The notes under the pieces: generated by a model
Databases searched by the model: none
The model's input: the letters and a program-made list of their open reading frames with translations, nothing else
What the model was told of the DNA's origin: nothing
Part shown: piece by piece, positions 1 through 64,000 of the stretch
Layout: the number at the start of each line of letters is the position of its first letter
Position numbering within the stretch: the first letter of the stretch is position 1
Assembly (NCBI GenBank): GCA_012744475.1
Contig: JAAYBV010000063.1
Location: forward strand, 1 to 64,000
Length of the DNA: 64,000 bases
Direction: 5' to 3'
From: Phycisphaerae bacterium
GTDB taxonomy: Bacteria > Planctomycetota > Phycisphaerae > Sedimentisphaerales > Anaerobacaceae
Translations under genes and position numbers: made by a program

Positions 1-77
1 GGCTTGCCGATGGTGATACGCATGCCCTCGAAGCCATCGGCAAACTCCGCCTTGCTCCGTTTGCCGCTGCCACACAT
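1..77 (-). CDS. possible 5' fragment of a divergent gene, cut by the window edge
   Basis: Reading leftwards from an ATG at 77, 25 codons stay open to the window edge (MCGSGKRSKAEFADGFEGM and onward). Most third positions are G or C, as in the real genes here, and the fragment would be transcribed away from the riboswitch. I do not recognise it. The only upstream purine stretch is a weak GGAGCG close to the ATG. It may be chance; coding bias is the only real support. Confidence 0.3.
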   Translation of the reverse strand, partial: MCGSGKRSKAEFADGFEGMRITIGK

Positions 78-190
78 GGCGCTCCGTGGTGGAAAACGGG
101 CCTTGCCGCGAAATTCGCACAGACACCCGAAGAATTTTCCTGGCGTTTTGTGGTTGACGGCAATCGGCAGGCTCGCTAATCTCGGATCCC

Positions 191-380
191 GTTGTTGGTG
201 TGTCCCGAAGGTGGGGACACCGAAAAGAGGGAATCCGGTGCGAATCCGGAACTGTCGCGCAGCGGTAAGTGGGAACGACCGCCATCATTGAGCACTGCCC
301 GAACGGGTGGGAAGCGATGGCCGGTAGGAACGCAGAGCCTGGCTCTGACACGCCCGCGAGTCCGAAGACCTGCCAACAAC
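191..380 (+). promoter_or_regulatory. cobalamin (B12) riboswitch
   Basis: The aptamer carries the family hallmarks in order: the GAATCCGGTGCGAATCCGG element with ACTGTCGCGCAGCGGTAA (about 230-269), and the B12 box AGTCCGAAGACCTGCC at 359-374. Closing stem P1 is formed by GTTGTTGG (191-198) and CCAACAAC (373-380). A further hairpin CCACAC/GTGTGG lies directly downstream (381-397) and could belong to the expression platform. The class senses adenosylcobalamin or related cobalamins and usually represses when the ligand is bound. The genes behind it are B12-independent enzymes, which is the expected regulatory target. Confidence 0.95.
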
Positions 381-617
381 CCACACGGTTGGTGTGGACG
401 ACGGCAATGTCGCTTTCGCGTTGAAAGGCAATTGCTCGTGCGACCGCCGGCGGGGAAAGGTCTTCTCCTCTCGGCGTCCGACGGCACGTATCCTGCCTTG
501 TCTTCCGCGGCCAATTGCCTCAATCGGGTACTCGGTGCGCGTGCACCCGCCGATCCGTAATCACTGGTCCAATGGAAAAGGACGCACCAGTCCATCATCT
601 CAGCAAGGAGTGCTGTC
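381..617 (+). other. leader between riboswitch aptamer and nrdD
   Basis: This 237-base stretch holds no credible gene. It begins with the CCACAC/GTGTGG hairpin and ends with the ribosome binding site AAGGAG (605-610), seven bases before the nrdD ATG. No clear U-tract terminator is visible, so control may act at translation or at a terminator I cannot resolve by eye. Confidence 0.5.
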
Positions 618-2774
618 ATGCCCAACCTCACCGACACGAGTGATACCACGACCCAGAAACAGACCACCCTCTCAGGCGGTTTCACCACCGTCCGGAAACG
701 AGACGGCAGACAAGCTCCCTTCGACGCATCGAAGATCCAGGCCGCCATCGCGAAGGCGGGCGCCGCCACCGGGCAGTTCGGACCGGAAACCGCCTGTCCA
801 CTGACCCTGCGTGTCCTCAGCCTGGCACAAATGACGCTGACTAACACACCCAGTGTCGAACAATTGCAGGACCTGGTCGAAGATGTCCTTCTGACAAGCC
901 CCTTCAAGAAGACTGCCAAGGCCTACATCCTCTATCGCGAACAGCACGCGAGAATCCGCGAACTGACGCAGAAGGCCGACGTCGATCTGATCGACAACTA
1001 CCTCGACCGACTGGACTGGCAGGTCCAGGAGAACAGCAACATGTCCTACTCGCTGCAAGGGCTGAACAACTACATCTCCAGCGAAATCAGCAAGACGTAC
1101 TGGCTCAACAAGATCTATCCACAGAACATCCGCGAGGCCCATATCTCGGGCGACTTCCACATCCATGATCTGGGCATGCTCAGCGTCTACTGCGTCGGCT
1201 GGGACCTCCACGACCTGCTGCGCTGCGGCTTCCAGGGCGTCGCGGGCAAGACCGAGAGCAGTCCCGCCCGACACTTCCGCACCGCCCTGGGGCAGATCGT
1301 CAACTTCTTCTACACGTTGCAGGGCGAGGCCGCCGGCGCCCAAGCGTTCTCGAATGTGGACACGCTGCTGGCCCCGTTCATCCGGTACGACGGCCTGGAC
1401 GAGCGCGAAGTGCGGCAGGCCCTCCAGGAATTCGTCTTCAACGTCAACATCCCCACCCGCGTGGGCTTCCAGACGCCGTTCACCAACATTACGCTCGACC
1501 TGAAAGCCCCTGCGACACTCGCCGACCAGCCCGTGGTGATCGGTGGACAACTGATGGACCGCGCCTACCGCGAATTCGAGCCTGAGATGCGAACGTTCAA
1601 CCGGGCCTTTCTCGACGTGATGGCCCAGGGCGACGCCAGGAACCGGGTCTTCACGTTTCCGATCCCCACCTATAACATCACCGCGGATTTTGACTGGGAC
1701 GCGCCAGAGTTGGAGACTCTCTGGCAGGTCACAGCCAAATACGGTATCCCCAACTTTGCGAACTTCATCAACAGCGACATGTCGGTGGCCGACGCGCGAT
1801 CGATGTGCTGCCGTTTGAGGCTCGACCTGCGTCACCTCGAGAAGCGCGGCGGCGGGCTCTTCGGGGCCAATCCCCTGACCGGCTCGATCGGCGTCGTCAC
1901 GATCAACATGCCCCGGCTGGGTCACATCAGCGCCGACGAGAGCGAATTCGTCACGCGGCTCGATCGGCTCATGGACCTGGCCCGCAGCAGTCTGGAGATC
2001 AAGCGCAAGCTGCTCGAACGCCTCACTGACAGGAATCTCTACCCCTACACGCGGTTCTACCTCCGGGGCGTCAAGGAACACTACGACCAGTACTGGCACA
2101 ATCACTTCTCCACGATCGGGCTGGTCGGGATGAACGAGGCCAGCCGGAACCTGTTGGGAAAGGACATCGGGACCGCCGAGGGCAGGGGCTTCGCCGCCCG
2201 AATCCTGGACCACATGCGTGCCCGGCTGCTGACGTTCCAGGAACAGACCGGCAATCTGTACAACCTCGAAGCCACACCCGCTGAGGGGACCAGCTATCGT
2301 CTGGCTCGGCTGGACCGACAGAAGTACCCCAATATCACCAGCGCCAACACATCGCCACAGGCCAGCCGGAGCGAGCCGTTCTACACCAACTCGACCCAAC
2401 TGCCCGTCAACTACACCAACGACATCTGGGAGGTGCTCGAACTCCAGGACGACCTTCAGGCCAGGTACACCGGGGGCACCGGACTGCACATCAATCTCGG
2501 CGAGGCGGTCGCCGATCCCAATGCCGTCAAGCGGTTCGTCCGCAAGGTCTGCACGAACTACCGACTGCCCTATTTCACCATCTCGCCGGTGTTCAGCATC
2601 TGCGCCGAGCACGGCTATTTGCGCGGCCAAGTCCAACAATGTCCGCACTGTGGCCGCAAGACGGAGGTATATGCTCGCGTGGTCGGCTACCTGCGTCCTG
2701 TGGATCAGTGGAACGAAGGCAAACAGGCAGAATTCGAACAGCGACGCTACTTCCAGATCAAGGCGACCTCATGA
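618..2774 (+). CDS. nrdD: anaerobic (class III) ribonucleoside-triphosphate reductase
   Basis: Oxygen-sensitive glycyl-radical enzyme that reduces ribonucleoside triphosphates to deoxynucleotides without cobalamin. The 718-residue length is normal for the family. An ATP-cone allosteric domain occupies about residues 22-110 (TTVRKRDGRQAPFDASKI). The C-terminus carries the zinc-site cysteines Cys662, Cys675 and Cys678 (CPHCG) and the glycyl-radical loop RVVGYLRP with Gly690, followed by the typical DQWNEGK. The start has an AAGGAG ribosome binding site at 605-610. The stop overlaps the start of nrdG by four bases (ATGA), so the two are translationally coupled. Expression should follow the upstream B12 riboswitch. 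Confidence 0.97.
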   Translation: MPNLTDTSDTTTQKQTTLSGGFTTVRKRDGRQAPFDASKIQAAIAKAGAATGQFGPETACPLTLRVLSLAQMTLTNTPSVEQLQDLVEDVLLTSPFKKTAKAYILYREQHARIRELTQKADVDLIDNYLDRLDWQVQENSNMSYSLQGLNNYISSEISKTYWLNKIYPQNIREAHISGDFHIHDLGMLSVYCVGWDLHDLLRCGFQGVAGKTESSPARHFRTALGQIVNFFYTLQGEAAGAQAFSNVDTLLAPFIRYDGLDEREVRQALQEFVFNVNIPTRVGFQTPFTNITLDLKAPATLADQPVVIGGQLMDRAYREFEPEMRTFNRAFLDVMAQGDARNRVFTFPIPTYNITADFDWDAPELETLWQVTAKYGIPNFANFINSDMSVADARSMCCRLRLDLRHLEKRGGGLFGANPLTGSIGVVTINMPRLGHISADESEFVTRLDRLMDLARSSLEIKRKLLERLTDRNLYPYTRFYLRGVKEHYDQYWHNHFSTIGLVGMNEASRNLLGKDIGTAEGRGFAARILDHMRARLLTFQEQTGNLYNLEATPAEGTSYRLARLDRQKYPNITSANTSPQASRSEPFYTNSTQLPVNYTNDIWEVLELQDDLQARYTGGTGLHINLGEAVADPNAVKRFVRKVCTNYRLPYFTISPVFSICAEHGYLRGQVQQCPHCGRKTEVYARVVGYLRPVDQWNEGKQAEFEQRRYFQIKATS

Positions 2775-3451
2775 GAATCGGCGGTTTTCAGGCGTTGACA
2801 TTGAGCGACTATCCAGGCCATCTTGCTGCAATCGTCTTTACGCAGGGCTGCAACTTCCGTTGCCCGTTCTGTCACAACGGGCCGCTGCTGCCGCTCGACC
2901 GCCCGACAGCCGAACTCGTCGACGAAGGACTTGTAGTCGACGCCCTGCAGAGCCGCGCCGCTTTTCTTGACGGCGTCGTCATCACCGGCGGCGAGCCTAC
3001 ACTGCAGGAGGACCTCAGGGCTTTCATCGAGCAGATCAGGGCTATGAGACTGAAGGTCAAGCTCGACACCAACGGCAGTCGCCCGGACGTCCTGGCGGAC
3101 CTGCTGGCCGGGCATCTCCTCGATTGCGTGGCGATGGACATCAAGGCCCCGTTTGCCAGGTATCCGCAACTGACCGGGGTCGATGCGCCCGTCGAGGCCA
3201 TCCGCGACAGCATCGCGCGGCTCGCGGCCGGCGGGACGCCATGCGAGTTTCGCACAACGTTCGTCCCTCCCCTGCTTTCGAAGCACGACCTCGACGAGAT
3301 CCGTTCGTACCTGCCCGATGGCGCCCGGCACACCGTGCAAGCGTTTCTGGCAGACAACGCGCTCGACGCTTCGCTCCGTTCCGCAACGGGAATGGCGCCC
3401 GAGCCTCCCGAGGATACTCCTCATCACCTGGACTGGTACTCAGGAGAATAG
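2771..3451 (+). CDS. nrdG: anaerobic ribonucleotide reductase activating protein (radical SAM)
   Basis: Radical-SAM enzyme of 226 residues that installs the glycyl radical on NrdD. The cluster motif CxxxCxxC is CNFRCPFC with Cys27, Cys31 and Cys34; ITGGEPT follows as the SAM-contact GGE motif, and LDTNGSRPD is the later conserved strand. The ATG at 2771 is chosen because it gives the four-base ATGA overlap with the nrdD stop and places the conserved N-terminus MRIGGFQALTLSDYPG correctly. It belongs to the longer NrdG subgroup often annotated as pyruvate-formate-lyase-activating-like, but adjacency to nrdD settles the role. Confidence 0.95.
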   Translation: MRIGGFQALTLSDYPGHLAAIVFTQGCNFRCPFCHNGPLLPLDRPTAELVDEGLVVDALQSRAAFLDGVVITGGEPTLQEDLRAFIEQIRAMRLKVKLDTNGSRPDVLADLLAGHLLDCVAMDIKAPFARYPQLTGVDAPVEAIRDSIARLAAGGTPCEFRTTFVPPLLSKHDLDEIRSYLPDGARHTVQAFLADNALDASLRSATGMAPEPPEDTPHHLDWYSGE

Positions 3452-3454
3452 AAC

Positions 3455-5749
3455 ATGACGATTAGTACCAACCTCGGCTTTCCACGTATTGGCACAGACA
3501 GGGAACTCAAGAAGGTTCTGGAAGCCTACTGGGCCGGCCGCACCGATCTGGCGTCCCTCGTGGAGACAGGCCGGCGACTGCGAGCAACCCACTGGGCGCT
3601 TCAGAGGGAACTGGGCATCGACCACATCCCCTCGAATGACTTCTCGCTGTACGATCACGTGCTCGACACCACGTGCATGCTCGGGGCGGTCCCCTTGCGG
3701 TTCGGCCTCAAGGACGCCACCATTGATATGGACACGTATTTCGCCATGGCCCGAGGCACCGACAACGCCCACGCGATGGAGATGACCAAGTGGTTCGACA
3801 CGAACTACCACTACATCGTCCCGGAGTTCGAGGATGGTCTGGAATTCCGGCTCGCATCATCGAAGATCATCGATGAGTTTCTCGAAGCCAAGGGCCAGGG
3901 CATCCTCACACGGTCGGTGATGTTGGGCCCGGTTTCGTATCTGCTCCTGGGCAAGTCCAAGAGCCCCGGTCTGGAACCGCTCGACCTGCTCGATCAGGCG
4001 CTGTCAGTGTATATCGAAGTGATCGGGCGGCTCGAATCGGCGGGCGCCCGGTGGATCCAGGTCGATGAGCCCGTACTGGTCCTCGATCTCGATGAGCGAG
4101 TCCCGGCCGCTTTCGAAAGCGTCTACAAACGCTTCGCCCAAGCCAGAAAGAGACTGAAGCTGTGTCTGACCACCTACTTCGGCAGCCTGGGCGACAACGT
4201 CGACTGGGCCATGAGATTGCCCTTCGACGCGATCCATCTCGACGTGGTCCGGGCCCCGGAACAACTGGAGAAGGCCTTGGCGCTGCTTCCCCCAGACGCC
4301 GCACTATCGCTGGGTGTCGTCAACGGACGCAACATCTGGAAGACAGATCTGGCCGCAACGCTCGATCTCGTCGACAAGGCCGCAACGACCATCGGGACTG
4401 AGCGACTGATTCTGGCCCCGTCCTGCTCGCTGCTGCACAGCCCCGTGGACGTGGAAAGCGAAGGAACGATGGACCCCGTCGTCCAGGAGCGTCTTGCCTT
4501 CGCCAAACAGAAGTTGCAGGAGGTAGCGGTACTGACGAAGGCGGCCAATGAAGGACGAGCGGCCGTCGGCGATGTCCTGCAAGCCAATCGAGCTGTCTTC
4601 GACAAGGGGCAGGCGTCCGGCCGCGTATGCAACGCCGCCGTGCGAAAGCGGTTGGATTCGCTCTCGGAAGAGATGTTCCACCGCCGCAAGCCCTTCTTCG
4701 GTCAGAGAAAGAGTCTCCAACAAGCCGAACTGGCGCTGCCCTTGCTGCCTACCACGACGATCGGCTCCTTCCCGCAAACGGCGGAGATTCGAAAAACCCG
4801 CGCCGACTTCCGTAAGGGACGCCTGACCGACGCTGAGTACACGCAAGCCATGCGACGCGAAATCGAAACCGTGGTTCGTTTCCAGGAAGACGTCGGCCTG
4901 GACGTGCTCGTTCACGGGGAGCCCGAACGCAACGACATGGTGGAGTACTTCGGTGAGCTGCTCGAGGGCTTTGCCTTCACGGAAAACGGCTGGGTACAAA
5001 GCTATGGCTCGCGTTGCGTCAAGCCGCCGATCATCTATGGCGATGTCTACCGGCCGCTTCCCATGACGGTGGAGTGGATCACCTACACACAGTCGCTGAC
5101 GGACAAGCCGGTCAAGGGGATGCTCACCGGGCCGATCACCATCCTGCAATGGTCTTTCGTCCGCGAGGATCAGCCGCGTCGCGACACGGCTTACCAGATC
5201 GCCCTGAGCATTCGCGACGAGGTGCGCGATCTGGAGGCGGCCGGCATTCGGATCGTTCAGATCGATGAACCTGCCATTCGCGAGGGACTGCCTCTGCGAC
5301 AGTCCGAGCGGCCGGAGTACCTGGACTGGGCCGTCAAGGCCTTCCGCCTGGCCACCTGCGGCGTGGACGACCGCACGCAGATCCACACGCACATGTGCTA
5401 CAGCGATTTCAACGAGATCATCGAGGCCATCGCCGGTCTCGACGCCGACGTCATCTCGATCGAGGCCTCCCGCTCGGACGTCGAGCTGCTCAACGCCTTC
5501 GTGGACTATAAATACCCTAACGATATCGGCCCGGGCGTGTATGATATCCACAGCCCGGGAGTGCCCTCGACGGAAGAAATGGTGGACTTGATCCGGAAGA
5601 TGGCCGAAGTGCTGCGCGTCGAGCAGTTGTGGGTCAATCCCGACTGCGGTCTCAAGACCCGGCAGTGGCCCGAGGTCGAAGCGTCGTTGAGGAACATGGT
5701 TCTCGCCGCCCGGAGGCTGCGAGAGGAACTGGCGTCGCCACGGCAATGA
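3455..5749 (+). CDS. metE: cobalamin-independent methionine synthase
   Basis: Transfers the methyl group of 5-methyltetrahydrofolate polyglutamate directly to homocysteine without B12. The 764-residue protein has the N-terminal half ([15 protein letters not shown] at residues 6-20) and the catalytic C-terminal half. Zinc ligands are visible as His646 and Cys648 ([11 protein letters not shown]), Glu670 (ISIEASRS) and Cys731 ([10 protein letters not shown]), in register with E. coli His641, Cys643, Glu665 and Cys726. It starts three bases after the nrdG stop, with AGGAG just upstream. No separate riboswitch precedes it, so the element at 191-380 should control it together with nrdDG. Confidence 0.97.
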
Positions 5750-5765
5750 GAACAGGAGCAGACCT

Positions 5766-6332
5766 ATGAGCATACGCCCGGACGTTTGGATCAGGAAGAT
5801 GGCTGTCGAGCAACGCATGATCGAGCCGTTCGTCGAGCAGCAGGTGCGGCAGCGGGACGGGCGCGCCGTCGTTTCCTACGGCCTGTCCTCCTTCGGCTAC
5901 GACATTCGCGTCTCGCGGCATTTCCGCATCTTCACCAACGTCTACGGCTCGGTGGTCGATCCGAAGGCGTTCGACGTCAGAGGGCTCGTCGAAATCGAGA
6001 GCGATGTCTGCCTGATCCCGCCCAACAGCTTCGCGCTGGCCCTGAGCGTGGAGACGTTCCGCATCCCGCAGAACGTCCTGACGCTCTGCGTGGGCAAGTC
6101 CACCTATGCCCGCTGCGGCATCATCGTCAACGTCACCCCCTTCGAGCCGGGCTGGGAAGGCCGGGCGGTGCTGGAGATCTCCAACACCACCCCCCTGCCG
6201 GCCAAGGTCTACGCGGACGAGGGGCTGGCCCAGGTCCTGTTCTTCGAATCCGAGATTCCCTGCGAAGTCTCCTACGGCGACCGGCACGGCAGATACCAAC
6301 ACCAGGACGGCATCGTCCTGCCCCAGGTATAG
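5766..6332 (+). CDS. dcd: dCTP deaminase
   Basis: Deaminates dCTP to dUTP on the route to dTMP. The 188-residue length fits the monofunctional enzymes. Visible motifs are [12 protein letters not shown] near residue 40, the GKSTYARCG segment (Ser112, Arg116), the PFEPGWEG turn and VLEIS with the catalytic Glu137. It begins 16 bases after metE with AGGAG at a good distance from the ATG, and appears to be the last gene of the riboswitch operon. Its presence with the reductase links dNTP synthesis and dUTP/dTTP supply in one unit. Confidence 0.93.
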
Positions 6333-6393
6333 GATGCCCTGGTCCGGACGTGCGTGCCGTGACACCGCAATCGCCGCGGACGCCACACCGTTC

Positions 6394-7302
6394 CTACGGC
6401 ACATCGCGTCCAGTCGAGGCGCACCAGATCTCGAACCACTGCTCGCGCGACAGGAGCAGGCCCAGAGCCTCCACGGCTTTCCGGATGCGAGATAGGCGTC
6501 CGGTGCCCAGCACCGGCACGAACTGAGCCGGATGCATGAGCACCCAGGCCAGCGCCACCTGGTCCATGGATGCCCCACCGGCTCGCCGGCCGATCCGGCC
6601 CAGGACGTCACGCAGCCGGTCCGCCTGCTCGGATTCTTCATGGAACAGCCGGCCGCCCCCCATCGGCGACCACGCCATCGGTCGAATGTCCAGTCTCTGA
6701 CAAAGGTCGAGACTCCCATCGGCGTGCGGATCGAGATGCATGACCGAGTACTCGATCTGATTCGTCACGAGAGGAACGTCGAGCTTCGAGGCCAGCATCT
6801 CGAATTGCGAAGGCAGGAAGTTCGAGACCCCAAAGTGCAGCACCTTTCCGGAATCCTTCAGAGCCATGAAGGCGTCGTTGACCTCGCGCGGGTCCGTCAG
6901 AGGATTCGGGCGGTGAATGAGCAACAGGTCAAGGTAATCGACCCGGAGACTCCTCAGCGAGTTCTCTGCGGACGCGATGATGTGCGCGGCCGTGGTGTCG
7001 TAGCACTTGCCGGCATGCGCCGGCCGGTTTCGTGACACGAGCTTGATGCCGCACTTGGTGACCAACTGGATTTGCGACCGCTCGATACCACTGGCGGCCA
7101 GCGCCCGGCCGAAAAGAGACTCACACGTGTAATCGCCATAGATGTCGGCATGGTCGAACGTCGTAATGCCGAGTTCGAGGCAGCCAGCGAGCAATTCTCG
7201 AATCTCCGCTTCACTCCTGCCCCAATCCGCCAGCCTCCAAAGGCCATGAACGATTCGCGAGCAACGAGGCCCCTCCCGGCGTAGTTCGATTCGAGGCACC
7301 AT
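6394..7302 (-). CDS. aldo/keto reductase
   Basis: NADPH-dependent (alpha/beta)8-barrel oxidoreductase of 302 residues, closest in appearance to the YdhF-type group. The catalytic tetrad is visible as Asp50 and Tyr55 (FDHADIYG), Lys83 (LVTKCGI) and His130 (LLIHRPNP). GVSNF and NQIEYSV are also typical of the family. The substrate cannot be read from sequence. It converges with dcd, and a GGAG lies about ten bases upstream of the ATG. The next gene on the same strand, parA, is 132 bases away, so co-transcription is uncertain. Confidence 0.9.
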   Translation of the reverse strand: MVPRIELRREGPRCSRIVHGLWRLADWGRSEAEIRELLAGCLELGITTFDHADIYGDYTCESLFGRALAASGIERSQIQLVTKCGIKLVSRNRPAHAGKCYDTTAAHIIASAENSLRSLRVDYLDLLLIHRPNPLTDPREVNDAFMALKDSGKVLHFGVSNFLPSQFEMLASKLDVPLVTNQIEYSVMHLDPHADGSLDLCQRLDIRPMAWSPMGGGRLFHEESEQADRLRDVLGRIGRRAGGASMDQVALAWVLMHPAQFVPVLGTGRLSRIRKAVEALGLLLSREQWFEIWCASTGRDVP

Positions 7303-7434
7303 AGCATGACACTCCAGATGACCAAAGGGAATCCGTCTTCTCGATCATCATACAGGAGTGTTTCGATGCGCACAACCGCCGCGTGTGATCCGCCTGCGGC
7401 CGGACGGGCCGACGTGTTTGAGCATCCGGCCGAA

Positions 7435-8229
7435 TCACGTCCCTGCCAGCACCGGCACGTTCGCACGCAATCGAGCCTCGATCTCATCGGCCAGCATCGT
7501 GTATTCGCAAGCGGCCTTGCTGTCCGGCGCAAACGTGAAGATCGACTTGCCCGCTTCCGGGGCCTCCACCAGCCGAATCGTCTTGTGGATCACCGTGTCG
7601 AAGACGAGATCGCCGAACAACTCGCGCAACTGCAATTGGACCTTGCGCGTGTAAGCGGGGCGGTCCTCGACAAAGGTCAACAACAGACCGAGCGTCCGCG
7701 CCGAACACGGATGAAACCGCTTTTTGAGCACGCGGATGGTCTCCAGCAGACGCTTCAAACCTTCGAAGGCGTAGAAGTGAACCTGAACCGGGATAATCAC
7801 ATCCGTGCTGGCTACCAGGGCGTTGAGCATGAGCAGTCCCAGTGCCGGAGGGCAATCGATAATGCACATGTCATAGTGGTCCGCCACGGTGCGCAGCCAT
7901 TCCCCAAGCACCAGCTCCTTGCCGAGCACACCTTGCAGCTCCACTTCGGCCCCGGCCAGCCTCACGTTGCTCGGCACCAGGTCGAGCCACTCCACGTCGG
8001 TGGCCACCGCCACCTTGACGATCGACGCCCGCCGGTCGACCAGTCCATCGTAGATGGTCTTCTCGAAAGCATCCGGGTCGAACCCCATGCCCATGGTCGC
8101 GTGTCCCTGTGGGTCCAGGTCCACCAGGAGAACGCGGCGGCCCATTTTGGCAAACGCCACCGACAGATTCACTGCCGTAGTCGTCTTACCGCAGCCGCCC
8201 TTCTGGTTGACAACGGCGATCGTTCTCAT
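7435..8229 (-). CDS. ParA/Soj-type P-loop ATPase
   Basis: Deviant-Walker ATPase of the ParA/MinD superfamily, 264 residues from the chosen ATG. The N-terminus MRTIAVVNQKGGCGKTTTA carries the signature Walker A (KGGxGKT, Lys10 and Lys15); VLLVDLDPQGH is Walker A-prime and IIDCPPALG the Walker B region. In-frame upstream codons extend to 8274, so starts at 8241 or 8274 are possible, but family alignment favours 8229. No parB gene or parS-like palindrome adjoins it, so it is an orphan ParA that could position a cargo or the chromosome. Confidence 0.9.
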   Translation of the reverse strand: MRTIAVVNQKGGCGKTTTAVNLSVAFAKMGRRVLLVDLDPQGHATMGMGFDPDAFEKTIYDGLVDRRASIVKVAVATDVEWLDLVPSNVRLAGAEVELQGVLGKELVLGEWLRTVADHYDMCIIDCPPALGLLMLNALVASTDVIIPVQVHFYAFEGLKRLLETIRVLKKRFHPCSARTLGLLLTFVEDRPAYTRKVQLQLRELFGDLVFDTVIHKTIRLVEAPEAGKSIFTFAPDSKAACEYTMLADEIEARLRANVPVLAGT

Positions 8230-8597
8230 GGTCCCGGCCATACATCCATGGCGCATCGCCCCTCCCCGCATCACGCTGTCTTCTCATCGGCCAAATGCCC
8301 GCACCGCTGAATCCAGCTCCCAACCAGCGGGCGCAATCCCGGATGCGGGCAGCGACACGCCCGATAACCACCGTTGGGACCTGGTTTCGCCTCGGAGCAC
8401 CACCCCCGGAGCCGACCGGCATCGGTCTACGATTCCGGAACCGCCGGCGTGACCGCTCTCGCTGGAAAGGAAGGCAAGAAGAGGAAACGTGAGGTTGACG
8501 CAGAACGCCGGAAGCAGAACCTCGCAAACACCCGTCAATCCCACTCAGCCCATAGCACCATGCGACAGTCTATTCAGATTAACACGGGAGGGCCGTC
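8230..8597. other. intergenic region upstream of parA, no gene seen
   Basis: About 370 bases between parA and the candidate small RNA. Short open frames exist on both strands but none has a ribosome binding site, recognisable composition or family resemblance. It should contain the parA promoter, which I could not pinpoint. Confidence 0.5.
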
Positions 8598-8632
8598 AAA
8601 AAGCCAGATTCTAATGTAACAGAATCTGGCTT
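8598..8632 (-). terminator. intrinsic terminator of the small RNA
   Basis: Perfect 12-bp inverted repeat AAGCCAGATTCT / AGAATCTGGCTT with an 8-base loop, followed on the minus strand by a run of T. The plus strand lacks a T-run after the stem, so the terminator is directional. Confidence 0.7.
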
Positions 8633-8735
8633 CGGAGGAGGGTGATGAAAAGCTAAGTAAACGCCTTCAGAAAAGGCATCCTTGCTCTTATCATCGTAGT
8701 GTCCCACGGAAATTCTTTAGTGAAAAAGCAAGGAT
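8598..8735 (-). ncRNA. candidate trans-acting small RNA with its own promoter and terminator
   Basis: On the minus strand a promoter-like pair TTGATT (8769-8764) and TATTTT (8747-8742), 16 bases apart, predicts a start near 8735. The predicted RNA opens with ATCCTTGCT (8735-8727), which pairs perfectly with AGCAAGGAT (8686-8678) around a 40-base loop. A small hairpin GCCTT/AAGGC (8677-8663) follows, then an unpaired stretch containing CACCCTCCTCCG (8645-8634), complementary to a Shine-Dalgarno sequence. It ends in a perfect 12-bp hairpin (8632-8621 with 8612-8601, 8-base loop) running into five T (8602-8598). No protein frame fits. The segment is more AT-rich than its surroundings. I do not recognise it as a known RNA family. 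Confidence 0.6.
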
Positions 8736-8741
8736 ACCCAG

Positions 8742-8769
8742 AAAATACTCACTTCCGTTCAGGAATCAA
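8742..8769 (-). promoter_or_regulatory. predicted sigma-70-like promoter of the small RNA
   Basis: TTGATT at 8769-8764 and TATTTT at 8747-8742 with a 16-base spacer, read on the minus strand. The predicted start (about 8735) coincides with the first base of the 5' stem, which supports the assignment. Confidence 0.5.
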
Positions 8770-8854
8770 GGACTAAATCCCGAAATCGACAGTTTTTTTT
8801 GGCGTGGGTCTCCCAATAGCCTCATTGCCGACCCTCAATCTTTGCATTTTACCC

Positions 8855-8883
8855 TTGCCGAGCCCCATGTGTTCTGCTATTTT
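8855..8883 (+). promoter_or_regulatory. predicted panB promoter
   Basis: TTGCCG (8855-8860), 17-base spacer, TATTTT (8878-8883). The predicted start near 8890 gives a leader of about 30 bases before the panB ATG at 8921. Confidence 0.5.
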
Positions 8884-8920
8884 CACGGAAAGCTTGTTAC
8901 TTGTTTCGGACTCCCCTCCT

Positions 8921-9775
8921 ATGAACAGCCGCATCACGATTTTGGATCTGTTGCAGGCCAAGCGGGATGGCCGTGCCATCGCCGTCGTGAGCTGTTACGA
9001 CTACACCACCGCGCGTCAGGTGGGCCAGGCGGGCGTTGACATGATCATTGTCGGTGACTCCGCAGCGCAGCTCATGTTCGGATTCGATTCCACGCTGCCG
9101 GCCACGATGGACATCATGGTCGCGCTGACCGCCGCTGTTCGTCGTGGCGCCCCCGACGTCTATCTCGTCGCCGACATGCCTTTCCTGTCTTACCAGATCA
9201 GTGCGGGCGAGGCGATTCGCAATGCCGGCCGGTTCCTGGTGGAATCCGGAGCGCAGATGGTGAAGATCGAGGCCGCCGGCGCTCATCTCGACACGATTCG
9301 AGCCGTCAGTGATTCGGGAATCGCCGTGATGGCCCACATCGGCATACGGCCGCAGAGGATCAGCACCGTCGGTCGGTTCCGCGCCGAGGCAACGACGGCA
9401 GAGATCGCGATGCAGTTGATTGACCTGGCTCGTCAGATGGTCAACGCCGGTGCCGCTGCGCTGCTTATCGAGGGGGCCGCAGCGGAAGTTTCCCAGATTA
9501 TCACAGAGCGGAGCGAGATTCCGGTAATCAGTTGTGGTTCCGGTCCTGCTTGCGACGGGCAGGTTCTCGTCGCTCCGGACATCCTGGGGCTGACCGACGG
9601 GAGACTGCCGAAGTTCTCCAAGACATACGCAGAGCTGGGACCGCGATCGATCGAGGCATTCCGCGCGTATGCCGAGGAGGTGAAGGCCCGGCGATTCCCC
9701 GACGACGAGCACAGCTACCACATGAAACCGGGGGAGTTGCAGCGACTGACGGACTTGCTGGGCCGCACGCACTGA
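8921..9775 (+). CDS. panB: 3-methyl-2-oxobutanoate hydroxymethyltransferase
   Basis: First committed step of pantothenate/coenzyme A synthesis: adds a hydroxymethyl group from methylenetetrahydrofolate to alpha-ketoisovalerate, giving ketopantoate. The 284-residue TIM barrel shows the metal-binding Asp46 in VGDSAAQLMFGFDST, the DMPFLSYQ strand and the MAHIGIRPQ motif with VGRF. The ATG at 8921 is preferred over in-frame upstream codons because the family N-terminus begins here and a promoter lies at 8855-8883. No good Shine-Dalgarno is visible. The usual partner panC is not adjacent. Confidence 0.95.
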   Translation: MNSRITILDLLQAKRDGRAIAVVSCYDYTTARQVGQAGVDMIIVGDSAAQLMFGFDSTLPATMDIMVALTAAVRRGAPDVYLVADMPFLSYQISAGEAIRNAGRFLVESGAQMVKIEAAGAHLDTIRAVSDSGIAVMAHIGIRPQRISTVGRFRAEATTAEIAMQLIDLARQMVNAGAAALLIEGAAAEVSQIITERSEIPVISCGSGPACDGQVLVAPDILGLTDGRLPKFSKTYAELGPRSIEAFRAYAEEVKARRFPDDEHSYHMKPGELQRLTDLLGRTH

Positions 9776-9802
9776 CCGCCCGGTGCCCTGCCGGTGTAAC
9801 GC

Positions 9803-9839
9803 CGGCGGGCCCCGTCGCAACGAGGCCCGCCGAGTCAAT
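9803..9839 (+). terminator. terminator-like hairpin between convergent panB and beta-helix gene
   Basis: CGGCGGGCC (9803-9811) and GGCCCGCCG (9824-9832) form a 9-bp GC-rich stem, extended inside the loop by CGT/ACG. A moderately T-rich stretch follows on the plus strand. It may stop transcription from panB. Confidence 0.5.
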
Positions 9840-9877
9840 TCTCATCTCTTTCCGTTTGCAGTTCCGCACCGCCGGGC

Positions 9878-12800
9878 TCAATTGCCCCCAGCGACGACGC
9901 TGGCCTGCGGCGTACCGCCGTAAGCGCCCATATCGATCCGCGAATTCACCACCGAAGCGCCATTGACCGTTGTAGGTTCATCCAGGATCGAAGCGGCCGG
10001 GTCGCCCGCGTCGATGCAAGGACTGGTGTCAGCATCCAAAATCCAGACGCCGTCGGCCTCGTCCCAGCGACCGCCCTGACTGCGGAGATGGTAGTCCCCT
10101 GCCACCCATGCGGCCCCCAGCCACTGCCCGGGGGCAGCGAAGAGCGGGTCGGCGTCAATGTTGCCCTCCCCGGACCAGCCTCCCGCGACATCACTGTATG
10201 TCACGGCGGCACGGTTGTCGTTGATCTGGACGCCGGCGCCGTCTCTGTCGTTGAAATAGATGATCGAACTCGCCACAGAGGCGCCGGAAGTATCCAGCCC
10301 CGTACCCGCGTTCTCCACCACGGTGCAATTGGTCAGGAGCGGTCTTCCACCCAGCATGCCCGCACCGCGATTTCCCGCGACAATGCAGTTGACGAACCTT
10401 GGAATGCTGTGGCGAACCGTGCGCGAGCCGGTGGGAATCGACATCTCTACGCCGGCGCCGGAATTGGCCACAATGCGCGACTGGACAACGTCGGGCCGGC
10501 CCTGGTTGACGACGAACATGCCGTTGCGATTGCCTTTGATGGTGCACCGTTTAATGGTCGGTCCGGAGGCCGATACGAGGATTCCCGCGTTTCCTCCCCG
10601 GATGGTCATGCCGTCGAGGATGCTGTCACTCTGCTCTTCGGAGTCAAACGTCACGATGTTGGCCGATCCCTCAAGGACCGTCGCGGCCACGACCGCCGGA
10701 TCGTCCGGGGCCTCCGACCGCACCGTCAACGCTCTGCCGAGGAAATGGATCGATTCTCGATAGACGCCCTCGGGCAGCACGATCTCGTCGCCGGCGCCGC
10801 CGGAGGCGATTGCGTGCTGGACGTAATCGTAGCGTTGGCCCGTGGTGGCGTTCTGAACCGTCCCGTCAAAGATGGCGTAGCCGAATGCCAGTCTCAGACC
10901 CTGGACCGGCCCGTAGGAGCTCAGCCACACCAGCGAGGTACCCTCCAGGACAGGCGACAAACCGTATAGTGTGGCAGGCAGGCCCAGATTCATCACGCCG
11001 TGGTTGGCCGTGATACACGCCACCCGGATCTGGCCGCCGGACTCCTCGCCATCCAGATAGGCAACCATGCAACCGTCCACGGCCGGCTGCCGCTGTCCCT
11101 TGCGACCTTTGGCGATCTCGAACACCCTGACATGATCGGGATCAAGAATCTCGGCCCCGTAGATATCACCCTGGTCGTTGCGTTCATCGGTCCAGACAAC
11201 ATATCGCCCCGAGACCGCCGGGTCGCGCTGGCGAGCCGGGTCGTTACAGACGGTGAATACCTCGATGTTGTTCAGGTCCGCGATGTTGGCGGCGTAGATG
11301 TCGCCGTTACCTTCCCAGACCACGAGATCGCCGGAAATGTCAACCACGTCGTCATAGTCGTTGGCCGGGCTCTGATACGGGAACGGGTCTCTGCGGCCCA
11401 CATTCGTGGCGACCGTGAAGTAGACGGGATTCTCCGGATCGCTGATGTCGGCGCCGCAGATATCGTATGGCATGTTGGCCCATTGGCCCGCGACGTTGCG
11501 GTCAATGCCCGCGTGCTGGACCCATACGACCTTGTGGCCTGAAATAGCCGGGTGGCTGTAGGATTCATGGTCCGTGTACGGTCGCAGGGTGATGTGGTCT
11601 TCGGCAGCAAGATCGCGCAGGTAGATCCCCGTGCACATCCGCGTCAGAGACCCGCCGACGGGAGGCCCGCCCGCCCAGACGACCAGATTGCCGTCCACCT
11701 TGGGCTGTGCGCTGAACCCGCCGGCCGAGAATGTCTCGGTCAATCCCGTTGCGAAATCCGTCCAGGCGATCCGCCAGTTGGAGGTCCCCGGGTCCGCTAC
11801 GGCTACGATCCTGGTTCCGGAGACGTCGGCATAGCGAGGGGTTTGGTTGCTTATCGGTTCAATCGCCAGCGTCCGCAGATCGGTCGTCGCGCGCACCGTC
11901 ACAAGCGTCACCTGACTGGACTCGCTGTCGCCGAACCCATCGCTGACGACCAGTTCGAAGGTGTAGGTTTCACCCGGCTGGGCCTCGAAGACCGGCGTGG
12001 CGCCATCCGGACTCTGTAGCACTACACTCGGACCGGCCAACTGGGTCCAGGTGTAGCTCAAATAGTCGACCGGGTCGGGGTCGTACGAACCCGTTCCGTC
12101 CAGCGTGATCTGCCCGGGGGCCTGCCAGACACGATCCTCGCCGGCGTCGGCCACAGGCAGAACATTGGGGCCGACGTAGACCAGGACGTCGTCCGGACCA
12201 CTGGAGTACCGGCTGTCGCCCACCACCAGCCGGAAGGAGTAGTTGCCCTCGGCTGGGGCGACAAACCAGGGCATAGCCGAATCGACGCCTTCGAGGACCA
12301 CATTCGGTCCGGCGACCTGCGTCCACTGATAGCTCTGGATGTCCAACGAGTCATAGAAGAAGCTGCCGGTGCCGTCAAGCGTAACAGTTTCGTTCACGGC
12401 CAGAACGTGGACGTCCGGACCCGCCGAGGCGACCGGCTTGACGTAGCCGACGTATTCATCGGCTCCCATATCGATTCGGGCGGCGTAGATGCGTTCCTCG
12501 CCGTCCATGTCCGTCTGGCCGGCCGGAGCGATGAACTCCGGATCGCCCCCGTTGATGCAGGGCGACTCCAGGGTCAGGTGAAAGTTCTTGCTCGCCGTGG
12601 ACAGGAATTGTGGATTCTCGGAGATGTTGCCGTTGAGGCCGGTCAGGTCCCCGTCCCCGTCGTACAGCACGGAATGGGTCTGCGGGTCGATGTACCCGTA
12701 ATTGCCCGGAGAGTTGCCCCATACGTTGTTGTATGTCACAGAGGAATAGTCCAGATCACCTTCCCAGAACAGATCCCCGCCGGAGCGGGCATCGCTGATG

Positions 12801-13618
12801 ACGTTGTTGAATATCCGGAGGTGCCCGAACTCCGCTGCGGGGACGAGATAGAGGTTGCCGCCCATGCCCGTGTCCAGCCCGATGCCGAGCGTCGATCCGA
12901 AATCGCAGTCATTCCGCACGATGGTGTTGTTGTAGACCGAGCCGGCAAACACGATCAGACCACCGCCCAGATACGCGGAGTTGTCAAAGATGACGTTGTT
13001 ATGGACCGTGGGTTCTCCGAAGTAACCGATCATCCCGGCCCCGACATAGGCGCTGTTGTTTCGGATGGTGTTGTACGTGACGATAGGACTGCCCTGCCAG
13101 CAGCCGATCCCCCCTCCGAAGCACAGGTCGACCTGCATCTCGTTGTCGGCGATCCGGAACAGACCCGCGTTGCGAACAATCACATTCCTCGTGATGGTAG
13201 GTGAGCTGTTGCTACAGTAGATCCCGGCGCCCATGTAGAGCCTCTCGGTAGTGCTCCCGCCCAGTTCGGGATGGTAGGTGCCGGTGCCGCCGGTGATCGT
13301 GAAACCGGTCAGCACCGCCCGCGTGGTTTCGCCCTGGGCAAACGTAACCACCGAACCTTCGCCATCGGCGTTGAGAACCGTGTAGCCGACCACCCTGGAA
13401 TCGTCAGGGTCCGTGCTGGTCACCGTGATATCCTTGCCGCGGAAGTTGATCGTCTGAAAGTAGACCCCGGGCGCCACCAGCACGACGTCACCGTCTTCGG
13501 AGGCATCGATTCCCGCCTGAATGGTCGCGTACTGGCTGGGGACCTTGTGCGTCTCGCCGTAGCCGGTCCCCATGCACATACAGACAACAAGAGCCCCGAA
13601 TAGACCGATCCTTTTCAT
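9878..13618 (-). CDS. secreted multidomain protein: beta-helix, PKD-like, beta-propeller, beta-helix
   Basis: A 1,246-residue exported protein of unknown substrate. The start at 13618 is chosen because a GGTGAGG ribosome binding site precedes it and MKRIGLFGALVVCMCMGTGYG forms a signal peptide. The order seen is: a parallel beta-helix with pectin-lyase-like repeats (about 22-390, TITGGTG, NNTIVRN, ending DMGADEYVG); two PKD-like domains (VTLDGTGSF and ITLDGTGSYDPDP, about 395-580); a beta-propeller with repeated SGxxVVW blades (about 590-890); and a second beta-helix (about 910-1240, ending DMGAYGG). Such proteins in Planctomycetes are cell-surface or extracellular polysaccharide-related. There is no catalytic signature or sorting tail that I recognise. 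Confidence 0.85.
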   Translation of the reverse strand: MKRIGLFGALVVCMCMGTGYGETHKVPSQYATIQAGIDASEDGDVVLVAPGVYFQTINFRGKDITVTSTDPDDSRVVGYTVLNADGEGSVVTFAQGETTRAVLTGFTITGGTGTYHPELGGSTTERLYMGAGIYCSNSSPTITRNVIVRNAGLFRIADNEMQVDLCFGGGIGCWQGSPIVTYNTIRNNSAYVGAGMIGYFGEPTVHNNVIFDNSAYLGGGLIVFAGSVYNNTIVRNDCDFGSTLGIGLDTGMGGNLYLVPAAEFGHLRIFNNVISDARSGGDLFWEGDLDYSSVTYNNVWGNSPGNYGYIDPQTHSVLYDGDGDLTGLNGNISENPQFLSTASKNFHLTLESPCINGGDPEFIAPAGQTDMDGEERIYAARIDMGADEYVGYVKPVASAGPDVHVLAVNETVTLDGTGSFFYDSLDIQSYQWTQVAGPNVVLEGVDSAMPWFVAPAEGNYSFRLVVGDSRYSSGPDDVLVYVGPNVLPVADAGEDRVWQAPGQITLDGTGSYDPDPVDYLSYTWTQLAGPSVVLQSPDGATPVFEAQPGETYTFELVVSDGFGDSESSQVTLVTVRATTDLRTLAIEPISNQTPRYADVSGTRIVAVADPGTSNWRIAWTDFATGLTETFSAGGFSAQPKVDGNLVVWAGGPPVGGSLTRMCTGIYLRDLAAEDHITLRPYTDHESYSHPAISGHKVVWVQHAGIDRNVAGQWANMPYDICGADISDPENPVYFTVATNVGRRDPFPYQSPANDYDDVVDISGDLVVWEGNGDIYAANIADLNNIEVFTVCNDPARQRDPAVSGRYVVWTDERNDQGDIYGAEILDPDHVRVFEIAKGRKGQRQPAVDGCMVAYLDGEESGGQIRVACITANHGVMNLGLPATLYGLSPVLEGTSLVWLSSYGPVQGLRLAFGYAIFDGTVQNATTGQRYDYVQHAIASGGAGDEIVLPEGVYRESIHFLGRALTVRSEAPDDPAVVAATVLEGSANIVTFDSEEQSDSILDGMTIRGGNAGILVSASGPTIKRCTIKGNRNGMFVVNQGRPDVVQSRIVANSGAGVEMSIPTGSRTVRHSIPRFVNCIVAGNRGAGMLGGRPLLTNCTVVENAGTGLDTSGASVASSIIYFNDRDGAGVQINDNRAAVTYSDVAGGWSGEGNIDADPLFAAPGQWLGAAWVAGDYHLRSQGGRWDEADGVWILDADTSPCIDAGDPAASILDEPTTVNGASVVNSRIDMGAYGGTPQASVVAGGN

Positions 13619-13702
13619 GTCCTCACCTTTCTCATAGATCCGCACGCAGTGAGCCGCACCGATTGGAGATCAACCTGCCTCCGATAGTAGGCTGAACCTT
13701 TG

Positions 13703-13731
13703 TTTATACTCGAATTCGCGTGTTCTTTCAA
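13703..13731 (-). promoter_or_regulatory. predicted promoter of the beta-helix gene
   Basis: On the minus strand, TTGAAA (13731-13726), a 17-base spacer and TATAAA (13708-13703) match the sigma-70 pattern well. The start would be near 13696, leaving a leader of about 78 bases. Confidence 0.6.
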
Positions 13732-14013
13732 GCAATTCAGGTTGCACCGCTCGCCCCCCGGACAACGAATCGCGCGGCTGCCACCCTTTTATAGACGGCT
13801 TTGCCGGGCCGGCATTGCGCAGAAAGTGGCGGATTCTGTGGCCGCCGGCCTCCTCTCAACCCGGCCGGGCCAAGCGGAACCGCGAGAATCAGTCCTTCCG
13901 GTCTTGCTGGTCGCAGTCTATGTGCGGAGTGTTACCGAGTTGTTACGGAAATGCGGATTCTGCGCGATTTGTGACGGATTTCCCGCATCCCGACACCGGC
14001 CGGCTGCGGAAAG
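13732..14013. other. intergenic region, no gene seen
   Basis: Between the beta-helix promoter and the end of the uracil-DNA glycosylase gene. A plus-strand open frame covers part of it but has no ribosome binding site and low-complexity Arg/Pro-rich content, so I treat it as noncoding. Confidence 0.5.
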
Positions 14014-14775
14014 TCAACCCTTGCCTCGATCCGGAACCGGCAGACCCAATTCGACGAGGACTTTTTTCATGTCCTCCCAGACGCGCCGTCGCGTATCCGG
14101 CGTGTAGTTCCGCAGAATATAGGCGGGATGGTAGGTCGCCATGAGCCTGATAGTGGGCTGCCCCAAGCCGGGCGAATACTCCTGGAACTGGCCCCGGAGC
14201 TGACCAATGGATTTCTCGGTGCCGAGAAGGGTCCTGGCGGCATGGGCCCCGAGCGCCACGATGACTTGGGGCCTGATGACCTCGATCTGCCTCTGCAAGT
14301 ATGGCAGGCAACTGAAAACTTCGTCCTCGCGGGGGTCGCGATTGTCCGGCGGGCGACATTTGAGGATGTTGGCGATATAGACCTCTTCGCGTTTGAGGCC
14401 ACAAGCGGCGATGATCTTGTCGAGAAGCTGTCCGGCCCGGCCCACGAACGGCCGGCCTTGCGCGTCTTCATCCGCCCCCGGCGCCTCGCCGATGAACATG
14501 ATCCGCGCGTTCGGACTGCCCTCCCCTGGGACCCCGTGCGTCCGGGTAGCCCCCAAGCCGCACTTGCAGCACCGCCTGACCTCCGCGGCGATCGCTTCCA
14601 GTTCCTCGGCCGCGTTGGAACTCGGTCCCGGGATGGAGGCTTTCTCCTGTGACTCGGGGTGGAGCGGCTCGGCGGATTCTCTCGCCTTGGCGCCGCGGAT
14701 CACATACCCCGTGAAGAACCCCTCCATTTCGAGGTGCTGGCGAACCACCTTGTCCGTGTCGACTTCCTTTGACAT
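14014..14775 (-). CDS. family 4 (type A) uracil-DNA glycosylase
   Basis: Removes uracil from DNA arising by cytosine deamination or dUMP incorporation. The iron-sulfur cluster ligands of this family are all visible: Cys69 and Cys72 (CCKC), Cys140 (ILKCRPP) and Cys156, the last pair separated by 16 residues as in the family. Motif A is [20 protein letters not shown] and motif B contains [11 protein letters not shown]. The ATG at 14775 gives 253 residues; in-frame codons run upstream to 14994, across the gdhA terminator, and are unlikely to be used. The 60-residue N-terminal arm is poorly conserved. Confidence 0.92.
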
Positions 14776-14852
14776 GCGCGCATTGTATTGCCGCCGCATG
14801 GCGGACGCAACGAAAAACAGCGACTGCGTCTTCGTGGCAGCGGCAGCGAAAG

Positions 14853-14883
14853 AAAAAAGGGCGCCCCTGAAAGAGGCGCCCTT
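14853..14883 (-). terminator. intrinsic terminator of gdhA
   Basis: Stem GGCGCCCTT / AAGGGCGCC (14883-14875 with 14865-14857, 9-base loop) followed on the minus strand by TTTTTT. It lies 26 bases beyond the gdhA stop. Confidence 0.9.
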
Positions 14884-14909
14884 GGGCACGTGAAGAAGCA
14901 GGCCTTGTC

Positions 14910-16382
<1,473 letters not shown>

Positions 16383-16458
16383 CAGGTCAAATGGTGATAT
16401 GTCCAATCAGGAAACCTTATACTATCCAATGGACTGCTAATAATCCATCGCGGCAGGT

Positions 16459-19041
16459 TCACTCGAAGAAGCACAGAGCCCGCTGAGAAACCACGTCCGC
16501 CAACATCCGAAGTCGGCCCTCTGCAATGTCGCACACTCGGACGACATCCGCATACCTGGCCCTTTCCGGCATCAAGTCCTCGAGGTGGTTCGGCATGTTC
16601 TCAAGCAGGGCCTCTTCGAAGGCGAAGCCCTCCTGTCGGGGGAACACGGCGACGTAGAAGATGTCCTGCTCCACCAGGTCCTGAAAGAAATGGGTCCCAA
16701 AGGACAGCTCCGGCATCAGATTGCCGCCCTCATAGGCCAGCTCGGCCAGCACGGTGATGTTGTTGATCTCCGAGAAACTGACCGGCACGCCGAGCGACGG
16801 CGTGGTCGTTCCCCAGCGACCCGGCCCCAACAGCAGAGTGGGCATCTCCAGCCGGTCGGGAATCTGGCGGTTGAGGTTCCCTATGAGGCGCGCGATGTCA
16901 TACTTTTGCGTGTTCGGCAGGGGATCGTAGCTTTCCGGCCGGACGTAGATGATTCTCCTGAGATCGACGGAGATGCTCCCCCCCATGAAGTACCCGTCGC
17001 AACGGAAAAGGACCTTGGCCGGATCAACCTCGCAAGGGATTTCCACATGCGGCTGCCGGCCTCTGGTTTCGAGCGGACGGCACTGGAGCACGTTGATCAC
17101 GGGCGTTCCCGTTTCCGTGAAATTCACCGTGAACTCGACATCCACCGGGTATTCATAGCTCCGCTCGAGAGTCTTCAGGATCGTTTGCATGTGCTGCACG
17201 AAAGGCGTCTCGGCCAGGAGCTTCTCAAAGGTCAAGAGCCAGTACCGCTGACTGCTGCCCAAGGCCCTGGCTCGCTCGGTCATCTCGTAGTCCACTGTCG
17301 CCATGAGGTCCGTCCGGATGTCGAGCCCCTCCTCGAAGACCTGACGGACGGGGACTTCGCGGAGGGCGTTCTCGTTGATGTCCAGCAGGTCCACGTGATG
17401 CTGGGAGAACCGCCGGACGTCGTCCATCCCGCGTACGGGTCTCATCAAGGGAGCGTCCAGCGCCAGAACGCGCGGATAGTCGTTCTCCACCCGGTTCACG
17501 GCGCGCGTGCCCAACCCGAGCACCAGCCGTACCATGCCCGCGTTCGGGTCAAGCTGCGGATTCCAGGCAAGCGTATTCCGGGAGACCCCGACACCGGCCA
17601 GATCGGGGAAGAAGTACGATTTCCGATACGAGCCGCTCACCCGCTGCACGAGCAGCGCCATCTGCTCATCGTGCTGGTCGAGCCCTCTCTGCAAGCGATA
17701 CGTCAACGCGTCTCTGTTCATCGTGCTCGAATAGACGCGCCGAACGAAATCCTCGAAACACGCCATCCGCTGTTCGGGATCGCCCTGATTGACACAGAAG
17801 AAACTCTCGTACTTGCCCGCGAAGGCGTTCCCGAACGCGTCTTCGAGCAGACTGCTCGAACGAATGATGATGGGGGACTGGCCGAAGTACTCGAGCATCT
17901 CCTGGAACTCATCGCGAATCTGCTCCGGGAATTTGCCTGTCAGCATCTTCTCCTTCAGCTCGGCAGCCACCTCGAAGTAGCCCTCCTTGGTCTTCTGGGC
18001 CATGCGCCGCTTCCACCAGCCGTTCTCGACGATGTAGGTGTAGAAGACGTCGGAGCCGACATAGAACGAGTCGTGTGGCTCCAGGTGTCCGCTTTGGGCA
18101 AAGCTCGGATCGTTCGCGAGGATCTTGTTGGCGAGCAACATCCCGACGGCTTTGCCGCCGATGAAGCCGGTTCCAATCATCCGGCTCTTAATCTCGAGTA
18201 GATCATCGAGCGTGAAATGCTTTTGGGCCAACGAGAGGATTCGCTCCTCGCGCCCAATCATGATCCGGCACAGGTGCTCGACGGTCTGCTCCTTGTCCAG
18301 GGCGGAAGCGGACTCGACCTCGCTCAACTCTTCGGCTCGCAGGAACAGGCGGTCCCAGTGATCGAGCTTGCGCTGCATCGATTCGCGTCCGCTTTCGGAG
18401 ATGTGCGAAATCAGCTTCGTCGCATTCACGCTGCTGGTGATAGGCAGAAAGCGATCCCCCTGCTTCAGATGCGGCAGGAACATGGTGGGTGCATAGCGGC
18501 GGAAGACTTTCAGCGGATGGACGTAGATGCTCCCCTTGAAGTTGTAGAGGTCCAGCAGCAGTTGCGTCGTCTCACGGATGCGGGCAATGGTCTTGTAGGA
18601 ATGGCTGTTGCGCAGGAGTCCGAAATAGGCGATGGTGTCCAGCTCATACAGATAGGGACAGGTGATTCCGAAGAAGTTGCCGATCATCAGGTCACTGGCC
18701 CAGGCGCTGAGCAGGTCGGAGAGACAATCGAAAACATAGTACGCCCCCCTGCCATGGTCGGAGATGATCCGATGGACCTGGGTGGAGAACGTCTCGAAGC
18801 CGGCGTACGCATTCAGCGAGTGCGTCGTGATCCCGCCGTCGGCGGACACCAGTGGCTCATGGTCGGCGAATCTCACGTAGACGATCTTGCGGCCGTCCTG
18901 TCTGGCCCGCTCGACATACGAATCGATGAAAGGCCGCAGATCAGCGATACTGTCGACCTGCCAGACAACATTGTCCCCTTCCCTCAGGTAGTCGATCACC
19001 GTATCGAGACCCGTCAAGCCGGTGCTCAATTTCGTCGCCAC
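16459..19041 (-). CDS. KaiC-like N-terminal domain fused to PEP/pyruvate-binding domain
   Basis: An 860-residue cytoplasmic protein of unknown reaction. Residues 1-250 resemble the RecA/KaiC fold (LSTGLTGLDTVIDYLREGDNVVW), but the usual glycine-rich Walker A is replaced by VDSIADLRPF, so ATP hydrolysis there is doubtful. The middle (about 300-650) is a PEP-synthase/PPDK-type nucleotide-binding domain: FIGGKAVGMLLANKI, then IIIRSSSLLEDAFGNAFAGKYESFF. The last 200 residues are unassigned. The phosphohistidine swivel domain and the PEP-binding barrel of true PEP synthases are absent. The gene is divergent from a LysR regulator. Confidence 0.75.
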   Translation of the reverse strand: MATKLSTGLTGLDTVIDYLREGDNVVWQVDSIADLRPFIDSYVERARQDGRKIVYVRFADHEPLVSADGGITTHSLNAYAGFETFSTQVHRIISDHGRGAYYVFDCLSDLLSAWASDLMIGNFFGITCPYLYELDTIAYFGLLRNSHSYKTIARIRETTQLLLDLYNFKGSIYVHPLKVFRRYAPTMFLPHLKQGDRFLPITSSVNATKLISHISESGRESMQRKLDHWDRLFLRAEELSEVESASALDKEQTVEHLCRIMIGREERILSLAQKHFTLDDLLEIKSRMIGTGFIGGKAVGMLLANKILANDPSFAQSGHLEPHDSFYVGSDVFYTYIVENGWWKRRMAQKTKEGYFEVAAELKEKMLTGKFPEQIRDEFQEMLEYFGQSPIIIRSSSLLEDAFGNAFAGKYESFFCVNQGDPEQRMACFEDFVRRVYSSTMNRDALTYRLQRGLDQHDEQMALLVQRVSGSYRKSYFFPDLAGVGVSRNTLAWNPQLDPNAGMVRLVLGLGTRAVNRVENDYPRVLALDAPLMRPVRGMDDVRRFSQHHVDLLDINENALREVPVRQVFEEGLDIRTDLMATVDYEMTERARALGSSQRYWLLTFEKLLAETPFVQHMQTILKTLERSYEYPVDVEFTVNFTETGTPVINVLQCRPLETRGRQPHVEIPCEVDPAKVLFRCDGYFMGGSISVDLRRIIYVRPESYDPLPNTQKYDIARLIGNLNRQIPDRLEMPTLLLGPGRWGTTTPSLGVPVSFSEINNITVLAELAYEGGNLMPELSFGTHFFQDLVEQDIFYVAVFPRQEGFAFEEALLENMPNHLEDLMPERARYADVVRVCDIAEGRLRMLADVVSQRALCFFE

Positions 19042-19335
19042 GGAAAGACCTCACCTTCTTACACTCGCCGACCTCGGTGGAGGGCCCAGTCCGTCTTCAT
19101 CCCACCACGAGGGTGTGCCTCGGACCTACACCACTCTGTAGAACTCAGTAAGGGCAACAACAACAAACACTTATCCTATATTCGGGCATCTGGAAACAGC
19201 CCCATCTGATAAGCGTATCTGATATTGGTTTCAGGAGAGCTTGCCGTGTCAGCCCAAGTGCGGTATCATTGTAGCTTGTCGATCGCTGCAAAACCAATGG
19301 CGAAATCGCGATAGCAAGCATCAGGGTGACTTATA
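19042..19335. promoter_or_regulatory. divergent control region with tandem ATCTGATA repeats and a LysR promoter
   Basis: The direct repeat ATCTGATA occurs at 19204-19211 and again at 19218-19225, a 14-base period. A plus-strand promoter-like pair follows: TTGCCG (19241-19246), 17 bases, TATCAT (19264-19269), leading into the LysR gene. The repeats lie just upstream of that -35 box, where an autoregulator or the LysR protein itself could bind. I did not find a clear minus-strand promoter for the fusion gene. Confidence 0.5.
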
Positions 19336-20220
19336 ATGCACATAGAAATGCTTAGGATATTCTGTGACCTGGCCGACTCACGGAGCTTCTCGAAAACAGC
19401 GGAGAAGCATCTGCTGAGCCAGTCGGCCGTTTCCCAGCAACTGGCGCAACTGGAACTGGCGCACAAGTGCCAACTGGTTACACGCAAGAGGCGGCCGATC
19501 GAGCTGACGGCGGCCGGGCAGCTCTTCTACACGGCAGCCAAAGACATTCTCGAACGGTACGATCTGCTCAAGAGCGAGCTGAACACGCTCAAGACCACCA
19601 CGGAGACCCGGATCAACATCGCCGCCATTTTCAGCATCGGCATGCACAGCCTCCCGGACTACGTCAAGAAGTTCATGGTCAGCTATCCGAACGTCAACGT
19701 CCACATCGAGTACCTCAGTGCCGACGTCATATACGAGCAGATCCTCGACGGAGAGATCGACATCGGCATCGTGGCGGTGCCGAAGAAGGACAGGCGCCTC
19801 GATGTCTACGATTTCGAGGAGGAGCCCCTGCTGCTGGCCTGTAGCCCGAGGCATCCGCTGGCGAAAGAAACGCAGGTGGATATCCACAAGCTCCAGTTCG
19901 AGCGCTTCATCGCCTTCGAGAAGGCGGTCCCAACCCGCCTGTGGATCGACGCCATCCTGGCCCGCTACAACACGGTCGTTCGTCCCGTCATGGAGTTTGA
20001 CAACATCGAGACGATCAAGCGGGCGGTGGAGATCAACGGAGGGGTCAGCATCCTCCCGGAGCCGACGATCGTGCAGGAGGTCGCCAGCGGGACGATCAAG
20101 GCCGTACCGTTCTCGAATGAACGGTTTGTTCGGCCCACGGGCATCATCGTTCGCAAGGACCGCGTGCTGAGCCAGGCCGCACGCTACTGCATTGAGCTGC
20201 TGCGAAAACAGGGAAAATAG
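19336..20220 (+). CDS. LysR-family transcriptional regulator
   Basis: A 294-residue regulator with the N-terminal winged helix-turn-helix (residues 1-60, FSKTAEKHLLSQSAVSQQLAQLE) and a C-terminal effector domain with two Rossmann-like lobes (IDIGIVAVP, VEINGGVSILPEP). The effector domain resembles CysB/CbbR-type proteins, but the ligand cannot be inferred. It is divergent from the KaiC-like/PEP-binding fusion gene, the classic arrangement for a LysR regulator and its target, and shares its control region. Confidence 0.93.
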   Translation: MHIEMLRIFCDLADSRSFSKTAEKHLLSQSAVSQQLAQLELAHKCQLVTRKRRPIELTAAGQLFYTAAKDILERYDLLKSELNTLKTTTETRINIAAIFSIGMHSLPDYVKKFMVSYPNVNVHIEYLSADVIYEQILDGEIDIGIVAVPKKDRRLDVYDFEEEPLLLACSPRHPLAKETQVDIHKLQFERFIAFEKAVPTRLWIDAILARYNTVVRPVMEFDNIETIKRAVEINGGVSILPEPTIVQEVASGTIKAVPFSNERFVRPTGIIVRKDRVLSQAARYCIELLRKQGK

Positions 20221-20414
20221 GCGACCTCAGCGTCCTTTGTATCCGAATACCCAGGGCACTCTCGGGCGGACAAGGCGGCATGGTCGCGTATCAATTCCTT
20301 GACAGAAGGTGCAGGATACGGCAACGTATGACAGCGTAGGCAAAACTGCACAGAGCGCACGCCGGGGTCTTCTCGGATGTTTTCTCAACTTCGGCGTAAG
20401 GGGTCAGGCGGAAT

Positions 20415-21044
20415 ATGCCGATAAAAGCTGTGGTATTCGACTTGGATGGAACGATCACCCAGCCGTACTTCGATTTCGATGCGATTCGGGAAGAAATCGG
20501 GTTGCCCAGGGATAGTGGACCCATTCTGGAGGCGATGGAACACATGACCGCACAGGAACGTGAGCGCGCCGAGCAGATCCTGCACGATCACGAGGACAGA
20601 GCGCTGGCGGCATCGACCCTGAACCCCGGCGCGTGGGAGACCCTTGCGGCCCTTCGAGCCCGTGGGATTCGCGTCGGAGTCCTGACGCGCAACCGCAAAC
20701 AAAATGCGCAGGCCATCGCCGACAAGCATGACCTGTGTTTCGATTCGGTCGTCGGCCGCGAAGACGGTCCGGTCAAGCCGGACGCGTTCGGCGTTCGCCA
20801 TCTGTGCCGCCAGTTCGATGTCCAGCCGGCAGAAACCCTGCTGGTGGGCGACTATCTGTTCGATCTCCAGTGTGCCCGCGCCGCAGGGGCCATACCTGTG
20901 CTGATCACCAACCACCCCCAGGCGGGCCGCTTTGCCGCCGAGGCTGATTTCCGGATCACGCGGTTGAGCGAAGTGCTTGAGATCATCGATGAAAAGGCCC
21001 GCTGCGAGAGCAGGCAAGCCCGAGAGGAAGGTACCCATGTATAG
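20415..21044 (+). CDS. HAD-superfamily phosphatase, phosphoglycolate-phosphatase-like
   Basis: A 209-residue hydrolase with the motif I nucleophile Asp9 and acid Asp11 (VVFDLDGTI), an alpha-helical cap, motif II in VGVLTRNR, the motif III lysine in GPVKPDAF and the motif IV acidic residues in LLVGDYLFDLQCA. The substrate is unknown; phosphoglycolate or a nucleotide are common for this subgroup. Its stop overlaps the next gene by eight bases, which suggests coupling. Confidence 0.88.
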   Translation: MPIKAVVFDLDGTITQPYFDFDAIREEIGLPRDSGPILEAMEHMTAQERERAEQILHDHEDRALAASTLNPGAWETLAALRARGIRVGVLTRNRKQNAQAIADKHDLCFDSVVGREDGPVKPDAFGVRHLCRQFDVQPAETLLVGDYLFDLQCARAAGAIPVLITNHPQAGRFAAEADFRITRLSEVLEIIDEKARCESRQAREEGTHV

Positions 21045-21834
21045 AGCGATGATTCTCGCCGCCTTGTTGGGGCTGTCGTCGGCGACGGCGTGCCTGGAAC
21101 CCCAAGCCGGCCAGGCTGGTCCCTGTCCGGGTCAGGCGGAAGATCCGAACGCGATCCAGGCCGTGCTTGCCGACCTGCAGGACCGGGCCGCCGGCCTGAC
21201 ATTCTATCAGTCCAAGCTGGATTATGTGGTTCGACAGCCCGTGCTCGAATCGCAGGCGCGCCGCAAGGGCACCCTCTACTACGCCAGGTTCGATGATCGA
21301 TCCTACCTGCGAATCGATTTCAACACGCTTCAGTATGACCAGGAGAAAGAGCAGAAGTACCGCGAGCAGTATCTTTTCGACGGCATCTGGCTGACCTACA
21401 TCAGTTACGAGGCTCGAAGCGTTCAGCGGCAGCAGATGGCCGAGCCGAACCAGCCGGTCGATGCTTTCGCCCTGGTGAGCCGGCGCGTCCCGATTCTCGG
21501 TTTCTCGAAGATCGAGGACCTTCAGAATCAATTCGACATCGAGCTGGTCCAGCCCGGCGAGACGGACCCGTCCGCGCCGCGACAGCTCCGCATGAAGGTC
21601 AAACCCGATTCGGTCTACAAAGACGACTACGTCACGATCGATTTCCAGATCGACAACAAGCAGGGATTGCCCACCAAGGTGGCGGCCGTCACGACCGAGC
21701 AGGATGTTCACGAGATCCTGCTGATCGACGCCCGAATCAATCGGGAGATTCGCAGGAACGTATTCGCCATCGAGATTCCGCGCGACTTCTCCGTGGAGAC
21801 GATCCCACTCGACAAGAGTCGCGAGCCAAGGTAA
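21037..21834 (+). CDS. secreted LolA-like outer-membrane lipoprotein-sorting protein
   Basis: A 265-residue exported protein with signal peptide MYRAMILAALLGLSSATA. The body has the alternating beta-strand pattern of the LolA/LolB fold (GTLYYARFDDRSYLRIDF, YLFDGIWLTYI, LRMKVKP, VTIDFQIDNKQGLPTKV). Members of this fold bind lipid tails and carry lipoproteins across the periplasm. The ATG at 21037 is selected from the signal peptide and the GAGGAAG upstream. It overlaps the end of the HAD gene and is 57 bases from the next. Family assignment is by fold resemblance only. Confidence 0.7.
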   Translation: MYRAMILAALLGLSSATACLEPQAGQAGPCPGQAEDPNAIQAVLADLQDRAAGLTFYQSKLDYVVRQPVLESQARRKGTLYYARFDDRSYLRIDFNTLQYDQEKEQKYREQYLFDGIWLTYISYEARSVQRQQMAEPNQPVDAFALVSRRVPILGFSKIEDLQNQFDIELVQPGETDPSAPRQLRMKVKPDSVYKDDYVTIDFQIDNKQGLPTKVAAVTTEQDVHEILLIDARINREIRRNVFAIEIPRDFSVETIPLDKSREPR

Positions 21835-21891
21835 CGGAGGCATGCGGCGTATGTCCGTTTTCACCGCCCATAAAGCAGGGACGTGCAACGA

Positions 21892-23445
21892 ATGAGCGCA
21901 ACGCTGGTCGACGAACGAGAGTTTCTGGCGATGATGCAGACCCGCATGGGGCCGATGCTGAGCCTTCTGCTGTATCTGTCGAAATGCGAGTCTCCGGCCA
22001 GCGTGCTGACGCGCCCGTTCCTGGGCAGCCTGCTGTCCGAAGCCGTTCAACTGGAGGAGGTGCTGGACTCCTACGACGCGGGCAAGAATCGCGCGTGGTC
22101 TCACGCACGGTCCCTGACGGCCGCCGTCAAGACCTTCGCCGACGCGAGCTACGAGCTGCTCCATATCCGGCATCGACTGCCCAACTACAGGCTGCTGCCG
22201 GTGCAACGCGATTTCGCGACAGCCACCGACGATGTCCTGGGGTTCCTCGGGCACATCCTCAGCAATGTCGCGCGGGAGACGGTGGTCGAGGCCGGTGTTC
22301 TCGGGCTGACCATACCTCAGGGGGATGACGTCCCCCGGAAGTACGCTGAGCCGATGCTCAAGGGCCATCTGCCCCACGACGGCGGAACGCGCCTGGCCGA
22401 GACCGGGTCCGACATGGTGGCCGAAACGGTGACCACCCTGGCCACGGAGTTCCTGAACCTGGCCTCCAGTAGCGAAGACGTACGCGCCGCCAGTCGGGCC
22501 AGGCCCGAGGACTACGACCTGTGCCTGACCGCGTCTCTGCGAGAGGAATCCCTGCGCAACCTTGAACTACGATTCCACAATCTCCAGTCCCAGTACGACA
22601 CCTACGTATCCGGCACGCAGGTCGAGAGCCAGGACACGGACCTGCCCGTGCTGCGAGGCCAGGCCAGCGTGGTCTTTCACCTGCTCAAGATCGCCACGCT
22701 GTTCGCCCATTTCTACGAGCGTCACGTCAACAAATCTCCCGCCCCCTCCCCTGAGGCCGGCAAGCCTCTGGTGGAACGTCAAGAGCTGTTGTACTCCTTG
22801 ATGAAGTACGCCATCACGTTCATCGATCAGTACATCGGCTGTACGATCAGTCTCTGTCAGGAGATGCTGAAACGATATGCCGAGGAAGGGCAGGTCGAGG
22901 TGTCCATTCCCAAGTACCGCGGATTCCACGTCCGCCCATCGACCCTGGTCTCCAAACTGGTCCTTCACTACGGCAGCCGAGTCCGCATGCACCTGGGTGA
23001 CGAGACATACGACGCCGGCTCGTCGCTCGACCTGTTCCGCGCCAACGAGCAGATCAACGCACAGAAGCGCCGGTGGTTGGCGCAGGAGATCGTCCGCCTG
23101 GGCCTCGTGCCCGAGAACCCGAATCCGCCCGATGTGGTCGGCCTCGTGCGCAACGTGATCCTGATGCTGGCGGCCAAGGGCAAGTTGGTCCTGTACGAAC
23201 AGCCCCTGCAATTGCCCGACCGGCTGTGCCCCACAGAAGGGACCGCCTTGGAGAAGGTGACCAGCGAGACGGGGCGGCTGCTGGCAATGGGTAAAATCGA
23301 CATCGGCACGGACATCACCGCCACGTTCACGGGGGACACGCGTGTGCTGGAAGACATCCGTCTTCTGGCCCAGCACGGTTACGGCGAAGACAGCTTCGGC
23401 AACAACATCGCCCTGCCGGACAAGCTGGCCTACCTGAGACGTTGA
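21892..23445 (+). CDS. protein with a C-terminal HPr-like phosphocarrier domain
   Basis: A 517-residue protein, mostly alpha-helical up to about residue 330, without signal peptide or membrane segments. From about 335 an HPr-like domain is visible: VEVSIPKYRGFHVRPSTLVS, where His346 and Arg348 correspond to HPr His15 and Arg17 in the GLHARPA motif; DETYDAGSSLDLF takes the place of the second conserved block. Canonical HPr has about 85 residues, so this is a large relative and possibly a regulatory phosphorelay component. ATG 21892 is preferred over GTG 21883 because the purine-rich AGGGA is then correctly spaced. I do not recognise the N-terminal 330 residues. Confidence 0.7.
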   Translation: MSATLVDEREFLAMMQTRMGPMLSLLLYLSKCESPASVLTRPFLGSLLSEAVQLEEVLDSYDAGKNRAWSHARSLTAAVKTFADASYELLHIRHRLPNYRLLPVQRDFATATDDVLGFLGHILSNVARETVVEAGVLGLTIPQGDDVPRKYAEPMLKGHLPHDGGTRLAETGSDMVAETVTTLATEFLNLASSSEDVRAASRARPEDYDLCLTASLREESLRNLELRFHNLQSQYDTYVSGTQVESQDTDLPVLRGQASVVFHLLKIATLFAHFYERHVNKSPAPSPEAGKPLVERQELLYSLMKYAITFIDQYIGCTISLCQEMLKRYAEEGQVEVSIPKYRGFHVRPSTLVSKLVLHYGSRVRMHLGDETYDAGSSLDLFRANEQINAQKRRWLAQEIVRLGLVPENPNPPDVVGLVRNVILMLAAKGKLVLYEQPLQLPDRLCPTEGTALEKVTSETGRLLAMGKIDIGTDITATFTGDTRVLEDIRLLAQHGYGEDSFGNNIALPDKLAYLRR

Positions 23446-23641
23446 CGCGCCTCGGCGTCGAACGGCCTGTCCGGCGAATTTCCTCCATGACCGCCGTCTT
23501 GACGGGAGGAGTCTTTCACGCTTTCATATCGGACGCGCCTGCCCGGCGGGCCGCTGGACCGAGTCGGCCAGGCATGGCAAGGCAGAAATCGCCTGTGGGC
23601 AGGACGCACGCGGGCAAGCACTCGTGACGAAAGGAGCATAC

Positions 23642-24118
23642 ATGGCACGTGGAATCGTGATCTACCACTCCAGAAGCGGCAACACGAAGGAAATGGCCGA
23701 GACCATCGCCCGCGCGATGACCGCATCGGGGGTGCAGACCGAATGCAAGTCGGTCGACAACATTCATCCTGACGACCTGCCCCAGTATGATGCCATCGTC
23801 ATTGGCTCGCCCTGCTACTACGGGCAGATGGCCGCCTCAGTCAAACAGCTCATCGACGATCTGGTCGGGCGCCACGGCCAACTGAACGGCAAGGTCGGCG
23901 CCGCCTTCGCCAGCTCGGCCAACATTGGAGGCGGCAGCGAGACAACCATCATGGGAATCATCGAGGCCATGCTGATCGCCGGCATGGTCATCCAGGGCGA
24001 TCCTCAGGGATCCCACTACGGTCCCCTGTCCATCGGCCGACCCGACGACAAGGTCAAACAGCAGTGCGAACGCCGTGGTCAGAGGGTGGCCGAGCTGACC
24101 AAACGCCTGTTTCCCTGA
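23642..24118 (+). CDS. flavodoxin-family protein (WrbA-like)
   Basis: A 158-residue FMN-binding protein. The phosphate-binding loop is HSRSGNTKEMA at residues 9-19, and GSPCYYGQMAASVK is the flavin-ring-contacting loop typical of WrbA/NAD(P)H:quinone oxidoreductases. The start has AAAGGAG eight bases upstream. It probably transfers electrons or reduces quinones in the cytoplasm; the partner is unknown. An intrinsic terminator follows at 24129-24151. Confidence 0.9.
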   Translation: MARGIVIYHSRSGNTKEMAETIARAMTASGVQTECKSVDNIHPDDLPQYDAIVIGSPCYYGQMAASVKQLIDDLVGRHGQLNGKVGAAFASSANIGGGSETTIMGIIEAMLIAGMVIQGDPQGSHYGPLSIGRPDDKVKQQCERRGQRVAELTKRLFP

Positions 24119-24128
24119 CCGGCGACCG

Positions 24129-24151
24129 CCGGGCCGGAATCCCGGTTTTTT
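24129..24151 (+). terminator. intrinsic terminator of the flavodoxin gene
   Basis: Stem CCGGG (24129-24133) with CCCGG (24141-24145) and a 7-base loop, followed by six T (24146-24151), beginning 11 bases after the stop codon. Confidence 0.8.
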
Positions 24152-24172
24152 GAGCGAGGAGGCCATTTTTCT

Positions 24173-24201
24173 TTGACAAAGGACCGCCCGCTCATTAGAT
24201 T
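24173..24201 (+). promoter_or_regulatory. strong predicted promoter of the histone-like gene
   Basis: Consensus TTGACA at 24173-24178, a 17-base spacer and TAGATT at 24196-24201. The start near 24208 leaves a 30-base leader that contains GGAGGA. Confidence 0.75.
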
Positions 24202-24238
24202 CTTCGCAACCTCAACCTACTCTTGGAGGATCAAATAG

Positions 24239-24412
24239 ATGCAAGAATACGAAACGCTCAAGACGTTGGTCGCAGAAATCGAAATGGATGTCGACAAGGC
24301 CCAGGGGGGAAACAAGGCAGCCGGAACACGCGTTCGCAAACAGATGCAGATGATCAAGCAGGCAGCCCAGGAAGTCCGCAACCGCGTCCTGGAGATCCGG
24401 TCGACCGACTGA
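24239..24412 (+). CDS. small histone H1-like (Hc1-type) nucleoid protein
   Basis: A 57-residue lysine/arginine- and alanine-rich protein. The central segment DVDKAQGGNKAAGTRVRKQM closely resembles the N-terminal core of chlamydial histone H1-like protein Hc1 (GNKAA.RVR). It lacks the long basic C-terminal tail of chlamydial Hc1 and so is the short core form. GGAGGA lies eight bases before the ATG and a near-consensus promoter sits 38 bases further upstream, so high expression is likely. It would bind DNA and shape the nucleoid. It forms its own transcription unit after the flavodoxin terminator. Confidence 0.85.
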   Translation: MQEYETLKTLVAEIEMDVDKAQGGNKAAGTRVRKQMQMIKQAAQEVRNRVLEIRSTD

Positions 24413-24545
24413 GGCGACACCTGCCCCGGCCGTCAAGTCAACATAAACACTTAGCTTCAAACAGCTTACGACTCCCACGTCGTCGGTCGGTGCATGATCT
24501 GTAGCGACGCAGTGGGTCAGTGCCCTTTCCATATCGAGGTCTGCG

Positions 24546-25025
24546 ATGCCGCCATCCCTGCTTTTTGACCTGTCCGAACTCAACCTCAACGGCCGGCCGG
24601 TGTTCGACAAGGAAGCCATCTGCCGGGTCAATCCCCAGCAGTACGAGATGCAGCATCTCGACGGCATCCTTTGGTACGACAAGAGCAAGGGCTGCATCCT
24701 GGGGTACAAGGACGTAACAAGGAATGAATTCTGGGTACGCGGCCACATTCCCGGCCGGCCCCTGATGCCCGGCGTGATTCAGATCGAGTCGGCCGCCCAG
24801 TTGCTCAGCTTCTTCGTCAAGGAGATCTACCAGGAGGGAGGCTTCGTCGGCTTCGGTGGAATCGAGCGGGCCAAATTCCGTGCGGTCATCGAGCCGGAAT
24901 GCCGACTCTACCTGCTCGGGCATGTCACCTCCGCCCGCCCGGGCCGTAAGTACGTCTGCGACGTCCAGGGAGTCGTTGGAGACACGCTGGCCTTCGAAGC
25001 GACCATCTCAGGCATGCACGTGTAG
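24546..25025 (+). CDS. FabZ-like 3-hydroxyacyl-ACP dehydratase
   Basis: A 159-residue hot-dog-fold protein. The catalytic pair is in FWVRGHIPGRPLMPGVIQIE, with His67 and Glu81 separated by 14 residues as in E. coli FabZ (His54, Glu68). The 45-residue N-terminal extension is longer than usual. It lies alone, without other fatty acid synthesis genes, so it may serve a dedicated lipid or polyketide-like route and not bulk fatty acid synthesis. It sits downstream of the histone-like gene with a 133-base gap. Confidence 0.87.
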   Translation: MPPSLLFDLSELNLNGRPVFDKEAICRVNPQQYEMQHLDGILWYDKSKGCILGYKDVTRNEFWVRGHIPGRPLMPGVIQIESAAQLLSFFVKEIYQEGGFVGFGGIERAKFRAVIEPECRLYLLGHVTSARPGRKYVCDVQGVVGDTLAFEATISGMHV

Positions 25026-25077
25026 CCGCCCCCCCCCATCTCTCTGTCCACGAGGAGATCCGCTGCCCTCGTGCAAC

Positions 25078-26898
25078 TCACTTCTGTACTGTGACCTGAT
25101 CGAACAAGATGCCGTTCTGGTCGATCGCCTGGAGGTGGAGCGTCTTACCGAAGATGTTGACCAGCACGAAATGATGGTCGCGACGGACCTTGGCGGTAAA
25201 CCACGACCGAGTGGGCGCGTAGTCTTCAAGCCCGCCGCCGGCGCCGCCCATCTGGACGTAGATCACGCCGCGATCCGGATCGACCTTGTCGTCTCGGATG
25301 GGCCATGTGCGCTCGTAGTCATGGATGTGGCCGAAGAAGCAGATGTCCACGTCGAAGCGTTCATAGAGTTCGACCAGGGGCCGCAACCTCAGATCGCCGC
25401 GAGGAGATGACCTGCCCTTCCAGGTGTCGCCGTAGTCGTTTTCGTCGGACGAATACGGCGGATGGTGATGCACCGCGAACTTCCACGTCGCCGCGCTCTC
25501 ACCCAACGCATGGTCAAGCCACCTGTACTGCTCGCTGTCGGGAGCCACACTGCGATTGGTGTCGATCATGAAAAACTGGGCATTGCCATAGACGAAGCTA
25601 TAGCGATGCTCGGGAGCCGGATTGCTGATGTAGCGATAGTAATTCGCATCGTCCTGGTCGTGGTTGCCGAGAATGGCGAAGATCGGCACGCGGCTCATCA
25701 GCCGGTGTGCGGGTTTGAGGAACTCGTCCGTCCACTCGTGCCTTCTCGATCCGTTGCCCACGATGTCGCCGGAATGGATGACGAAGTTGGGCCGCTCCTT
25801 GAAGATAAGCTGCGAGATCCGGCCCCAGACGGGCGGGTTGTTCTGCGTATCGCTGACACCGGCGAAAGCGAAGGCTGCCCCCTCCTCCACGGCCGTCTGG
25901 AAGGTGTACAGGTCGCTGAGCGATTCGGCGCCATCCGGCCCGATGGAGACGACTCGGTAGAAGTGGTTGGTCTGCGGCTTGAGGTTCTCCAGCCGCACCT
26001 CGTGCAGATCGCAGTCGCCCGCCCCGGTGACGGAACCGGTCAGCGGCGTCTGCTCGCCGAACTCCACTGCCGAGGTGGCCTTCTGCGACGTCTCCCACAG
26101 GATCGTGATCCCCGTCTTCGTCGCGTACTGGAGATACGGCCCCACGCTGATAATCGACGGAATCTCAACCTCGGCGGGCAGTTCCGTCGAGGCCTTCGCG
26201 CCTTCGAAGCGGGACTTCACCTGGCCCGCATCCAGAGCCTCGCGGTAGACCGCGATCCCCCGGAGGCTGCCGATCATCCCGTTGAATTCGTTGTCGTCGC
26301 GATAGGCTCCGATCGTGTACCAGGCGTGTGACGGGTAGAGTATCTTGCCCTGCTGCACGGTCGATTCGTTGGCCAACTGCCCGTTGACGAAGAGCCTCTG
26401 GACCTTGCCGTCGTACGTGCCGACCAGGTGGTACCACCTGCCGGCCTCGAGCGGCCGCTCGGTCTGGAGATAGGTCAATGTCTTGGCGCCTTCGCTGGCC
26501 AGCGCGAAGAAGGGCCGTCCGCGTCGAGCGCCAAGCACCCAGCCCCGTTCGTAATCGCCGTTGTCCTGAAACGCGCCGATCAGGCCCATGTAATCGCCGA
26601 ATTGCCGAAAGCGAACGACCGCTTCGACGCTGATCCGCTCGACGGGCAGACTCGGACCATCGGGATAGCGGCCCAGATGCACGACGCCGGAAACGCCATC
26701 GAGTTCGAGGTACTCGCCGACCTGGTCCTTGAAGAAGCGGGCCCGGCCTTCCAGCCGTCCGTGAGCGCCGCCGATCTGATCGGCGACGACACCGTCCTGG
26801 AGATCCGCCTTGTTGAACCGCCACTGGTTCACCTGCGCGCCGGCGGTGACACACAGAAGAAGGCCCCAAACGATGGCATGATGGCATATCGCTCTCAT
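25078..26898 (-). CDS. secreted metallophosphoesterase with LamG-like and fibronectin-type domains
   Basis: A 606-residue exported enzyme. The ATG at 26898 has GGAG five to six bases upstream and opens a signal peptide (MRAICHHAIVWGLLLCVTAGA). Residues 25-235 form a concanavalin/LamG sandwich (RISVEAVVRF, RWYHLVGTYDGKVQRLFVNG). Residues 245-335 are a fibronectin-III-like module of the purple acid phosphatase type (GPYLQYATKTGITILWET). The phosphoesterase core has all five metal blocks: VSDTQNN, HSGDIVGNG, LGNHDQDD, HHHPP and FGHIHDYERT. The substrate is likely an extracellular phosphoester, perhaps on a saccharide bound by the LamG domain. Confidence 0.92.
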   Translation of the reverse strand: MRAICHHAIVWGLLLCVTAGAQVNQWRFNKADLQDGVVADQIGGAHGRLEGRARFFKDQVGEYLELDGVSGVVHLGRYPDGPSLPVERISVEAVVRFRQFGDYMGLIGAFQDNGDYERGWVLGARRGRPFFALASEGAKTLTYLQTERPLEAGRWYHLVGTYDGKVQRLFVNGQLANESTVQQGKILYPSHAWYTIGAYRDDNEFNGMIGSLRGIAVYREALDAGQVKSRFEGAKASTELPAEVEIPSIISVGPYLQYATKTGITILWETSQKATSAVEFGEQTPLTGSVTGAGDCDLHEVRLENLKPQTNHFYRVVSIGPDGAESLSDLYTFQTAVEEGAAFAFAGVSDTQNNPPVWGRISQLIFKERPNFVIHSGDIVGNGSRRHEWTDEFLKPAHRLMSRVPIFAILGNHDQDDANYYRYISNPAPEHRYSFVYGNAQFFMIDTNRSVAPDSEQYRWLDHALGESAATWKFAVHHHPPYSSDENDYGDTWKGRSSPRGDLRLRPLVELYERFDVDICFFGHIHDYERTWPIRDDKVDPDRGVIYVQMGGAGGGLEDYAPTRSWFTAKVRRDHHFVLVNIFGKTLHLQAIDQNGILFDQVTVQK

Positions 26899-26974
26899 GG
26901 TCGTCTCCATAGCGAGTAGACAGCGTCCCGCATGATGGACGCAAGGGTTGTCGATGCGAAGGACCACAGATCGG

Positions 26975-27409
26975 TCACCGCGCCAGATGGATCGACTGGA
27001 TGTCCGCTTGGGGGATTTCCAGCTTCTTGAAACTGCCCGAGGTCGGGTAAGCCTTGCGAACGGTCAGGCTCTCGGATGAGATGCTATCAAGCTCCCCTCG
27101 ATAGAAGGTGACTTGGCCGGCAGTCTGGACCATGCCGAGTGGAGGTGGTGGCGGCGGAATTCGCACACCCCCTTCCGGCGTCCGGGCCTCTATGAGACAT
27201 GTCTTGCCCACGTCGGACGGTTTTACACTGGTGAAGGCGACCTGCTGCATCCCCTGAGCCAGAGCATTCCGAACTGCGGTGATCTGCTCAGCACTGACCG
27301 GTGCCGGGCCCGCGCTCTTCTCTTCGCCGGCGTCTTTCTTCCCACAGCCCGCCCAAATCAGAATCAAGATCAGAAATGTGACACAGACCAGGCAGTGTCT
27401 TCTCTTCAT
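26975..27409 (-). CDS. hypothetical lipoprotein
   Basis: A 144-residue protein with a lipoprotein signal (MKRRHCLVCVTFLILILIWAGC, lipid-modified Cys22; the -3 position is Trp, which is unusual). A proline tract (PPPPPPLG) separates the N-terminal part from a C-terminal beta-rich part (VTFYRGELDSISSESLTVRK). I do not recognise a family. It lies between the prepilin and the phosphoesterase on the same strand. Confidence 0.7.
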   Translation of the reverse strand: MKRRHCLVCVTFLILILIWAGCGKKDAGEEKSAGPAPVSAEQITAVRNALAQGMQQVAFTSVKPSDVGKTCLIEARTPEGGVRIPPPPPPLGMVQTAGQVTFYRGELDSISSESLTVRKAYPTSGSFKKLEIPQADIQSIHLAR

Positions 27410-27445
27410 CGAGACAATCCTTTCTCAGGCCGACGTACGGGTAGC

Positions 27446-28204
27446 CTACATGCTCGCTTTTGTGCGCTTCCCATCGTACCAGTAAGTCGGGACATCTTCC
27501 CCCGTCGACTCCTTGATCTGGCTGACGTGACCATCCAGCCAGCACGTGTTGGAGGACCTTGAATGGCGGAAGCATTCCCCTATGGTGTCATGTCCTTGCC
27601 AATAGCTGCTGACGAGGGAACTGCCGGGACGCCATTGCGTCAGGTTGATGCTGGCGCCGGGTGCGATACAGAACATATCTGAATCAATGCCATCGAGCTT
27701 CTGCTCGATGTGGTCCTGGAATACTATCATCTCGTCATGCTTCTTGAACTCGTGGTCAATCTTCTTGTCCGCAATGTAGCTGTTCAGGCCATAGGAGCAA
27801 TACCGGAAGTACTTCTGGTATAGTACGCCCCACCCATTCTCCGGCCAGTCGTCGTTGCGCACTGTGCTGGGACAACGAAATATCTTCTTGTTCTTGGCAT
27901 AGGGAATGTAGGCGATGCCCCAATAGGCATAGGAATCGTTCGGCCCGTAGTCCGTAACGACAGATGGTCCTTCCCACGCATTGTCCCACAGTCCCTGGTT
28001 CGGCGTCGTATGGGTCTTGCCGTCGTAGTCGTTCAGGTACATCCGTAGAGCCACGCCAAGACCCTTCGCGTTCGCCCCGCAGACAACGGCCTTGGCTTGG
28101 TCCCGCGCCTTCTTCAAAGACGGGATCAGAACCCCCATCAAAAGCGCAATGATCGCGATCACCACCAGCAACTCAATCAGCGTGAAAGCCGTTCGCCTTC
28201 TCAT
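27446..28204 (-). CDS. type II secretion/pseudopilin-like protein with H-X9-DG-type tail
   Basis: A 252-residue protein beginning with the type IV prepilin N-terminus [19 protein letters not shown], cleaved after the short leader and followed by the hydrophobic helix. Near the C-terminus [14 protein letters not shown] is the H-X9-DG-type motif of the DUF1559-like prepilins that are strongly expanded in Planctomycetes. The body is rich in Tyr, Trp and Cys, suggesting an extracellular folded domain. AAAGGG lies upstream of the ATG. Confidence 0.9.
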
Positions 28205-28230
28205 ATGTCTACCCTTTACACGATGCCTTC

Positions 28231-28259
28231 CTTATCCTTGTTTCATCGACACCGGGCAA
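28231..28259 (-). promoter_or_regulatory. possible promoter of the prepilin gene
   Basis: On the minus strand, TTGCCC (28259-28254), 17 bases and GATAAG (28236-28231). The -10 box is a moderate match, so confidence is limited. Confidence 0.35.
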
Positions 28260-28519
28260 GTTAGCCGGGGAACCTTCGGACCGTGTGAGAGTCACGCTAG
28301 TTCCGCATTAGATTGGGAGAAGTCACTGTCGGGTTGCTCCGATTCATAGTCACCCGTTCACGGCATCGGCCATGCGTTTGCCGTGGCGTCGCAAGACGCT
28401 GCTTTCTACGGACTCTGCGCCCCTCCGGGCACGCCGCAGACGGTTGTCTTGACGCCTACCGCAATCCTGATGTCATTGTAACGCCCCGGCCCCGGCTGAG
28501 GCAACAGCAATCCCTACCC
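28260..28519. other. intergenic region, no gene seen
   Basis: Between the prepilin promoter and the phnX remnant. I see no credible coding frame, hairpin or repeat here. It may hold degraded phnX 5' sequence that is no longer recognisable. Confidence 0.4.
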
Positions 28520-28523
28520 GTTT

Positions 28524-28925
28524 TGAAAGGCTGCCGAGGGCGGCTTCGTGCCGGACGCCGCGTGAGCGGCCGACGTCCCCAAGGGCCGGCCCGCCCCGTG
28601 GATGGTCTTCCGCCTGATGGAGACGCTCGGTGTCTGTCGTCTGGCAGCGGTCGTCAAGGTCGGCGATACCATTGCCGACGTCGAGGAGGGCCTCAACGCA
28701 GGCGTCTGGACCGTCGGTGTCACGTAGACAGGGAACCTGATCGGCCTGACGCAGGCGGAGCCCGGTGCGCTGGATCGAAGGGACCTGGAGCGGCGAACCC
28801 AAGCAGCAGAGCAGACCCTTCTGGAGGCCAGCGCCCACTTTGTGACCGAGTCATCTGCCGACCTGCCTGCGGTCATCAGACAGATCGAGGAACAGCTCCA
28901 ACACGGCGTCGTGGGCCACTCCTGA
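28524..28925 (+). pseudogene. phnX: phnX (phosphonoacetaldehyde hydrolase) remnant
   Basis: One plus-strand frame reads as the C-terminal half of phosphonoacetaldehyde hydrolase: AAEGGFVPDAA, stop, [20 protein letters not shown], then [25 protein letters not shown], stop, TGNLIGLTQAEPGALD and a normal C-terminus ending at the TGA of 28923-28925. Two in-frame stops interrupt it (TGA 28563-28565 and TAG 28725-28727), and the N-terminal half with the catalytic nucleophile is missing. About 130 of the usual 265-275 residues remain. The gene is dead; no other phosphonate gene is in the window. Confidence 0.85.
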
Positions 28926-28973
28926 AGATACAGCCGCCGATTTTCCCCCAACCGCAGAACCGCCCACTCCAAA

Positions 28974-29048
28974 TAGCCCCAAGGGGATTCGAACCCCTGT
29001 CGCCGGGTTGAAAACCCGGTGTCCTAGGCCTGCCTAGACGATGGGGCC
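28974..29048 (-). tRNA. tRNA-Glu (anticodon UUC)
   Basis: A 75-base cloverleaf on the minus strand. The anticodon arm is CCGGG-TTTTCAA-CCCGG with TTC at positions 34-36; the T-arm contains GGTTCGAATCC; the acceptor GGCCCCA pairs with TGGGGCT, with discriminator A. The CCA end is not encoded. It begins seven bases after the ferredoxin stop codon on the same strand. Confidence 0.96.
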
Positions 29049-29055
29049 AACCGTG

Positions 29056-29226
29056 CTACAGACTTATTGCCTCAACGGGGCACGCATCGATGCAAGCCCC
29101 GCAATCGATGCAGGAATCCGGGTCAACGACGGCCTTGCCGCCCGCCATGCTGATTGCATTGCTGGGACACTCATCGACGCAGGTCTCACATCCGGTGCAT
29201 TTTGCCTTGTCTACTTCAGCCGGCAT
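29056..29226 (-). CDS. 2[4Fe-4S] ferredoxin
   Basis: A 56-residue bacterial-type ferredoxin. Two cluster motifs are complete: Cys10, Cys13, Cys16 and Cys20 (CTGCETCVDECP), and Cys39, Cys42, Cys45 and Cys49 (CIDCGACIDACP). It is a low-potential electron carrier, suited to anaerobic metabolism. AAAGGG lies about eight bases upstream of the ATG. Only seven bases separate its stop from tRNA-Glu, so both are likely on one transcript. A possible promoter lies at 29277-29304. Confidence 0.93.
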   Translation of the reverse strand: MPAEVDKAKCTGCETCVDECPSNAISMAGGKAVVDPDSCIDCGACIDACPVEAISL

Positions 29227-29276
29227 CCAGCTACCCTTTCAAATTAGGAACCATGAATCTCATCAGAAAGCACGGA

Positions 29277-29304
29277 ATGATAACGCATCTTCCCGTAAAT
29301 ACAA
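29277..29304 (-). promoter_or_regulatory. possible promoter of the ferredoxin/tRNA-Glu unit
   Basis: On the minus strand, TTGTAT (29304-29299), a 16-base spacer and TATCAT (29282-29277). A leader of about 45 bases would follow. Confidence 0.45.
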
Positions 29305-29499
29305 CCCAAAATTTGCGTCAAAATGGCAGGGGGAAGCCTATGTCGGCCATGTCGCCCCCCATTGTCCGCCAGTCGTCTTGCCGCCGGGTCTTGGGCCGGA
29401 TTCGACGTAACGGCATACGACAGATCCAGCCGAAGGTTCTTTGCGGGCCGAACACCCAAGGTCAGGCGCTATGGCAGCAGGTGTGTGAATGGGCAAGCG

Positions 29500-31953
29500 T
29501 CAGCGGGCTGGCAGGAGCGTGCCCGGCGACCACCCCGATCCGAGCGAGAGCTTGGGCCTGCGACCCTCCTTCAGGGCCGCCGCCATGGCGCGGACCAGGT
29601 CACTGCCATCCGAGCCGGCCATCCAGTCCAACACTCTGTCGAAATCGGCGCCTTGGGTGGCGCCCAGAAGATAGACGGTCATGAGACGAACCGGCCACTG
29701 ACCGTGATGTAGGTTCTTGCCCGCCGCGGCGGTCAGTCCCTGGTCGAGCGGCATCGAAAGCAGGTCCGCCGTCGCATTGACCTTGACGGCCCAATCGCGT
29801 TCATCCTGGCTCAGGAGCAGGCCGGGATCCTTCAGGAGTGCCGAGCGGAGCAAGTCCGGCAGCCATGCGGCGTACCGATAGGGGTAAAGCGTGCCATGCT
29901 GAGCCATGGCGTGCTGCTCCCGCAGAAGGCCGGTGAACAACTGCGAGGTCCGCACCTTCTGCGCTTCCTGCTCGGACGAGAGAGAATCCACTCGGCTGCG
30001 AACATACGCGGCGGTCACGTCCACCTTCGGACGCCGTACAACGATCGTCACAGGCTCCAGGTCGGCAATCCCGTTGCGAATCAGCCCCTCCGGCGTCGTG
30101 ACAGGGTCGAGATACAGCGTGAATTGAATCTCCAGGTTCGCCTGGGGATAGTCCAATAGAATCCGCCGAAGCAGGCCGGTCGACAGTCTCACCGAAGTGC
30201 TCAGGCTCCGCCCCGGCTGCACCGTCAGGGCCGTACGAATGGTTTCAACCACGAGGTTGGAGATCTCCCTCTGGATGTCTCCGCCGACGCGGGCGTCGAC
30301 CCGAATCCGACCCGCAAACAGGCCGTTCTCCGTAACCACCAGAGGCTCGGCGCCCCGGTTGGTGATCGTGACGGTGGCGTCGATGTCGGCGCCGTAGGCC
30401 AGTTCGCTTCCGCGCGCGCCGAACTGCACTTCGAACCTCTTGGCAGGCGGCAAGAACGCCGGGATAAGCGTTTGTCCGAGACTCTGATGCAAGTACGTAG
30501 TCATCGCGGCCGGATCGACAGGCGGAACGTACGCACTGCCGATCGTCCTGAGAATCTCGCTGGCCTGTTCAGCCGCCAACGATCCGGGGTCCTTGCCAAT
30601 GGCGGTGCGAAGTGTGGAGATCGCGCCGGCTTTGTCCTGCTCGACCAACTGAATCTGCGCCTGCACGATATCGGCGATCTGGTTGTGCTCAAACGATTGC
30701 AGCACAGGCTTGGCCCATTCGAGCTGACCGTTCATGCCCAGGGCATAGGCCAGTAGCGCCCCGGCATCGGGCGAATTCGGCTCGACCGAGTAGCTCTTGT
30801 TGGCCCAATCCAGCGCCTTGACCGGGTTGGGGTCGGCGAAGCAGTAGAACCAGGCAAGGTCCTTGGAGGTCAACGGCCGTGTGAGCGTGACCCCGCCAGA
30901 CTGGCCTTGCCCCAGCGACAGGATGCGCTCAGCCTGCTGTCCGGCTTGATCGAGCAGACGTCTGGCTTCCTGCTGGTTTCCCAGCCGTGCGGCCGCCCTG
31001 GCGGCGGTCGCTTCCAGCAGAAGATCGAACTGCCCCTGCCGGCGAACGCTCTCGGCGATCTGAAGGCAGATATCCTGGCCGCCCTCGCCGTTATAACAGG
31101 CAATCGCCCACGGCAGATAGATGCCGGACGGCAGCGGCTCGGTCGGGCGTTGGTAGCGAAAGAGCTCCGCGCCGTATCGGAGGGCCTCGGCGGCGACCTG
31201 ATAGAGTCCCAGCCGCTGGGCATAGAGCGCGAAGTTCCGAACCGCCTCGGCATCGAGCGGCTTCTCACGGAACGCCAGCCGCAGATGTTCGAGGAAGGCG
31301 GCAGGACCGATCTCGTTTGGCGCCACTTCCGCCAGCTTCGCAAACGCCAGCGTATTGTGCTTGTTGCTGTTGTAGGCCTGGAGGAAATAGAACTTCGCGC
31401 GCTGGGCGTCGGCCTTCTGCTGCATGACCAGCCCCAGGGCCGTGGCCAGCTCTGAATCGACCGCTGCGTTTCTGTTGCCGATCCGCCGGACCAGGTCTTC
31501 GAGCACCCTTTCACGACCGTCCTGGCTGTTCTGTCGCGCCAGGAGGTAGCGAATGGCCTCGGCGACAACCGCGCGGTCCGCCTGTTCGCTCACATAGCTT
31601 TGTAGAGCAGCCAGAATCTGAGCCGAGTAGTCTTTCGTGGTGGAGCGGGTCGCTAATCTCAACAGGAGCGGCTCGACGCCCGATGCCTGAGGGTCCAGCC
31701 GCTTGGCCGCAATCAGCAGGACGACCGCCTGGTCGATCACAGGCCCGTCCACATCGAGCGCGTGCGTCAACTCCCGGGCAATCTGCACGAACCGGTCCGC
31801 TGCTGAAGATGAGCGGAGCCTGTCAGAGGCGTCGGCGTGCGGCGTCGCAGGAGGCGAGGCGACGGTCGGCCAGGGAGACGGCGCTTGCGCGCGAACACTG
31901 CAGGCAAGCAGAACCGCTGTGAGGAGCACCACGACCGACCTGTCCCTGAACAT
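29500..31953 (-). CDS. secreted TPR-repeat protein of unknown function
   Basis: An 817-residue exported protein. ATG 31953 is used because GGAGA is well spaced and the signal peptide MFRDRSVVVLLTAVLLACSVRA follows; in-frame codons upstream reach 32124. Residues 100-520 are helical repeats of TPR type (AKFYFLQAYNSNKHNTLAFA, LAWFYCFADPNPVKALDWAN). A beta-rich domain follows (VTITNRGAEPLVVTENG), which resembles immunoglobulin-like folds. It lies 176 bases downstream of murJ on the same strand. I cannot name a function. Confidence 0.8.
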   Translation of the reverse strand: MFRDRSVVVLLTAVLLACSVRAQAPSPWPTVASPPATPHADASDRLRSSSAADRFVQIARELTHALDVDGPVIDQAVVLLIAAKRLDPQASGVEPLLLRLATRSTTKDYSAQILAALQSYVSEQADRAVVAEAIRYLLARQNSQDGRERVLEDLVRRIGNRNAAVDSELATALGLVMQQKADAQRAKFYFLQAYNSNKHNTLAFAKLAEVAPNEIGPAAFLEHLRLAFREKPLDAEAVRNFALYAQRLGLYQVAAEALRYGAELFRYQRPTEPLPSGIYLPWAIACYNGEGGQDICLQIAESVRRQGQFDLLLEATAARAAARLGNQQEARRLLDQAGQQAERILSLGQGQSGGVTLTRPLTSKDLAWFYCFADPNPVKALDWANKSYSVEPNSPDAGALLAYALGMNGQLEWAKPVLQSFEHNQIADIVQAQIQLVEQDKAGAISTLRTAIGKDPGSLAAEQASEILRTIGSAYVPPVDPAAMTTYLHQSLGQTLIPAFLPPAKRFEVQFGARGSELAYGADIDATVTITNRGAEPLVVTENGLFAGRIRVDARVGGDIQREISNLVVETIRTALTVQPGRSLSTSVRLSTGLLRRILLDYPQANLEIQFTLYLDPVTTPEGLIRNGIADLEPVTIVVRRPKVDVTAAYVRSRVDSLSSEQEAQKVRTSQLFTGLLREQHAMAQHGTLYPYRYAAWLPDLLRSALLKDPGLLLSQDERDWAVKVNATADLLSMPLDQGLTAAAGKNLHHGQWPVRLMTVYLLGATQGADFDRVLDWMAGSDGSDLVRAMAAALKEGRRPKLSLGSGWSPGTLLPAR

Positions 31954-32129
31954 CCGTTTCTCCTTGAAGGCATAGTACGAGCCTTGTATCAACAGGGTAT
32001 TTCGGGCGACGGCCCTGCTCGCTTTAGATGTTATCGCCACAAGGACCGAGGATTTCCCATCATTTGGACGGGCGCAGGTCCGATAAGTTCCGGGTGATGT
32101 CGCGAAGCGGGTTGGCCAGGCCAATACCC

Positions 32130-33722
32130 TCAGGGCCTAGCCACGACCCCCTTCGTTCTCCTGCCTCCAAGCAGCAGCCCGAGCATTTCGATGTGCAGGA
32201 GCCAGGAGGCCAGTAGATACGCGACGGCGGCGGCCGGTATGGCCAGGGACAACTGAAGGGCAATACCGTGGTACCGCAATGCGTACATCACGGTCAACAG
32301 GACGACCTCCATGCAGATCGTCGCACCGATCGTTTGCAGGATCGCCCGCCCCATTCCGTGGAGAAAGCCGGAGCCCAATCGATGTCGCAGGACGGTCATG
32401 AGAATCCCAACCTGGATGTACGAGCAGATGGCGGTCGATGCGGCCAACCCGCCGCAGCCGAGGAACCACACCAACGTCAGGTTCAGACAGACGTTGACCA
32501 GCACCGCAACCGCCGCGCTCCTGGCCGGAACACCCGACTCCTGAAGCGCGTAGAAGACACGCGTCAACACCTGCTGAGCGAAGTATCCGCTGAGCCCCAG
32601 AACGTAGAACGCCAGGGCGAAGGTCGTTCCGACGGAGTCGGCCGAACTGAATTCCCCCCGCTCGAAAAGCAGGCTGACCGTCGGCTCGCTGATCAACACC
32701 AAGCCGACCGTAGCCGGAATCGAGATGAACAACGAGCATCGCAATCCGCGCGAGACGGTGTTGCGCAGCGACACAAGGTCGTTCCGCGCCGCGTCGGCGC
32801 TCAACACCGGGAAGATGGCCGTCGCCAGAGAGATTCCAAAGACACCGAGCGGGAACTGATACAGCCGCTGCGCATAGAACAACTGTGAGACCGCTCCCTC
32901 CCATAGCGGATAATCGATTCGCCATCCGAGCAACATGAAGAAATGCCCTTTCTCCGGCGAACCGGACAACCAAAGGGCGATGAAGCTGTCTGCCAGCGTG
33001 TTGATCTGCGTGGCGGCCAGGCCGAGAATCATAGGCCCCATCAGGAGCAGCACTCTGCGAAAGGCATCCGATCGAATGTCCCATGCCGGACGCAGGTGAA
33101 CTCCGCAGGAGTGAAGCGGCGGGATGTGCATAACCAGTTGAACGAATCCGGTCAGCAGAACGGCCCCGGCCGCCAGGAAGACCTGGGTCCGCGCGGGAAC
33201 CTTCAGGGCCCATCCGCCGAAACACAAGGCCACAATCAGCAACACGTTCAGAACGACCGGGGCGGCCGCCGGGGCGGCAAAATGCCTGTGCGTGTTCAGG
33301 ATGCCGCCCAGGATCGCCACCGTGCAGACCAGGATCATGTAGGGCAGCATCGCACCGGTGAGAACGAGTTTCAGCCGGGTCGCCTCGTGGTCCGAGAGCG
33401 CGTACAGGATCCAGACCAGCGCTTCCCCTGCGATCACGATCACCGCCAGCAGAACAAACACCACCGTCGCGGCTGTCATTGCCAGTCGGTCGGCCGCACG
33501 TCGATCCCTTGCCAGCTCCCGGCTGTATACCGGGATCAGGGACGATGAGGCGGCGCCCTCGCCAAAGAGCCGACGCGAGAGATTGGGGATCATGAAAGCA
33601 ATGACCCAGCCGTCCATCACGCCGCTGGCGCCGAGAAAGAAGGCGAAGACCATGTCGCGGATCATGCCGAGAACCCGGCTGACGACGGTCAACACCACGA
33701 TTTGTCGAAACCCTTTGATCAA
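32130..33722 (-). CDS. murJ: lipid II flippase
   Basis: MOP-superfamily exporter of 530 residues that flips the peptidoglycan precursor lipid II across the inner membrane. The N-terminus IVVLTVVSRVLGMIRDMVFA is the conserved MurJ start, with GVMDGWVIAFMIPNLSRRLFGEGA next and 13-14 hydrophobic segments overall. Arg/Asp residues expected in the central cavity are present in the first helices (SRVLGMIRD). It is downstream of rodA by 42 bases, so flippase and polymerase are co-transcribed. This supports a peptidoglycan cell wall in this planctomycete. Confidence 0.93.
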   Translation of the reverse strand: MIKGFRQIVVLTVVSRVLGMIRDMVFAFFLGASGVMDGWVIAFMIPNLSRRLFGEGAASSSLIPVYSRELARDRRAADRLAMTAATVVFVLLAVIVIAGEALVWILYALSDHEATRLKLVLTGAMLPYMILVCTVAILGGILNTHRHFAAPAAAPVVLNVLLIVALCFGGWALKVPARTQVFLAAGAVLLTGFVQLVMHIPPLHSCGVHLRPAWDIRSDAFRRVLLLMGPMILGLAATQINTLADSFIALWLSGSPEKGHFFMLLGWRIDYPLWEGAVSQLFYAQRLYQFPLGVFGISLATAIFPVLSADAARNDLVSLRNTVSRGLRCSLFISIPATVGLVLISEPTVSLLFERGEFSSADSVGTTFALAFYVLGLSGYFAQQVLTRVFYALQESGVPARSAAVAVLVNVCLNLTLVWFLGCGGLAASTAICSYIQVGILMTVLRHRLGSGFLHGMGRAILQTIGATICMEVVLLTVMYALRYHGIALQLSLAIPAAAVAYLLASWLLHIEMLGLLLGGRRTKGVVARP

Positions 33723-33764
33723 ATTCGTTCCTCCCTGAACGGCGAGCCTCAGGACCGGCCCGGA

Positions 33765-35021
33765 CTACGCTTCGATACCCTTTCGCGGCGCCACGCTGAA
33801 CGGCCGGCACCGGCCCACGTTGTTCAGTAGGCCGACCGCCATCATGTTCACCAGCAGGCTGGAGCCCCCATAGCTGACGAACGGCAGGGTCAGTCCCGTG
33901 ATCGGCATCAGGCCGAGCGTCATGCCGACGTTGATTGCCACTTCGACGACGAACATGGCGACGATTCCCATCGCCATGAGCCTGCCGAACGGGTCGGTGT
34001 TGTGGACGGCGATCTCCAGGCCACAGACCACAAGCAGGACATACAGCAACAAGAACCCGATGCAGCCGATGAAACCCACCTGGTGGGCAATCACCGAGAA
34101 GATGAAATCGTTGTGTCGTTCAGGAAGGAAGTCGTATTTGACGAAGGGCCCCTGGCCGTAGCCGGCTCCGCTCCAGCCACCGGAGGCAACGGCGAACTTG
34201 GACCGGACCAGGTGGTAACCCCATTCGTTCCGCCAACTGCGCTCCGTGAACTTGCTCCCTACAAGGAGTTTGCCCAAGGCGGGATGGTTCTGGGCCTTGT
34301 CGCGCACCGACCGGCTCTGGAGCAACACGCTGCTGATTCGGACCCGTTGGTACGGCCTGAGCATGAACCACATGGCGGGACTGACCACCACCGCCAGCAG
34401 CACGATCATGGCCAGATGTCTGATCCGCGCCCCCGCCACGAACAGCATCGTGAAGAACACCGGCATCATCAGCATGACCGTACCCAGGTCGGGTTCCAGC
34501 AGAATCAGCACCATCGGGACCAGCGTCACCGCAAACGGACCCAGAAGAGCGCTGAACCGGCTGTAATTGCTCCGAAAACGCAGATACCACGCCAGGGCCA
34601 GAATGTAGGCGAGCTTGCAGAACTCCGAGGGCTGAATCGCCGGCAGGGAGTGAGAGCCGATCCTCAACACGATCCAGCGGTGGGCCCCCCCGCGCAGGGG
34701 CACGAACGGCAGCGACACGTACTTGCCCAGCAGGATCACCGCCAGCAGCAGCACGGTCGCCAGGTAGATCCAGTGGCTGACCGCCCCGAGGCGCCGATAG
34801 TTGACCAGATTGGCGGCGACGAATCCGGCCGCGCCGACCACAGCGAAAACCAGTTGCTTCTTCCAATAGCTGGCCAGCTCGGCCGCATCGCTGGCCGGGC
34901 TGGGTTCGTCGGGGTGGCCCACCACATAGATCGTGGCGATTCCGACCGCGAGCAGGCCCATCATGCAGGCTATGAGGCAGATCCGGACAGGTAAGAGCCG
35001 CCCCTTCAAGAAATTACGCAT
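33765..35021 (-). CDS. rodA: SEDS-family peptidoglycan polymerase (RodA-type)
   Basis: A 418-residue polytopic protein that polymerises lipid II into glycan chains during wall elongation. About ten membrane segments are visible. Family motifs are LLEPDLGTVML with the key acidic residue, LPERHNDFIFSVIAHQVGF and the C-terminal LPFVSYGGSSLLVN. RodA is favoured over FtsW because no division genes are near and murJ follows. ATG 35021 matches the family N-terminus. No Shine-Dalgarno is present and an extended -10 box lies seven bases upstream, so the mRNA may be leaderless. Confidence 0.92.
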   Translation of the reverse strand: MRNFLKGRLLPVRICLIACMMGLLAVGIATIYVVGHPDEPSPASDAAELASYWKKQLVFAVVGAAGFVAANLVNYRRLGAVSHWIYLATVLLLAVILLGKYVSLPFVPLRGGAHRWIVLRIGSHSLPAIQPSEFCKLAYILALAWYLRFRSNYSRFSALLGPFAVTLVPMVLILLEPDLGTVMLMMPVFFTMLFVAGARIRHLAMIVLLAVVVSPAMWFMLRPYQRVRISSVLLQSRSVRDKAQNHPALGKLLVGSKFTERSWRNEWGYHLVRSKFAVASGGWSGAGYGQGPFVKYDFLPERHNDFIFSVIAHQVGFIGCIGFLLLYVLLVVCGLEIAVHNTDPFGRLMAMGIVAMFVVEVAINVGMTLGLMPITGLTLPFVSYGGSSLLVNMMAVGLLNNVGRCRPFSVAPRKGIEA

Positions 35022-35027
35022 GTTCTC

Positions 35028-35036
35028 AGCATACCA
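35028..35036 (-). promoter_or_regulatory. extended -10 element just upstream of rodA
   Basis: On the minus strand, TGG followed by TATGCT (35033-35028). Transcription would start at about 35021, the A of the rodA ATG. The -35 region (TGTACG) is poor. Confidence 0.4.
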
Positions 35037-35154
35037 CAGGGTCCCTTCTGCGTACAGTCGCAGATGGCGAAATCGCCCTCGGTATGCCCGCGGACGGGCC
35101 CTCGATCCGCTCCCGGGCTCCAGGGCAGGAACGTCCGCTTTTTTGGTTTTGATC

Positions 35155-35183
35155 TTGATTTGGATGGCCCTTTCTGGTACGCT
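35155..35183 (+). promoter_or_regulatory. possible promoter of the dockerin-like gene
   Basis: TTGATT (35155-35160), a 17-base spacer and TACGCT (35178-35183). A leader of nearly 300 bases would follow, including the purine-rich tract. Confidence 0.4.
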
Positions 35184-35373
35184 ACGGTAGGTTTTCCAGG
35201 TCTGATGGACCGGCACCGATGGGAACAGACCGTTCCGTCAAGCGGCGGGAAGGGAGGAGCAGAGGGACGTAGAGCACTTCTGTTGCCGGCTTTTCCCGCG
35301 AGCAGGATCGCCACATCCGTGGCCGCTTGGGTTATTGGTCTGCCTCAGAAATGCCGCCATCAGCGGAACCACG

Positions 35374-35480
35374 AAGAAGAGAGAAGAGAAGAGAAGAGCA
35401 GAAGCAGACGAAACAAAACCAAGGTGGAGCGGGCGGCGTTGGCCCGCGAAGAAGAAGAGAAGAGAAAGGAAGGTTTGGTC
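35374..35480 (+). repeat. purine-rich GAGAAGA leader with internal hairpin
   Basis: Nearly all bases from 35374 to 35407 and 35447 to 35474 are purines, with repeated GAAGAGA units. In between, GCGGGC (35429-35434) and GCCCGC (35442-35447) form a hairpin. The tract ends in the GAAAGGAAGG ribosome binding region of the next gene. Confidence 0.6.
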
Positions 35481-36455
35481 ATGAAGAGGCTGAGTTTGTT
35501 GCTGGCTGTGCTGGTGCTTGGCAGCCCGGCCTTGGGGGCCGTGAGGATCATCGTCGAGCCCAACGACAATACGGCGGCGATCAAGTACGAGACGGATGGG
35601 GAGATCGTCCGGGCCTTTGCCCTGGACATCATGGTGGACGCCGGGACGATCATCGGAATCTCCGATTTCATCCGGGGCGAAAGCACCGCAGAGAACCCCG
35701 GCTATGGCATCTTCCCTGCGAACTTCGGCCGCTACATCACTGTCGACGCCGATACGGGTGAAGTCGCCACATGGGACGTGAGCAACTACACCCCCGTCGC
35801 GGATCCGTGCGATCCCGGCGCGCTGGGCGGACTGGGCACCGACGGCATCACGATCGAGATGGGCGCCCTGTACTATCCCGCCGCAGACAACTCCCCCAAC
35901 GCCCCTGGCACCAGCGGCACGCTTTGCAGGCTGACCCTCAGCACCACCGCCAACGTGACCGTGAGCCTGAACGAGGTTCGCGGCGGCGTCGTTCTGACGG
36001 ACCCGGACGTGGCAGCGACAGTCGATATGCTCCAGGCCTCGGCCATGACCGTCGTACCCGAGAACGAGCTGCTGGCGCCGAGCCATCCCGATTACGCCGA
36101 ATGGGTCGCCGTGGGCAAGCCGGTCTGCTGGGCCTATCCGAGACAGTGTCACGGTGACGCCGACGGCGTAGCCGAGGGCAATGCGAGCACCGGCTACTCT
36201 TATGTCGGCCCGCAGGACCTCAACGTCCTGGTGGCCGCTTGGCAGGTCAAGGAGCCGCCCTTCGGTCCGGGAATCGCGTCGATCGAAAACGGCATCTGTG
36301 CCGACTTCGCCCGTGATAAGGAGGGCAGCGAAGCGACCGGCTTCTACCGCGTCGGTACGACAGACCTGAATCGTCTCGTGGCCAACTGGCTGATCAAGGA
36401 AGCGCCGAAAGGCCCGGGCGTCCGGGGCGATTGTGGCGGAAGCCTGGTGCCGTAG
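35481..36455 (+). CDS. secreted protein with dockerin-like C-terminal repeats
   Basis: A 324-residue exported protein with signal peptide MKRLSLLLAVLVLGSPALG. The body (20-225) is beta-rich and resembles cohesin-like sandwiches (IIVEPNDNTAAIKYETDGEI, GTLCRLTLSTTANVTVSLNE). The C-terminus holds two similar segments, CHGDADGV...VGPQDLNVLVAAWQ and CADFARDK...VGTTDLNRLVANWL, with dockerin-like calcium loops and LNxLVAxW helices, followed by APKGPG. In Phycisphaerae such tails are common on secreted proteins. GGAAGG precedes the ATG and a strong terminator follows. Confidence 0.85.
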   Translation: MKRLSLLLAVLVLGSPALGAVRIIVEPNDNTAAIKYETDGEIVRAFALDIMVDAGTIIGISDFIRGESTAENPGYGIFPANFGRYITVDADTGEVATWDVSNYTPVADPCDPGALGGLGTDGITIEMGALYYPAADNSPNAPGTSGTLCRLTLSTTANVTVSLNEVRGGVVLTDPDVAATVDMLQASAMTVVPENELLAPSHPDYAEWVAVGKPVCWAYPRQCHGDADGVAEGNASTGYSYVGPQDLNVLVAAWQVKEPPFGPGIASIENGICADFARDKEGSEATGFYRVGTTDLNRLVANWLIKEAPKGPGVRGDCGGSLVP

Positions 36456-36532
36456 CGCCACTGCTCTTACTTATGTCGCGTCGATCCGATGGAGCACGGT
36501 GAGCGTCGGTTCGATGCCCTGGAACGTACAAC

Positions 36533-36570
36533 GAGGGCAAGTCCCATCAGTGGGCTTGCCCTCTTCTTTT
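36533..36570 (+). terminator. intrinsic terminator after the dockerin-like gene
   Basis: GAGGGCAAG (36533-36541) pairs with CTTGCCCTC (36555-36563), and CCCA/TGGG extend the stem to a four-base loop (TCAG). The T-rich TTCTTTT follows. Confidence 0.8.
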
Positions 36571-36644
36571 GCGCTTGCCTGCCCTGGGTCTGCGTGGTAT
36601 GGTCGGGATGGTTTTCCGCTGGTCCCTTCAGGAGGATTGAGCAC

Positions 36645-37220
36645 ATGAGACGCACTGCGAGCACCATCGCCTGTCTGGTCGTGGCTGTCCTGCCGATGGG
36701 CTGCCATACCCCTTCCGCGCGGCCTCCGGACGGCCAAAGCGTCGTGGTGGAAGGCGGAGGCAAGTTCCCGGCGGCGCTGGCGGGCACGTGGAAAGCGGAC
36801 CGCGACGGATGGGAGTTCGTCATCGAGCGGGATGGGCGCATCTCCTCGGCGGTCATCAGTCTCGGCCGGGTCCGCGTCACGCCGGGCAAGAGCGAGACGC
36901 TTCCCACCCAGGGAGGCGGCGAAGGACTTTTCGAACCCGGACCGTGGTCCGTCTACTGCAATCCGAAGACGAACGAGGTGATCGTCAAGATTGTCATGCG
37001 TCACGTACGCGTCGGGATGGCCGAGGCGATTCTCGAAGGCACCAGCACAGACACGTTCTCCGGCCCCATGTCGCCTGCCGACAATGTCTGGCAGGTGCAG
37101 TGGACGAACTTCAGCACCTATCAGCTCCAGATGCCTGATGGCTCTGCATCGGAATTGTCGACCGACGAAACGTATGGCGAGACGAATTCACTGACATTCG
37201 AAAGGCTGTCGCGACCGTAG
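36645..37220 (+). CDS. hypothetical lipoprotein
   Basis: A 191-residue protein with a lipobox in MRRTASTIACLVVAVLPMGC (Cys20). The mature part is beta-rich (FPAALAGTWKADRDGWEFVI, ISSAVISLGRVRVTP), recalling lipocalin-like small-molecule-binding folds, but I cannot assign a family. GGAGG lies ten bases before the ATG. It converges with the spermidine-synthase-like gene with only three bases between the stops. Confidence 0.75.
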   Translation: MRRTASTIACLVVAVLPMGCHTPSARPPDGQSVVVEGGGKFPAALAGTWKADRDGWEFVIERDGRISSAVISLGRVRVTPGKSETLPTQGGGEGLFEPGPWSVYCNPKTNEVIVKIVMRHVRVGMAEAILEGTSTDTFSGPMSPADNVWQVQWTNFSTYQLQMPDGSASELSTDETYGETNSLTFERLSRP

Positions 37221-37223
37221 GTG

Positions 37224-39449
37224 TCACGGATGCCGCTGCTTGACCTTCTGGTACTCGAGAAAATCGACGTACTGCCCCATCTGGAGTGCGACGTCGCGTC
37301 GGCCGAGTTCCTTCAGAAGCGCGATGTGTCTGCGAACCACAGAAATCGCCTCCTCATAGCGATGCTGGTCCTCCAGCAACTTGGCCAGCCTCTCGTAATG
37401 GGCAAGGTTCTTCGGCTCCAGGACCGTTGCCCGGTCGAAGGCCTCGCAAGCTCCTTTGAGGTCGCCGGCCCGTGCCAGCACGTCGCCGAGCCGATCCCAC
37501 GAAACAACAGAGTTCGGGTTTCGCTCCAGATCGATGCGAAACCACTTCGCCGCCTCGGTCAGGTGCACTCGGGCCTCCGCTCTTCTGCCCGTCTTCTGTA
37601 GTGCGATGGCCAGATTCCGGTGGGCGGAAGCAAGCGCCATTTTCTGCGGCCCGGCATTCTCCCCGCCGGCGACCGCGTTTTGGAAGGCCTCGATGGCCCC
37701 CGCCCAGTCGTCCTGAGCCAGTCTGACGGCACCGACCCGGCTCCAGGCCTCGATCGCCACGGACGCATCGAGTTGGGCGGCTCGTTGATATCGCTGTGCG
37801 CTCTGGCCATAGTGCCGCTGCGCCCAAAGCTGTTCGGCCTCTCGAAGACATCGACGGGCCAGTCGCCACCGGGCACCCTGCCGGACGACAGGGGCCACGA
37901 GATCCTCCACCGGTGCGTAGTCATCGGTCAGCACCAGGTGGGAACTTCCCGCGTGAATGCGTGTGACATCCGACTCGTCGAGCAGCCGGAATGTCATGTG
38001 TCGGTCGAAGCCCTCCAGCAACCGTCTTGCATCACATGCATGCTGCGCCGCAAAAACCACAAAGGAACTCAAAGCCGACTGCCGGCTCGGCGGTTCTCCA
38101 ATGACCTCGACATGCGAGAATGTCTGCCGCAGCGTGCCGACCAGGGCGCCCAGAAGGCGGCCGCCTTCGCACGTATCGACCAAGGCCAGCATGTATGCAC
38201 CGTCCTCGGCCAGAAGGCCGGCAACCTTCTCGTTGAACTCCTGCGTCACCAACTGGAACGGGACAGACTCGCTGCCGACCGCATCGGCGAAAATGAAGTC
38301 ATACGACCTCGGCGACTGGCCTGCGTCCCGTTCGCGCGCCAACTGCTCCACACCGTAACGCACGTCCATGTGGACGGCCTCGATCCCCATCCCCTCTTTC
38401 AAGTCGAGGACCTGTCGCGCTGCGCCGGTAACGCCCGCGTCGATCTCGACGACGTGCACCCGAGCCTCGGGCCAGACCGTCGCGATATACTGCGGGAAGG
38501 CATAACCTCCACTGCCCAGGACCAGCATCGACGGCACGCTCTTGCCCTCTGCCACACCGTGTGTCAGAGCCGCGAAGACGTTCGTGTGAAAATCGTGTAG
38601 TCGCGTGACCTCGCCGATCACGAACTCGGTGCCGCCGATCCTGTCGCGCAGAAGCGACCGTCGGTTGGGCCGATCGGACATCCGCCGGACAGCGATATGA
38701 CCGTATGGTGTCTCGTCCTCGTAGATCACGTTCGGATCGCGCGCCTCGCGAAGACAGACGCCCACGCCGGCCTCGCGCGCCCACTCCGCGGGTCCCATAC
38801 CCATCACCCCCAGCGTTGCGAACACCATTGCCCACAGGCACAGCGCCCAGCAACTGGTCCAGTAGAGCAGCGCCATGCCCAGCAGGGCGGCGCCGATGAG
38901 CCAAACGATCGCGGTGCAGCCATAGCTGGGAACCAGGTAGAATGCCGTCAGAGACATTCCGACGATGCTGCCGGCGGCACCCCACGCACAGAGGACCCCT
39001 GCCGCACGACCGAGGGTCGGCCCGGCGTTCAGCGCCATCTTCGCGATGACCGGGATGACAGCGCCCAGAAGCAGCGACGGAATGAGGAACACCGCGGAAA
39101 CGTGCAGGAGAACGTGACAGGGCCAACTCACTTGCCAAGGCCACAACCAGTGGTTTGCCAGGTTGTTGAGCACGATGGCGGCGACGCACGCAGCAGAAGA
39201 CAAACCGAACAGAACCGCCAGAGTCCGCCGGACGTGGAAGCGGTCGGCGAAGCGACCGCCGAGATAGCCGCCCAAGACCAGTCCCGCCAGAAGGACGCCG
39301 AAGACCGAGGTCCACGTATACAGCGATGTCCCCAGGCTGCTGCTTGCCAGCCGCGTCGCGACCAATCCGAAGGCCGTGACGCAGCCGCCCACGAGAAAAG
39401 CGGTTGCGCCCGGAACGAAGAGCCGTAGTACATCCCTGAGTCTGCCCAT
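37224..39449 (-). CDS. polytopic membrane protein with spermidine-synthase-like domain and TPR tail
   Basis: From ATG 39449 the protein has 741 residues (an ATG at 39464 is the alternative). The first 230 residues contain about eight membrane helices of the MFS-like type (FGVLLAGLVLGGYLGGRFAD). A SAM-binding spermidine-synthase fold follows (MLVLGSGGYAFPQYIA, VHVVEIDAGV, YDFIFADAVGSES). The last 190 residues are TPR repeats (AIEAFQNAVAGGE, AHYERLAKLLEDQHRYEEAI). Such fused MFS/spermidine synthases are widespread but poorly characterised; polyamine synthesis is not proven. The -DAVG motif replaces the usual catalytic D-D/S pair, so activity may differ. Confidence 0.8.
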   Translation of the reverse strand: MGRLRDVLRLFVPGATAFLVGGCVTAFGLVATRLASSSLGTSLYTWTSVFGVLLAGLVLGGYLGGRFADRFHVRRTLAVLFGLSSAACVAAIVLNNLANHWLWPWQVSWPCHVLLHVSAVFLIPSLLLGAVIPVIAKMALNAGPTLGRAAGVLCAWGAAGSIVGMSLTAFYLVPSYGCTAIVWLIGAALLGMALLYWTSCWALCLWAMVFATLGVMGMGPAEWAREAGVGVCLREARDPNVIYEDETPYGHIAVRRMSDRPNRRSLLRDRIGGTEFVIGEVTRLHDFHTNVFAALTHGVAEGKSVPSMLVLGSGGYAFPQYIATVWPEARVHVVEIDAGVTGAARQVLDLKEGMGIEAVHMDVRYGVEQLARERDAGQSPRSYDFIFADAVGSESVPFQLVTQEFNEKVAGLLAEDGAYMLALVDTCEGGRLLGALVGTLRQTFSHVEVIGEPPSRQSALSSFVVFAAQHACDARRLLEGFDRHMTFRLLDESDVTRIHAGSSHLVLTDDYAPVEDLVAPVVRQGARWRLARRCLREAEQLWAQRHYGQSAQRYQRAAQLDASVAIEAWSRVGAVRLAQDDWAGAIEAFQNAVAGGENAGPQKMALASAHRNLAIALQKTGRRAEARVHLTEAAKWFRIDLERNPNSVVSWDRLGDVLARAGDLKGACEAFDRATVLEPKNLAHYERLAKLLEDQHRYEEAISVVRRHIALLKELGRRDVALQMGQYVDFLEYQKVKQRHP

Positions 39450-39534
39450 GCCTCTGTTTCTCATCCTTCGGAGCAAAACCGGAGTATAGCAGAGACCGCA
39501 GACGCTGACAAGGCAAGCGTGCAGACGCATCAAC

Positions 39535-40989
39535 CTATGGCTGGACTTGTACGATCATCCGGCGGTAACTGTATAGACTCGGCTGCCCGTCGTCCACCAC
39601 CTCCAGGATGACGTGAATCGTCCGGGGCGAGCTTGCGTTTGGAACGACCAGGCGAGCCTGAGGCGTTGCGTACTTTTCGATCTCCACAGGCCCCCGGTGA
39701 GTGCCGGCCTCTTCGTATACGAACCAGCGATACGCCAAGGCATCTCCGTCGGGATCGTGCGTTCCCGCCGCATCGAGCAACACGCTCTGCCCCGGACGGA
39801 CGACCATGTGTACGACCGCCTTGCTCTCGTCGCCGGCAACCACGACCACCGGGTTGTGGTTGGCCCTCTCGAAGCGATCCGCCACACACCAGTCCATCCG
39901 GGCCGCGAAGTCGTGCTGATACGCCCGGCGCCACCGCCAGATCGTGGCCTGAGCCGTCGTATAGGAAACCCCGTTGTCCGCGACAACCGTATCCTGACAA
40001 CCTTCGGCGTTGGTCCAGATGGGGCGCGTTTCGCCGTAGCAGGCGTACAGCACGTAGCGCCCACCCCATCCGCCGTACGCGGGACTGACGTCGCCGCCCA
40101 ATCCGTTGCCGATCAGGTTGAAGAAGGACGGCGTATCCCCTTCCATGATGTACTCCAGGCGTGGATAGAGGGCGCCGAGAGGACCGTGGCCATGGATGAT
40201 GTTCTCTTCCAGCCAGGGGTTGTCCACCAGATCGAACGCGTGCATCGGCCCGTTCCGGTACCGGCGGTCGCCCGATATGCCGGTCCACGTCGCCTTGTAG
40301 TACTCGCGATAGTCGACCGTGCTCGGCGTGACGATGTAGAACAGCGTCGGAAACGTCGCGCGCAGCCAGCGGCCGGAGTCGTCCTGATCGGAGATCGTGT
40401 ATACGCGAAGCTTCGACACAAAGGCATTCAGGTCTGCCTCGGAGCGCTCGCTTTTCACGTCCCACAGGGCCTGCGCCAGGCAGTTGGCCCCTCCCCAGAC
40501 GCTGATCCAGACCGGCCGCGGGTCGGGCCGATCCACCACCTCGACGATGTGACGCGAGCCTTCGGAACTGCAACCCGGCCCTACGCCTTCCATGCCGAAG
40601 ACGGGCCGGCCCGACTTGGTGACACTGCGGAGATGCTCGGCGGGGGGATACCCCGACGCATGGCGAAGCAGGTTCTCGCGCACCTTCCCGAAAGCCTCGA
40701 CGCGCTCGCGAATCTTGTCGGGCCGCACTTTGTCGCGTAACCAGACCGATGTCGTCGCAATCATGCCCTCCACGTCGAACTCGTTCGAGTACACGAGGAA
40801 ACGGACCATCGATTGCTCGTCGTCCGGCTCGTTGGTGATATCCGTCAGCACGATGACTCGCGGCTTCTGGCGCGGCTCGAAGCGCACTTCGGCTTCCGTC
40901 GCGCGGCCCGGAGCGATCAAGCCCAGCACCAGCAGGATAAAACCCACAGACCCCACGGCGGTTCGATCCATCGATATCCAAGTTCCCAT
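39535..40989 (-). CDS. secreted DUF1593 (nucleoside-hydrolase-like) protein
   Basis: A 484-residue exported protein. ATG 40989 is favoured by GGGAG seven bases upstream and by the hydrophobic export segment VGSVGFILLVLGLIAPGRA. RVIVLTDITNEPDDEQSMVR matches the N-terminal metal-binding block of nucleoside-hydrolase-like proteins (the TDxxxxPDD pattern). Later blocks include VWGGANCLAQALW and an Ig-like C-terminal domain (LDAAGTHDPDGDALAYRWFV). Relatives such as Sde182 bind cellulose. Its true substrate is unknown; a sugar or glycoside role fits the neighbourhood. Confidence 0.85.
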   Translation of the reverse strand: MGTWISMDRTAVGSVGFILLVLGLIAPGRATEAEVRFEPRQKPRVIVLTDITNEPDDEQSMVRFLVYSNEFDVEGMIATTSVWLRDKVRPDKIRERVEAFGKVRENLLRHASGYPPAEHLRSVTKSGRPVFGMEGVGPGCSSEGSRHIVEVVDRPDPRPVWISVWGGANCLAQALWDVKSERSEADLNAFVSKLRVYTISDQDDSGRWLRATFPTLFYIVTPSTVDYREYYKATWTGISGDRRYRNGPMHAFDLVDNPWLEENIIHGHGPLGALYPRLEYIMEGDTPSFFNLIGNGLGGDVSPAYGGWGGRYVLYACYGETRPIWTNAEGCQDTVVADNGVSYTTAQATIWRWRRAYQHDFAARMDWCVADRFERANHNPVVVVAGDESKAVVHMVVRPGQSVLLDAAGTHDPDGDALAYRWFVYEEAGTHRGPVEIEKYATPQARLVVPNASSPRTIHVILEVVDDGQPSLYSYRRMIVQVQP

Positions 40990-41258
40990 TTGTCTGCTCC
41001 CGTATCCCATGCGAGGTGGTTCGGACCCGCGGCGGCACGAGCCGTCGTGAAATGCTGCGTCCATGCCACGTGTGGCCGCTGTCTGTGTTTGTGACGAAGG
41101 CCCCGGCGCCTTCTTTGTACCCACACAAGCACTTCTGTGCAACCGGCAGCCACAGAATCCCCAGGTTGCCCAGCCACACATCGCGTTCCGCGTGCCGTCG
41201 GTTCGTACGCGGAGATCTCACGCCAGGGTGACATCGGCGTCCACTCGCGACGGAAGGG
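40990..41258. other. intergenic region, no gene seen
   Basis: Between the DUF1593 gene and the glgE promoter. Open frames continue from the DUF1593 frame but lack family resemblance. A short GAAGGC/GCCTTC inverted repeat lies near 41096-41113. Confidence 0.4.
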
Positions 41259-41287
41259 TTGCATTCGCCCGGACCTTCTCCTATACT
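41259..41287 (+). promoter_or_regulatory. predicted promoter of the glucan operon
   Basis: TTGCAT (41259-41264), a 17-base spacer and TATACT (41282-41287). The start near 41294 gives a 31-base leader before the glgE GTG. Confidence 0.65.
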
Positions 41288-41324
41288 GAGCATCGCCCAT
41301 AACAACGAATCAGGAATCTCCAGC

Positions 41325-43358
41325 GTGAACCGACATCGACCGAACCCAAACGCCTCTTCGTGTGTGACGATGATCGTAGACCGTGACGGCAGAAGACGCG
41401 TGGTGATCGACAGCGTGCGTCCGCAGGTCGATGAAGGACGCTTCGCAATCAAGCGGTCGCTCGGCGAGACCGTGGCCGTGCGGGCGGATGTCTTCGCCGA
41501 TGGGCACGACCGCATCCGCGTCGAACTGTTGTACCGGGGTCCTGGCCAGGAATCCTGGACCGTCCAACCGATGACTCATCGGGTCAACGACGAGTGGGTG
41601 GCAGGTTTCGCGGTCACCCAACTGGGCGATTATCTCTACACGGTTCGCGGCTGGGTGGACCCCTTCGCAACGTGGCAGGCAAGTCTGGCCAGACGAGCGG
41701 AAACGAATCAGGACGTCGCAGTCGAATTGCGGATCGGTATCGAGATGCTCCGGGCCATGGCGAAACGAGCCGGCCGATCCGATGCCGAAGCGATCAAGAA
41801 GCAGATCCGGCGTCTGCGTTCGGCCAGACAAGTCTGCACGGCGGTCCGGATTGCGCTGAGCGACGAACTGACCGCGCTGGTGGCCCGGTACCCTGACCGA
41901 TCGCTCGCCAGCGTGTACGACAAGGAATTGGCGGTCATCGTGGACCGGCCGAAAGCGGTGTTCAGCGCATGGTACGAACTGTTTCCCCGTTCGTTCGGCA
42001 GAGGCGGCCGGCACGGGACCTTCCGCGACTGCGAGCGGCTCCTGCCGGAGATCGCGCAGATGGGGTTCGACGTGCTATACCTGCCTCCGATCCATCCGAT
42101 CGGACAAACGCATCGCAAAGGCCGCAACAACGCCACCACCTGCACGTCAGCGGACCCCGGCTGCCCGTGGGCCATCGGCAGCGCCGAAGGAGGCCACACC
42201 GCCGTCGCGGGCGAATTGGGAACGCTGAGCAGCTTTCGCCGCCTGGTCGAGAAGGCCGGCGAGCACGGACTGGAAATCGCCATGGACCTGGCCTTTCAAT
42301 GCTCGCCCGACCATCCCTATGTGCAATCCCATCCGGAGTGGTTTCGCCGGCGGCCGGATGGAACCGTGCAGTTCGCCGAGAACCCGCCGAAGAGATATGA
42401 GGACATCATTCCGCTGGACTTCGAGACGCCGCACTGGAGAACGCTCTGGGAGGAGCTGCGCGACGTCGTGCTCTTCTGGATCGACCAGGGCGTGCGGATT
42501 TTTCGCGCGGACAACCCGCACACCAAGCCGTTCGGTTTCTGGCAGTGGCTGATCGACGAGGTCCGCCGGCGCCACCCCGACGTCCTGTTCCTGGCGGAGG
42601 CGTTCACGCGGCCCAAGGTCATGCAGCGTCTGGCGAAGGTCGGCTTCAACCAATCGTATACCTACTTCGCGTGGCGCAATACGAAATGGGAGCTGGAGCA
42701 CTACATCCGGGAGCTGACGCAGACCGAGGTCGCCGAGTACATGCGTCCGAACTTCTGGCCCAACACCCCCGACATCCTGCCGCAGTACCTCCAATACGGC
42801 GGCCGGGCGGCGTTTATCATTCGCCTGGTTCTGGCCGCGACGCTGTCGTCCAGCTACGGCATCTACGGCCCCGCCTTCGAACTGTGCGTCACCGAAGCCA
42901 TCGAGGGAGCAGAGGAGTATCTCGATTCGGAGAAGTACGAGATCAGGAGGTGGGACTGGAATCGCGAAGGCAACATCCGCGAGGTCGTCGCGCGTCTCAA
43001 CCGCATTCGCCGGGCCAATCCCAGCCTCCAGCAATTTCGCAACATCCGCTTGTACGAGGTCCGGAACGAGAACCTGCTGTGTTACGGCAAGACCGGCGAT
43101 GAGGCGGGCGATGTCACGGTGGTCATCGTGAACCTCGATCCGCACCACACGCAGTCGGGCCGGGTGCAACTGCCGCTGGATACCCTGGGCCTCGACCCGC
43201 ACCAGTCCTACCTGATGGACGACGCCCTGACAGGCAATACGTATGTCTGGCAGGGACCGAGCAACCACATCGAGCTTGACCCCGACGTGATGCCCGCCTG
43301 CATCCTGCATCTGCGACGCGCGTTGCGGCGGGAGATCGACGTCGAGCCTTCCGTCTGA
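41325..43358 (+). CDS. glgE: alpha-1,4-glucan:maltose-1-phosphate maltosyltransferase (GH13_3)
   Basis: Extends alpha-1,4-glucan chains using maltose-1-phosphate. From GTG 41325 (AGGA nine bases upstream, promoter start 31 bases upstream) the protein has 677 residues; an ATG at 41370 is the alternative. The N-terminal domain VVIDSVRPQVDEGRFAIKRS is typical of GlgE. The catalytic nucleophile is Asp396 in FRADNPHTKP and the acid/base Glu425 in LAEAFTRP, matching S. coelicolor Asp394 and Glu423. IHPIGQTHRKGRNN and EFNPPKRYEDI-like motifs are also present. It is first in the operon before the treS-mak remnant and glgB. Confidence 0.96.
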   Translation: MNRHRPNPNASSCVTMIVDRDGRRRVVIDSVRPQVDEGRFAIKRSLGETVAVRADVFADGHDRIRVELLYRGPGQESWTVQPMTHRVNDEWVAGFAVTQLGDYLYTVRGWVDPFATWQASLARRAETNQDVAVELRIGIEMLRAMAKRAGRSDAEAIKKQIRRLRSARQVCTAVRIALSDELTALVARYPDRSLASVYDKELAVIVDRPKAVFSAWYELFPRSFGRGGRHGTFRDCERLLPEIAQMGFDVLYLPPIHPIGQTHRKGRNNATTCTSADPGCPWAIGSAEGGHTAVAGELGTLSSFRRLVEKAGEHGLEIAMDLAFQCSPDHPYVQSHPEWFRRRPDGTVQFAENPPKRYEDIIPLDFETPHWRTLWEELRDVVLFWIDQGVRIFRADNPHTKPFGFWQWLIDEVRRRHPDVLFLAEAFTRPKVMQRLAKVGFNQSYTYFAWRNTKWELEHYIRELTQTEVAEYMRPNFWPNTPDILPQYLQYGGRAAFIIRLVLAATLSSSYGIYGPAFELCVTEAIEGAEEYLDSEKYEIRRWDWNREGNIREVVARLNRIRRANPSLQQFRNIRLYEVRNENLLCYGKTGDEAGDVTVVIVNLDPHHTQSGRVQLPLDTLGLDPHQSYLMDDALTGNTYVWQGPSNHIELDPDVMPACILHLRRALRREIDVEPSV

Positions 43359-43373
43359 CAGGAGCCGTCGCCC

Positions 43374-44272
43374 GTGCGCCAGGCAAGAGAAAAGGCATCC
43401 GATTCGCTCTGGTATAAGGACGCCGTCGTCTACGAACTGCACATCAAGTCGTTCCACGACAGCAACGACGACGGCTATGACATCGCCGATTACCTCGACA
43501 TCCATCCGGACTACGGCACGTTGAGCAACTTCAAGCGGCTCCTGCGAGAGGCCCAGATGAAGATCATGAAGGAATCGCCGGAAGGAATCATCGCACATTT
43601 TACGGGCAGGAACGAAGAAGGCATCGTCTATGAAGCGATCCACGATGAGTTCTTTCGCCTGGCGCTGCTGGACATTGTCGTACGACGGCGCAGCCTCAGG
43701 ACGAAGTCCGGCCGGCTCATCGGGCGGCGAGGAGGCAGGTTCTCCGCGATGCCGGCCGACGGGGCCCTTCCCCAACTCTCTGGCGTCCTGAAGACCGAAC
43801 AGAGCAATACGTCGATCGTCTACGACCGGACGTTCTCTCTCAAGCTATACCGCCGGCTGGAGGAGGGCGTCAATCCGGAGGCGGAGCTGTTGCAGAACCT
43901 GACGGAGCACACGGACTTCGCAAACCTTCCGGCTTATGCCGGCGCTATCGACTGGCAAACCGGCCAGGGGACTCCCATCACGGTTGCGTCGCTGCTCGAC
44001 AGGGCGCCGACATCGAGTACCTCGAACCCTGGGCCAACCTGTGGTACACCCACACCGCCGGGGCCTTCCTCCATGCCTATCGCCAGAAGGTGGCCGACGC
44101 CGACTTCGTGCCGTCCGATAAGGATGACTTCGCCCTTCTGCTCGACACGTTCCTGCTCGAAAAAGCAGTCTACGAACTGGGTTACGAGTTGAATAATCGT
44201 CCGGAATGGCTGATGATACCGGCACGTGGCATTGTGCAGATACTCAAGGGATGTACTGCTTCTGATTCGTGA
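43374..44272 (+). pseudogene. treS: internally deleted treS-mak (trehalose synthase/maltokinase) fusion remnant
   Basis: The GTG start with AGGAG (43361-43365) is intact. The reading begins as TreS (LWYKDAVVYELHIKSFHDSN), then jumps at about 43467 to DDGYDIADYLDIHPDYG, skipping roughly 35 residues present in all TreS. Near 43554 it jumps again, from FKRLLREA to the maltokinase part (EGIIAHFTGRNEEGIVYEAI, VLKTEQSNTSIVYD, LYRRLEEGVNPEAELLQN), losing most of the TreS barrel. Near 44005 a third deletion shifts the frame to DIEYLEPWANLWY and FLLEKAVYELGYELNNRPEW. About 290 of the usual 1,100 residues remain, so neither enzyme can work. Confidence 0.85.
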
Positions 44273-44333
44273 TCCGCTGTTCGGGACGCCCGGTGGGATG
44301 ACGTCCGCCGGACAGCGAATTCAGAGAGGTCTT

Positions 44334-46298
44334 ATGGACGAGAAGAGCCAGGTCTTGACAGGCTTCACCCTGTTGACGGACCACGACATCTATCTGTTCA
44401 AAGAGGGAAACCACTTTCGGCTCTATGACAAGCTGGGCGCCCACCTCGTCGAACACGACGGCGTCAAAGGCGTCTTTTTTGCGGTGTGGGCGCCGAACGC
44501 CGTGAGCGTTTCGGTGATCGGCGATTTCAACGGCTGGGATTGGGCGGCGCATCGACTGACCGCCCGGTGGGACGATTCGGGCATCTGGGAGGGCTTCATC
44601 CCAGGAATCGGAAAGGGGACGATCTACAAGTACCACATCGTATCGCGGCACAATCACTACTGGGTGGACAAAGGCGATCCCTACGCCTTCTTCTGGGAAC
44701 TGCCCCCCAACACGGCCTCGGTGGTCTGGGACCTTCAATACGACTGGGGCGACAGCGACTGGATGGCGAAACGGCAGGAGCGAAACGCGCTCGACGCGCC
44801 CTACAGCATCTATGAGGTCCACCTGGGCTCGTGGCGCCGCGATCCGAGCGAACCCGACCGTCTGCTGAGCTATCGCGAGATCGCCCCGATGCTGGCGCAA
44901 TACGTCAAGCAGATGGGGTTCACCCACGTTGAGTTTCTTCCGGTGATGGAGCACCCGTTCTACCCCTCGTGGGGATACCAGACGGGCGGTTACTTTGCCC
45001 CAAGCCGGCGTTACGGTTGCTGCCAGGACCTGATGTACCTGATCGACCACCTCCACCAGAACGACATCGGGGTGATCCTGGACTGGGTCCCGTCGCACTT
45101 TCCGACCGACGAGTACGGCCTGTCGTACTTCGACGGAACGCACCTCTACGAACACGCCGACCCAAGGCTCGGTTTTCACCCGGACTGGACGAGCGGGATC
45201 TTCAACTACGGACGCCACGAGGTCCGTGCCTACCTGATCAGCAGCGCCATGTTCTGGCTCGATCGGTACCATGCCGATGCGCTGCGCGTCGACGCGGTCG
45301 CTTCGATGCTCTACCTCGACTACTCCCGCAAGGAAGGCGAATGGATCCCCAACGAGCAAGGCGGGCGTGAGAACCTCGAGGCCATCGCCTTTCTGCGCCG
45401 GTTCAACGAGATGGTCTACCGGGACTTCCCCCACGTTCAGACGATCGCGGAGGAGTCCACGGCCTGGCCGATGGTGACGCGCCCCACCGTCACCGGCGGG
45501 CTCGGCTTCGGCATGAAATGGAACATGGGCTGGATGCACGACACGCTCGAGTACTTCAGCCAGGACGCCATCTACCGCAAGTACCACCAGGACAAGTTGA
45601 CTTTCTCGATCTGGTACGCCTTCTCGGAGAACTTCGCGCTGCCGCTGTCGCACGACGAGGTCGTGCACGGCAAAGGCTCTCTCTACGGAAAGATGCCCGG
45701 CGACCCCTGGCAGAAGCGCGCCAATCTTCGCCTGCTCTTCGGGTACATGTATACCCATCCCGGCAAGAAGCTACTGTTCATGGGAGACGAGTTCGGCCAG
45801 CATCGGGAATGGAGTCACCTGCACAGTCTCGATTGGCACCTGACCGAGGAGGAGTCCCATCAGGGCCTTCAGAAATGGGTGCGCGACCTGAACCATCTCT
45901 ACCGCAGCGAGCCGGCGCTGTTCGAGACCGATTTCCACCGGGACGGCTTCGCCTGGATCGACTTCCACGACGCGGACAACAGCGTCATCAGCTACCTGCG
46001 CAAGGACAAGGCGGGCCGCTCCATCCTGGCGGTGATCTGCAACTACACGCCCGTTCCGCGCTACAACTACCGGGTTGGCGTGGCCGAGGGCGGCTTCTGG
46101 GAAGAGATCCTCAACAGCGATGCGGCGGAGTACGGCGGCAGCGGTCTGGGCAACATGGGCGGCGTCGAGGCCTCGGCGGCGTCCTTCTACGGGAACTTCG
46201 ACCACACGCTGTCCGTCACCCTGCCGCCTCTGGGAGTGGTGGTCTTCCGGAAGGTACGGGACGCAGAACTCCCAACCGACAGCCCGTCGGCTCCATAA
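44334..46298 (+). CDS. glgB: 1,4-alpha-glucan branching enzyme (GH13)
   Basis: Introduces alpha-1,6 branches into glycogen. The 654-residue protein has an N-terminal carbohydrate-binding module ([21 protein letters not shown] at 49-69) and the GH13 barrel: [19 protein letters not shown], the nucleophile Asp320 in [29 protein letters not shown] with the general acid, and [17 protein letters not shown] 44334 has GAGAGG close upstream; a longer in-frame start would lie inside the treS-mak remnant. It is 61 bases beyond the pseudogene and converges with malQ. Confidence 0.97.
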
Positions 46299-46331
46299 CG
46301 GGACTGCGTGCCTGCCGCGGCCCTGTCGGGC

Positions 46332-47831
46332 CTACAGGCGACCGTAGGTTTCCGTCAGGTCTTTCAGTCTCGCCGCCAGGTGCGCATTGAGCCGGCCGTC
46401 GCGCATCCGCCAAAGCCAGTTGCCTGTCGCCTTGGCGGGGTAGTTCATTCGGGCCGAGGCGCCCAACGACAGGACATCCTGCATCGGGACGATCGCCAGC
46501 TTGGCAATGGAGGCCATCGCCAGCCGCATCAGTTCCCAGGAGATCTCCTTGGCCCCGGACTTGTGGCCAAGATACTCGGAGAGACGTTTGCGCCGAGCCC
46601 CGTCCATTTCGTGGTCAAACCAGCCGCGCGTCGTATTGTTGTCGTGTGTCCCGGTGTAGACGATCGCGTTGGGAATGTGGTTGTGCGGCATGTGAATGTT
46701 GCGCTTCGGATCACCGCTGAAGGCAAATTGCAGCACCCGCATGCACGGGAACTCGTACTTGGCAACCGTTTCACGCACGTCGGGCGTGATGTGGCCAAGG
46801 TCTTCCGCGAAAATCGCTGCGAACGGAATCTGCCGGAACAGCGTGCCGAAGAAACTCTCGCTCGGCGCCTTGACCCACTTGCCGCGCGCGGCCGTCTTGT
46901 GGCCGGCAGGCACCTCCCAGTACGCTACCAGTCCACGGAAATGGTCGATCCGCACCAGGTCGAACAGCAGGAGATTGTGCCGGATCCGCTGCATCCACCA
47001 CGCGAATCCGGTCCGCTCGGAAAAGTCCCAGTCGTACACCGGGTTGCCCCACAACTGACCGGTCTTGCTGAAATAATCCGGGGGCACCCCGCCGATGAAC
47101 TTCGGCTTCTTGTCGGCTCTGAGTTTGAACACCTCGGGGTTCGACCAGACGTCGGCGCTGTCGTAGGCGACATAGATGGGCAGGTCCCCGATCACCTGTA
47201 CGCCCTGCTCGTGCGCGTAGCGCTGCAGATCGAGGTATTGTCGATAGAACGCATACTGAAGAAATCGCTCTCGTTCGATCGCTTCGGCCAGATCGGCCTT
47301 GATTGCATCCAGTGCCCTGGTCCGTCTGTCCCTCAGGGCCGCCGGCCAGTCGCACCAGGGTCGCCCCTTGAAATGCCTCTTGATCGCGACGAACGAGGCG
47401 AAGGGCTCCAGCCACGCTTGATGCTCCGCACAGAACGGCTCATAATCGGCCGGCTGCGGCCGTTCTTGGAACCGTTGAAAGGCTCGCTCGAGCAGCTCTC
47501 GCTTGTATCGTTCGACCTTCGGGAAGTCCACCCTGTCGGCCGGAAACGATGGAGGGCCGGCGATCTCGCCACGGCGGAGCAACCCCGCCCGGTACAGCAG
47601 GACCGGACTGATCAACAGGGGGTTTCCCGCGAAAGCCGAGAAGCAGTTGTAGGGCGAATGTCCCGTCCTGGCGGTGGTGTGGTTCAAAGGCAGAATCTGC
47701 CAGCAGTTCTGGCCGGCATGCCTGAGAAAGTCGACGAAACGATACGTGGCCGGACCGAAATCGCCGATGCCGAATTCCGAAGGCACCGACGTGATGTGCA
47801 TCAGGATGCCGCTGGATCGCTGTTTGAGCAT
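46332..47831 (-). CDS. malQ: 4-alpha-glucanotransferase (amylomaltase, GH77)
   Basis: Disproportionates maltodextrins. The 499-residue protein has the GH77 motifs: RSSGILMHITSVPSEFGIGD at the N-terminus, WQILPLNHT, LVRIDHFRGL with the nucleophile Asp, FAEDLGHITPDV with the acid/base Glu, and YTGTHDNNTTRGW. It converges with glgB, 33 bases apart, and is transcribed in the same direction as the GH57 gene. It would recycle maltose and short glucans released by glycogen breakdown. Confidence 0.96.
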   Translation of the reverse strand: MLKQRSSGILMHITSVPSEFGIGDFGPATYRFVDFLRHAGQNCWQILPLNHTTARTGHSPYNCFSAFAGNPLLISPVLLYRAGLLRRGEIAGPPSFPADRVDFPKVERYKRELLERAFQRFQERPQPADYEPFCAEHQAWLEPFASFVAIKRHFKGRPWCDWPAALRDRRTRALDAIKADLAEAIERERFLQYAFYRQYLDLQRYAHEQGVQVIGDLPIYVAYDSADVWSNPEVFKLRADKKPKFIGGVPPDYFSKTGQLWGNPVYDWDFSERTGFAWWMQRIRHNLLLFDLVRIDHFRGLVAYWEVPAGHKTAARGKWVKAPSESFFGTLFRQIPFAAIFAEDLGHITPDVRETVAKYEFPCMRVLQFAFSGDPKRNIHMPHNHIPNAIVYTGTHDNNTTRGWFDHEMDGARRKRLSEYLGHKSGAKEISWELMRLAMASIAKLAIVPMQDVLSLGASARMNYPAKATGNWLWRMRDGRLNAHLAARLKDLTETYGRL

Positions 47832-47935
47832 GTCATGAACCTCGTTTGTCGATTAGTCAGAAGTCGTTGAAGAACTGGCAATGGCGTCGCCCCATCCACC
47901 CACCCCGGTTTGCGTCCGGCCTGTATCAACCCGTT

Positions 47936-50365
47936 CTAAGGAATCGCCAGGCCGAGATGGTGCGCCAGGTTCCCGAAATGCTCGACCCACTTGGCCGCTT
48001 CTTCGTCGTTGGCCGCAGCACGCCGCTTCATCGCCGGCCACTTGCGCTTGGCGATGTTGAAGAACACGTTCTGCGCGTTCTGCAGATCCAGCGTGGAGGT
48101 CAGCGTGCGAAGAATCTCCAGACTCTCCTCGATCGAGCAGAGCAGGTCCACGTCTTCGCTGCGTTCGGCCAGTTGATCCATCAGGTCGTTGATCCGGTGG
48201 CTGCCTTCAAAACTCAGACGTTCCTTGTCCAGGCTCAGCGACAGGCGTTCCGCTTCGTCGGCGAGGTTGCGCAGACGATTCACATCGATCGCCGCGGCCT
48301 GGATTTCTGCGCAGAGATCCTCGTTCAGGATGAACTCCGCCGGCGCCGACAATGCCTTCGGCAGCGGCATGTTCATGTTGCGGATCATCTGCATGATCGC
48401 GTAATTGTGCTCGTAGATGTGCCGGAACGAACTCTCGATCTCCTCCCAGGTGCTCTCCAGAAGCTCGTGGAGGATCTGCCGCTGCGGGTCTTTGAACAGG
48501 TGTGTCAGCGAGTAGTTCTTTCCTCCGAAGACGACGTTCATCAGGCGCATCACCTCGTTGCTGTCGCTTCGACGAAACGCCTTGTTGAGATCCTGACGGA
48601 CCGCATGGAACTCGTTGTCATCCATGCGCCCCCGCACGGTGGCGAATAGATTGTGATCGCCCAGATAGAAGACGACCAGATCGGCCGCATGCCGCTCGAA
48701 GGTGATGTTCGACCGAATCGTCACCCGGCCGGTGGTGAGAACCTGCATGCCGGCCTCTGCCCGGTCCAGGCCGTCCACGGTGGCCGTATAGCAGTAGATC
48801 TCCGTCGTCCGTTCGCGGGCCTCCTCGAACACCGAACTGAGCGCAAAGTGCGCCGCCACCCGGTTCAGGTCGATGCGCGCCGGTTCGACAAAGGCCTCAT
48901 AGACCTCGCGCCCGTTGGTAAACGGCCGAACGTTGGCGGGAGCATGCTGCAGCATCTCCTTGAACTGCGGCACGAGGTCCCAGCCTTGCACCTCCTGGCA
49001 CAACTGCATCGACCGGGCCGCGTACTGCATCACCTGCACCGTCTCGATCCCGGCGATGTTGTCGAAGAACCATCCGCAACTCGTGTACATCAGCAAAGCG
49101 TGCCGCTGCATCTCCAGGAGCTTGAGGAATATCACCTTTTCCTCCGGGGGCAGCGCCCGTCCGGTCGACTGGGTGATGAAGTCCTCGACGTTCTCCTGCG
49201 AACGATCGTTGATCGCGGCGATGTACTCGTTGCGCAGCCTCCACGGATCGGCGTGGTATCTTGACATGCGATCCTGATACACCTCCGCCTGCTTGTCGCG
49301 GACCCAATCCATGGCCTGTCGCAAGGGGGCGCGCCATTGCTGCTTTCCCGAATTGGCCTGGTCGGCGGCACAGCCGCAGTTGCTCTTCCACCGCTCCACT
49401 CCGTGCGCGCAGCTCCAGGAGCTGTTCTCCCAGATCTCGACCTCCTGGTCCGGCGGAGACTTCTCCAGGTACTCGCCATAGATCGTGATTTTCGCCAGGC
49501 TGTTGCTCTCGATATGGTGAATGCAGTAGGCCAGCGCCATGTCGCCGTGACGGTGGTGATGCCCGAACGATTCCCCGTCCGTCGCTACGTGCACCAGACG
49601 CGGGCCATCGCCGTCGGAGGGAAATGCGCCGATGAGCCGCGAGGCGAAGTTGGTGCCGCTGTGAAGAAGGCCGCCGTAGGCGATGTCATGCGAAGCCGGA
49701 CCGCTGTAGAAGAACAGCACGATTTGCCTGCCGGAAGGAAGGACGCAGATATAGGGAACGCTCGTGTCGAGGTCGTTCTCGTTGACGTCCTTCCATCGGC
49801 GCGCGCCCACCTTGCGGACCCGCTTGGCCTGCCGCGGCGCCAGAATCGTGAACTTGATCCCGTGCTCGGCCAGCACCTCCAGCGACGGCAGGTCCGTCGC
49901 CGTCTCGGCCAGCCACATGCCTTCCGGGGCCCGCTGGAACCGCTGCTTGAAATCCTGGATGCCCCAGATGACCTGCGTGTGCTTGTCGCGGGTGTTCGAC
50001 AGGGGCAGGATCATGTGGTTGTACGCCTGCGCCAGGGCGCTGCCGTGCCCGGAGAAGCGTTCCCGGCTGTTCCGATCGGCCTGGAGGATGCTCTCGTACA
50101 CGTCCGGGGCATGGGTTTCGAGCCAGGACAGCAGCGTCGGCCCGAAATTGAAGCTCATGCGCTCGTAGTTGCTGACGATGTCGACGATTTTGCGATCGGG
50201 ACCGAGGATCCGCGAGGCGGCGTTCTGTCGATAGCACTCCTCGGTGATCCGCGCATTCCAGTCATGGTAGGGATAGGCCGAATCCTGTAGCTCCACGTCC
50301 TCCAGCCATGCGTTCTCACGCGGCGGCTGGTAGAAATGGCCGTGTATGCAGACATATTTATCCAT
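47936..50365 (-). CDS. GH57/DUF3536 alpha-glucan-active enzyme
   Basis: An 809-residue cytoplasmic protein. The N-terminal GH57 region shows CIHGHFYQPPREN (residues 6-18, the substrate-binding His motif), EGMWLAETATDLPSLEVLAEH and VATDGESFGHHHRHGDMALA. The C-terminal half is the DUF3536 all-helical domain. GH57 members are amylases, branching enzymes or 4-alpha-glucanotransferases; the exact reaction of this subgroup is not settled. It precedes malQ by 104 bases on the same strand, inside the alpha-glucan island. Confidence 0.9.
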   Translation of the reverse strand: MDKYVCIHGHFYQPPRENAWLEDVELQDSAYPYHDWNARITEECYRQNAASRILGPDRKIVDIVSNYERMSFNFGPTLLSWLETHAPDVYESILQADRNSRERFSGHGSALAQAYNHMILPLSNTRDKHTQVIWGIQDFKQRFQRAPEGMWLAETATDLPSLEVLAEHGIKFTILAPRQAKRVRKVGARRWKDVNENDLDTSVPYICVLPSGRQIVLFFYSGPASHDIAYGGLLHSGTNFASRLIGAFPSDGDGPRLVHVATDGESFGHHHRHGDMALAYCIHHIESNSLAKITIYGEYLEKSPPDQEVEIWENSSWSCAHGVERWKSNCGCAADQANSGKQQWRAPLRQAMDWVRDKQAEVYQDRMSRYHADPWRLRNEYIAAINDRSQENVEDFITQSTGRALPPEEKVIFLKLLEMQRHALLMYTSCGWFFDNIAGIETVQVMQYAARSMQLCQEVQGWDLVPQFKEMLQHAPANVRPFTNGREVYEAFVEPARIDLNRVAAHFALSSVFEEARERTTEIYCYTATVDGLDRAEAGMQVLTTGRVTIRSNITFERHAADLVVFYLGDHNLFATVRGRMDDNEFHAVRQDLNKAFRRSDSNEVMRLMNVVFGGKNYSLTHLFKDPQRQILHELLESTWEEIESSFRHIYEHNYAIMQMIRNMNMPLPKALSAPAEFILNEDLCAEIQAAAIDVNRLRNLADEAERLSLSLDKERLSFEGSHRINDLMDQLAERSEDVDLLCSIEESLEILRTLTSTLDLQNAQNVFFNIAKRKWPAMKRRAAANDEEAAKWVEHFGNLAHHLGLAIP

Positions 50366-50667
50366 CTACGACCTCACACTGCACACTGCATCAGGCAGTG
50401 AATCAGTTCCAATCAGGGTCAGGCAGGCACCGTTCCTCACCTTGTCGCGAGGGGATGCACAGCCCGCCTGAACCGTTCGACTCGCGGCCGGTGCCGCACG
50501 AAACACGTGATAATAAGGCAACTTCCCCTGACAGGCAACCGCTCTCCCCAGATTGCCACCCGTCCGAAGTTGTCGCCATCCAGGCTCTTCGGTATTATCG
50601 TCATCTGGTGCTCTCGTGCTACAGCGCTTAAGACGCTCCCGGCAAAGATAATCTGGAGGTGACCGCC
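50366..50667. other. divergent control region between GH57 and rhamnosidase genes
   Basis: No gene is seen. A plus-strand promoter lies at 50570-50598 (see separate entry). The GH57 promoter could not be located with confidence. Confidence 0.5.
50570..50598 (+). promoter_or_regulatory. predicted promoter of the rhamnosidase gene
   Basis: TTGTCG (50570-50575), a 17-base spacer and TATTAT (50593-50598), about 60 bases before the ATG. Confidence 0.6.
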
Positions 50668-52917
50668 ATGACCGAGTCAAACCGGCCGCACACTTGGATA
50701 CAATGCCCAAAGACGCTACTGTCGGCACTTCTTGCCTTTATTACCTATGCACCCCAGAGTCTCACGGCGGCCTCGCCAGTGCCTTCGGGGCTCCTGTGCG
50801 AGTTGACGAGTGAACCGACGAAGACAGCGATTGCCGATCCCCGGCCGGAGTTTGCGTGGATCGTACCTGGGCTGAACCAGGACGACGTCCAGACGGCATA
50901 CCAGGTTCTCGTCTCCTCCTCCATGAACCAGATCGAACAGAATTTGGGCGACCTGTGGGACAGCGGCAAGGTCCTGTCCTCCCGGTCGGTCGGCGTCGAG
51001 TATGCCGGCCGGCCCCTCTCGCCGGACACAACGTGCTGCTGGTGTGTGCGGACATGGAACCAGCAGGATCGCGTCAGCCCCTGGTCACAGGTCCAGACGT
51101 TCCGCACAGGGCCTCTGGATGGCCCGTACACGACCATCCGCTACCCCCTGGCGACCACCAGAGTCAAACCGGTCCGGGTCGTCGCCAAAGCGGATAGGTA
51201 TTACTTCGTCGACTTCGGCAAGGCCGCCTTCGGCACCGTCGAGCTGACCTTGACCAGCCCCGAAGCAGGGCGTCAGATCGAGGTCCACCTGGGCGAGGTC
51301 TACGCCAAGCCCGACAGCATCGACCGCAATCCGGGCGGGTCCAGACGATACCGGCAACTTGAGCTGACACTCGAAGAAGGGACTCACACGTACAGGCTGA
51401 CCATCCCGCCCGACAAGCGAAACACCGGTCCGCAGGCGATCAAGATGCCGGAATCCGTCGGGGAGGTCATGCCGTTTCGGTACTGCGAAGTGGTCAACAG
51501 CCCTTCGGCGCTCGATGCCTCGACGATCTGCCAGATCGCGGTCCACTATCCGTTCGACGAGGGAGCCTCCCGCTTCCATTCGTCCGATCCGACCCTCAAT
51601 GACGTGTGGGAACTGTGCAGGTACAGCATCAAGGCGACGAGCTTCTGCGGCGTCTACGTCGACGGCGACCGCGAGCGGATTCCCTACGAGGCCGACGCCT
51701 ACATCAATCAGCTCTGCCACTATTGCGTGGACCGCGAATACACAATGGCCCGCTACACGCATGAGTATCTGATGACTCACCCGACCTGGCCGACCGAGTG
51801 GATCCTGCATTCGGTGCTGATGGCCTGGGCTGACTACCTGTATACAGGCGACACCGACTCGATCGAGCACTTCTACGACGACCTGAAGGCCAAGACGCTG
51901 CGGGCGCTGGCGCGCGAGGATGGACTGATCAGCACGCAGACCGGCTTGGTGACCGACGAGGTGCTCGCGTCGATCCACTTCCGGGGCACGCTGCGGGACA
52001 TCGTGGATTGGCCGCACGGCAACATCCTCGGCCTCCAGGGCGGTTACGGCGAAACCGACGACTTCGAATTCAAACCGATCAACACCGTCGTCAACGCGTT
52101 CCACTATCGGGCGCTCGTGCTGATGAGCCGGATCGCTCAGGTCATCGACGAAGAGCAGGACGCCGCGCAATTCGCCTCGGCCGCAGCGAAGGTCAGGCAA
52201 TCCTTCAACGACAAGCTGCTCGATAAGGACAAAGGCATCTACGTCGATGGGGAAGGCAGCACGCACAGCGCGCTGCACGCGAACATGTTTCCGCTGGCGT
52301 TTGGTCTGGTGCCGCCGGAGCATGTGGAATCCGTCGCGGCATTCGTCAAGAGTCGCGGCATGGTGTGCAGCGTCTACGGTTCGCAGTATCTGCTCGAAGC
52401 GCTCTACGAAGCGGGCCTCGACGACTTCGCGCTGCACCTGATGACCGACCGCAAGACGGACCGAAGCTGGGCCCACATGGTCTACAACGTGGGAACGACG
52501 ATCACGCTCGAAGCCTGGGACAACAAGTACAAGCCCAACCAGGACTGGAACCACGCCTGGGGCGCAGTGCCTGCCAACATCATCCCCCGCTGCCTGATGG
52601 GTGTCGAGCCGGTCGAGCCGGGCTTCGCCAGGGTGCGAATCAAACCACAGGTCGGCTCACTGACACGCGGCAGCCTCGATCTGCCCACGATCCGGGGCAC
52701 GATCCGCGTGGATTTCGAGGCGACCCTGGGCCAGTCGTTCATCCTGAACGTGGCCACGCCGGCCAACATGCCCGCCGTCGTGTACCTGCCCAACCTGGGC
52801 AGCGACAGCACGCAGGTGCTGATGGACGGCCGGACCGTTCAGGGTCGACGCGAAGGCAAGTTCATCGTCCTCGAAGACGTCACGCCGGGAAACCACCGCT
52901 TCGAGCGACGCCTCTGA
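50668..52917 (+). CDS. secreted alpha-L-rhamnosidase (GH78)
   Basis: A 749-residue exported glycosidase that removes terminal rhamnose from pectins, glycosides or other polysaccharides. GGAGG lies seven bases before ATG 50668. An export segment is seen at LLSALLAFITYAPQSLTAA. A fibronectin-like N-terminal module (FAWIVPGLNQDDVQTAYQVL) comes before the (alpha/alpha)6 barrel with VYVDGDRERIPYEADAYINQ, where the catalytic acidic residues of GH78 lie, then LEAWDNKYKPNQDWNHAWGA and the C-terminal beta sandwich. The middle catalytic region looks intact. Confidence 0.93.
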   Translation: MTESNRPHTWIQCPKTLLSALLAFITYAPQSLTAASPVPSGLLCELTSEPTKTAIADPRPEFAWIVPGLNQDDVQTAYQVLVSSSMNQIEQNLGDLWDSGKVLSSRSVGVEYAGRPLSPDTTCCWCVRTWNQQDRVSPWSQVQTFRTGPLDGPYTTIRYPLATTRVKPVRVVAKADRYYFVDFGKAAFGTVELTLTSPEAGRQIEVHLGEVYAKPDSIDRNPGGSRRYRQLELTLEEGTHTYRLTIPPDKRNTGPQAIKMPESVGEVMPFRYCEVVNSPSALDASTICQIAVHYPFDEGASRFHSSDPTLNDVWELCRYSIKATSFCGVYVDGDRERIPYEADAYINQLCHYCVDREYTMARYTHEYLMTHPTWPTEWILHSVLMAWADYLYTGDTDSIEHFYDDLKAKTLRALAREDGLISTQTGLVTDEVLASIHFRGTLRDIVDWPHGNILGLQGGYGETDDFEFKPINTVVNAFHYRALVLMSRIAQVIDEEQDAAQFASAAAKVRQSFNDKLLDKDKGIYVDGEGSTHSALHANMFPLAFGLVPPEHVESVAAFVKSRGMVCSVYGSQYLLEALYEAGLDDFALHLMTDRKTDRSWAHMVYNVGTTITLEAWDNKYKPNQDWNHAWGAVPANIIPRCLMGVEPVEPGFARVRIKPQVGSLTRGSLDLPTIRGTIRVDFEATLGQSFILNVATPANMPAVVYLPNLGSDSTQVLMDGRTVQGRREGKFIVLEDVTPGNHRFERRL

Positions 52918-52934
52918 GTCAAGCGGAGAAGCCG

Positions 52935-53051
52935 TGTGGCAGCCTCAAACGCGCCAGCGTTTGGGGATGGCGGCATCATGCTCTGCCTTGACTGTGGAAG
53001 ATCCCCGTGCATTAGACCATCCCCAAGCTCTTCGAGCTTGAGGCTGCCACA
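52935..53051. repeat. BIME-like pair of inverted palindromic elements
   Basis: Two copies of one element face each other. The left copy (52935-52970) reads TGTGGCAGCCTC, hairpin CAAACGC-GCCA-GCGTTTG, GGGATGG. The right copy (53017-53051), on the opposite strand, reads TGTGGCAGCCTC, hairpin CAAGCTC-GAA-GAGCTTG, GGGATGG. Flanks are identical, while the hairpin stems differ at several positions but keep perfect pairing. They lie between the stops of the convergent rhamnosidase and GH4 genes. Function is unknown; mRNA end protection or termination is possible. Confidence 0.85.
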
Positions 53052-53081
53052 CAGCTACAGACCTATGGCGAAAACTGGCGG

Positions 53082-54509
53082 TCACTTGGCCAGCTCGCCG
53101 AAGCGATTGGCGATGGCTAAGGCCGGGTCGAGCGGGACGTCCACGGCGACAGTCCCTTTGGCGATCTCGACCGTCGGTCGCGGCGTCAGCTTGCGGCCCT
53201 TGAATTCGGGCAGCCACTTGCGCTCGGCTTCGAGCATCTCGGCGGTCATGTCCCTGACTTCCTTCAGCGTGCAGACCGCCGAGGTCAGCGGGTCCATCGC
53301 CACCGCCTGCATCGCCCGCTCCGGGTCCCCCGTCAGCGCCGCCTCGACCGCCAGCTCCTGCACGGTGACGTTGCTCTGGTTCAGCGCCGCGCACTGCACC
53401 GGCAGCTCGCCGATCGTCACGGGGTGCAGCCCCTGCGAATCGACGTAAACCGGGACCTCGACGCAGCAGCCCTGCGGCAGATTGGTGATGTAGCCGTCGT
53501 TGCGGACGTTGCCGTTGAGACGGAACGGCCGGTCTGTCTGGGCCGCTTCGAGGATATACGAACAATATTCGACGCTGCGACGCGTGATCCTGGGCGATTC
53601 CGTCGCGAGGTAGTCCACCTTCTTGTACTTCTCCGCCAGCATGTTGCAGTAGTGATAGTAGGCGCCGGAGGCCCCGCCGAAATCAGGTTGATCGCAGTAC
53701 AGATCCAGGGCCCTCTTGCTGCCGCGGAACCACGGCACGTATTCAGACAGGTGCCCCGTGCTCTCGGTCATGAAGTAGCCGAAGTGCCTCATCACCTCAC
53801 AGCGCACCTTTTCGTTGACGTAATACTCGGGCTTCTCGATGTTGCGTTTGAGAATCGGGTACAGGTCGCGCCCGTCGCGCTTGTCCCGCAGCGAGAGAAA
53901 CCACGCCATGTGGTTGATCCCCGCGCAGACGTAATCCACCTGCTCCTTCGGCACGTTGACGTAGCGGCTGATCAAGTCCAGCGTGGTCTGCACGCCGTGA
54001 CAGAGCCCGATGAACTGCACGTCGGCCACGCACCCGAGAGCCGAGCAGTTGGCGCCCATCGGATTGGCGTAGTTCAGCAGGATCGCATCCGGACACAGCT
54101 CGTTCATGTCCGCCGCCATGTCCGCCAGCACGGGAATCGTCCGCAGCGCGCGGAAGATGCCGCCCGGACCGATGGAATCGGCGATGCACTGATCGACGCC
54201 GTACTTCAGCGGAATCTCGTAATCCATGCGGAACGCTTCGACGCCGCCGATCTGGATCATGTTGATCACGTAGTCGGCTCCGTCGAGGGCCTCGCGGCGA
54301 TTCAGCGTCGCCGTGACTTTGGCGGGCAGACGGTTCTCCCGGATCACCTTCTTGACGAACGCCTCCATCTTGGCCAGCTTGGGCCGCGTCCGGTTCATCA
54401 GACAGATTTCGCTGCCCCCAAGGGCCTCGGTGGCCAGGATATCCATGACCAGGGTCTTGCAGAAAATCAGGCTTCCGGCCCCGATCATCGCGATCTTCGG
54501 TTTCGACAT
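53082..54509 (-). CDS. GH4 alpha-galactosidase/alpha-glucosidase-like enzyme
   Basis: A 475-residue NAD- and metal-dependent glycosidase of family 4. The dinucleotide motif is IAMIGAGSLIF at residues 6-16. The metal ligands are the Cys in GLCHGVQ and the His in GINHMAW, as in MelA and AglA. YVINMIQIGGVEAFRMDYEIP and LLNYANPMG are further signatures. The Cys (not Ser/Asn) and CHG context is typical of alpha-specific members. It is the third gene of an operon with an FG-GAP protein and a Tat-exported oxidoreductase. Confidence 0.9.
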   Translation of the reverse strand: MSKPKIAMIGAGSLIFCKTLVMDILATEALGGSEICLMNRTRPKLAKMEAFVKKVIRENRLPAKVTATLNRREALDGADYVINMIQIGGVEAFRMDYEIPLKYGVDQCIADSIGPGGIFRALRTIPVLADMAADMNELCPDAILLNYANPMGANCSALGCVADVQFIGLCHGVQTTLDLISRYVNVPKEQVDYVCAGINHMAWFLSLRDKRDGRDLYPILKRNIEKPEYYVNEKVRCEVMRHFGYFMTESTGHLSEYVPWFRGSKRALDLYCDQPDFGGASGAYYHYCNMLAEKYKKVDYLATESPRITRRSVEYCSYILEAAQTDRPFRLNGNVRNDGYITNLPQGCCVEVPVYVDSQGLHPVTIGELPVQCAALNQSNVTVQELAVEAALTGDPERAMQAVAMDPLTSAVCTLKEVRDMTAEMLEAERKWLPEFKGRKLTPRPTVEIAKGTVAVDVPLDPALAIANRFGELAK

Positions 54510-54535
54510 GGCAATCGTCCTTCGTCAGTCGTCAG

Positions 54536-55690
54536 CTACTTGATGAGGTTCTCAAGGAGGTACAGGCCGCTCTTGCCGGGAGCGACGACGTCGATATCGC
54601 CGTCGCCATCGATGTCGGCGGCAGCCGTGTTGATCCCGAAACCCACGCGGCCGCCCTCGTGCATGGTATGCCGCGTCCACTTGCCCGACGCGATGTCGAA
54701 GTCATAGTAGTAGACGCAGACGGGATCGTTGCCGCCCGGATCGTTGCCGTTGTGGGCGCGATGGCGTTTGCCGGTGACCAGCTCCAATCGACGGTCGTTG
54801 TCCAGATCCGCGAGCAGCTTGAAGTGCGGCTGAGACCACGAATCGTCGATCAGGTGCTTGGCCCACGCCCGGTTGCCTTGTGCGTCCTTGTTCTGCTCCA
54901 TCCAGAACAGGCCATAGTTGTGGCCCAGGCCCCAGATCAGGTCCGAGTCCCCATCCGCGTCCACATCGTGGACGAGAATCGGAATGCCGGCATAGCCCAG
55001 TTCGAACTCCGGACGCCACGTCCACGAGCCGTTGGGATTCTGTTGGAGCCAGCCTTTCGGCGTCACGATGTCGCACAGACCATCGACGTTGACATCTCCG
55101 GCGCCAATGCCGTGCCCGGCCGCTTCCTGAGGCAGCACGTGCTTGTCCCATCGCACACCCTGCGGGGCCGAGGCGTCGCGGCGGTACTCGTACCAGGCCG
55201 CAGCGCTCATAATGTTGGGCAAAATATCGAGCTGGCCGTCGCCGTTGATATCATAGGCCAGCGCGGTTTCCATATTGCCCGGCGTGTCCACCTGGTGCAG
55301 CGTCCACGGCCCGCCGGCCTGGCCCGGATTGCGGACCCAGTAGACCATCTTGTCGTGCCAGGCGGCCCCGGCGGTGTCCGTCCAGCCGTCGCCGTCCACG
55401 TCCATCGGCAGGTTGGCAAAGTCGTAATGGTACTCCCCTTCCTCCTTGATCTCGCGAACGAAGTGCTTCGTCCAGGTCGGCGCCTCGTACCAGTACCCGC
55501 CGCAGACGATGTCGAACTTGCCGTCCCGATTCACGTCGAGAATCCCCGCCGCCTCAAACCGCGAATCCGCGTTGAGCGTATGCAGCTTGAAGCCCTCTCC
55601 GACCTTGCCTTCCGCCGCCGCAGCGGATCCTGCCAACAGAGTGCCGATAGCCAGTCCCACGAAAACGTGGGGAATATGTCGAGTTCGCAT
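54536..55690 (-). CDS. secreted FG-GAP/VCBS beta-propeller protein
   Basis: A 384-residue exported protein with signal peptide MRTRHIPHVFVGLAIGTLLAGSA. AAGGAGT precedes ATG 55690. The body has repeated calcium-binding DxNxDGxxD loops (DVNRDGKFDIV, DVDGDGWTDT, DINGDGQLDIL, DVDADGDSDLI, DIDGDGDIDVV), forming a seven-bladed propeller similar to FG-GAP/VCBS proteins. Likely a surface or periplasmic adhesion or lectin-like partner. It lies between the oxidoreductase and GH4 genes with 26- to 38-base gaps. Confidence 0.9.
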   Translation of the reverse strand: MRTRHIPHVFVGLAIGTLLAGSAAAAEGKVGEGFKLHTLNADSRFEAAGILDVNRDGKFDIVCGGYWYEAPTWTKHFVREIKEEGEYHYDFANLPMDVDGDGWTDTAGAAWHDKMVYWVRNPGQAGGPWTLHQVDTPGNMETALAYDINGDGQLDILPNIMSAAAWYEYRRDASAPQGVRWDKHVLPQEAAGHGIGAGDVNVDGLCDIVTPKGWLQQNPNGSWTWRPEFELGYAGIPILVHDVDADGDSDLIWGLGHNYGLFWMEQNKDAQGNRAWAKHLIDDSWSQPHFKLLADLDNDRRLELVTGKRHRAHNGNDPGGNDPVCVYYYDFDIASGKWTRHTMHEGGRVGFGINTAAADIDGDGDIDVVAPGKSGLYLLENLIK

Positions 55691-55728
55691 GGGTACTCCT
55701 TCTTCAGAACGGTGTTTCCTTGTCGTTT

Positions 55729-57009
55729 TCATATGCTCCAGGGACTTCGCATCGCCCGCTGGAGCATCGAATCGGCCTGCCGGTCGTTGACGAATCTCTC
55801 GGCCGCCGGGTCCCACTGGAAAGGCCTTTCGAGCCAGTAGGCGATGTTGCCCAGGTGACAGACGCTGATCGAGCGGTAGCCGACGTCGGCATCGCAGGCC
55901 GGACGGTTCCGCGTCCGTACGCAGTCGAGGAAGTTGTCCGGGTGGTTCTTGCTCTCGTAGAGGTGCACGTCGTTGGCTTTCAGCGTCTGCCGGCGTAGCG
56001 AGTCAGGCTCGGTGATCAGTTGCTCGCGCGTCACCTCGATCATGCCCTCGGTCCCCTCGAACCGCACGCCCGGCGTCGGCTGGCTGATGCCCTCGCGCGT
56101 CATCACCGTGCCGTTGGCGTAGCGATAGGTCAGGACCTTGAACTCGTTGCCGTCGGCCGGAATGATCTCGACCGGTCCTGACTCATCCATCCCCATCGCC
56201 CACTGCGCGATGTCGAACATGTGCTGGCCCCAGTTGGTCATCTCGCCGCCGGAGAAGTCCTTCCACCGCATCCAGCCCAGGATGTCGGGATGGAACGGAT
56301 GCCACGGCGCCTGGCCCAGCCACCGGTCGTAGTCCAGCCAGTCCGGCGGCGAGCCCTGTGCGGCTAGGTGACACTCTTCGGGGGGGCCGCCCACGTTGAC
56401 CTTGATGTGCTTGACGTGGCCGATGTAACCGCTGCGGACCAGTTCGCACGCAAAACGGAATTCGTACCAGCTTCGCTGCTGCGTGCCGCTCTGGAAGATG
56501 CGTCCGTACCGCTTCATCGTGCGGCCCAGCTCGCGAGCCTCGTAGACCGTCAACGAAATCGGCTTCTCGCAGTAGATGTCCTTGCCGGCCTTGGCGGCGG
56601 CGATGGAAATCGGCGTGTGCCAGCGGTCGCCGGCGGCACAGAGGATGATGTCGATGTCCTCGCGGGCCAGCAGGTCCTCGAAGTTGTGGTATGCGACGCA
56701 GTCGTTGTTGCCGTAGTAGGTGTCGATGATGCTCTTGGCGTTGTGGAGATTGTTGCGATTGACGTCACAGGCCGCGACGACCTGCACGCCGGGTTTGCTG
56801 AGGAATCCGCCGCCCTGGACCCAGATGCCGCCACCGATGTGACGCGTGCCCTGCCCGCCGCAGCCGATAGCTCCCATCACCAGCCGCTCACTGGCCGGCG
56901 CCCGACCGCCGGCCCCAAGAGCCGACGACGTGATGACATAGGGAACCGCAACAGCCGACGCCGTAGCTCGTAGAAAGGTCCTGCGTGTGATGCCTTTTTG
57001 ATATGCCAT
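55729..57009 (-). CDS. Tat-exported Gfo/Idh/MocA-family oxidoreductase
   Basis: A 426-residue protein. GGGAGG precedes ATG 57009, and ITRRTFLRATASAVAVPY is a twin-arginine signal. The Rossmann motif is AIGCGGQGTRHIGG, the EKP motif is DIYCEKPISLT and the substrate domain follows (WDPAAERFVNDRQA near the end). Exported Gfo/Idh proteins are a hallmark of Planctomycetes; several act as glycoside-cleaving oxidoreductases working by oxidation at C3, a mechanism related to GH109/GH4. First gene of the three-gene operon with the FG-GAP and GH4 genes. Confidence 0.93.
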   Translation of the reverse strand: MAYQKGITRRTFLRATASAVAVPYVITSSALGAGGRAPASERLVMGAIGCGGQGTRHIGGGIWVQGGGFLSKPGVQVVAACDVNRNNLHNAKSIIDTYYGNNDCVAYHNFEDLLAREDIDIILCAAGDRWHTPISIAAAKAGKDIYCEKPISLTVYEARELGRTMKRYGRIFQSGTQQRSWYEFRFACELVRSGYIGHVKHIKVNVGGPPEECHLAAQGSPPDWLDYDRWLGQAPWHPFHPDILGWMRWKDFSGGEMTNWGQHMFDIAQWAMGMDESGPVEIIPADGNEFKVLTYRYANGTVMTREGISQPTPGVRFEGTEGMIEVTREQLITEPDSLRRQTLKANDVHLYESKNHPDNFLDCVRTRNRPACDADVGYRSISVCHLGNIAYWLERPFQWDPAAERFVNDRQADSMLQRAMRSPWSI

Positions 57010-57213
57010 GCAACCTCCCATCCTTTTCATACGGTGCCGGACGGATATTCCCTGCCATCTTACTGGCAGCCGTCGCACGACGCAATAGCCTGATCGACCC
57101 CACTCCCCTGCCGAGGGGCAACCGAAAAGACGCGACTTGACAGCGATTCAGTGGTACAATGGCTGGTCAGTTGAGCTGTGACGATGGACCGCACGTTTTG
57201 GGAGGTTGAGTCG

Positions 57214-59697
57214 ATGGCATCGCATGCCCCACACCGCTGCCGCTTTGATAGTCGTAAAGACCGCAGATATTGTCCCAGGAGGGGCAGGCCGATCGAGCCC
57301 CATGCCCCACGTCCGTGGATGCTCTGGCTGCTACCGATCACCGGGCTGCTGGCGCTGGCCTGGTTCCTCGTCCGCGTGGTGCCCAAGCCCTCGCGAGCGA
57401 TGTATCCCTGCCAGCGGGTGGCGATGCCACTGGCGTCCGGCTTCGTCGCTTGGCTGCTCGGCATTGCGGCCTCCGTAGCAGCCCTGCGCAAGGCCAGGTC
57501 GAGTCTGCACGGCAGGCGATACACCTTGGCGCTGGCCGCCATAGGCATCAGCGTCGCGGCGATCTGGGTGACACTGAGCATCACCGCCGAGAGAACCCTG
57601 CTGGCCGAGCCCCAGCCGGCCAATGAGCCCATCGGCGTCGCCCGAGGGATTCACCCCGGGCGGGTCGTCTGGGTGCACGATCCCGACGCCACCGACTGGA
57701 AAGGACCGGGCGATGGTCATCTCTGGCAACCCGAGCACACGAATCAGGCGGCCGTCGACGAAATGATGTCCCAGGCCCTTCGCAATCTGACGGGTGAGAC
57801 CTCCGACAAGGCGGCGTGGGACGCGCTGTTCCGTTATCACAACGAGACCCGGGGCAAGGGCGATGTCGGTTACCAGCCGGGCCAGAGGATCACGGTCAAA
57901 GTCAACTTCGTCGGCTTCATCCGCACCACCGACGCTGTGAATCCCCAGACCTACGCGCTGCGAAGCTGGGTGGACTACATGAACACGTCGCCCCAGATGA
58001 TCGCCTCGCTGCTGCGGCAACTGACGGAAACCGTCGGCGTCAGGCAATCGGACATCGCGGTCGGTGACACCCTCGCCTACTTCGCCAAAGAGTACTACGA
58101 TATGCTGCACAGGCAGTTCCCGCTTGTCACGTACCTTGACTGTCACGGCGGTCCCGGCCGGACGAAGACCGGGCCGTCTTCGGTCCCTCTGCATTGGAGC
58201 TGCAATCCCGAAGGCTGCGCACAGGACTATGTGCCGCAGGCGTACGCCGAGGCCGACTACCTCATCAATCTGGCCAATCTCAAGGCCCACCCCAGCGCCG
58301 GCGTCACGCTCTGCGCCAAGAACCACTATGGCTCGCTGATCCGCCTGCCTTACGAAAAGGCCTACTACGACATGCACACGAGCTTCGACCGGGCCACCGG
58401 CCGTTACCGGAACCTCGTGGACCTGATGAGGCACAGCGAACTCGGCGGCAAGACCGTTCTCTATCTCATCGACGGCCTCTACGGCGGCATCCACTACGTC
58501 GAGCAGGTGCCGCGACGCTTCCAGTCGGCGCCGTTCAACAACGACTGGACCAGTAGCCTGTTCGCCAGCCAGGACCCCGTCGCCATCGACTCCGTGGGCC
58601 TCGATTTCCTTCAGGCGGAGGCCAACGCCCAGAAGTACTCCTGCATGCCGGGCACCGACGACTACCTGCATGAGGCGGCGCTAATCGACAGCCCGCCTTC
58701 CGGCACGTTCTACGATCCCGACCACGCCGGCAACGTCGTGCGGCCGGCCAGCCTGGGCGTCCACGAGCATTGGAACGACGCGCGAGAGAAGAAGTACTCA
58801 CGCAACCTGGGCCGGCCCGATGGGATCGAACTGGTCGCCGTCATGAAAGACAGCAACAAGGCAAAGGCCAGCGATGTCACCGCCCCCGGCGCCAAGGTCA
58901 AATTGCTGGCCGACGGCTTCCAGTTCACCGAAGGCCCCGCTCCCGACCGCAAGGGCAACGTCTTCTTCACCGACCAGCCCAACGACCGCATCCTCAAGTG
59001 GTCCGTCGACGGCAAGCTGACGGACTTCATGAAGCCCTGCGGCCGGTCCAACGGCCTGTTCTTCGACAAAGACGGCAACCTCTGGGCCTGCGCCGACATG
59101 GACAACGAGCTGTGGATGATCGATCCACAGGGCAAGGTCACCATCTTTGTCCGCGATTTCGACGACAAGCTGCTCAACGGGCCCAATGACCTGTGGATCG
59201 ACCCCCAAGGCGGCATCTACTTCACCGACCCGCTCTATAGGCGGCCCTATTGGAAGCGCGACCCCGCCATGCAGCAGGACGGCCAGCATGTCTACTACGT
59301 CACGCCGGACCGCAAGAGCATCGTCCGCGTCGCCAGCGACCTCGTGCAGCCCAACGGCATCATCGGCACCCCCGACGGCAAGCTGCTCTACGTCGCCGAC
59401 ATCGGAGACCGCAAGACGTACCGATACGCGATCAACGCCGATGGCTCGCTCGCGGACAAGAAGCTCTTCTGCTCGATGGGCTCCGACGGCATGACGATCG
59501 ACACCGAGGGCAACATCTACCTGACCGGACGAGGCGTCACGGTGTTCAATCCCGACGGCGAGAAGGTCGAGCAGATCGACGTCAACAAGGGTTGGACCGC
59601 CAACGTCTGCTTCGGCGGCCCGGACCGGCGGACCCTTTTCATCACCGCCTCGGATTCACTGTTTTGCATCGAGATGCGCGCCACAGGCGCCTATTGA
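57214..59697 (+). CDS. membrane-anchored DUF362 plus SMP-30/gluconolactonase fusion
   Basis: An 827-residue protein. ATG 57214 has GGGAGG eight bases upstream. The N-terminus holds a Cys/His/Arg-rich segment (HAPHRCRFDSRKDRRYCPRR) and three hydrophobic helices (to about 130). A DUF362 domain follows (about 145-560: ITVKVNFVGF, DYLINLANLKAHPSAGVTLC, LFASQDPVAIDSVGLDFL). The C-terminal 270 residues are an SMP-30/gluconolactonase propeller (FQFTEGPAPDRKGNVFFTD, LNGPNDLWIDPQGGIYFTD, LVQPNGIIGTPDGKLLYVAD). That last domain is paralogous to the SMP-30 protein at 62448-63368. I have not seen this fusion described. Confidence 0.85.
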   Translation: MASHAPHRCRFDSRKDRRYCPRRGRPIEPHAPRPWMLWLLPITGLLALAWFLVRVVPKPSRAMYPCQRVAMPLASGFVAWLLGIAASVAALRKARSSLHGRRYTLALAAIGISVAAIWVTLSITAERTLLAEPQPANEPIGVARGIHPGRVVWVHDPDATDWKGPGDGHLWQPEHTNQAAVDEMMSQALRNLTGETSDKAAWDALFRYHNETRGKGDVGYQPGQRITVKVNFVGFIRTTDAVNPQTYALRSWVDYMNTSPQMIASLLRQLTETVGVRQSDIAVGDTLAYFAKEYYDMLHRQFPLVTYLDCHGGPGRTKTGPSSVPLHWSCNPEGCAQDYVPQAYAEADYLINLANLKAHPSAGVTLCAKNHYGSLIRLPYEKAYYDMHTSFDRATGRYRNLVDLMRHSELGGKTVLYLIDGLYGGIHYVEQVPRRFQSAPFNNDWTSSLFASQDPVAIDSVGLDFLQAEANAQKYSCMPGTDDYLHEAALIDSPPSGTFYDPDHAGNVVRPASLGVHEHWNDAREKKYSRNLGRPDGIELVAVMKDSNKAKASDVTAPGAKVKLLADGFQFTEGPAPDRKGNVFFTDQPNDRILKWSVDGKLTDFMKPCGRSNGLFFDKDGNLWACADMDNELWMIDPQGKVTIFVRDFDDKLLNGPNDLWIDPQGGIYFTDPLYRRPYWKRDPAMQQDGQHVYYVTPDRKSIVRVASDLVQPNGIIGTPDGKLLYVADIGDRKTYRYAINADGSLADKKLFCSMGSDGMTIDTEGNIYLTGRGVTVFNPDGEKVEQIDVNKGWTANVCFGGPDRRTLFITASDSLFCIEMRATGAY

Positions 59698-59727
59698 CAA
59701 CGGAACGGATGGGGAGATTGCAGCACC

Positions 59728-60741
59728 ATGAGAACACGAACGATCATAGCATTTGTGGCCCTGTTCAGTAGTATCGCCTCGGGGGCCGTAGCGCCCTTCG
59801 CCACCGAAGTCGTCGAAGTCAAGAAAATCTGGGACGACGCCGCCCACAACGCCTTTACGGATTTGGTCTGGTTCGGCGAGCAGTTCTATTGCGCCTTTCG
59901 CGAAGGACGGGGCCACGTCTCCGCTGACGGCCGGATTCGCGTGTTGCGTTCGGCCGATGCGGACGCCTGGACTTCGGCGGCGCTGATCTCGTTCCAGGGC
60001 TATGACTTCCGCGATGCGCACCTGTCGATCACGCCGGATGGCCGGCTCATGCTGATCGGCGGCGCAGCGCCGCGAAAGCAGGACGGCGAATCCGCGCCCA
60101 CGGGCAGCTTCGTGTCGTTCTCGCAGGACGGCACGACCTGGACCGAGCCGGTGATCGTCAGCCAGCCGGGGCGCTGGCTGTGGCGCGTCACCTGGCACGA
60201 GGGCAAGGCTTATGGCGTGTCGTATACCGCCGGCGGCAATGGCGGCCAGTACCTGTCGCTGCTGACCAGCACCGACGGGGTCAAGTACGAGCCGCTCGTC
60301 GAGAGGCTGTTCGACAAGGGCTATGCGAACGAGACGACGCTGCGATTCGCCCCCGACGGCACGTGCTACGCGCTGGTCCGCCGCGACAACTCGGGCGACG
60401 CTCCCAGCAGCACGATGCTCGGAATCGCCTGCCCCGACTACACGCAGTGGAAGTGGAACGACCTCGGGACCGAGTTCAACGCCTTCGGCGGGCCCGACCT
60501 GCTCCGGCTGCCCTCCGGCCTCTGGATCGCCGCCGGACGCATGCACCAGGGCGGCGCCCACACCGCCTTGACTGTCCTCGACGTCGAGAACAAGACGATG
60601 GCCCGCCTGCTCGACCTGCCCAGCGGCGGCGACACCAGCTATCCCGGTCTGCTCTGGCGAAACGACCTGCTCTACGTCAGCTACTACTCCAGCCACCAGG
60701 GAAAAACCAGCATCTACCTCGCCAAAGTCCGATTCCCATAG
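59728..60741 (+). CDS. secreted sialidase-fold (BNR-type) protein
   Basis: A 337-residue exported protein with signal peptide MRTRTIIAFVALFSSIASGA. Repeated SxDGxxWT-type Asp-box-like turns (SADADAWTSA, SQDGTTWTEP, STDGVKYEP) and the WRVTWHEGKAYGV/FAPDGTCYAL strands give a six-bladed sialidase-like propeller. Classical sialidase arginine triads are not evident, so it may be a different exo-hydrolase or a sugar-binding propeller. It follows the DUF362/SMP-30 fusion by 30 bases on the same strand and is likely co-transcribed. Confidence 0.8.
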   Translation: MRTRTIIAFVALFSSIASGAVAPFATEVVEVKKIWDDAAHNAFTDLVWFGEQFYCAFREGRGHVSADGRIRVLRSADADAWTSAALISFQGYDFRDAHLSITPDGRLMLIGGAAPRKQDGESAPTGSFVSFSQDGTTWTEPVIVSQPGRWLWRVTWHEGKAYGVSYTAGGNGGQYLSLLTSTDGVKYEPLVERLFDKGYANETTLRFAPDGTCYALVRRDNSGDAPSSTMLGIACPDYTQWKWNDLGTEFNAFGGPDLLRLPSGLWIAAGRMHQGGAHTALTVLDVENKTMARLLDLPSGGDTSYPGLLWRNDLLYVSYYSSHQGKTSIYLAKVRFP

Positions 60742-60793
60742 ACTCCGACCTGCGCGCAGAGATCCGCAGCTAATTCGCAACCTTCGAAGAGAA

Positions 60794-61150
60794 TCACACC
60801 GAGATCACGCCGCGTTTCTCATAGATGCTTCGGTCGCCGCGTTCGTAGACACTCCACAGATCGTCCTTGGGACCCGTGGAGAGATAGATTCTCTTGTGGA
60901 CGCTGCATATGTAGCGAACACGGTCTTGCGTCAGATTGTTCCAACTCGCAATCGCTCTGGTCGAACGATATTCCTTCCCGGGCTCATTGGCCGTGTTCTT
61001 CACAAGCCACGTGTAGATACGATGCTTGTGGATTTCCTCAAGCATGCGCGAGTGGATGCAGCTCACCAGAGACACAGTGAGACCTGCAATTGCCCCACCA
61101 GCTCCTCCGATCACGACCCCGTTCCAGATTTCTTTCGCTGACATGTCCAT
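60794..61150 (-). CDS. hypothetical protein, N-terminal membrane helix
   Basis: A 118-residue protein. Residues 10-32 (VVIGGAGGAIAGLTVSLVSC) form one membrane helix. The C-terminal part (TRAIASWNNLTQDRVRYICS, IYLSTGPKDDLWSVYER) resembles a small winged-helix-like domain seen in many unannotated proteins. G+C content is lower than in its neighbours. The Shine-Dalgarno is weak. It is followed upstream on the same strand by another small hypothetical, 129 bases away. Confidence 0.6.
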   Translation of the reverse strand: MDMSAKEIWNGVVIGGAGGAIAGLTVSLVSCIHSRMLEEIHKHRIYTWLVKNTANEPGKEYRSTRAIASWNNLTQDRVRYICSVHKRIYLSTGPKDDLWSVYERGDRSIYEKRGVISV

Positions 61151-61279
61151 AGCGTTGTGTCCATTGTCTGTCTCTCTGGCTCTCGGACCGAGCCTGGCAT
61201 CTCAAGGATTGCGCAGAATCCCCAAGTGCGCACCTCTGTCCGGCGACTGCAGCCCCTCTGAAGATGTTCGGCAGTAGGG

Positions 61280-61582
61280 TTAGACAACCACCCAGCCACT
61301 TGATACATCTGGCCAGAGCAAAGGTGTTGCCCCGTCGCTGTAGCGTTCGAGTATCGCCGACTCCAAGTAACGCATAGGGTTCCCCTCAAGAAACCTATCG
61401 GCTTCCTCTTTGGTGGGGCACTGGTTCTTGCGGACCATCGCATGGTACGCGTGCGACCGTTTCGTTTGGGCCTCCTCCGCTACGAGCCAACAACCCCAGT
61501 AGTCGGCATCTCGCGGAACATCTGCGTTTTCGACTTTGATGTCGAAACACACACCATCTGCGTTCCTGTAATGGATCGCCAT
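61280..61582 (-). CDS. hypothetical 100-residue protein
   Basis: ATG 61582 is used because GGAGG lies nine bases upstream; a TTG at 61600 would bury that site. The protein is soluble, without signal peptide. It contains HAYHAMVRKNQCPTKEEAD and alternating hydrophobic strands (MAIHYRNADGVCFDIKVENA). I do not recognise a family. Codon usage is less GC-biased than average here, which hints at a recent acquisition together with the preceding small gene. Confidence 0.5.
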   Translation of the reverse strand: MAIHYRNADGVCFDIKVENADVPRDADYWGCWLVAEEAQTKRSHAYHAMVRKNQCPTKEEADRFLEGNPMRYLESAILERYSDGATPLLWPDVSSGWVVV

Positions 61583-61788
61583 GTCACTTTGCCTCCACAA
61601 ACCTCTCCCGACTTCATCGGCGAAATACGCGTTTCTGCGTACTCAGCCATTGCTGTTATCCAAGGTGTCTGTCGTAATCGCTATTTCTTCTATCGGCGGA
61701 TGCCGGACGGGGGATTAGCGATTTCCACAGTGGCGGACCCGGTTTGAGGGCGGAATCTACGGCCTCGAAGAAATGGCGGGGTTTTTGC
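61583..61788. other. intergenic region, no gene seen
   Basis: About 200 bases of lower G+C upstream of the small hypothetical gene. No credible frame, hairpin or promoter was found. Confidence 0.4.
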
Positions 61789-61816
61789 TTGACGGAGGCG
61801 GCAAATCGAGTATGAT
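61789..61816 (+). promoter_or_regulatory. predicted promoter reading into the repeat mosaic
   Basis: TTGACG (61789-61794), a 16-base spacer and TATGAT (61811-61816). Transcription would start near 61823 and run about 625 bases through the repeats before reaching the SMP-30 gene. Confidence 0.55.
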
Positions 61817-61840
61817 GTTCATAGAACTAATCTGAAACAG

Positions 61841-62435
61841 GGCCGGAGGCTGGAGGTTGCCATGGACGCATTTACGCTCCGACGCTTCTGCACGAGTCGC
61901 CCCGACGGGACCAGATACGAGCAACGAGATACGCGCTTTGGAGGCCGGAGGCCCCAGGCTGGAGGGTTCCATGAACGCATCTGCGCTCCGACGCTTTTAC
62001 GCATCTACGCGGGCCCCGCTCGCGCTGCGAGCGACGGGCAAAGCCTGCCCCGAGCGAAGCCGAGGGGAGGGACGAGCGACACGCCTGGCCCGCAGGGCAG
62101 GTGTGCGAAACAAAGCCAATTTCGGCGTTTTTGGGCTGAAAATGCGGGTCGCGGCGGGAAGGCAAAGCCAATCCTGCGGCCGCCGGCAGCCGGAAGTTGG
62201 AGCGTAGGTGCGTAGAAGCGTAGACGGGTGCGAGGGCAAGCCGAGTGTGCAAAACAAAGCCAATTTGCGAGGCGGGAGGCTAAAGGCCGGAGACTGGAGG
62301 CCGGAGGGTATCGTGGACGCATCTACGCGAGCGCCGCTCGCAAAACGAGATACGAGCGACGAGAAACGAGATACGTGCCTCGCCCGGCGAGCCTTGCTGG
62401 CGGGCGAGGCGAGAGGTAGACTCAATCAAAAACGA
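61841..62435 (+). repeat. mosaic of degenerate intergenic repeats
   Basis: Noncoding segment with several imperfect repeat families. Family 1: GGCCGGAGG...TGGAGG...ATGGACGCAT...CTCCGACGCTT at 61841-61892, again at 61943-62000, and a shorter relative at 62286-62340. Family 2: GTGTGCGAAACAAAGCCAAT at 62101-62120 and GTGTGCAAAACAAAGCCAAT at 62245-62264, with a third core near 62162. Family 3: AACGAGATACG-type units near 61912-61932 and 62345-62375. All plus-strand frames are Arg/Ala/Gly-rich chance translations. The tract sits between a promoter and the SMP-30 gene. Confidence 0.75.
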
Positions 62436-62447
62436 AAGGAGGCACCG

Positions 62448-63368
62448 ATGATGGCAAGGACACTGGCAATCGCGTTGGTGGTCGTCGCGGCGGGCGCGTG
62501 CGGCGCGCAGGACGTCGGCGTCGTCGCGCCGGGAGCAGAGGTGAAGAAGCTGGCGGGCGGCTTCCAGTTCACCGAAGGTCCGGCGGCGGACGCCAAGGGC
62601 GACGTCTACTTCACGGACATCCCGGACAACCGCATCCTCAAGTGGTCGGTCGAGGCCGGACAGCTCAGCACGTTCCGAGAGAACTCGAACGGCGCCAACG
62701 GCCTGTACTTCGACAAGGCGGGCAACCTGCTGGTGTGTGAAGGCAAAAGCGACGCCGGGCGTCTGGTGTCGATCGCGCCCGACGGGACGCTGACCGTGCT
62801 CGCCGACAAGTACGAGGGCAAGCCGTTCAACAGCCTCAACGACCTGTGGATCGATCCGAAGGGCGGCGTGTACTTCAGTGACCCGCGCTACGGCAACCGC
62901 GACAACCTGCCGCAGGACGGCGAGCACGTGTACTACCTGACGCCGGACCGCGTCAAGGTGATCCGCGTCATCAGTGACATGGTCCGGCCCAACGGCCTGA
63001 TCGGAACGCCCGACGGCAAGACGCTCTACGTCACCGATCACGGCGCGGACAAGACCTTCGCCTATGCCGTCAACGACGACGGCACGCTCACGGACAAGAA
63101 GCTCTTCGCACCCGAAGGCTCCGACGGCATGACCATCGACAGCCGGGGCAACGTCTACCTGACCAACCGCGTCGTCGCCATCTACGACCGCGACGGCAAG
63201 AGGATCGCCGAGATCAAGGTGCCCGAGGGCCCGTCCAATGTCACGTTCGGCGGCCCCGGCCGAAGGACGCTGTTCATCACCGCACGCACGTCGCTTTACA
63301 GCATCGAGATGGCAATGCGAGGGGCCCGGACGCCCGTGACGCCAACGAGGCGACTGCGACAGCGATAA
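62448..63368 (+). CDS. secreted SMP-30/gluconolactonase-family protein
   Basis: A 306-residue exported protein with signal peptide (MMARTLAIALVVVAAGACGA). GAAAGGAGG sits five bases before ATG 62448. The propeller blades are clear: FQFTEGPAADAKGDVYFTD, NSLNDLWIDPKGGVYFSD, MVRPNGLIGTPDGKTLYVTD and GSDGMTIDSRGNVYLTN. Acidic metal ligands at the blade tops fit lactonase activity on sugar lactones. It is highly similar over its length to the C-terminal domain of the DUF362 fusion at 57214-59697, so one derives from the other by duplication. Its last 92 bases overlap the opposite-strand gene. Confidence 0.93.
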   Translation: MMARTLAIALVVVAAGACGAQDVGVVAPGAEVKKLAGGFQFTEGPAADAKGDVYFTDIPDNRILKWSVEAGQLSTFRENSNGANGLYFDKAGNLLVCEGKSDAGRLVSIAPDGTLTVLADKYEGKPFNSLNDLWIDPKGGVYFSDPRYGNRDNLPQDGEHVYYLTPDRVKVIRVISDMVRPNGLIGTPDGKTLYVTDHGADKTFAYAVNDDGTLTDKKLFAPEGSDGMTIDSRGNVYLTNRVVAIYDRDGKRIAEIKVPEGPSNVTFGGPGRRTLFITARTSLYSIEMAMRGARTPVTPTRRLRQR

Positions 63369-64000
63369 GCCGGCCTCCCCGCCGTGGATGTCCCTCAATC
63401 GGCGGGCGGCGGCTCGATGCCTCTGTCTCGACATCGTGACGTCGTATCGAACGAGGCAGCATCTGAGCCGCCAGCAGGAGAACCAGGCCCAGCCAGGCGG
63501 CAAAGGTAATCCAGGTGACAATCGCCGCGAGGATCAGCGCCAGCCAAACAGCGAACTGGAGCGACGGCAGCGGCACGTTGCGGCGTGTCGCATTGCGCCG
63601 CCAGCGTCGGACGCCCCAGAGGGACGCCGCGATCTCGCCGGAGCCGACGACCAGAAAGGCAAGGACACCCGCATAGACGATCCAGGGAACCGACGGCGGC
63701 GCCTCTCTGCGGACAGGCATGAGCGGTCGCCTCGTCAGCGCGAAGAGCGTCGCGGCCTCGCCGAGATAGGGCGCATCGGAGAAGATCGAGAGCATTCGCG
63801 GCACGAGCAATGTCCCATCCGGCAGCGGCCAGGCGGCGAGCATGGCCTCGGCGCCGAGAGCGTATGCGCGGTCGGTGTCGCCCATCGCGCGGGTAGCGCC
63901 GGCGCCGAACGCGCTGGCGGCGACTCCGAACCCAGCGACCACCGGTCCGGCGTCCACGTCGTTCATCGCGAACCAGCCGACCTCGATCCCTCTGGGATAC
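63277..64000 (-). CDS. membrane protein, 5' end outside the window
   Basis: The frame is open from the window edge (YPRGIEVGWFAMNDVDAG) to a stop at 63277, at least 240 residues. A soluble N-terminal part (VAASAFGAGATRAMGDTDRA, DAPYLGEAATLFALTRRP) precedes three membrane segments (VPWIVYAGVLAFLVVGSGEI, FAVWLALILAAIVTWITFAA and the following helix). The last 30 residues overlap the SMP-30 coding region on the other strand and look like shadow sequence, so the true end may have been extended by loss of a stop. I do not recognise a family. Confidence 0.6.
   Translation of the reverse strand, partial: YPRGIEVGWFAMNDVDAGPVVAGFGVAASAFGAGATRAMGDTDRAYALGAEAMLAAWPLPDGTLLVPRMLSIFSDAPYLGEAATLFALTRRPLMPVRREAPPSVPWIVYAGVLAFLVVGSGEIAASLWGVRRWRRNATRRNVPLPSLQFAVWLALILAAIVTWITFAAWLGLVLLLAAQMLPRSIRRHDVETEASSRRPPIEGHPRRGGRLIAVAVASLASRASGPLALPSRCCKATCVR

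Follow-up and report, generated by a model that had tools for sequence, protein, structure and literature searches.

A putative small RNA gene divergent from panB in Sedimentisphaerales, with a near-invariant core complementary to translation starts

The locus between parA and panB

The window (the whole stretch of DNA analysed, 64,000 nucleotides) contains on its minus strand a compact element located between a parA-like gene and a divergently transcribed gene that we take to be panB, on the basis of an earlier note on this DNA and of family knowledge. The genes and the predicted features of the element are listed below.

7435 to 8274, minus strand: open reading frame of a parA-like ATPase, downstream of the RNA gene
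8598 to 8633, minus strand: intrinsic terminator, a 13-14-bp hairpin GAAGCCAGAUUCUG/UAGAAUCUGGCUU followed by U5 (from folds and covariation)
8628 to 8651, minus strand: nearly invariant 24-nt core UUUUCAUCACCCUCCUCCGAAGCC (from conservation at panB-linked loci and the fold of 8683-8599)
8659 to 8681, minus strand: small 5' hairpin of the ~85-nt RNA, GGAUGCCUUU/GAAGGCGUUU (from the fold of 8683-8599)
8675 to 8739, minus strand: long 5' stem of the transcript from promoter P1, with arms at ~8739-8721 and ~8693-8675 and promoter P2 between them (minimum free energy fold)
8691 to 8720, minus strand: putative promoter P2, CTAAAG (8720-8715), N18, CGATGA (8696-8691), with a predicted RNA start at ~8683
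8742 to 8769, minus strand: putative promoter P1, that of the earlier note, TTGATT (8769-8764), N16, TATTTT (8747-8742), with a predicted start at ~8739
8921 to 9775, plus strand: open reading frame, presumably panB (ketopantoate hydroxymethyltransferase), divergently transcribed and conserved next to the RNA gene

Elsewhere in the window a cobalamin riboswitch is found at 179-391 on the plus strand (101 bits).

The earlier note had described, on the minus strand at 8598-8769, a promoter-like pair, a 5' stem, an exposed C-rich stretch and a terminator hairpin with a U-run, and every one of these parts was located at its place. For the 172-nt stretch the computed fold has -58.5 kcal/mol as compared with a mean of -38.3 kcal/mol for shuffled sequences (z -5.3; 0 of 200 shuffles as good), and GGGTATCC begins at 8739, downstream of P1. 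Two of the dimensions needed revision, since the 5' stem, given as 9 bp, has 19 pairs in the minimum free energy structure of the stretch, and the stem of the terminator, given as 12 bp, has 13-14 bp before its U5. The C-rich stretch lies directly 5' of the terminator hairpin. In the computed fold of the RNA from P2 (8683-8599; -31 kcal/mol, z -5.6) two hairpins enclose an unpaired seed, formed by the first 18-19 nt of the core and complementary to GGAGGA-GGGUG-AUG-AAAA.

The element has its own promoter and an intrinsic terminator, as the stand-alone, noncoding gene of a trans-acting sRNA should. A small peptide encoded in the 5' part was considered and rejected, as no open frame is kept there among the relatives (checked by eye). 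A simple promoter and terminator scanner flagged neither P1 nor the terminator, and the possibility of a chance arrangement was therefore judged through conservation.

Conservation, distribution and promoters

A BLAST search with the 172-nt query gave matches in 116 of 148 related genomes, mostly at 80-98% identity and in many genomes at 2-5 places. Outside the genus the matches comprise the 3' part alone (from position ~95-121 onward), that is, the C-rich stretch and the terminator. When public genomes were scanned for CATCACCCTCCTCCGNAGCC, at least 115 stretches were found; among the matches listed nearly all belong to Phycisphaerae, Sedimentisphaerales or unnamed Planctomycetota. Because these loci had been located through the core itself, conservation was retested by searching for PanB: the regions upstream of 80 panB genes were fetched and only afterwards examined for the element, which frees the comparison of the ASCERTAINMENT (ascertainment) bias. 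The element is divergent from panB in 61 of these 80 genomes of the order, distributed over the families as 36/36 (f1), 19/24 (f7), 4/10 (f2), 2/5 (f4, with one upstream region of 280 bases only) and 0/5 (f5). Three f7 genomes (G094, G098 and G110) have none beside panB, yet carry copies elsewhere, and many relatives have 2-5 copies per genome behind different promoters. The PanB cluster is the divergently transcribed 5'-side neighbour of most copies of the element. The parA-like neighbour is kept within the genus (the same protein lies beside the L148 copy) and is replaced by other neighbours elsewhere, so that it is not family-wide. In family f2 we also observed PanB genes with one in-frame TGA each (G099, C6:104252; G114, C50:11770).

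Of the 61 panB-linked loci, 57 carry the 24-mer TTTTCATCACCCTCCTCCGAAGCC unchanged and the remaining 4 differ from it by a single change. The core has a mean pairwise identity of 0.995, against 0.379 and 0.281 for the two preceding 24-nt blocks and 0.266 for the block past the terminator. This near-constancy across an order in which the adjacent PanB drops to about 53% identity among the most distant members suggests a central role. The terminator is preserved as a structure, with 96.0% of alignment cells paired as compared with 28-64% in slid controls, and 7 of 13 pairs show changes on both sides (37 such cells versus 8.0 in shuffles); its lower stem GAAGCCAG/CUGGCUU hardly varies and is as conserved as the seed. 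The element is thus placed far above chance by a near-invariant core across the order together with a covarying terminator, where the earlier note had named missing conservation or covariation in relatives as the outcome that would speak against it.

The search for Phycisphaerae homologues suggested there was carried out with a covariance model built from 56 different copies. It gives a single full copy in the genome of the window (74.3 bits), and among 391 genomes of the phylum its strong full-length matches are confined to the order Sedimentisphaerales of the class Phycisphaerae. Matches in other classes were rejected, as they score 25-31 bits and nearly all begin at model position 18 or later, and so represent the terminator alone. 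In Rfam 15 no family reaches its gathering score for the window element, and at E<=10 the only match is the terminator-shaped mir-148 (21.6 bits, gathering score 53), which bears out the assignment outside known RNA families. No prior description was found in literature searches that covered few subscription journals. We are almost certain that the small RNA gene is genuine and a member of a conserved family absent from Rfam, a family that, judging by Rfam and the literature searched, has not been described before. The parts of the gene are shown by comparison of genomes: predicted promoter or promoters of its own, a near-invariant core, a covarying terminator, the neighbourhood of panB and additional copies in relatives.

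The P2 motif (TAAAG, 17-18 nt, CGAT), with a T-run before and A-rich sequence after it, occurs at 54 of the 55 loci that families f1 and f7 have beside panB, against 0.3 expected across all 61 loci; the genome of the window has only 3 exact matches. P1 is real as a motif, being matched in 18 of 36 panB loci of f1, and P1-like sequences (TTGAT-N16/17-TANNTT) precede P2 in 33 of 83 P2-bearing copies, compared with 0.9 in shuffles; the near-universal promoter is nevertheless P2. Since this best-conserved promoter lies ~50 bp further down, a start near 8683 and a length of ~85 nt, rather than the ~138 nt deduced from P1, are probable for the main RNA, and in such an RNA the core would be fully exposed. 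Neither the start at 8739 nor the long 5' stem proved to be general: a strong stem is confined to the window and its nearest species in the genus, and with a mean z of -0.08 over 83 copies the stem was rejected as a family-wide feature. The small 5' hairpin differs among relatives in sequence and length.

P2 looks like a sigma-28 promoter, the flagellin promoter of the same genome being CTCAAG-N16-CGATAA; its assignment to FliA/sigma-28 was rejected, as the spacing of TAAAG-N17/18-CGAT is ~2 bp off the flagellin N16. The panB-linked genes of f2 and f4 have mostly sigma-70-type promoters. At L355 the predicted start falls almost at the core, which gives an RNA of ~60 nt and indicates that core and terminator alone can constitute the RNA. 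Copies elsewhere follow other promoter-like sequences, some with CGTCTAAT boxes that resemble ECF sigma sites (by eye). The module also recurs beside a small sigma-like HTH gene (L042, L165, L173, L116); in the first three of these loci a PAS sensor-kinase gene comes next, and the promoters have CGTCAT(A)CTATA-like boxes.

Thirteen IMG/VR contigs carry the module (L176-L188), with terminator stems that differ from those of host copies; all were picked out through the core pattern, which leaves only the differing stems as informative. Some of their copies lie 9-16 nt after phage gene stops and others near tyrosine integrases. On a contig labelled Candidatus Nealsonbacteria (L089), two copies at ~2706 and ~3801 flank a REP-type transposase, have TTGACA-type promoters and show a compensatory stem change from CCAG to CTAG. 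The phage and Nealsonbacteria copies suggest transfer, with binning errors as the alternative. In L120/L264, labelled Aenigmatarchaeota, modules are arranged in tandem, two of them with just a tRNA-like sequence in between. An archaeal host was rejected for L120 as a possible chimera, in which archaeal-looking and bacterial (CsrA-like) genes are mixed, and an archaeal or CPR host for L098, whose contig looks like a misbinned planctomycete.

Another C-rich hairpin RNA that is conserved was observed at L325:15690-15800 (in the genome of the window, contig C114 ~20752) and also at L248. It has a stem AAGCCCCUG..CAGGGGCUU with a 26-30-nt loop containing CUUUUCCUCUCCCUCC, a TATATT box upstream in the genome of the window, occurrences in at least 8 relatives by pattern search, and no match in Rfam; it is possibly a sibling sRNA.

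Proposed action and rival explanations

The exposed anti-Shine-Dalgarno motif of the candidate sRNA, noticed earlier in the single sequence, is strongly supported by the conservation, the covariation, the terminator and the promoters. The complement of the core, CGGAGGAGGGUGAUGAAAAG, reads as a complete translation start with a Shine-Dalgarno sequence, a 5-nt spacer, AUG, AAA and AG. Where copies differ upstream of CAU, AUG followed by a Lys, Arg or Asn codon is mostly preserved in the complement, and the complement of a second class of copies, UUCUUCUCAUC, is AUG AGA AGA. It is mainly because the core complement is a full translation start, with AUG and the codon kept in the variants, that pairing with start regions is proposed. 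We consider it probable that the locus is a stand-alone gene for a trans-acting base-pairing sRNA that covers translation starts and represses independently of Hfq. Transcription would proceed mainly from P2, probably via an alternative sigma factor, and would yield the ~85-nt RNA, whose exposed core is expected to pair with initiation regions (CCUCCUCC with the Shine-Dalgarno sequence, CAU with AUG and UUUU with an AAA second codon). This pairing would block binding of the 30S subunit without Hfq, the translation of chosen genes being probably shut off, and the copies in one cell, differently promoted, may act on overlapping targets as sibling RNAs. Translational repression, also proposed in the earlier note, is thus what we infer from the sequence of the core. 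Hfq (PF17209) was undetected in 60 of 60 genomes of relatives, that of the window included, with control genomes positive, which fits an Hfq-independent RNA like NfeR1.

A search for the complement (GGAGGAGGGTGATGAAAAG, up to 3 mismatches) in the genome of the window and in relatives gave few matches, and the f5 genomes, which have no such RNA beside panB, still give 1-2 complement matches each. The near-complementary starts of the relatives belong mostly to signal-peptide proteins (by eye), as do the two best duplexes among 435 genes of the window's genome (0.7 Mb sampled). Among the duplex energies of these 435 start regions only the second-best value stands out, being reached by 1 of 100 shuffles, and the average pairing over the sampled genes shows no gain versus shuffled seeds. 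The top target is predicted to pair moderately within the genus, where three species give -31, -26.5 and -21.7 kcal/mol; the pairing is weak outside the genus and not kept beyond it. Taken against the controls, the target predictions appear at best weakly above them. That exported-protein mRNAs are favoured as targets is a weak prediction; the controls trace this bias to the anti-Shine-Dalgarno part, that is, to the stronger Shine-Dalgarno sequences of those genes. As a separate observation, the closest core complement of its genome (2 mismatches) is the start GGAGGAGAGTTATGAAAAGC of an 82-aa frame, MKSIQISDELFDELK..., at L190 (contig C46 ~255036).

Two further points count against pairing with start regions. 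The computed accessibility of CAUCACCCUCCUCC has a mean of only 0.64 over 82 copies; the variable 5' parts are enriched in GGAG (30 of 82 copies, 12.7 expected), and some copies may thus partly mask their own seed. Furthermore, conservation of this degree, lower terminator stem included, exceeds what pairing with varied targets normally demands. An unlikely alternative is that the core mimics the 3' tail of 16S rRNA and either binds a factor recognising that tail, with the GTPase Era as a candidate, or competes for Shine-Dalgarno sequences generally. The 16S tail is GAUCACCUCCUU, to which AUCACC(C)UCCU of the core bears a resemblance; a core so extremely invariant suggests a partner that is likewise invariant; the search for mRNA targets in the genome of the window and its relatives gave none that is both strong and conserved; and the same core is present on phage contigs. 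However, the core contains one additional C and a further CUCC; in 16S rRNA the tail comes after helix 45, while here the hairpin comes after the motif; and the invariant UUUUC before AUCA, absent from the rRNA tail, suits a complement of AUG-AAA. It is distinctly unlikely that the RNA copies the 16S tail as a ribosome-directed regulator, controlling initiation or 30S maturation globally in bacteria without Hfq; the several copies tied to different promoters would then all serve this control, and the phage copies would use the same tag on their host.

The phage copies placed 9-16 nt behind gene stops (L177, L182, L184), together with a lower terminator stem as conserved as the seed, could also speak for a 3'-end module, i.e. 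a terminator or stability element whose C-rich stretch would have a role in protection, processing or protein binding and none in trans. We regard this as quite unlikely, given that panB-linked copies lie away from gene ends with dedicated promoters 30-94 nt upstream, that an invariant anti-Shine-Dalgarno sequence is unnecessary for a terminator, and that the divergent copies L244, L246 and L249 (found via the seed) change the stem and keep the seed. Conservation by copying, as in a REP-like hairpin or a phage attachment site, is mostly refuted and very improbable. Several copies per genome in relatives, the transposase between the two L089 copies and the tyrosine integrases near several phage-borne copies are in line with a mobile repeat; the window's genome, however, has one copy only, the position beside panB is stable across families, the stems of phage and host copies are different, and G542 has two copies that do not match outside the core region. 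A REP/RAYT repeat in particular was rejected on the single copy in this genome and on the L089-type transposase, which is matched at no other module locus. There is equally little chance that the element regulates panB in cis, as DNA or as RNA: panB is the divergent neighbour in 61 of 80 regions, but the U-tract and both promoters are directed away from it, and copies occur elsewhere, for example in G110, G094 and G098, whose panB has none adjacent.

Comparison with known small RNAs

For this group of Planctomycetota, in whose genomes Hfq is unrecognisable, Rfam and the searched literature describe no trans-acting sRNA family. The proposed antisense design, which would cover the Shine-Dalgarno sequence, AUG and second codon together, is directly testable, with the differently promoted and phage copies as ready comparisons. 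The enterobacterial sRNAs MicA and RybB depend on sigma-E, pair near the starts of envelope-protein mRNAs and need Hfq. The RNA considered here would resemble them in being driven by an alternative sigma factor and, as in L355, in a seed near the 5' end; it differs in its seed and in the proposed lack of an Hfq requirement, exported-protein targets being for it a weak prediction. Sibling or multicopy C-rich sRNAs, such as AbcR1/2 of rhizobia, the csRNAs of streptococci and RoxS/RsaE, use shared C/U-rich seeds to pair with Shine-Dalgarno sequences. The several related copies with a common seed proposed to pair with Shine-Dalgarno sequences are similar in this respect, whereas those systems belong to other phyla and have shorter seeds and other architectures.

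The closest likeness in the motif is to the NfeR1/alpha-r14 ('cuckoo') sRNAs of rhizobia, in which the anti-Shine-Dalgarno motif CCUCCUCC(C) is near-invariant amid variable surroundings (PMC10746234, where the AbcR sRNAs of rhizobia are also mentioned). NfeR1 is Hfq-independent and blocks the start regions of several targets, and in alpha-r14 each of the three hairpins carries CCUCCUCCC within an unpaired region (PMC10746234). The window RNA shares with them the anti-Shine-Dalgarno motif and a near-invariant core in variable surroundings, and would share the action at start regions; the Rfam search gave no sequence-structure match between NfeR1/alpha-r14 and the window element. Unlike alpha-r14, it has a single motif, placed before the terminator in the linker between two hairpins, and this motif is extended, in a different phylum, to a 24-nt core that covers the complement of AUG and the second codon.
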